This document shows positions 1-20,900 of a DNA stretch of 20,900 bases, in pieces. Location of the stretch: the IMG/VR virus record IMGVR_UViG_3300028198_000024, positions 1-20,900 of that record; one strand, 5' to 3'. The translations under genes were made by a program, and so were the position numbers. The notes beneath the pieces are model-generated. The model was not told the DNA's origin, searched no databases, and saw only the letters and a list, made by a program, of their open reading frames with translations. The DNA comes from a virus. Each line of letters starts with the position of its first letter. The first letter of the stretch is position 1.

Positions 1-1
1 A

Positions 2-1789
2 CATCAAAACGCAGGAAGTTTAGGTGGTGCTAATAATCTAGCTTCTCATGGTATATTAATAATTGAAAACGGAACTTACAAGGGATCTTGGGGTGGTGGA
101 AGACTAGTTACACCTAGTGATATTAGAGGTACTATGTTTTATGATTATAATAACACAGCTTATTACGGTGATTTTTCTTCATATACTTATGGTAAATATT
201 ATGGTAGAATAGCACATAATGAAGGTTTTCAAGTAGGTAGTTATAATAATGTAGGTAGTAATCATGCAGCATCAAATCCTATATATACTATTGGAAGTAG
301 TTATATGCCAGCTGCAACCACTTTATCTAATATGTATGGTGTTGGGTATACTGGTGTAAGTTCAACATTTATAAGTTTTACAGGTCAAAGCGATTGGGGT
401 TTTTATGTTGCCGCTGACGGTGATGCGAGGGTTTGGTTAGATGGTTCTAATGGTAACATATGTACTGCAGGGAATACTTATGCAGCTATTCATTATGATT
501 ATAATAATACAGCTTATTATGTAAATCCTGATTCCTCGAGCAGTATTGTTAATTTAACTGTTGCTAACACCATAACTGGTTCAATTACTAGAACAGCTGG
601 CACTAGTGGCTATGGGCACGCTGGTACAGGTATGTGGGCATTTTACAACTGGGGTGGTAGTAATGGAGGCGCATCAGCACCAACAACTAGCACCTATACA
701 ACAGGTATTTCAGTTGGTTCTCACCCAGGTGATCAAGCATATGGATTTCAGTTAGGAAATAACATGTGGAATAGAGGTCTTTGGATGAGAGATTACAACA
801 GTGGATTTAGTAGTTGGTATCAAATGATAGACACCACTAGCAACTCTCAAACCAAAACAGGTTTAATACAATCAAATGCTTCTTTAAGAGCGCCAATATT
901 CTACGATTCAAATAACACAGCTTATTATATTGATCCTGCTACTAATGGACATGTATTAGGTAATTTTGAGTTTGCAGCGTCAAGTACTGCAACAGGTTAT
1001 GATACAGCTGCTATAGAGATAAGAGAGTCAAACTATTCTGGTTCTGGCGGAACACCACCAAGAATAGGTTTTCATCATGGAGGCGTTGTTGCTTCAAATA
1101 TAACTATAGAAAGTAGTGGACGTATTGCTATAAGAAATAATCCAGGAAATGGTTATGAGAATTTTATAGCGAATAATTCATATGCAAGTACCTCATTCCA
1201 AGGTCCAATGTACTACGATTCAACTAATACCGCTTATTATACTAGACCTGCTTCGTCTAGTAATATAAATTCACTTTATACAGCAGGACTTATACAAGCG
1301 GGAGCAAGTGGTACGGGAAATATATATGTAGGTGGAACATCAGGTCATCATTTTAGATTTCATACAAATAATAGTGCTACATATTTTGATATGAATTGTG
1401 GAGACATGAATTGGAGACAAGGTTCAAGCACAAGGTTTATATTCTATAGTACCACAGCAAACATGACCATTTATGGTTCGTTGTCTCAAGGTTCAGATAT
1501 AAGAGTTAAGGAAAATATAGTTGAAATAGATAGCTGTATAGATAAAGTTAAATCTATTAGAGGAGTTTATTACAATAGAACTGATTTTAATACAGAACAA
1601 ACTAAAATAGGTGTTATTGCTCAAGAGGTTGAGGTTTTAATGCCTGAACTCGTAGATGATAATGGAGTAGCGGATACAAAATCTGTTGCTTATACAGAAC
1701 TTACTGCAGTTTTAGTTAATGCAGTAAAAGAACAACAAGTTATCATTGATGACTTGAAATCAAGAATAGAAACTTTAGAAAACAATTAA
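2..1789 (+). CDS. Tail fibre/spike protein with C-terminal S74 chaperone domain (5' partial)
   Basis: The reading frame is open from base 2, so the gene enters from outside the window; the first ATG (134) is internal, lying just before a repeat motif. The protein is a Gly/Ser/Asn/Thr/Tyr-rich beta-structured receptor-binding fibre. Four copies of a YDxxNTAYY motif (codons from 137, 491, 899 and 1211) separate modules of about 104-136 residues. The last 98 residues match the intramolecular chaperone/autoprotease family (peptidase S74): the signature SDIRVKENI starts at the codon at 1493. The candidate catalytic Ser (1493-1495) and Lys (1508-1510) are five residues apart, as in the endosialidase family, and IGVIAQEVE and a terminal coiled coil follow. 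In this family the domain trimerises the fibre and then cuts itself off before that Ser. Fibre role and S74 domain are firm; the ligand is unknown. Confidence 0.92.
   Translation, partial: HQNAGSLGGANNLASHGILIIENGTYKGSWGGGRLVTPSDIRGTMFYDYNNTAYYGDFSSYTYGKYYGRIAHNEGFQVGSYNNVGSNHAASNPIYTIGSSYMPAATTLSNMYGVGYTGVSSTFISFTGQSDWGFYVAADGDARVWLDGSNGNICTAGNTYAAIHYDYNNTAYYVNPDSSSSIVNLTVANTITGSITRTAGTSGYGHAGTGMWAFYNWGGSNGGASAPTTSTYTTGISVGSHPGDQAYGFQLGNNMWNRGLWMRDYNSGFSSWYQMIDTTSNSQTKTGLIQSNASLRAPIFYDSNNTAYYIDPATNGHVLGNFEFAASSTATGYDTAAIEIRESNYSGSGGTPPRIGFHHGGVVASNITIESSGRIAIRNNPGNGYENFIANNSYASTSFQGPMYYDSTNTAYYTRPASSSNINSLYTAGLIQAGASGTGNIYVGGTSGHHFRFHTNNSATYFDMNCGDMNWRQGSSTRFIFYSTTANMTIYGSLSQGSDIRVKENIVEIDSCIDKVKSIRGVYYNRTDFNTEQTKIGVIAQEVEVLMPELVDDNGVADTKSVAYTELTAVLVNAVKEQQVIIDDLKSRIETLENN
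137..1261 (+). repeat. Four dispersed YDxxNTAYY-coding repeats in the fibre gene
   Basis: Near-identical 27-45 base segments occur at 137-169, 491-535, 899-943 and 1211-1261. They encode FYDYNNTAYYGD, HYDYNNTAYYVNPDS, FYDSNNTAYYIDPAT and YYDSTNTAYYTRPAS. Intervals are 354, 408 and 312 bases, all multiples of three. Conservation is visible in DNA as well as protein, for example acagcttatta in three of the four copies. They look like hinge or joint motifs between fibre modules and could act as in-frame recombination sites. Confidence 0.8.
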
Positions 1790-1854
1790 TAAAGTAAAAA
1801 ACGTTAAAATAGCGTGATAATAACAATAACAATTAATATAAATATTTTACAATT
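1790..1854 (+). other. A+T-rich intergenic gap
   Basis: These 65 bases hold no gene and no clear hairpin. A second in-frame TAA directly follows the fibre stop. The stretch ends in an A/T-only tract with one TATAAATA (1837-1844), ten bases before the next ATG. Confidence 0.5.
1837..1844 (+). promoter_or_regulatory. TATAAATA element, possible late-promoter-like site
   Basis: The octamer TATAAATA equals the T4 late promoter consensus and lies ten bases before the ATG at 1855. The same octamer lies eleven bases before the ATG at 11802. It also occurs inside genes at 5621-5628 and 18200-18207, as expected by chance in such A+T-rich DNA, so a promoter role is weakly supported. It may equally be part of the A/T-rich translation start region. 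Confidence 0.2.
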
Positions 1855-2187
1855 ATGGCAATTACATATTCCTACAAAATCAATTCTTTAGATACAGCGC
1901 CTAGTGCTTACAGCAAAACAGACGTTATAACTAGAGTTAGATTTGAATTAACCGGTTCCGAGGGAAGCGGTGATGACAAAAAAGAAGCTAGTTTCTCAGG
2001 ATGCTGTGCTATGCCTGCACTTAAAGATGGTGATAAATATGTTGAGTTTACAGACTTAACTGAAGAAAAAATCGTCGAATGGGTGAAGGAGTATCATGGT
2101 GAAGATCATCCAAAAGAAGTTATCGCAGCAGCTATAGAGGATTTAAAAGTCCCTATGTATGTTGAGAAAGTTTTACCCTGGTCTTAG
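1855..2187 (+). CDS. DUF7936-like small phage protein
   Basis: A 110-residue soluble protein starting MAITYSYKINSLDT and ending KVLPW plus one residue. The opening MAITYxxKxxSL, a middle segment with FTDLTEEKIVEWVK and the closing LPW fit my recollection of a small conserved family (DUF7936) frequent in marine phages and usually coded next to tail fibre genes. Its function is unknown; a virion-associated or fibre-accessory role is only suggested by position just after the fibre gene. There is no signal peptide or membrane segment. The start is the first ATG after an all-A/T stretch with no Shine-Dalgarno sequence. The stop is TAG, one of three in the window. The family assignment comes from pattern memory, not a search. 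Confidence 0.75.
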   Translation: MAITYSYKINSLDTAPSAYSKTDVITRVRFELTGSEGSGDDKKEASFSGCCAMPALKDGDKYVEFTDLTEEKIVEWVKEYHGEDHPKEVIAAAIEDLKVPMYVEKVLPWS

Positions 2188-2206
2188 TCTAGTGACAATA
2201 GACCTT

Positions 2207-2240
2207 TAATAATACTATTATATATGTAATAGTATTATTA
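2207..2240 (+). other. 14-bp perfect A+T-rich hairpin in the 2188-2279 gap
   Basis: In the 92-base gap, bases 2207-2220 and 2227-2240 are perfect inverted repeats (TAATAATACTATTA / TAATAGTATTATTA) with a 6-base loop. The stem has only one G-C pair and no T-run follows, so it is not a typical intrinsic terminator. It could be an RNA processing or stability element, or a dyad operator. Nothing else except a weak 6-bp dyad (about 2244-2260) is seen in the gap. Confidence 0.6.
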
Positions 2241-2279
2241 TGTAATTAAATTAAGTTTAATCAATAAATAAAAACAAAA

Positions 2280-2558
2280 ATGGCAAAGAAAGAAAACAAA
2301 ATCACAGAAGAGCATTTAAAAACTTTACAACAACATGTTGGTAAAATTAATCAAGCTCAATTACAATTAGGACAAGCGGAATCAACTAAGTATGATATTA
2401 TCGCAGCATTACCAGAACTTAAAAAAGAACTTCAAAAGTTTCAAAAAGAACTTGAGGAAGAATATGGTAAGGTTAATGTTAATATACAAGATGGTACTTA
2501 CGAAGATATTCCTGAACAAGCTGAAGTAGTGAGTGATGCACCTGATACGAAAGATTAG
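2280..2558 (+). CDS. Small coiled-coil phage protein
   Basis: A 92-residue hydrophilic protein, almost wholly alpha-helical by composition. Residues about 10-65 have the heptad-like spacing of a coiled coil (LKTLQQHVGKI, then ELKKELQKFQKELEEEYGKV). A short acidic tail rich in E, D and P follows. The segment EEEYGKVNVNIQDGT resembles a small protein I recall from uncultured marine phages; no function is known for it. The ATG lies behind an A-rich tract without Shine-Dalgarno. The 3' end overlaps the next gene by 23 bases, which points to co-translation. A structural, scaffold-accessory or chaperone-partner role is possible but unsupported. Confidence 0.75.
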   Translation: MAKKENKITEEHLKTLQQHVGKINQAQLQLGQAESTKYDIIAALPELKKELQKFQKELEEEYGKVNVNIQDGTYEDIPEQAEVVSDAPDTKD

Positions 2559-2754
2559 TATCGGGAAAGATTATAAGAATGAAGCTATGCACTATGCCGT
2601 TGGCCAAGAGGTCTACGGCGGGCATACTATTTGTCATATAATAGAAGAAGATGACAAATATAGAATATTTATTAAAAAAGGTGATGAGGTTTTACCTTGG
2701 AAAGATTTTAATAAAAATATGGCAATTGCTGTAGAGTTTAATTTAGAGTATTAA
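2536..2754 (+). CDS. Conserved phage protein of unknown function (72 aa)
   Basis: A short beta-rich protein starting MHLIRKISIGKDYKNEAMHY, with VGQEVYGGHTICHIIEEDD and a closing AVEFNLEY. It resembles a small protein found in Bacteroidota and marine phages near the terminase genes, again from memory. I chose ATG 2536; a GTG directly upstream (2533) would add one residue. The start lies within the last 23 bases of the coiled-coil gene, and the TAA stop shares a base with the next ATG (TAATG), so translation is probably coupled on both sides. No domain, signal peptide or catalytic motif is visible. The function is unknown. Confidence 0.7.
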   Translation: MHLIRKISIGKDYKNEAMHYAVGQEVYGGHTICHIIEEDDKYRIFIKKGDEVLPWKDFNKNMAIAVEFNLEY

Positions 2755-3344
2755 TGCAAAGTATTCAAGATTTTGTAATCAAACCAATTAAATCCAGATA
2801 CACCAATGTTAAAAAGGTGGGTGATATTGATCTTATATTAAATACTAATATATATACACATCAGTTTGTCAATAGAGAAGCTGAAGTTATAAGTACCCCA
2901 ATATTAAACGAAACTAATATAAAAAAAGGGGATAAGATTATAGTGCACCACAATGTTTTTAGAAGATGGCATAATCAATATGGTGTTGAAAAAAACAGTA
3001 AGAGTTATTATAAGGAAGATATGTATTTTGTTAGAAAAGATCAAATCTTTTTATATAAACCAAAAAATAAATGGGAATCTTTAAAGGGTTATTGTTTTAT
3101 TAAACCAATTAAATCTAATGATATATTTAATATAAGTAATGAAAGATCTTTAATAGGTGTTATCAAATATGTTGATAACGACTTAAAAGAAATTAAATCT
3201 GGAGATTTGGTTGGATTTTCACCAAATAGCGAATATGAATTTGTTATAGATGGTGAAAGATTATATAGAGTAACAACCCATTCAATAACTATTAAATATG
3301 AATATCAAGGAGACGAAAAAGAGTATAATCCAAGCTGGGCATAA
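2754..3344 (+). CDS. Putative phage co-chaperonin with two tandem GroES-like lobes
   Basis: A 196-residue protein with two similar halves. Each starts with a GroES-like first strand (FVIKPIKSR at 7-15; YCFIKPIKS at 113-121) and has the GroES-type turn before the barrel (IKKGDKIIVHH at 56-66; IKSGDLVGFSP at 147-157). Each closes with a strand pattern ending in a hydrophobic tail (MYFVRKDQIFLY at 90-101; RLYRVTTHSITI at 169-180). Residues 16-38 sit where GroES has its mobile loop, and L27-I28-L29 could act as the GroEL-binding hydrophobic tripeptide. Known phage co-chaperonins (T4 gp31 type) help the host chaperonin fold the capsid protein, which fits this place in a late operon. The start shares a base with the previous stop. 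The fold assignment is inference from pattern; a non-GroES OB/SH3-like barrel is the alternative. Confidence 0.6.
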   Translation: MQSIQDFVIKPIKSRYTNVKKVGDIDLILNTNIYTHQFVNREAEVISTPILNETNIKKGDKIIVHHNVFRRWHNQYGVEKNSKSYYKEDMYFVRKDQIFLYKPKNKWESLKGYCFIKPIKSNDIFNISNERSLIGVIKYVDNDLKEIKSGDLVGFSPNSEYEFVIDGERLYRVTTHSITIKYEYQGDEKEYNPSWA

Positions 3345-3573
3345 AGCGGTTGAGGAACTTATTAAAGTTGCTAAAGAAGAGATAGTGGATTCAGATGAAG
3401 ATATAAGCGCTGATAGATTAAAAAATGCAGCAGCAACTAAAAAATTAGCTATATTCGATGCTTTTGAAATATTAAATAGAATACAGGAGGAGGAGGACAT
3501 GCTTAATAATAAACCCAAAGAAGAACAAGAACAAGTTTCTTTTAAAGGTTTTGCTGAAAGAAGATCTAAATAA
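3298..3573 (+). CDS. Small acidic helical protein upstream of terL, candidate small terminase subunit
   Basis: A 91-residue charged, helical protein (MNIKETKKSIIQAGHKAVEE at the N-terminus, ending FAERRSK). Residues about 7-65 look like two or three helices; an acidic EEED stretch and a K/E/Q-rich tail follow. It resembles a small conserved protein found directly before terL in related marine phages. Its position, size and helical build suggest a small terminase subunit or packaging accessory, but no DNA-binding helix-turn-helix is clear, so this is inference. It overlaps the GroES-like gene by 47 bases and its TAA shares a base with the terL ATG (TAATG), which implies coupled synthesis with the terminase. 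A 100-residue frame on the opposite strand (3282-3584) is taken as its shadow. Confidence 0.65.
   Translation: MNIKETKKSIIQAGHKAVEELIKVAKEEIVDSDEDISADRLKNAAATKKLAIFDAFEILNRIQEEEDMLNNKPKEEQEQVSFKGFAERRSK
3485..3501 (+). promoter_or_regulatory. Perfect Shine-Dalgarno-like tract before an internal in-frame ATG
   Basis: Bases 3485-3496 read AGGAGGAGGAGG and an ATG follows at 3499, in frame with the surrounding gene. Starting there would give a 25-residue C-terminal peptide (MLNNKPKEEQEQ...). No true gene start in the window has such a tract. The run encodes QEEED with GAG codons, although the surrounding gene mostly uses GAA. It may be a real internal start, a ribosome pause site, or chance. Confidence 0.35.
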
Positions 3574-5789
3574 TGTACCAACAAACATTATATAAGGTTG
3601 TAGAACCTATTAAAATAAATACCATTAAGAGACTTAATAGGTCTAAAAAATGGGTGTGTGGTTACAATAAAGAACAAGATATTGTCGTTATATCTAAAAC
3701 TGGTCAAATAGGTGAGGTATACGAAATACAAAACTTCCAAATAGCTTTACCAAAACAACCCAAAAAAATACATAAATTTGATAGTGGTAAATGGGAGGTG
3801 ACTGAACAACCTAAAGCATTACAAAGAATAAAAACTATATTTGATTGGAAAGAATATCCAAGTGATTTTAAAAATCAATACATAGATTATATAGAAGAAG
3901 AGTTTAGAAGAAGGGAAGAGGGATTTTGGTATTATAACAAAGATGTACCAACTTACATAACAGGTACACATTATATGTACTTACAATGGAGTAAGATTGA
4001 TGTGGGGCATCCAGATTTTAGAGAGGCAAATAGATTATTCTTTATATTCTGGGAAGCTTGTAAGATTGATAAAAGATGCTACGGAATGTGTTATTTAAAA
4101 AATAGACGTTCTGGTTTTTCATTTATGGCATCGGGTGAACTTGTAAATACAGCAACTATATCAAGTGATGCAAGATTTGGTATATTATCTAAAACTGGAC
4201 CAGATGCTAAAAAAATGTTTACTGACAAGGTAGTACCAATATCAGTAAATTATCCATTCTTTTTTAAACCCATACAAGATGGTATGGATCGACCTAAAAC
4301 AGAATTAGCATATAGAGTACCGGCTAGTAAATTAACTAGAAGAAGTATACAAAGTACTGATAAACAAGAGGAGTTGCAAGGTTTAGATACTACTATAGAT
4401 TGGAAAAATACTGGTGATAATAGTTACGATGGTGAAAAATTAAAACTATTAGCACACGATGAAAGTGGGAAATGGGAGAGACCTAATAATATATTAAATA
4501 ATTGGAGGGTTACAAAAACCACATTGAGACTTGGTAGTAGAATTATAGGTAAGTGTATGATGGGTTCAACATCTAATGCTTTAGATAAAGGTGGTGATAA
4601 TTTCAAAAAACTATACAATGGATCGAATGTCGCAAAAAGAAACAGAAATGGACAAACTGGCTCAGGACTCTATTCTTTGTTCATACCTATGGAATGGAAC
4701 TACGAAGGATTCATTGATGCTTTTGGGATGCCTGTCTTCGACACCCCTAAAAATGAAACTCTTGGACCATATGGAGAATCAATTGATATTGGGATACTCG
4801 AACATTGGCAAAACGAAGCGGATGGATTAAAAAATGATGGGGATGCTTTAAATGAATTTTATCGACAATTCCCACGAACTGAAGAACATGCTTTCAGAGA
4901 CGAAACACAAAACAGTATATTTAATTTAGCAAAAATATACGAGCAAATAGATTTTAACGAAGATGTTAATAGCTCAGCAAAGATTACAATTGGTAATTTC
5001 CAATGGACAAATGGAATTAAAGATTCTAAAGTAATATTTTATCCAGATCCAAATGGTAGATTTAAAGCGAGTTGGATACCCCCGATACAATTACAAAATA
5101 ATTGTATAATTAAAAATGGAGTTAAGTATCCGGGTAATGAACAACTTGGTGCTTTTGGATGTGATAGTTATGATATATCAGGTACTGTAGATGGTGTAGG
5201 TTCTAAAGGAGCTTTACACGGATTAACAAAGTTCAGTATGGAGGATATTCCAGTTAATATGTTTTTTTTAGAGTACTTAGCAAGACCACAAACCGCCGAG
5301 ATCTTCTTTGAGGACATTCTAATGGCTTTAGTGTTCTATGGGATGCCTATACTAGCTGAGAACAATAAACCTCGTCTATTGTACTATTTAAGAAGGCGTG
5401 GTTATAGGGGATTCTCAATGAATCGGCCTGATAAAGTTTGGAATAAACTTTCTACAGCCGAAAAAGAAGTTGGTGGAATACCTAATTCAAGTGAAGATAT
5501 AAAACAAGCACATGCAGCTGCAATTGAAATGTATATACAGGATTTTGTAGGTTTAAAACAAGATGGTAGTTATGGTGATATGTATTTCACTAAGTGCTTA
5601 CAGGATTGGGCAAGGTTTGATATAAATAATAGAACTAAATTTGATGCTGCTATCAGCTCTGGTTTAGCTGTTATGGCATGTAACAAGCATTTATATAATC
5701 CTAATGCTAAAATAGATAAAGAAAAACTAAATATAAGTATTGCTAAATACTCAAATAAAGGCACTACATCAAAATTAATAGAACAATAA
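3573..5789 (+). CDS. terL: Terminase large subunit (ATPase and nuclease)
   Basis: The 738-residue DNA packaging motor binds the portal, pumps DNA into the prohead and cuts concatemers. The N-terminal part (about 80-160, with YITGTHYMYLQWSKID) precedes the ATPase core. A deviant P-loop, KNRRSGFS at 176-183, lacks the usual GK[ST] and instead has Lys176 at its start, as in phage lambda gpA (KSARVGYS). Walker B is LLAHDE at 292-297, with E297 the likely catalytic base. STSN (332-335) fits the coupling motif III. The RNase H-like nuclease part has candidate metal ligands D531 (GCDSYD), E576/E580 (AEIFFED) and D691 (TKFDAAIS). Length and organisation suit crAss-like and related podoviral terminases. 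The portal gene starts two bases after the stop. Confidence 0.93.
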   Translation: MYQQTLYKVVEPIKINTIKRLNRSKKWVCGYNKEQDIVVISKTGQIGEVYEIQNFQIALPKQPKKIHKFDSGKWEVTEQPKALQRIKTIFDWKEYPSDFKNQYIDYIEEEFRRREEGFWYYNKDVPTYITGTHYMYLQWSKIDVGHPDFREANRLFFIFWEACKIDKRCYGMCYLKNRRSGFSFMASGELVNTATISSDARFGILSKTGPDAKKMFTDKVVPISVNYPFFFKPIQDGMDRPKTELAYRVPASKLTRRSIQSTDKQEELQGLDTTIDWKNTGDNSYDGEKLKLLAHDESGKWERPNNILNNWRVTKTTLRLGSRIIGKCMMGSTSNALDKGGDNFKKLYNGSNVAKRNRNGQTGSGLYSLFIPMEWNYEGFIDAFGMPVFDTPKNETLGPYGESIDIGILEHWQNEADGLKNDGDALNEFYRQFPRTEEHAFRDETQNSIFNLAKIYEQIDFNEDVNSSAKITIGNFQWTNGIKDSKVIFYPDPNGRFKASWIPPIQLQNNCIIKNGVKYPGNEQLGAFGCDSYDISGTVDGVGSKGALHGLTKFSMEDIPVNMFFLEYLARPQTAEIFFEDILMALVFYGMPILAENNKPRLLYYLRRRGYRGFSMNRPDKVWNKLSTAEKEVGGIPNSSEDIKQAHAAAIEMYIQDFVGLKQDGSYGDMYFTKCLQDWARFDINNRTKFDAAISSGLAVMACNKHLYNPNAKIDKEKLNISIAKYSNKGTTSKLIEQ

Positions 5790-5790
5790 T

Positions 5791-8196
5791 ATGGCTGAGT
5801 CAGTTACAAAAGGTTATTTCCCAAGTCAAGTCGCGAGCGATTACGAAAAAGTCGGTAGTGAATATGGGCTTAAGGTTGCTAAAGCGATAGAAGGTGAGTG
5901 GTTCAAGCGCGACTCAGGAACTAATAGATTTTATAGTAATCACAACGAATTTCACAAGTTAAGATTATATGCTAGAGGAGAACAGTCAATACAAAAATAT
6001 AAAGATGAATTATCGATTAATGGTGATTTATCTTACCTTAATTTAGATTGGAAACCAGTACCTATTATACCTAAATTTGTAGATATAGTGGTTAATGGTA
6101 TATCAGAAAGAACATATGATATAAAAGCTTATTCTCAAGATCCATATGGTATAGCTAAAAGAAGTGCTTATATGGAAGGTGTTTTATTAGACATGAGGAC
6201 TAAAGAACTTAATGACTATGCTCAAGAAAAGTTTGGTATACAAATGTCGCATAATGATCCAGATAAGCTACCTGAATCAGAGGAAGAATTAGATTTACAC
6301 ATGCAGTTAACCTACAAACAAAGTATTGAGTTAGCTGAAGAACAAGCTTTAAATGTATTACTTACCCAAAATAGGTATGAATTAATAAAGAAAAGATTTT
6401 ATCAAGATTTAACAGTATTAGGTATTGGTTGTGTTAAAAACACATACAATACATCGGAGGGTGTTAAAATTGAATATGTTGATCCAGCTAGTTTAGTTTA
6501 TTCATATACTGATTCCCCATATTTTGAAGATGTGTATTATGTTGGTGAAGTTAAAACAATACCTATAAATGAACTTGTTAAACAGTTTCCTAATCTAACA
6601 GATGCTGAATTAAAAGAAATAACACAACAGGGTCATCAACACTCAGGTTACCCAGGTCAAAAACAAGGTTCTGATAAAAATCAAATAGATATTTTATATT
6701 TTAATTATAAAACCTACATGAACGAGGTTTATAAGATTAAAGAAACAAATAGTGGAGCTAGTAAAGTGATTATAAAAGATGATGGATTTAATCCACCTGT
6801 TGATGAGAATTTTGAAAGAGTTGCTAGATCAATTGAAGTTTTATACGAAGGAGCTTTAATATTAGGTACTAAAAAATTATTAAAATGGGAGATGGCTAAG
6901 AATATGATGCGACCTAAGAGCGATCAAACTAAGGTTAAAATGAATTATTCTATTGTTGCTCCAAGAATGTATCAAGGTAAAATTGGATCACTTGTAAAAC
7001 GTATAACTGGTTTTGCAGATATGATTCAGTTAACTCACTTGAAATTACAACAAGTAATGTCAAGAATGACACCTGATGGTATTTATTTAGATGCTGATGG
7101 ACTTGCTGAAATAGATTTAGGTAATGGTACTAATTACAATCCACAAGAAGCATTAAACATGTTCTTCCAAACTGGTAGTATTATTGGTAGATCTATGACA
7201 TCTGATGGGGATGGTAATCCAGGTAAAATGCCTATTCAAGAAATTCAATCTGGTGCAGGCGGGCAAAAAATGCAAACATTAATCCAAACGTATAATTATT
7301 ATCTTCAAATGATAAGGGATGTTACTGGATTAAATGAAGCTAGAGATGGTACCACTCCAGATCCTAAAGCTTTAGTTGGTGTACAAAAATTAGCAGCTGC
7401 AAATTCAAATACAGCAACAAGGCATATATTACAGTCAGGTTTATTTTTAACAGCTGAAACTTGTGAGTTGTTATCACTTAGAATATCTGATATATTAGAA
7501 TACTCACCAACAAAAGAAGCTTTCATACAACAAATTGGAGCACATAATGTTGGTACATTAGAAGATATAGTGGATTTACATATACATGATTTTGGTATAT
7601 TTATTGAATTAGCACCTGATGAAGAAGAAAAACAAATGCTTGAGAATAATATTCAAGTGGCTATAGCACAAAAAGCTATTGATTTAGAAGATGCTATTGA
7701 TCTTAGGGAAGTTAAAAACGTTAAGTTAGCAAATCAATTGCTTAAAATACGTAGAAAAAAGAAATTAGAGAGAGATCAAAAAATGCAGCAAGAAAATATA
7801 CAAGCACAAGCACAAGCAAACGTGCAAGCCCAACAAGCGGCAGCTCAAGCAGAGATACAAAAAGCACAAGCTTTACAAGCTACTCAAGCTCAGATGGAGC
7901 AATTAAAAGCTCAACTTGAACAAACTAAACAGCAACAAGAGGCTGAATTAAAGAAATCATTAATGGATCATGAGTTTAAGTTGAATATGCGATTAAGACA
8001 AATGGAACTTGATATGGTAAATAAAAAAGAAAATACAAAAGAAGATCGTAAGGACGAGCGAACTAAAATACAAGCTTCACAACAAAGTGAGCTTATCGAC
8101 CAAAGAACTAGTGGAAAACCACCAAAGAACTTTGAATCCTCAGGTAATGATATACTTGGTGGAGGATTTGGAATGGGTGCGTTTGAACCTAAATAA
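5791..8196 (+). CDS. Portal protein
   Basis: An 801-residue protein expected to form the dodecameric ring at the capsid vertex through which DNA passes, docking TerL outside and the neck proteins below. Support: it directly follows terL, has the large size of podoviral/crAss-like portals, contains a helix-rich stem region around 396-430 (GKIGSLVKRITGFADMIQ), and has the conserved-looking segment TGLNEARDGTTPDPKALVG at 512-530. From about residue 654 the C-terminus becomes a long basic, Gln/Ala-rich coiled coil (through about 745). It is coded partly by three tandem CAAGCA units at 7801-7818, then by charged helix and a Gly-rich end (DILGGGFGMGAF). This could be the P22-type barrel or a scaffold-contact arm; choosing between them is inference. 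Bases about 5810-5915 are less A+T rich than the rest. Confidence 0.87.
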   Translation: MAESVTKGYFPSQVASDYEKVGSEYGLKVAKAIEGEWFKRDSGTNRFYSNHNEFHKLRLYARGEQSIQKYKDELSINGDLSYLNLDWKPVPIIPKFVDIVVNGISERTYDIKAYSQDPYGIAKRSAYMEGVLLDMRTKELNDYAQEKFGIQMSHNDPDKLPESEEELDLHMQLTYKQSIELAEEQALNVLLTQNRYELIKKRFYQDLTVLGIGCVKNTYNTSEGVKIEYVDPASLVYSYTDSPYFEDVYYVGEVKTIPINELVKQFPNLTDAELKEITQQGHQHSGYPGQKQGSDKNQIDILYFNYKTYMNEVYKIKETNSGASKVIIKDDGFNPPVDENFERVARSIEVLYEGALILGTKKLLKWEMAKNMMRPKSDQTKVKMNYSIVAPRMYQGKIGSLVKRITGFADMIQLTHLKLQQVMSRMTPDGIYLDADGLAEIDLGNGTNYNPQEALNMFFQTGSIIGRSMTSDGDGNPGKMPIQEIQSGAGGQKMQTLIQTYNYYLQMIRDVTGLNEARDGTTPDPKALVGVQKLAAANSNTATRHILQSGLFLTAETCELLSLRISDILEYSPTKEAFIQQIGAHNVGTLEDIVDLHIHDFGIFIELAPDEEEKQMLENNIQVAIAQKAIDLEDAIDLREVKNVKLANQLLKIRRKKKLERDQKMQQENIQAQAQANVQAQQAAAQAEIQKAQALQATQAQMEQLKAQLEQTKQQQEAELKKSLMDHEFKLNMRLRQMELDMVNKKENTKEDRKDERTKIQASQQSELIDQRTSGKPPKNFESSGNDILGGGFGMGAFEPK

Positions 8197-8220
8197 TGTT
8201 TAATTTTATAATATTTTATT

Positions 8221-9432
8221 ATGGCTAACAAAAAAGAAGTTGTTGAAGAAATTCAAGAACCAAAAACAAATGAATCGGTTGAAGAAACAACTAAAGTTGT
8301 AGAAGAACCAAAAATTAGAATCAAGAAGCGGATTAAAAAACTTGTTGATGAAACACCTAATGTTATTAAAGTTGATTTAAGTAAACAAAAGGTGGATGAA
8401 CCTAAAGCTGAAACAAAAGATAAAGTTGTTGAGGAAGTTAAAGAAGAGGTTAAAGAAGAACAACCTAAAGAAGAGGTTGTTGAAGAAACACCAGTTTTAG
8501 AAGAAATAACAAATGAAGAACCAGCACCAGAAACAATTGTAAAAGATGTTCCTAGTGAAAAAGAGGTTGTAGATGCTGTTGTTGAAAAACAAAGTAAAGG
8601 TAAAGAATTACCAGAAAATATTCAAAAAGTTGTAAACTTTATGGATGAAACTGGTGGTAGTTTAGAAGATTACGTTAATTTAAACACCGATTATAGTGGT
8701 TTAAATAATGAGTCTTTATTAAAAGAATACTACAAAAAAACTAAAAGTCATCTAGATGATTCAGAAATAGATTTCCTTATTCAGGATTCATTTTCTATTG
8801 ATGAAGATGTTGACGATGAACGACAAATTAAAAAGAAAAAGATAGCGATTAAAGAGCAGGTTGCCAGCGCTAAAAGCCACCTAGACGGGCTAAAGTCTAA
8901 ATACTATGAAGAGATCAAAGCTGGTTCGAAGTTGCTCCCAGAGCAACAGAAAGCGGTTGAATTCTTTTCTAGGTATACGAAGGAAGCAGATGAAAATCAG
9001 AAAGTAGCAGATGTACAATTATCTACATTTCAACAAAAGACTGACGAGGTCTTTAACGATTCGTTCAAAGGTTTTGAATATAACATCGGGGAAAAGAAAT
9101 TTAGATTTAATGTAAAAAATGCTGATGAGGTTAAGGGTACACAAAGTAGCATAGATAATTTCGTTAAGAAGTTTCTTGACAAAAAGAATACATTATCAGA
9201 TGCGAAAGGTTATCATAAATCCATATTTACAGCAATGAACCCTGATGCTATTGCAAACCATTTTTATGAACAAGGTAAAGCTGATGCTATCAAGGATAGT
9301 ATCGCTAAATCAAAAAACGTTAGCATGGACCCAAGGCGATCGCACGCGAATGCAATACAGTCCGGCGGAATAAAAGTGAGAGCTATCCCTGGTAAAACAG
9401 CTGCTGATTTCAAATTTAAAATCAAAAAGTAA
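8221..9432 (+). CDS. Candidate capsid scaffolding/head assembly protein
   Basis: A 403-residue hydrophilic protein between portal and capsid genes, the usual place of a scaffold. Residues 1 to about 130 are low-complexity, dominated by K, E and V (VVEEPKIRIKKRIKK, then EEVKEEVKEEQPKEE). Residues about 130-370 are mostly helical with no enzyme motif, including QVASAKSHLDGLKSKYYEE. The end is basic (GKTAADFKFKIKK), as in scaffolds whose C-terminal helix binds the capsid protein. Codon use changes along the gene: bases after about 8845 and 9335-9400 use more G+C than the K/E tract, suggesting a replaceable, fast-evolving N-terminus. No protease motif is seen. A minor head or cargo protein is the alternative. 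The ATG follows a 24-base A/T-rich spacer. Confidence 0.65.
   Translation: MANKKEVVEEIQEPKTNESVEETTKVVEEPKIRIKKRIKKLVDETPNVIKVDLSKQKVDEPKAETKDKVVEEVKEEVKEEQPKEEVVEETPVLEEITNEEPAPETIVKDVPSEKEVVDAVVEKQSKGKELPENIQKVVNFMDETGGSLEDYVNLNTDYSGLNNESLLKEYYKKTKSHLDDSEIDFLIQDSFSIDEDVDDERQIKKKKIAIKEQVASAKSHLDGLKSKYYEEIKAGSKLLPEQQKAVEFFSRYTKEADENQKVADVQLSTFQQKTDEVFNDSFKGFEYNIGEKKFRFNVKNADEVKGTQSSIDNFVKKFLDKKNTLSDAKGYHKSIFTAMNPDAIANHFYEQGKADAIKDSIAKSKNVSMDPRRSHANAIQSGGIKVRAIPGKTAADFKFKIKK
8437..8475 (+). repeat. Short tandem K/E-coding repeat
   Basis: Two near-perfect 12-base tandem units, GTTAAAGAAGAG (8437-8448) and GTTAAAGAAGAA (8449-8460), are followed by a related CCTAAAGAAGAG (8464-8475). They encode VKEE-type units in the scaffold-like protein and could change length by replication slippage without breaking the frame. 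Confidence 0.6.
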
Positions 9433-9458
9433 GTTTAACAAATTAAAAATTAAAAATT

Positions 9459-10886
9459 ATGGCAATAGCTAGTTCAGGTGCCGCGTTAGCGCACCTAACC
9501 CCCAGACCCATACAAGGTCTATTTGGGGACAATTATTTGAGTTTCACCGGAGCTGGTGGAACTTTTGCTGCTCAGTTTTTACCGGAAGTATATGAAAAAG
9601 AGGTGGAAAGATACGGAAATCGTACTATCTCTGGATTCTTAGGTCAGGTAGGAGCAGAAATGCCTATGGCTTCTGATGAAGTCGTATGGTCTGAGCAAGG
9701 TAGAATTCACGTAGCATATGACGACGCAGTAATCGTTGCACATGACACTACTCCAAACACTTTAACAATGCCAGCTAGTCACTTATTAAAAATTGGTGAT
9801 ACTATCGTTGTTTCTAAAGGACAAGTTTCTTTAAAATGTTTTGTAAGTAATGTTGTTACAACAGCAGTTACTGTAGGTTGTTATACAGCTGCAGATCTAC
9901 AAGCTATAAACACTACATCAAGTGCTTCGGTAACAGCTGTGAAAGTGTTTGTATATGGAACTGAGTATAAAAAAGGATCAGAAGGTCTAAGCGGATCAAT
10001 TGATGCTAAATTCACTCAGTTTAGTAATAAACCAATCATCTTAAGAGATAGATACAGCATTAACGGTTCTGACACAGCTCAGATCGGTTGGGTTGAAGTA
10101 ACTACTGAAGATGGTGGTGATGGTTTCTTATGGTATTTAAAATCTGAGCATGAAGCTCGTATTAGATTTGAAGACCAATTAGAAATGGCAATGATCGAAG
10201 CTGAGAAAAAAGCTTCAGGTTCAGGTATATCTGCATCAGGTACTGGTGCTGGAATTACTGGTTCTGAAGGTTTATTCGCTGCAATTAGTTCAAGAGGTTT
10301 AGTCTACAATGACCAAGCTTTTCAAACTGACGCCACAACAACTGGTATCGTTGAGTTTGACAATATATTAAAAGAATTAGACAAACAAGGTTCTATTGAA
10401 GAAAATATGATTTTCTGTGGTAGAGACTTATCTCTAGGTCTTGATAATATGTTATCAGATCAAAACAGAGCATTTGCTGCTGGTTCTTCTTACGGTGTAT
10501 TTAACAACGAAGAAGATATGGCACTTAATTTAGGTTTCAATGGATTTAGAAGAGGTTCTTATGACTTCTATAAAACTGATTGGAAATATCTAAATGATGG
10601 TACCACTAGAGGACTTGTTGCTGATATAGAAGGTGTATTAGTTCCTGCTGGAACAAGTACAGTTTATGATCAATCGTTAGGAAAGAATATATCTAGACCG
10701 TTTTTACACGTAAGATATAGAGCTTCTGAAGCTGATGACAGAAAGAATAAATCATGGATCACTGGATCTGTTGGTGGAAACTATACTTCTGACGCGGATA
10801 CGATGACTGTAAATTTCTTATCAGAAAGATGTCTTTGTGTACAAGCTGCAAACAACTTTGTATTATTCAAAGATACTGCTGCTTAA
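9459..10886 (+). CDS. Major capsid protein (HK97-like fold inferred)
   Basis: A 475-residue protein after the portal and scaffold-like genes and before a strong terminator. The N-terminus (MAIASSGAALAHLTPRPIQG) is small and flexible. Residues about 97-168 are beta-rich (LLKIGDTIVVSKGQ, then TAVKVFVYGTEY) and look like an inserted domain. HEARIRFEDQLEMAMIEAEK from 231 fits the long spine helix region, and the Ser/Gly linker GSGISASGTGAGITG (about 250-264) could be a surface loop. The C-terminal part, with ISRPFLHVRYRASEADD and a Cys-containing segment LSERCLCVQ, suits the P-domain/A-domain. Layout and length suit crAss-like capsid proteins. Codons ending in C (TTC, GAC, AAC, ATC) appear more often than in neighbouring genes, as expected for the most abundant protein. 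The TAA stop is backed by an in-frame TGA two codons later. Confidence 0.85.
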   Translation: MAIASSGAALAHLTPRPIQGLFGDNYLSFTGAGGTFAAQFLPEVYEKEVERYGNRTISGFLGQVGAEMPMASDEVVWSEQGRIHVAYDDAVIVAHDTTPNTLTMPASHLLKIGDTIVVSKGQVSLKCFVSNVVTTAVTVGCYTAADLQAINTTSSASVTAVKVFVYGTEYKKGSEGLSGSIDAKFTQFSNKPIILRDRYSINGSDTAQIGWVEVTTEDGGDGFLWYLKSEHEARIRFEDQLEMAMIEAEKKASGSGISASGTGAGITGSEGLFAAISSRGLVYNDQAFQTDATTTGIVEFDNILKELDKQGSIEENMIFCGRDLSLGLDNMLSDQNRAFAAGSSYGVFNNEEDMALNLGFNGFRRGSYDFYKTDWKYLNDGTTRGLVADIEGVLVPAGTSTVYDQSLGKNISRPFLHVRYRASEADDRKNKSWITGSVGGNYTSDADTMTVNFLSERCLCVQAANNFVLFKDTAA

Positions 10887-10907
10887 GCATGACAATTACT
10901 TAAAGAG

Positions 10908-10940
10908 TTGGGTGCTTCGGCACCCAATCCTTTATTTTTA
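10908..10940 (+). terminator. Intrinsic terminator after the capsid gene
   Basis: An 8-bp perfect stem, TTGGGTGC (10908-10915) with GCACCCAA (10920-10927), closes a UUCG tetraloop on a C-G pair, an especially stable loop. A G-T pair can extend it at the base. A T-rich tail, TCCTTTATTTTTATT, follows. This is the clearest terminator in the window and probably lowers transcription of the tail genes relative to the capsid gene. Confidence 0.85.
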
Positions 10941-10964
10941 TTAACTATTTAATTATATTATATT

Positions 10965-11741
10965 ATGAAAATTATGACAATAACAAAGCCAAAAGATTGG
11001 CAAGTAAAAGATAGGACATATATATTAGCTGACGAAAGAAAGCCTATAGTATTTTCTATACCAACTAGACATACTTCTAAAGCCCCACTTATGTGGTTTG
11101 ATCCAGAATTAGGTTACAACAGGGAATTAAGGTATGCAACTAATCAACCATCACCATTTGTAGATGAACAAGAAGGTACTTCTACGCTTGGGCATGTTGT
11201 TTTAAGGAACGGTGTTTTAATCGTTCAAAAAGAACAACAAAATTTACAACTTCTACTTTCAGTATACCATCCTTATAAAACTAAGGGTATATATAAAGAA
11301 AGAGATGTTGTTTTACAAGCAGAGGGTGAATTAGATTATATGGAAATTGAGGTTGAGGCATTAAATGTCGCGATACAATTAGACGTAGATCACGCAGAAG
11401 CTTTATTAAGAGTTGAACAAGGTAGTAAAGTCAATACCATGACATCTAAAGAAATTAAAAGAGATGTTTTATTTATGGCTAAAAGAAACCCACGTTTATT
11501 CTTAGAATTAGCAAAAGATGATAACATTGAATTAAGAAATTTAGGTATTAAAGCTACAGAAGCTGGTATACTTGGATTATCTACCGATAGAAGAGTATTT
11601 ACACTTAAATCTAGTGGTAGAAAAATAATGAGTGTTCCATTTGATGAACACCCTTACTCAGCTTTAGCCGCATGGTTTAAAACTGATGAAGGATTAGAGA
11701 TGGTTAAAAGTCTCGAAAAAAAGATGAAAATTAAAAAGTAA
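10965..11741 (+). CDS. Conserved virion-type protein of unknown function (258 aa)
   Basis: A protein I recognise only as a recurring neighbour of the capsid gene in related marine phages. The N-terminal half is beta-rich (WQVKDRTYILADERKPIVFS, RNGVLIVQKEQQNLQLLLSV) and the rest is mixed or helical, with SKEIKRDVLFMAKRNPRLFL and a final ALAAWFKTDEGLEMVKSLEK followed by a basic tail. The position between capsid and ring genes suggests a head-completion, minor capsid or connector protein; no catalytic motif is seen. Two starts are possible, ATG 10965 (chosen, giving MKIMTITKPK) or ATG 10974; both follow A/T-only sequence. The gene is bracketed by two UNCG-loop hairpins. After its single TAA the frame stays open through the 60-base gap into the next gene. 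Confidence 0.75.
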   Translation: MKIMTITKPKDWQVKDRTYILADERKPIVFSIPTRHTSKAPLMWFDPELGYNRELRYATNQPSPFVDEQEGTSTLGHVVLRNGVLIVQKEQQNLQLLLSVYHPYKTKGIYKERDVVLQAEGELDYMEIEVEALNVAIQLDVDHAEALLRVEQGSKVNTMTSKEIKRDVLFMAKRNPRLFLELAKDDNIELRNLGIKATEAGILGLSTDRRVFTLKSSGRKIMSVPFDEHPYSALAAWFKTDEGLEMVKSLEKKMKIKK

Positions 11742-11754
11742 TCACTTTGTAGTA

Positions 11755-11778
11755 GCAGTCGCTCTACGGAGCGATTGC
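11755..11778 (+). other. 10-bp hairpin with UACG tetraloop between tail genes
   Basis: GCAGTCGCTC (11755-11764) pairs with GAGCGATTGC (11769-11778), with one G-T wobble, around a TACG loop closed by C-G, another UNCG-class loop. No T-run follows (the next bases are ATACTATAAATAAAA), so it is not a classic terminator. It sits 23 bases before the next start and could mark an RNA processing, stabilising or partial termination site. Confidence 0.75.
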
Positions 11779-11782
11779 ATAC

Positions 11783-11790
11783 TATAAATA
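11783..11790 (+). promoter_or_regulatory. TATAAATA element upstream of ring protein gene
   Basis: A second intergenic TATAAATA lies eleven bases before the ATG at 11802, directly after the UACG hairpin. Placement matches the copy at 1837-1844. It could be a late-promoter-like site or part of an A/T translation start region; chance occurrence is plausible. Confidence 0.2.
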
Positions 11791-11801
11791 AAAAAATTAT
11801 T

Positions 11802-12509
11802 ATGGTCAGTATAGACACGGTATATCAAAGGGTATTAGGTATTTTAAACAAAGAACAAAGAGGTTACATAACACCTCAAGAGTTCAACCTGTTAGCTAAT
11901 CAAGCTCAATTAGATATTTTTGAGCAATACTTTTATGATATAAATGCTTTCGGTAGAATCGAAGGTAATGATACGACATATTCAGATATATTAGATTTAC
12001 TTCAAGAAAAAATTGATATATTTGAAAAATATAGACAACCCATATCATCCATCACTAGTGCAGGTGTTGGTACATTACCAACTCATTATAGAATGGGTGA
12101 ATTATACAGCAATAGTAATACTGGTGGTTATGTTGAAATCGAAAAGATACAACAAAACCAAATACTACACTTACAAAACTCCCCACTAACAGCTCCAACA
12201 GCAACGAGACCAGTTTACGTACAATTAACAGAAACAACATTCCAAACTTATCCCACAATGACAGTGGTAGCTGACGTCGTGTGTAATTATATAGCTAAAC
12301 CACAAACGGTAGAATGGACATATGTTTTGGTTAACGGTTATCCGTTATACAATAATACAAATGTAAAAGATTTTGAACTACACGCATCTGATGAAACTGA
12401 ATTAGTTATAAAGACATTAGCTTTATGTGGGGTTGTTTTAAATGATCCTAATATGTATCAATTAGCAACCGCTGAAGAAGCTAAGAACCAACAACAAGAA
12501 AAACAATAA
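11802..12509 (+). CDS. Ring/adaptor (head-tail connector) type protein
   Basis: A 235-residue protein starting MVSIDTVYQRVLGILNKEQRG. The helical N-terminus, continuing YITPQEFNLLANQAQLDIFE, is a segment I recognise from conserved connector-region proteins of marine podoviruses and crAss-like phages. In T7/P22-type virions such adaptors sit below the portal and join it to the tail. Residues about 80-190 are beta-rich; the end is Gln/Glu/Lys-rich (EEAKNQQQEKQ). I chose ATG 11802. The in-frame TTG at 11775 would add nine residues but lies inside the hairpin and lacks the A/T start context. The next gene begins after TAA plus three bases, in the same frame. The exact ring assignment is inference. 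Confidence 0.75.
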   Translation: MVSIDTVYQRVLGILNKEQRGYITPQEFNLLANQAQLDIFEQYFYDINAFGRIEGNDTTYSDILDLLQEKIDIFEKYRQPISSITSAGVGTLPTHYRMGELYSNSNTGGYVEIEKIQQNQILHLQNSPLTAPTATRPVYVQLTETTFQTYPTMTVVADVVCNYIAKPQTVEWTYVLVNGYPLYNNTNVKDFELHASDETELVIKTLALCGVVLNDPNMYQLATAEEAKNQQQEKQ

Positions 12510-12512
12510 GAT

Positions 12513-13625
12513 ATGCCATTATTACAAGGAACACAACAACAATATTATGGATCTCAAGAGTTCTCAGGCAACGCTAGTGCTGGCCCTTTTACTTTATCAT
12601 TTCCTAATAATTTAATTGGATCACCATCTAATGTTACAATGCCTGTATCTAGTGGTGAATTTAGTGTTGCTGTTGGTGGAGTTATACAACTTTTAACTAC
12701 ACATTATACTTACAACGCAACTACTTATCAAATAACATTTACTAGTGGGAATCACCCAGCGAGTGGGGTTGCTATTGTTGTTAGTTTATTAAATCCAAAT
12801 ATTGGTAATTATCAATTTATAAATTTAACAACAATAATTAATAACTTTTTGGTTAGTTATGTTGGTCAAGATAAAATAATATCTAAAGTTAGGAGAGCTG
12901 ATATAGCTTTTCATGCTCAAAGAGCAATACAAGAATTAAGTTATGATACTTTTAAATCTGAAAAATCACAAGAAATTGAATTAGGTTTATCATTAAAAAT
13001 GAAATTACCACACGATTATGTTAATTATGTAAAAGTCACATGGAAAGATACAAGTGGTATAGAAAGAATAATATTACCAGCTAGACAAACAAGTAATCCA
13101 ACAGCATTGATGCAAGATAGTGATTATGGATATTTATTTGATAGTAGTGGTAATATAGCAACAGCTAGCGATTCAGACACATGGACTTCTTTTAAAGCTT
13201 CCACAGGTGAAAGTGATGCTAATTCAGATTCTAATGGTGTAGACGAAACTTTATCAGGTGGTAGAAGATATGGTTTAGAACCTGAAAGAGCACATGGAAA
13301 TGGAGTTTATTATATTGATCCATTAAAAGGTACTATAAACTTTAGCTCTGATTTATCTGGTAAAACAATAACATTAAAATATATAAGCGATGGATTAGGT
13401 ACTGAAAATGAAATGATAGTTCATAAATTTGCTGAAGAAGCAATGTATAAATGGATTGCACATGCTATTTTATCCACAAAATCTAATGTGCAAGAATATT
13501 TAGTAGCTAGATTTAAAAAAGAAAGATATGCAGCAGTAAGAACTGCTAAATTACGATTATCAAATATAAAATTAGAGGAACTAACTCAAGTTATGAGGGG
13601 TAAGTCTAAGGTAATAAAACATTAG
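12513..13625 (+). CDS. Ring/tail-stabilisation type protein with extra N-terminal beta module
   Basis: A 370-residue protein in two parts. Residues about 20-92 form a beta-strand module (GPFTLSFPNNLIG, FSVAVGGVIQLLTTHYTYNA, YQITFTSGNHPASGVAIVV) of the kind seen at the start of phage tail fibre and appendage proteins. From about 103 it matches a recurring podoviral neck protein: IINNFLVSYVGQDKIISKVR, ADIAFHAQRAIQELSYDTFK, LPHDYVNYVKVTW, and a helical C-terminus with MIVHKFAEEAMYKWIAHAIL and a basic tail. In the relatives I recall, the protein begins near the second part, so the first part looks like a fusion. It probably forms a ring between the 235-residue adaptor and the giant tail protein. 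It ends with TAG; after one further codon (AGC) the next ATG follows in the same frame. Confidence 0.72.
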   Translation: MPLLQGTQQQYYGSQEFSGNASAGPFTLSFPNNLIGSPSNVTMPVSSGEFSVAVGGVIQLLTTHYTYNATTYQITFTSGNHPASGVAIVVSLLNPNIGNYQFINLTTIINNFLVSYVGQDKIISKVRRADIAFHAQRAIQELSYDTFKSEKSQEIELGLSLKMKLPHDYVNYVKVTWKDTSGIERIILPARQTSNPTALMQDSDYGYLFDSSGNIATASDSDTWTSFKASTGESDANSDSNGVDETLSGGRRYGLEPERAHGNGVYYIDPLKGTINFSSDLSGKTITLKYISDGLGTENEMIVHKFAEEAMYKWIAHAILSTKSNVQEYLVARFKKERYAAVRTAKLRLSNIKLEELTQVMRGKSKVIKH

Positions 13626-13628
13626 AGC

Positions 13629-16600
13629 ATGCCGGAAATTAAAAATACATTCCAAGCAGGGAAAATGAATAAAGATCTCGATGAGAGATTGATTCGAAAT
13701 GTTGAATATAGAGATGCTTTGAACATAGATATTGCTAGTTCAGAATCTTCAGATGCTGGTGCAGCTGAAAACTCTTATGGTAACATACAAAAATCTTTTC
13801 AAGGTCAAGCTGGTAATAAATGTGTAGGTTCTTTAGCCTATGGATCATTAGATAAAATTATATGGTTAATTGCTGGTACTACAGCAGGTTCAATTAAGAA
13901 AGATTTAATATTAGAATATAATACTGTAACAAAAGTTGTAAATAATATTATAACTGACGTTTATCAAACTACAGCAGTTACTGCGTCAACTGTATCAACT
14001 GGTACTACACTTACATTAGCATCAGCTAATGCAAATTTAAGAGTGGGTATGGTTGTTTCGGGTACTAATATTGTTGTTGGTACAAAAATAACAAATGTTA
14101 ATGGTATAACAATAACTGTAGACACAGCATTTTCATCAGATGTTGCTGCAAATTATACTGTTACGTTTGTAGCAGATAGGGTTTTGAATTTTAAAACAAA
14201 TAACATAATAACTGGTATAAATGTTGTTGAAGATATATTATTTTTTACAGACAACATAACAGAACCAAAAAGAATTCCAATAAAAAGACTAGCTAGTGGA
14301 ACACCAGATAATGCAACACATACTAAATTTAAAGTAGATGGTGTTGATAAAGGGTTTTTAGAGGAAAAACATATAACAGTAATACGAAAATATCCACTTA
14401 ATGCACCAAGCATTGTAATGGATAACAGTGAAGATGGTGGTGTTATTTCTTCATATCATTCATCTTTAGGTAGTGCTTTTACATATATGGATGCAATCAG
14501 TGGTGATGTTGTGGCTTTACCACCCGGTACTAGTTGTGATGCTGCTGCTGAGATTAATGGTGTTACTGTACTTGATTTTACTGCTGGTGGTGCTGGAACT
14601 CCAGCAAGATTATCCCCAACAGCTGGATTACAATTTACGCCAAAACCAGGTTGGGTTGCTGGTCAAACAATAAAACTAACAGCTGAAGCTGTTGATAATG
14701 GATTAGAAGAAGATATAGAAGTTAGGTTAAAACTAAATAGTTTAACAACCGAAGATAGTACTAGTAAAACTTTTAAATGTACTATATTAAGTATATCTGA
14801 TACCACACCATCAGCTGCTTTATCATGGACAGCTATATTAGAACAAAAAGATCCTTTTTATGAATTAGTATTTCCTAGATTTGCTTATCGTTGGAAATAT
14901 GTCGATGGTGAATATTCTGTATTCTCTCCATTTTCAAAAGTTGCATTCTTACCAGAAAAAGAAATAGGGTTTGATTATGATCCTAAGAATGCTTATAATT
15001 TAGCAATGACTAATAATATTAGAAAGTTAACTATAAGTGGATTTGAAACTATACCCCCTGATGTTGTTGAGGTTGATATTTTATATAAAGAATCAAATAA
15101 TACTAATATATATACCGTAGAAACATTAAAACAAGACACTTTATATGATAGTAGTTTTTCTATAACTTCAGAACAAGTACATTCTTTAATACCTAGTAAT
15201 CAATTATTAAGACCATATGATAATGTTCCAAGAACAGCAAAAGCACAAGAGATAAGTGGTAATAGATTAATATATGGTAACTATGTACAACAATTCAATA
15301 TACCATCAGATCCTAAATTCGTATTAACACACACTGCTTCACAAGCAAATTATGGCACTAGAATACCTGAAGAATCACTAAAGTCAATTAGAAATTATCA
15401 AGTAGGTATTATATTTTTGGATAAATATGGGAGACAAACACCTGTCTTATCAAACGATAGTGCTAGTGAAATGATACATCAAGTTGATGGTTCTAAAGTA
15501 AATTCTTTATCAGCTAGAGTAACAACCCCCGCTCCACCTTGGGCAACACATTATAAATATTACATTAAAGAACCATCTGCGGAATATTATAATCTAGCTA
15601 TGGATAGATATTATCCAGCAGAAGATGGTAATATGTGGTTAAGTTTTCCTTCATCTGAAAGAAACAAAGTTGCTGTTGATGATCATATAATATTAAAAAA
15701 GAAACATTCTAGTGATGACCCTGTTTCAACAGATGATAATGCTGGTACTGTTAAATATAAAATACTTGCTATTGAAAATTCAGCTCCAGATTTCTTAAAA
15801 GAACAAAAAACATCTATTGGAACTATATCTACACAATTTGGTACTTCTACTTCAAACGTTACTGGTGGTTTTCCAGAAAAAGATTTTTTAACATTTAAAA
15901 TACCTGGTCCAGATATTGCTAATAGTGCTTTAGGGGATATTGCAGCTGAATCTTTAGGTAGTGCATGGTTTAAAATCGGTAGTGACTCTATGTCTTCTGA
16001 GTATTACAAACCTAGTGAAGTTACAAGGGTGGATGCAAATAGTGATGGAGACTACTCTGAAGATGGTTCTTATTATAGAATTAAAATGGAAAAACCTTTC
16101 GGTGATGATATTTTATTCGTTGGTATTGGGACAGCTAAAACACAAGGATTAACTTTTACGTGGTATAAAGAAGAATTAGATTTATATAAAGCAGAATATT
16201 CTGGTAGATTTTTCATTAAATTAAATAGAGATTCTGTACTAGAAGAGTTTATAGTATCCGCAAATACAAATATAAAGTACGCAATTTTAAACCAAGAGAG
16301 AATATATTGGGTTCAGGGCCTTAGAAATGATAGTGATGATTGGAAAAACAAACAAATATATGCTATTGATTCAGCTGAGTCATATGATAGACAATATGAA
16401 CCTACTTCGCATGATTATGGTATAGGTATGGCTAGGACTGGTTACCACTTTGATATTAGATTATCTGAGATTGGTCCAGAAGAAAAACCAGAAGCGTGGT
16501 TTTATCCACCAAGGGAACAATTTACTGCAAATTATGATTTAAATAACCAATTAAACAACGTTGGCACATTTTTTAGATGGAAAGATGATCCAGCACAAAC

Positions 16601-19600
16601 TGTTTATAAAATAGTACAAACTCAAAAAGAACATTTACATAACTGGAGTGGTGGAAGTAGTAAAAAGAAATGGAGTAGTAATCATGGTATAAGATATAAA
16701 ATAAAAGTTGATAAACCCATAAGTTGGACACCATTAGCTGGTGGTTTTCAAGGTGTAACACCTTCTAATACAGCGTCATTACAATATGGTGGGGGTAATA
16801 CATATCCTTTAACAAGATTTGGTGAAGGAGGATCTAGGAGGAATTCATTTACTGAAATACAAATACTAAAAGAAGTTGATGATGAAATAACTTTTGCTTC
16901 TTCAAATCCAGCTATATGGGAGACAGAACCAAAAGAAAGGATTGATTTAAATTTATACTACGAAACATCAAAAACACATCCTATTGCTGAACTAGGTAAT
17001 GACCAAAAAATAGATTGGTTCAATTGTTACTCATTTGGTAATGGTGTAGAATCTAATAGAATCAGGGATGATTTTAATGCTGTAGTTATAGATAAAGGAC
17101 CTAGAGTATCAACAGAATTAGCAGCGCAATATAAAAAAGAGAATAAAAAAACTGGAATGATATTTTCTGGTATATTTAATTCTTCAAGTGGTGTTAATAG
17201 ATTAAATGAATTTATTCAAGCTGAAGCTATAACTAAAGACTTGAATCCTAGCTATGGTAGTATACAAAAGATTTTTGCTAGAGATACAAATATAATTGTA
17301 TTTTGCGAAGATAAAACATTAAAAGTTTTAGTTGATAAAGATGCTTTATATAGCGCTAGTGGGAGTGCACAACTAACAGCGACAAATAAAACACTAGGAC
17401 AAACAATTCCTTTTCAAGGTGATTATGGTATTTCTACAAACCCAGAATCGTTTGCTACTTTTGGTTTCAGAATATACTATGCTGATAAAAATAGAAATGC
17501 AATATTAAGATTATCTGGTGATGGTATAGAAGAACTTACTAGATACGGTATGACCGATTACTTTAAGGATGCTTACGCAGCTGGTGGTGAAGGTTTAACA
17601 AGTATAATTGGTAGTTATGATGACGATAAAGGTAATTATAATATAACATTAAACTACCCTCACATTACAAGTGAAACCATCAGTTTTACAGAAAAAGTAA
17701 AAGGTTGGACAAGTAGAAAATCCTTTATACAAGAGGATGGTTTGTCATTAAACGGTAAATACTATACATTTTATAACGGAGAGATATGGGAACATAATGC
17801 CAATGCTTTAAGAAATAATTTTTATGGTGTAACGACTAACTATTCAAGTATAAAATTCATATTTAACGAAGGACCATCTGTTGTAAAAAACTTCAAAACA
17901 TTAAACTATGAAGGTAGTGATTCAGCGAAATATGAAACAGTTATTGGTGATGAGAATGATATATTAACCAAAGGTTGGTATAATAATTCTATTGAAACCG
18001 ATCAACAATCTGGACATGTCACTGATTTTGTAAATAAAGAAGGTAAACATTTTAATTATATAAAAGGTCTTGCTACAACTTGGAACAATACAACATTAAC
18101 TGGTAATTTAGATATACAAGAATTTTCATCTCAAGGTGTCGGTAATATAACAAACATTGTAGATAGTGCTAGTCAAACAAAACACAATATAATATATAGT
18201 ATAAATATTACAAATCTCGCAGCTAATCATGCATCATTATTATTAGCTGGTTTAGTAGATGAGGCTGGTGACCCAACATATACGACTTCTAGTACAGATG
18301 GACCATATGTTAATGGATTGGGTGTTATAACAAAAACAGCAACATCCTCTGTAAGTCAAGATATAGTTATAACTATAACCCCAGCAGTTGGCTATGTATT
18401 AGATGCTGCTAGTTTTGCTAATGCTTCTACAAATGAAACAAGTTCGCCAATAACAAACGCTGTTAATGGTAATATACTTTTTGCTAATACAGGAACAGCA
18501 AATACTTACGCTAATAAAGTAACGGTTACTATGCCAATATCCTTTACTATGCCTGCTCAAGATCAGACGATTGTAGGTAACATTACTGGTTCAGCTATAA
18601 GTAAAAGATATAGTGTAAGTGGTACATCTTCAGATGTTATAACAAATGAAGACGGTAGTTCAAATACTGTTTCAGGAAGTGGAGCAACATATAGTGTTGT
18701 TGGTGGTTTTGGACAAACAGTAACTCTATTTACAAGAGTATATACTGTTGGAGCAAACTCTATATTTCCAGCGCTTATAAGTAAAGATATGAATGGGTGT
18801 AAAACACCTAGTAATTATACCATTAAAGCAACAGAAACTACAGGTGGTGTTGCGGGTGGTAATTTAACTGTATGTACAATTCAAGTTGATTATACTTTTC
18901 CAGAAGAAGATGTAGAAGAAGATCATATTAATTTTGTTGGTAAAACAATACCATATTACGCACCATCAACTAGTAAAATATATAGTTATAAAATATCACA
19001 AGAAACAATACCTTATAGTGGTGTAACGAAAACATTATATATATGGGGTGACAAAGATGCCACTGTTGATATAAATGTTTTTGACCAAGCCGCAACAAGT
19101 GTTAGTTTATTAGGTTCAGCTTATAATAGTACTAGAAAAGTAATAACAATACCTGAAAAAGGTTTACATAAAGAAACAATAATATTTGATACTATATTGG
19201 CCGATGGGGCAGCTTTAAAAACATACTCTGTTGAAATGCAAGAAAAAGCAGGTTCAGTGGGTGTTTTCCAAGGTCCAATGGGTGGAACTGGAACTCCAAA
19301 ACTAACAACAGTTAGTATAATACAAAGAGCAAAAATGAGTGTTGTTTATGGATTAGCAGCAAATAGCCCTCAACCAGTTGGTTACACTGTACCAGCAACA
19401 AAAAATGTTAGTTATATAACAGGTAGAGATCCTAGGGAGGATTCGGATTATACAAATCCTCAATTTACATTTGATATATTAGCTACAAGTACAGCTAGTA
19501 ATTGGAAATTAATACGACAACCATTAAATACAGATTTTGGATCTTCAGCAAATGCAGTGGCAAATACTAATAATGGGTTAGTGCAAGGAGCACTTGGTAC

Positions 19601-20477
19601 AATAATAAATCCAGACGTAACTTTAACTGTTGATAATAGCTTAACAAATGCTAAAGCATCTTTTACAGGTGAATTTTCTACTAGATTAGTTGGTACACCG
19701 GGTAATACTGGATCTCAAGTAGAAACGTTAGCTTTATTATTAAATAATATTTTAGTAATAAATCTAATTCCAGTGGCAGCCACACAATCACTTAGCATTG
19801 GGTATAATACAGCTACAGCTGTAGATTGTGATGCTACAGATGCTGACAACGATACGTTAACTTACTCTATTGTAACAGCTCCATCACATGGAAGTTTAAA
19901 CACAATGAATTCAACTAACGGTATTGTTACATATACACCAACAAGTAATTACAGTGGATCAGATAGTTTTAGCTTTAAAGCTAATGATGGGTTAAATGAT
20001 AGTAATACAGCGGTTATTACTCTTACGGTACAAGGCTCAGGTGGTACACCTACTTATTCTGTGGGTTATCAAGAAAAAGATTCTGAAGTATCAGGGGATG
20101 CTTACGCATTATTCTCTCCAACAGGAACACCTACCGTAACACCAAGTGGCTATACTGTTGGTAGTACAAGTAATGTTACTTTCCAAATTACAGGTTTGAA
20201 TTTAGGTCCAATACATGGGGACTTACCTAGTTATGTTGATCACTTAGGTGATTTAAGTAGTTTATTAAATGCTACATTAACTAATAATACAACTAGTAAA
20301 TATAGTATTAGTGGTAACCCAATAATAACAGCGGGTACAATTAATAACGGTGGTTCCGCTAGTGTAACAGCAACAGGATTAACCATATCGTGTACGGTTT
20401 CTAATAGTGGTACAATAGCAAATGGAGACATTATTAACTTAGCAATAAGATTTAACTATGATAACATTACACAATAA
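13629..20477 (+). CDS. Giant tail stabilisation/muzzle-type protein with Ig-like modules (2282 aa)
   Basis: The largest protein here. The start MPEIKNTFQAGKMNKDLDER and RDALNIDIASSESSDAGAAE fit the N-terminus of a conserved tail protein of marine podoviruses and crAss-like phages, thought to form the tail nozzle. The core (to about 1518) has recurrent beta-strand blocks, e.g. FCEDKTLKVLVDKDALYSAS near 1225 and FRIYYADKNRNAILRLSGDG, suggestive of a propeller. It carries two apparent insertions: about 114-183 (LRVGMVVSGTNIVVGTKITN) and about 266-404, where the conserved frame resumes at DPFYELVFPRF. From 1519 on, about 760 Gly/Ser/Thr/Asn-rich residues form accessory domains. Residues about 2046-2134 are cadherin-like (PVAATQSLSI, DATDADNDTLTYSI, GIVTYTPTSNYSGSDSFSFK), a fold common in adhesins. 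A role in tail build and perhaps in cell-surface binding or exopolysaccharide contact is inferred. Confidence 0.75.
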   Translation: MPEIKNTFQAGKMNKDLDERLIRNVEYRDALNIDIASSESSDAGAAENSYGNIQKSFQGQAGNKCVGSLAYGSLDKIIWLIAGTTAGSIKKDLILEYNTVTKVVNNIITDVYQTTAVTASTVSTGTTLTLASANANLRVGMVVSGTNIVVGTKITNVNGITITVDTAFSSDVAANYTVTFVADRVLNFKTNNIITGINVVEDILFFTDNITEPKRIPIKRLASGTPDNATHTKFKVDGVDKGFLEEKHITVIRKYPLNAPSIVMDNSEDGGVISSYHSSLGSAFTYMDAISGDVVALPPGTSCDAAAEINGVTVLDFTAGGAGTPARLSPTAGLQFTPKPGWVAGQTIKLTAEAVDNGLEEDIEVRLKLNSLTTEDSTSKTFKCTILSISDTTPSAALSWTAILEQKDPFYELVFPRFAYRWKYVDGEYSVFSPFSKVAFLPEKEIGFDYDPKNAYNLAMTNNIRKLTISGFETIPPDVVEVDILYKESNNTNIYTVETLKQDTLYDSSFSITSEQVHSLIPSNQLLRPYDNVPRTAKAQEISGNRLIYGNYVQQFNIPSDPKFVLTHTASQANYGTRIPEESLKSIRNYQVGIIFLDKYGRQTPVLSNDSASEMIHQVDGSKVNSLSARVTTPAPPWATHYKYYIKEPSAEYYNLAMDRYYPAEDGNMWLSFPSSERNKVAVDDHIILKKKHSSDDPVSTDDNAGTVKYKILAIENSAPDFLKEQKTSIGTISTQFGTSTSNVTGGFPEKDFLTFKIPGPDIANSALGDIAAESLGSAWFKIGSDSMSSEYYKPSEVTRVDANSDGDYSEDGSYYRIKMEKPFGDDILFVGIGTAKTQGLTFTWYKEELDLYKAEYSGRFFIKLNRDSVLEEFIVSANTNIKYAILNQERIYWVQGLRNDSDDWKNKQIYAIDSAESYDRQYEPTSHDYGIGMARTGYHFDIRLSEIGPEEKPEAWFYPPREQFTANYDLNNQLNNVGTFFRWKDDPAQTVYKIVQTQKEHLHNWSGGSSKKKWSSNHGIRYKIKVDKPISWTPLAGGFQGVTPSNTASLQYGGGNTYPLTRFGEGGSRRNSFTEIQILKEVDDEITFASSNPAIWETEPKERIDLNLYYETSKTHPIAELGNDQKIDWFNCYSFGNGVESNRIRDDFNAVVIDKGPRVSTELAAQYKKENKKTGMIFSGIFNSSSGVNRLNEFIQAEAITKDLNPSYGSIQKIFARDTNIIVFCEDKTLKVLVDKDALYSASGSAQLTATNKTLGQTIPFQGDYGISTNPESFATFGFRIYYADKNRNAILRLSGDGIEELTRYGMTDYFKDAYAAGGEGLTSIIGSYDDDKGNYNITLNYPHITSETISFTEKVKGWTSRKSFIQEDGLSLNGKYYTFYNGEIWEHNANALRNNFYGVTTNYSSIKFIFNEGPSVVKNFKTLNYEGSDSAKYETVIGDENDILTKGWYNNSIETDQQSGHVTDFVNKEGKHFNYIKGLATTWNNTTLTGNLDIQEFSSQGVGNITNIVDSASQTKHNIIYSINITNLAANHASLLLAGLVDEAGDPTYTTSSTDGPYVNGLGVITKTATSSVSQDIVITITPAVGYVLDAASFANASTNETSSPITNAVNGNILFANTGTANTYANKVTVTMPISFTMPAQDQTIVGNITGSAISKRYSVSGTSSDVITNEDGSSNTVSGSGATYSVVGGFGQTVTLFTRVYTVGANSIFPALISKDMNGCKTPSNYTIKATETTGGVAGGNLTVCTIQVDYTFPEEDVEEDHINFVGKTIPYYAPSTSKIYSYKISQETIPYSGVTKTLYIWGDKDATVDINVFDQAATSVSLLGSAYNSTRKVITIPEKGLHKETIIFDTILADGAALKTYSVEMQEKAGSVGVFQGPMGGTGTPKLTTVSIIQRAKMSVVYGLAANSPQPVGYTVPATKNVSYITGRDPREDSDYTNPQFTFDILATSTASNWKLIRQPLNTDFGSSANAVANTNNGLVQGALGTIINPDVTLTVDNSLTNAKASFTGEFSTRLVGTPGNTGSQVETLALLLNNILVINLIPVAATQSLSIGYNTATAVDCDATDADNDTLTYSIVTAPSHGSLNTMNSTNGIVTYTPTSNYSGSDSFSFKANDGLNDSNTAVITLTVQGSGGTPTYSVGYQEKDSEVSGDAYALFSPTGTPTVTPSGYTVGSTSNVTFQITGLNLGPIHGDLPSYVDHLGDLSSLLNATLTNNTTSKYSISGNPIITAGTINNGGSASVTATGLTISCTVSNSGTIANGDIINLAIRFNYDNITQ

Positions 20478-20486
20478 AAAATAAAT

Positions 20487-20879
20487 ATGGCAACAGTAAC
20501 ACTAACCTTTAGTAACGACATTAATGTATCATTACAAGCAAAACCTACTAATATAGAAACTAGTAGTGCTGACAATGTTGATAATGCTATAAGTGATACA
20601 GGTGCTTGGGATATTATATACTACGTAAATTCAGCGGGTAATATAATAAAACTCGGGGAATGCATTGGAATAAATAGGGATAATAAAACGATACAGGTTA
20701 ATGTAGATGATTCTACCGTTAGACCAGTAAACGGAAATTATGTATTTTTTGGTAAAGATACACAAGCGGGTACGTCAGGAGTTATAGGTTACTACGCTGA
20801 AATTGAAATGAAAAATGAAAGTTCTAGTGCGGCAGAGTTATTTGCTGTTAGTACTGAGTATTTCGTTAGTAGTAAATAA
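20487..20879 (+). CDS. Small conserved phage structural-type protein
   Basis: A 130-residue beta-rich, soluble protein starting MATVTLTFSNDINVSLQAKP. NDINVSLQ near the start, KTIQVNVDDSTVRPVNGNYV in the middle, and an end with IGYYAEIEMKNESSSAAELF fit a small protein recurrent in marine phage tail operons, recalled rather than searched. Its role is unknown; a minor tail or fibre-associated part is likely from position after the giant tail protein and the all-beta build. The spacer is nine A/T bases (AAAATAAAT) and the gene stays in the same frame as the four before it. The remaining 21 bases of the window show nothing. Confidence 0.75.
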   Translation: MATVTLTFSNDINVSLQAKPTNIETSSADNVDNAISDTGAWDIIYYVNSAGNIIKLGECIGINRDNKTIQVNVDDSTVRPVNGNYVFFGKDTQAGTSGVIGYYAEIEMKNESSSAAELFAVSTEYFVSSK

Positions 20880-20900
20880 GTTAGAAAAAGTGTAATTATA

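Follow-up and report, generated by a model that had tools for sequence, protein, structure and literature searches.

The window analyzed here, a viral fragment of 20.9 kb (20,900 nucleotides) recorded in IMG/VR, carries a module of terminase, portal, capsid, and tail genes akin to those of podophages of Flavobacterium, Cellulophaga, and Maribacter. The major capsid protein gene is followed by five genes, referred to as A to E, and by two hairpins (Table 1). The predicted fold of the gene A product matches, in a structure search, just unnamed proteins of crAss-like phages and other Bacteroidetes podophages. Gene C has no convincing PDB relatives by sequence, and the fold of the gene E product, predicted with low confidence, has no PDB match. 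Positions 2-1789 of the window encode a tail-fibre-like protein with a C-terminal Peptidase_S74 (endosialidase chaperone) domain, and self-cleavage of this protein would be expected. An A+T-rich stretch (TTTAATTWTATWATATTWTATTATG-like) is present in near-identical form at 8202-8223 and 10951-10967, directly 5' of the genes that begin at 8221 and 10965. Similar stretches are present in relatives, and the stretch is a candidate phage promoter or translation-initiation element.

Table 1 Genes and hairpins from the major capsid protein gene to gene E of the window
Feature	Position	Strand	Evidence
Major capsid protein (MCP) gene, head side of the boundary	9459..10886	+	phrog_13704, E = 3e-103; tblastn to annotated Calle_1 MCP
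Terminator-like hairpin 3' of the capsid gene, UUCG loop, U-rich tail	10901..10934	+	Terminator scan, 10907-10928; fold z = -4.2
Gene A, conserved, 258 aa, stop TAA 11739	10965..11741	+	phrog_34748/16922, unknown function
RNA hairpin between genes A and B (60-base spacer)	11746..11788	+	19 pairs, cUACGg loop, without U-tract; z = -8.1
Gene B, virion structural protein, stop TAA 12507	11802..12509	+	phrog_14543, E = 3e-37
Gene C, virion structural protein, stop TAG 13623	12513..13625	+	phrog_13977, E = 5e-44
Gene D part 1 (D1), crAss-like muzzle (tail-tip) protein, aa 1-1530	13629..18218	+	phrog_14478, E = 2e-126; crAss_MUZ_C
Gene D part 2 (D2), Ig/cadherin-like, aa 1531-2282, stop TAA 20475	18219..20477	+	Big_9 (PF17963) at 19767-20027
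Gene E, split-off muzzle C-terminal domain	20487..20879	+	phrog_18548 positions 150-235

Reading frames and stop codons of genes A to E

Genes A to E share one reading frame and are separated by spacers of 60, 3, 3, and 9 bases. The first-pass annotation, the coordinates of which are all exact, proposed that this arrangement reflects low-level readthrough producing fused tail proteins, descent from a polyprotein, or chance. The four isolated stop codons listed in Table 1 are the only ones in this frame between positions 10965 and 20477. The capsid gene is in the same frame, and is followed by a backup TGA at 10890 and also by a TAA at 10950. The designation of all five as tail genes is appropriate for the crAss-like virion structural genes C and D, but not for gene A, which is without known function and is separated from the tail genes by a transcript boundary, being on the side of the head genes. 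Gene D, counted as one gene, is composite.

The window contains 14 consecutive same-strand junctions. With a chance of 1/3 per junction, at least four in-phase junctions in a row are expected with p = 0.09, and at least five with p = 0.03. A random 20-codon gap at the composition of the window (33% G+C) is free of stop codons with p = 0.17. The in-phase pattern was picked post hoc from a large scan, once the sequence had been read; the run barely exceeds chance and, seen in that light, is not remarkable.

All the genes were located, and the positions of their stop codons compared, in a set of 80 related viral contigs. Among non-redundant loci, the A-B junction is out of phase in 66% and in phase in 34% (44 loci), B-C in 34% and 66% (44 loci), C-D in 44% and 56% (43 loci), and D-E in 82% and 18% (11 loci). 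The B-C and C-D spacers include lengths of 1 to 6 bases, those of 1, 2, 4, and 5 bases being common. Many spacers in relatives are not divisible by three, and the shared frame is not a common property of these phages. The nearest relatives (L001 and L002) are in phase from A to D, as is the window, but all four junctions are in phase and open in the window only. The in-phase state is phylogenetically clustered, and flips 12 times at A-B, nine times at B-C, and ten times at C-D on a 51-row tree. We attribute the excess over one third at B-C and C-D to inheritance and to a preference for spacers of 3 bases.

One possibility is that the common frame was selected because low-level readthrough yields fused tail proteins. 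The frame, open across 3305 codons save for the four stops, and the in-phase excess at B-C and C-D are compatible with this idea, and so is the use of TAG as the stop codon of gene C in 20 of 78 loci, since TAG is rare in the neighboring genes. The type of the gene C stop changes eight times on the tree. However, the association of TAG with the in-phase state (Fisher p = 0.007) is gone in phylogenetically independent pairs. In many in-phase relatives a second in-frame stop directly follows the first (TAATAA, TAGTAA, or TAGTAG), as is the case in 13 of the 29 in-phase non-redundant B-C junctions. Furthermore, the gap between A and B evolves as an RNA structure and not as codons. Single in-frame stops with an open frame beyond them, as in readthrough cassettes, are present in the window, but neither they nor the frame relation are conserved among relatives. 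Because relatives are often out of phase or carry tandem stops, readthrough is not supported and is highly improbable, whereas chance, also named by the first-pass annotation, together with short spacers explains the run. Descent from a polyprotein does not hold for A, B, and C.

Composite muzzle gene D and the split-off gene E

The domain crAss_MUZ_C (PF25729) was detected in gene D at positions 17811-18065 with a score of 39.1 bits, compared to the Pfam cut-off of 27, indicating that gene D probably encodes a crAss-like muzzle, a tail-tip protein. The muzzle protein of crAss001, gp44, is a tail-tip protein, and the muzzles of crassviruses differ in length owing to insertions in their crass and IG2 domains (PMC10172136). 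The crAss_MUZ_C domain of gene D is a feature in common with gp44. In contrast to gp44, the C-terminal domain is here encoded by a gene of its own, E, and the muzzle gene has an Ig-domain gene either fused to it or beside it.

In the closest relative, L002, the gene C of which is 81% identical to that of the window, gene D is replaced by two genes: one encoding the muzzle, which ends at 16213, and D2 (L002:16231-18381). The D2 parts of the window and L002 are 32% identical. The fused and separate states of D1 and D2 interchange six times on the tree. Judged from these gene arrangements, gene D is an in-frame fusion of a muzzle gene with an Ig-domain gene. Positions 3-158 of phrog_18548 match gene D, and positions 150-235 match gene E. 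The muzzle and E parts form one continuous protein in Cellulophaga phage Calle_1 and Flavobacterium phage elemoF (L083 and L084). By this comparison, gene E is a former C-terminal domain of the muzzle that is still attached in Cellulophaga and Flavobacterium phages. The result for E comes from a multi-round profile search, which could drift, and the independent PHROG family agrees with it. The single chain in Calle_1 and elemoF indicates that D and E share descent, which is the sole part of the polyprotein idea that holds.

Where D1 and D2 are separate, their stop and start codons overlap (TAATG) in several loci, as could be expected if the two products were linked by programmed frameshifting. 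The frameshift cassette G-GT of phage lambda produces two tail products from neighboring reading frames. However, the slippery site and the conserved frame relation of the lambda cassette are both absent from D1-D2: the offsets (-1, +1, +2, +3, +6, +10, and more) cover all three phases, and the junctions contain no evident slippery heptamer. Programmed frameshifting was rejected as very unlikely. Since the muzzle and Ig-domain genes have fused and split repeatedly, and the C-terminal domain has been freed, D2 and E are both predicted to encode tail-tip components.

Additional muzzle arrangements were observed in several phages, and in the Manatee Spring phage and Panino the chain is broken at different points. 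The muzzle of the Manatee Spring phage (L085 13036-19056, MW202828) is in two pieces that flank an annotated putative glycosidase gene. That of Maribacter phage Panino (L082 12819-16732, PP540027) is encoded in two overlapping frames in the region flanking MUZ_C, which may be a real split or a sequencing frameshift. In L076, L077, L079, and L080, the order is muzzle, E, and a D2-like ORF, instead of muzzle, D2, and E, and the modules appear shuffled.

RNA hairpin between genes A and B

Most of the 60-base spacer between genes A and B is occupied by the hairpin of 19 pairs. Each of the 38 non-redundant loci examined has a hairpin of 14 to 21 pairs at this site, and every relative (approximately 80 distinct marine phage contigs) has the hairpin between genes A and B. 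In the alignment of the core helix, 376 of 376 base-pair cells are paired, compared to 30-58% in slid controls. Two-sided changes, which preserve the pairing as in structured RNAs, were found in eight of the ten core pairs (90 cells). In the core helix, G-U accounts for 54 cells and A-C for none. The fold of the plus strand is the more stable one in 38 of 38 non-redundant sequences, and both observations indicate that the constraint is on the transcript. A DNA palindrome is ruled out by the same G-U pairs and strand bias.

A search of 1.09 Mb with a covariance model identified exactly one copy of the hairpin per locus, always between A and B, and no extra copies elsewhere in the loci. The model also recovered the hairpin at E < 1e-6 in four loci outside the set from which it was built. 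The hairpin has no match in Rfam up to E = 1, so a known Rfam element was rejected as its identity, and no report of it was found in the open-access literature. The hairpin is a new RNA element that had not been listed before, although its general kind is known. A constrained, partly G+C-rich RNA hairpin makes up most of the 60-base spacer, which explains why the spacer is open; an open intergenic gap may signal constraint on RNA rather than readthrough.

In distant cultured phages (Manatee Spring, Calle, elemo, and Panino), a canonical terminator is positioned at or near the site of the hairpin. Downstream of this terminator, elemoF, Calle_1, and the Manatee Spring phage contain the motif TAnnTTTG. 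TAnnTTTG is the consensus of the flavobacterial -7 promoter motif. At the A-B junction of Manatee-like loci, a U-run of at least six was found in 78 of 80 and TAnnTTTG in 80 of 80, whereas in the loci of the window set the corresponding numbers are 2 of 80 and 0 of 80. The eight bases 3' of the stem include zero to three U in 38 of 38 non-redundant sequences, and in the window clade the site of the U-tract is taken by an outer stem, which covaries. A U-tract is present in L055, L057, L069, and several loci from the gene A search. The terminator and no-U states interchange approximately nine times on the gene A tree, which has long branches and modest support. Since a terminator, usually accompanied by a promoter, is at the same place in relatives, the A-B junction is, as far as can be read from these sequences, a transcript boundary, at which the window clade keeps the helix but not the terminator tail. 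The hairpin 3' of the capsid gene has a U-tract that is kept in relatives, and is likely the true terminator of the capsid message.

Proposed role of the hairpin

Similar to intrinsic (Rho-independent) terminators, the A-B hairpin is a stable G+C-rich stem-loop just after a stop codon. However, it differs from them in that no U-tract directly follows the stem, the outer stem covaries, and no promoter motif is present after it. Intercistronic hairpins that process or stabilize messages include the RNase III sites of T7 and REP-type 3' hairpins. The A-B hairpin resembles these in having approximately 18 paired bases, in its position between head and tail genes, and in the single direction of transcription. 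We know of no conserved cleavage signature for these hosts, and a role in cleavage or stability is putative here.

The hairpin probably derives from an ordinary intrinsic terminator or alternates with one, and the window clade has an extended perfect-helix form of it without the U-tract. The boundary separates the head genes (capsid and A) from the connector and tail genes (B, C, D, and E). The hairpin may act on the mRNA, where it would cap and stabilize the 3' end of the head-gene message or mark it for processing, while the polymerase would continue past it, so that head and tail proteins would be made in different amounts. The sequences themselves show the helix with its covariation and position, the terminator at that site in relatives, the phase changes, and the fused and split states. 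The effect of the hairpin on RNA levels is inferred, and protection or processing of the 3' end, separating head from tail expression, is our best guess at it. The joint explanation, with a probability of roughly 70%, is that five genes with normal termination are in phase by chance, the boundary hairpin acts on mRNA, gene D is a fusion, and gene E is a former muzzle domain. The reported in-phase pattern is ordinary, and the real content of the region is the hairpin and the mobile breaks in the tail-tip chain, which result from recurrent gene fusion and splitting. The helix with compensatory changes in approximately 80 marine phage contigs, together with the terminator in relatives, provides a testable case of the conversion of a terminator into another RNA element. 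We only tentatively propose the more specific reading that the hairpin represents a new class of phage regulatory RNA, a former terminator that lost its U-tract, gained the outer stem, and sets head-to-tail ratios by RNA processing or the binding of a phage protein.

The traces in the sequence would look no different for a weak or factor-assisted terminator, or for an RNA operator that binds a protein. The position shared with the canonical terminators of relatives, the U-tracts retained in some loci, and the very stable stem could indicate that the hairpin still works as an intrinsic or factor-assisted terminator, or as an attenuator, and lowers transcription of the tail genes despite having no U-tract. 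The scarcity of U after the stem, the outer stem at the site of the U-tract, and the lack, in all 80 window-set spacers between A and B, of a TAnnTTTG promoter that could restart transcription of gene B make this rather unlikely. The hairpin could also be the RNA operator of a phage protein that autoregulates the translation of head or tail genes. The single copy at a fixed distance to the flanking genes would suit an operator, as would the base changes in the core helix, most of which keep purine or pyrimidine identity, and the one C-G pair that never varies. However, the sequence of the loop is not conserved, the A-rich stretch 5' of the next start codon is outside the helix, and some members of the clade have a small ORF between the hairpin and gene B, which renders the operator improbable.

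The small ORF has approximately 55 codons (..KGLGDTIEKFTKATGIK..DCGCKKRKE..FPYK) and is present in L055, L057, L059, L060, L065, L067-L069, and L071-L080.
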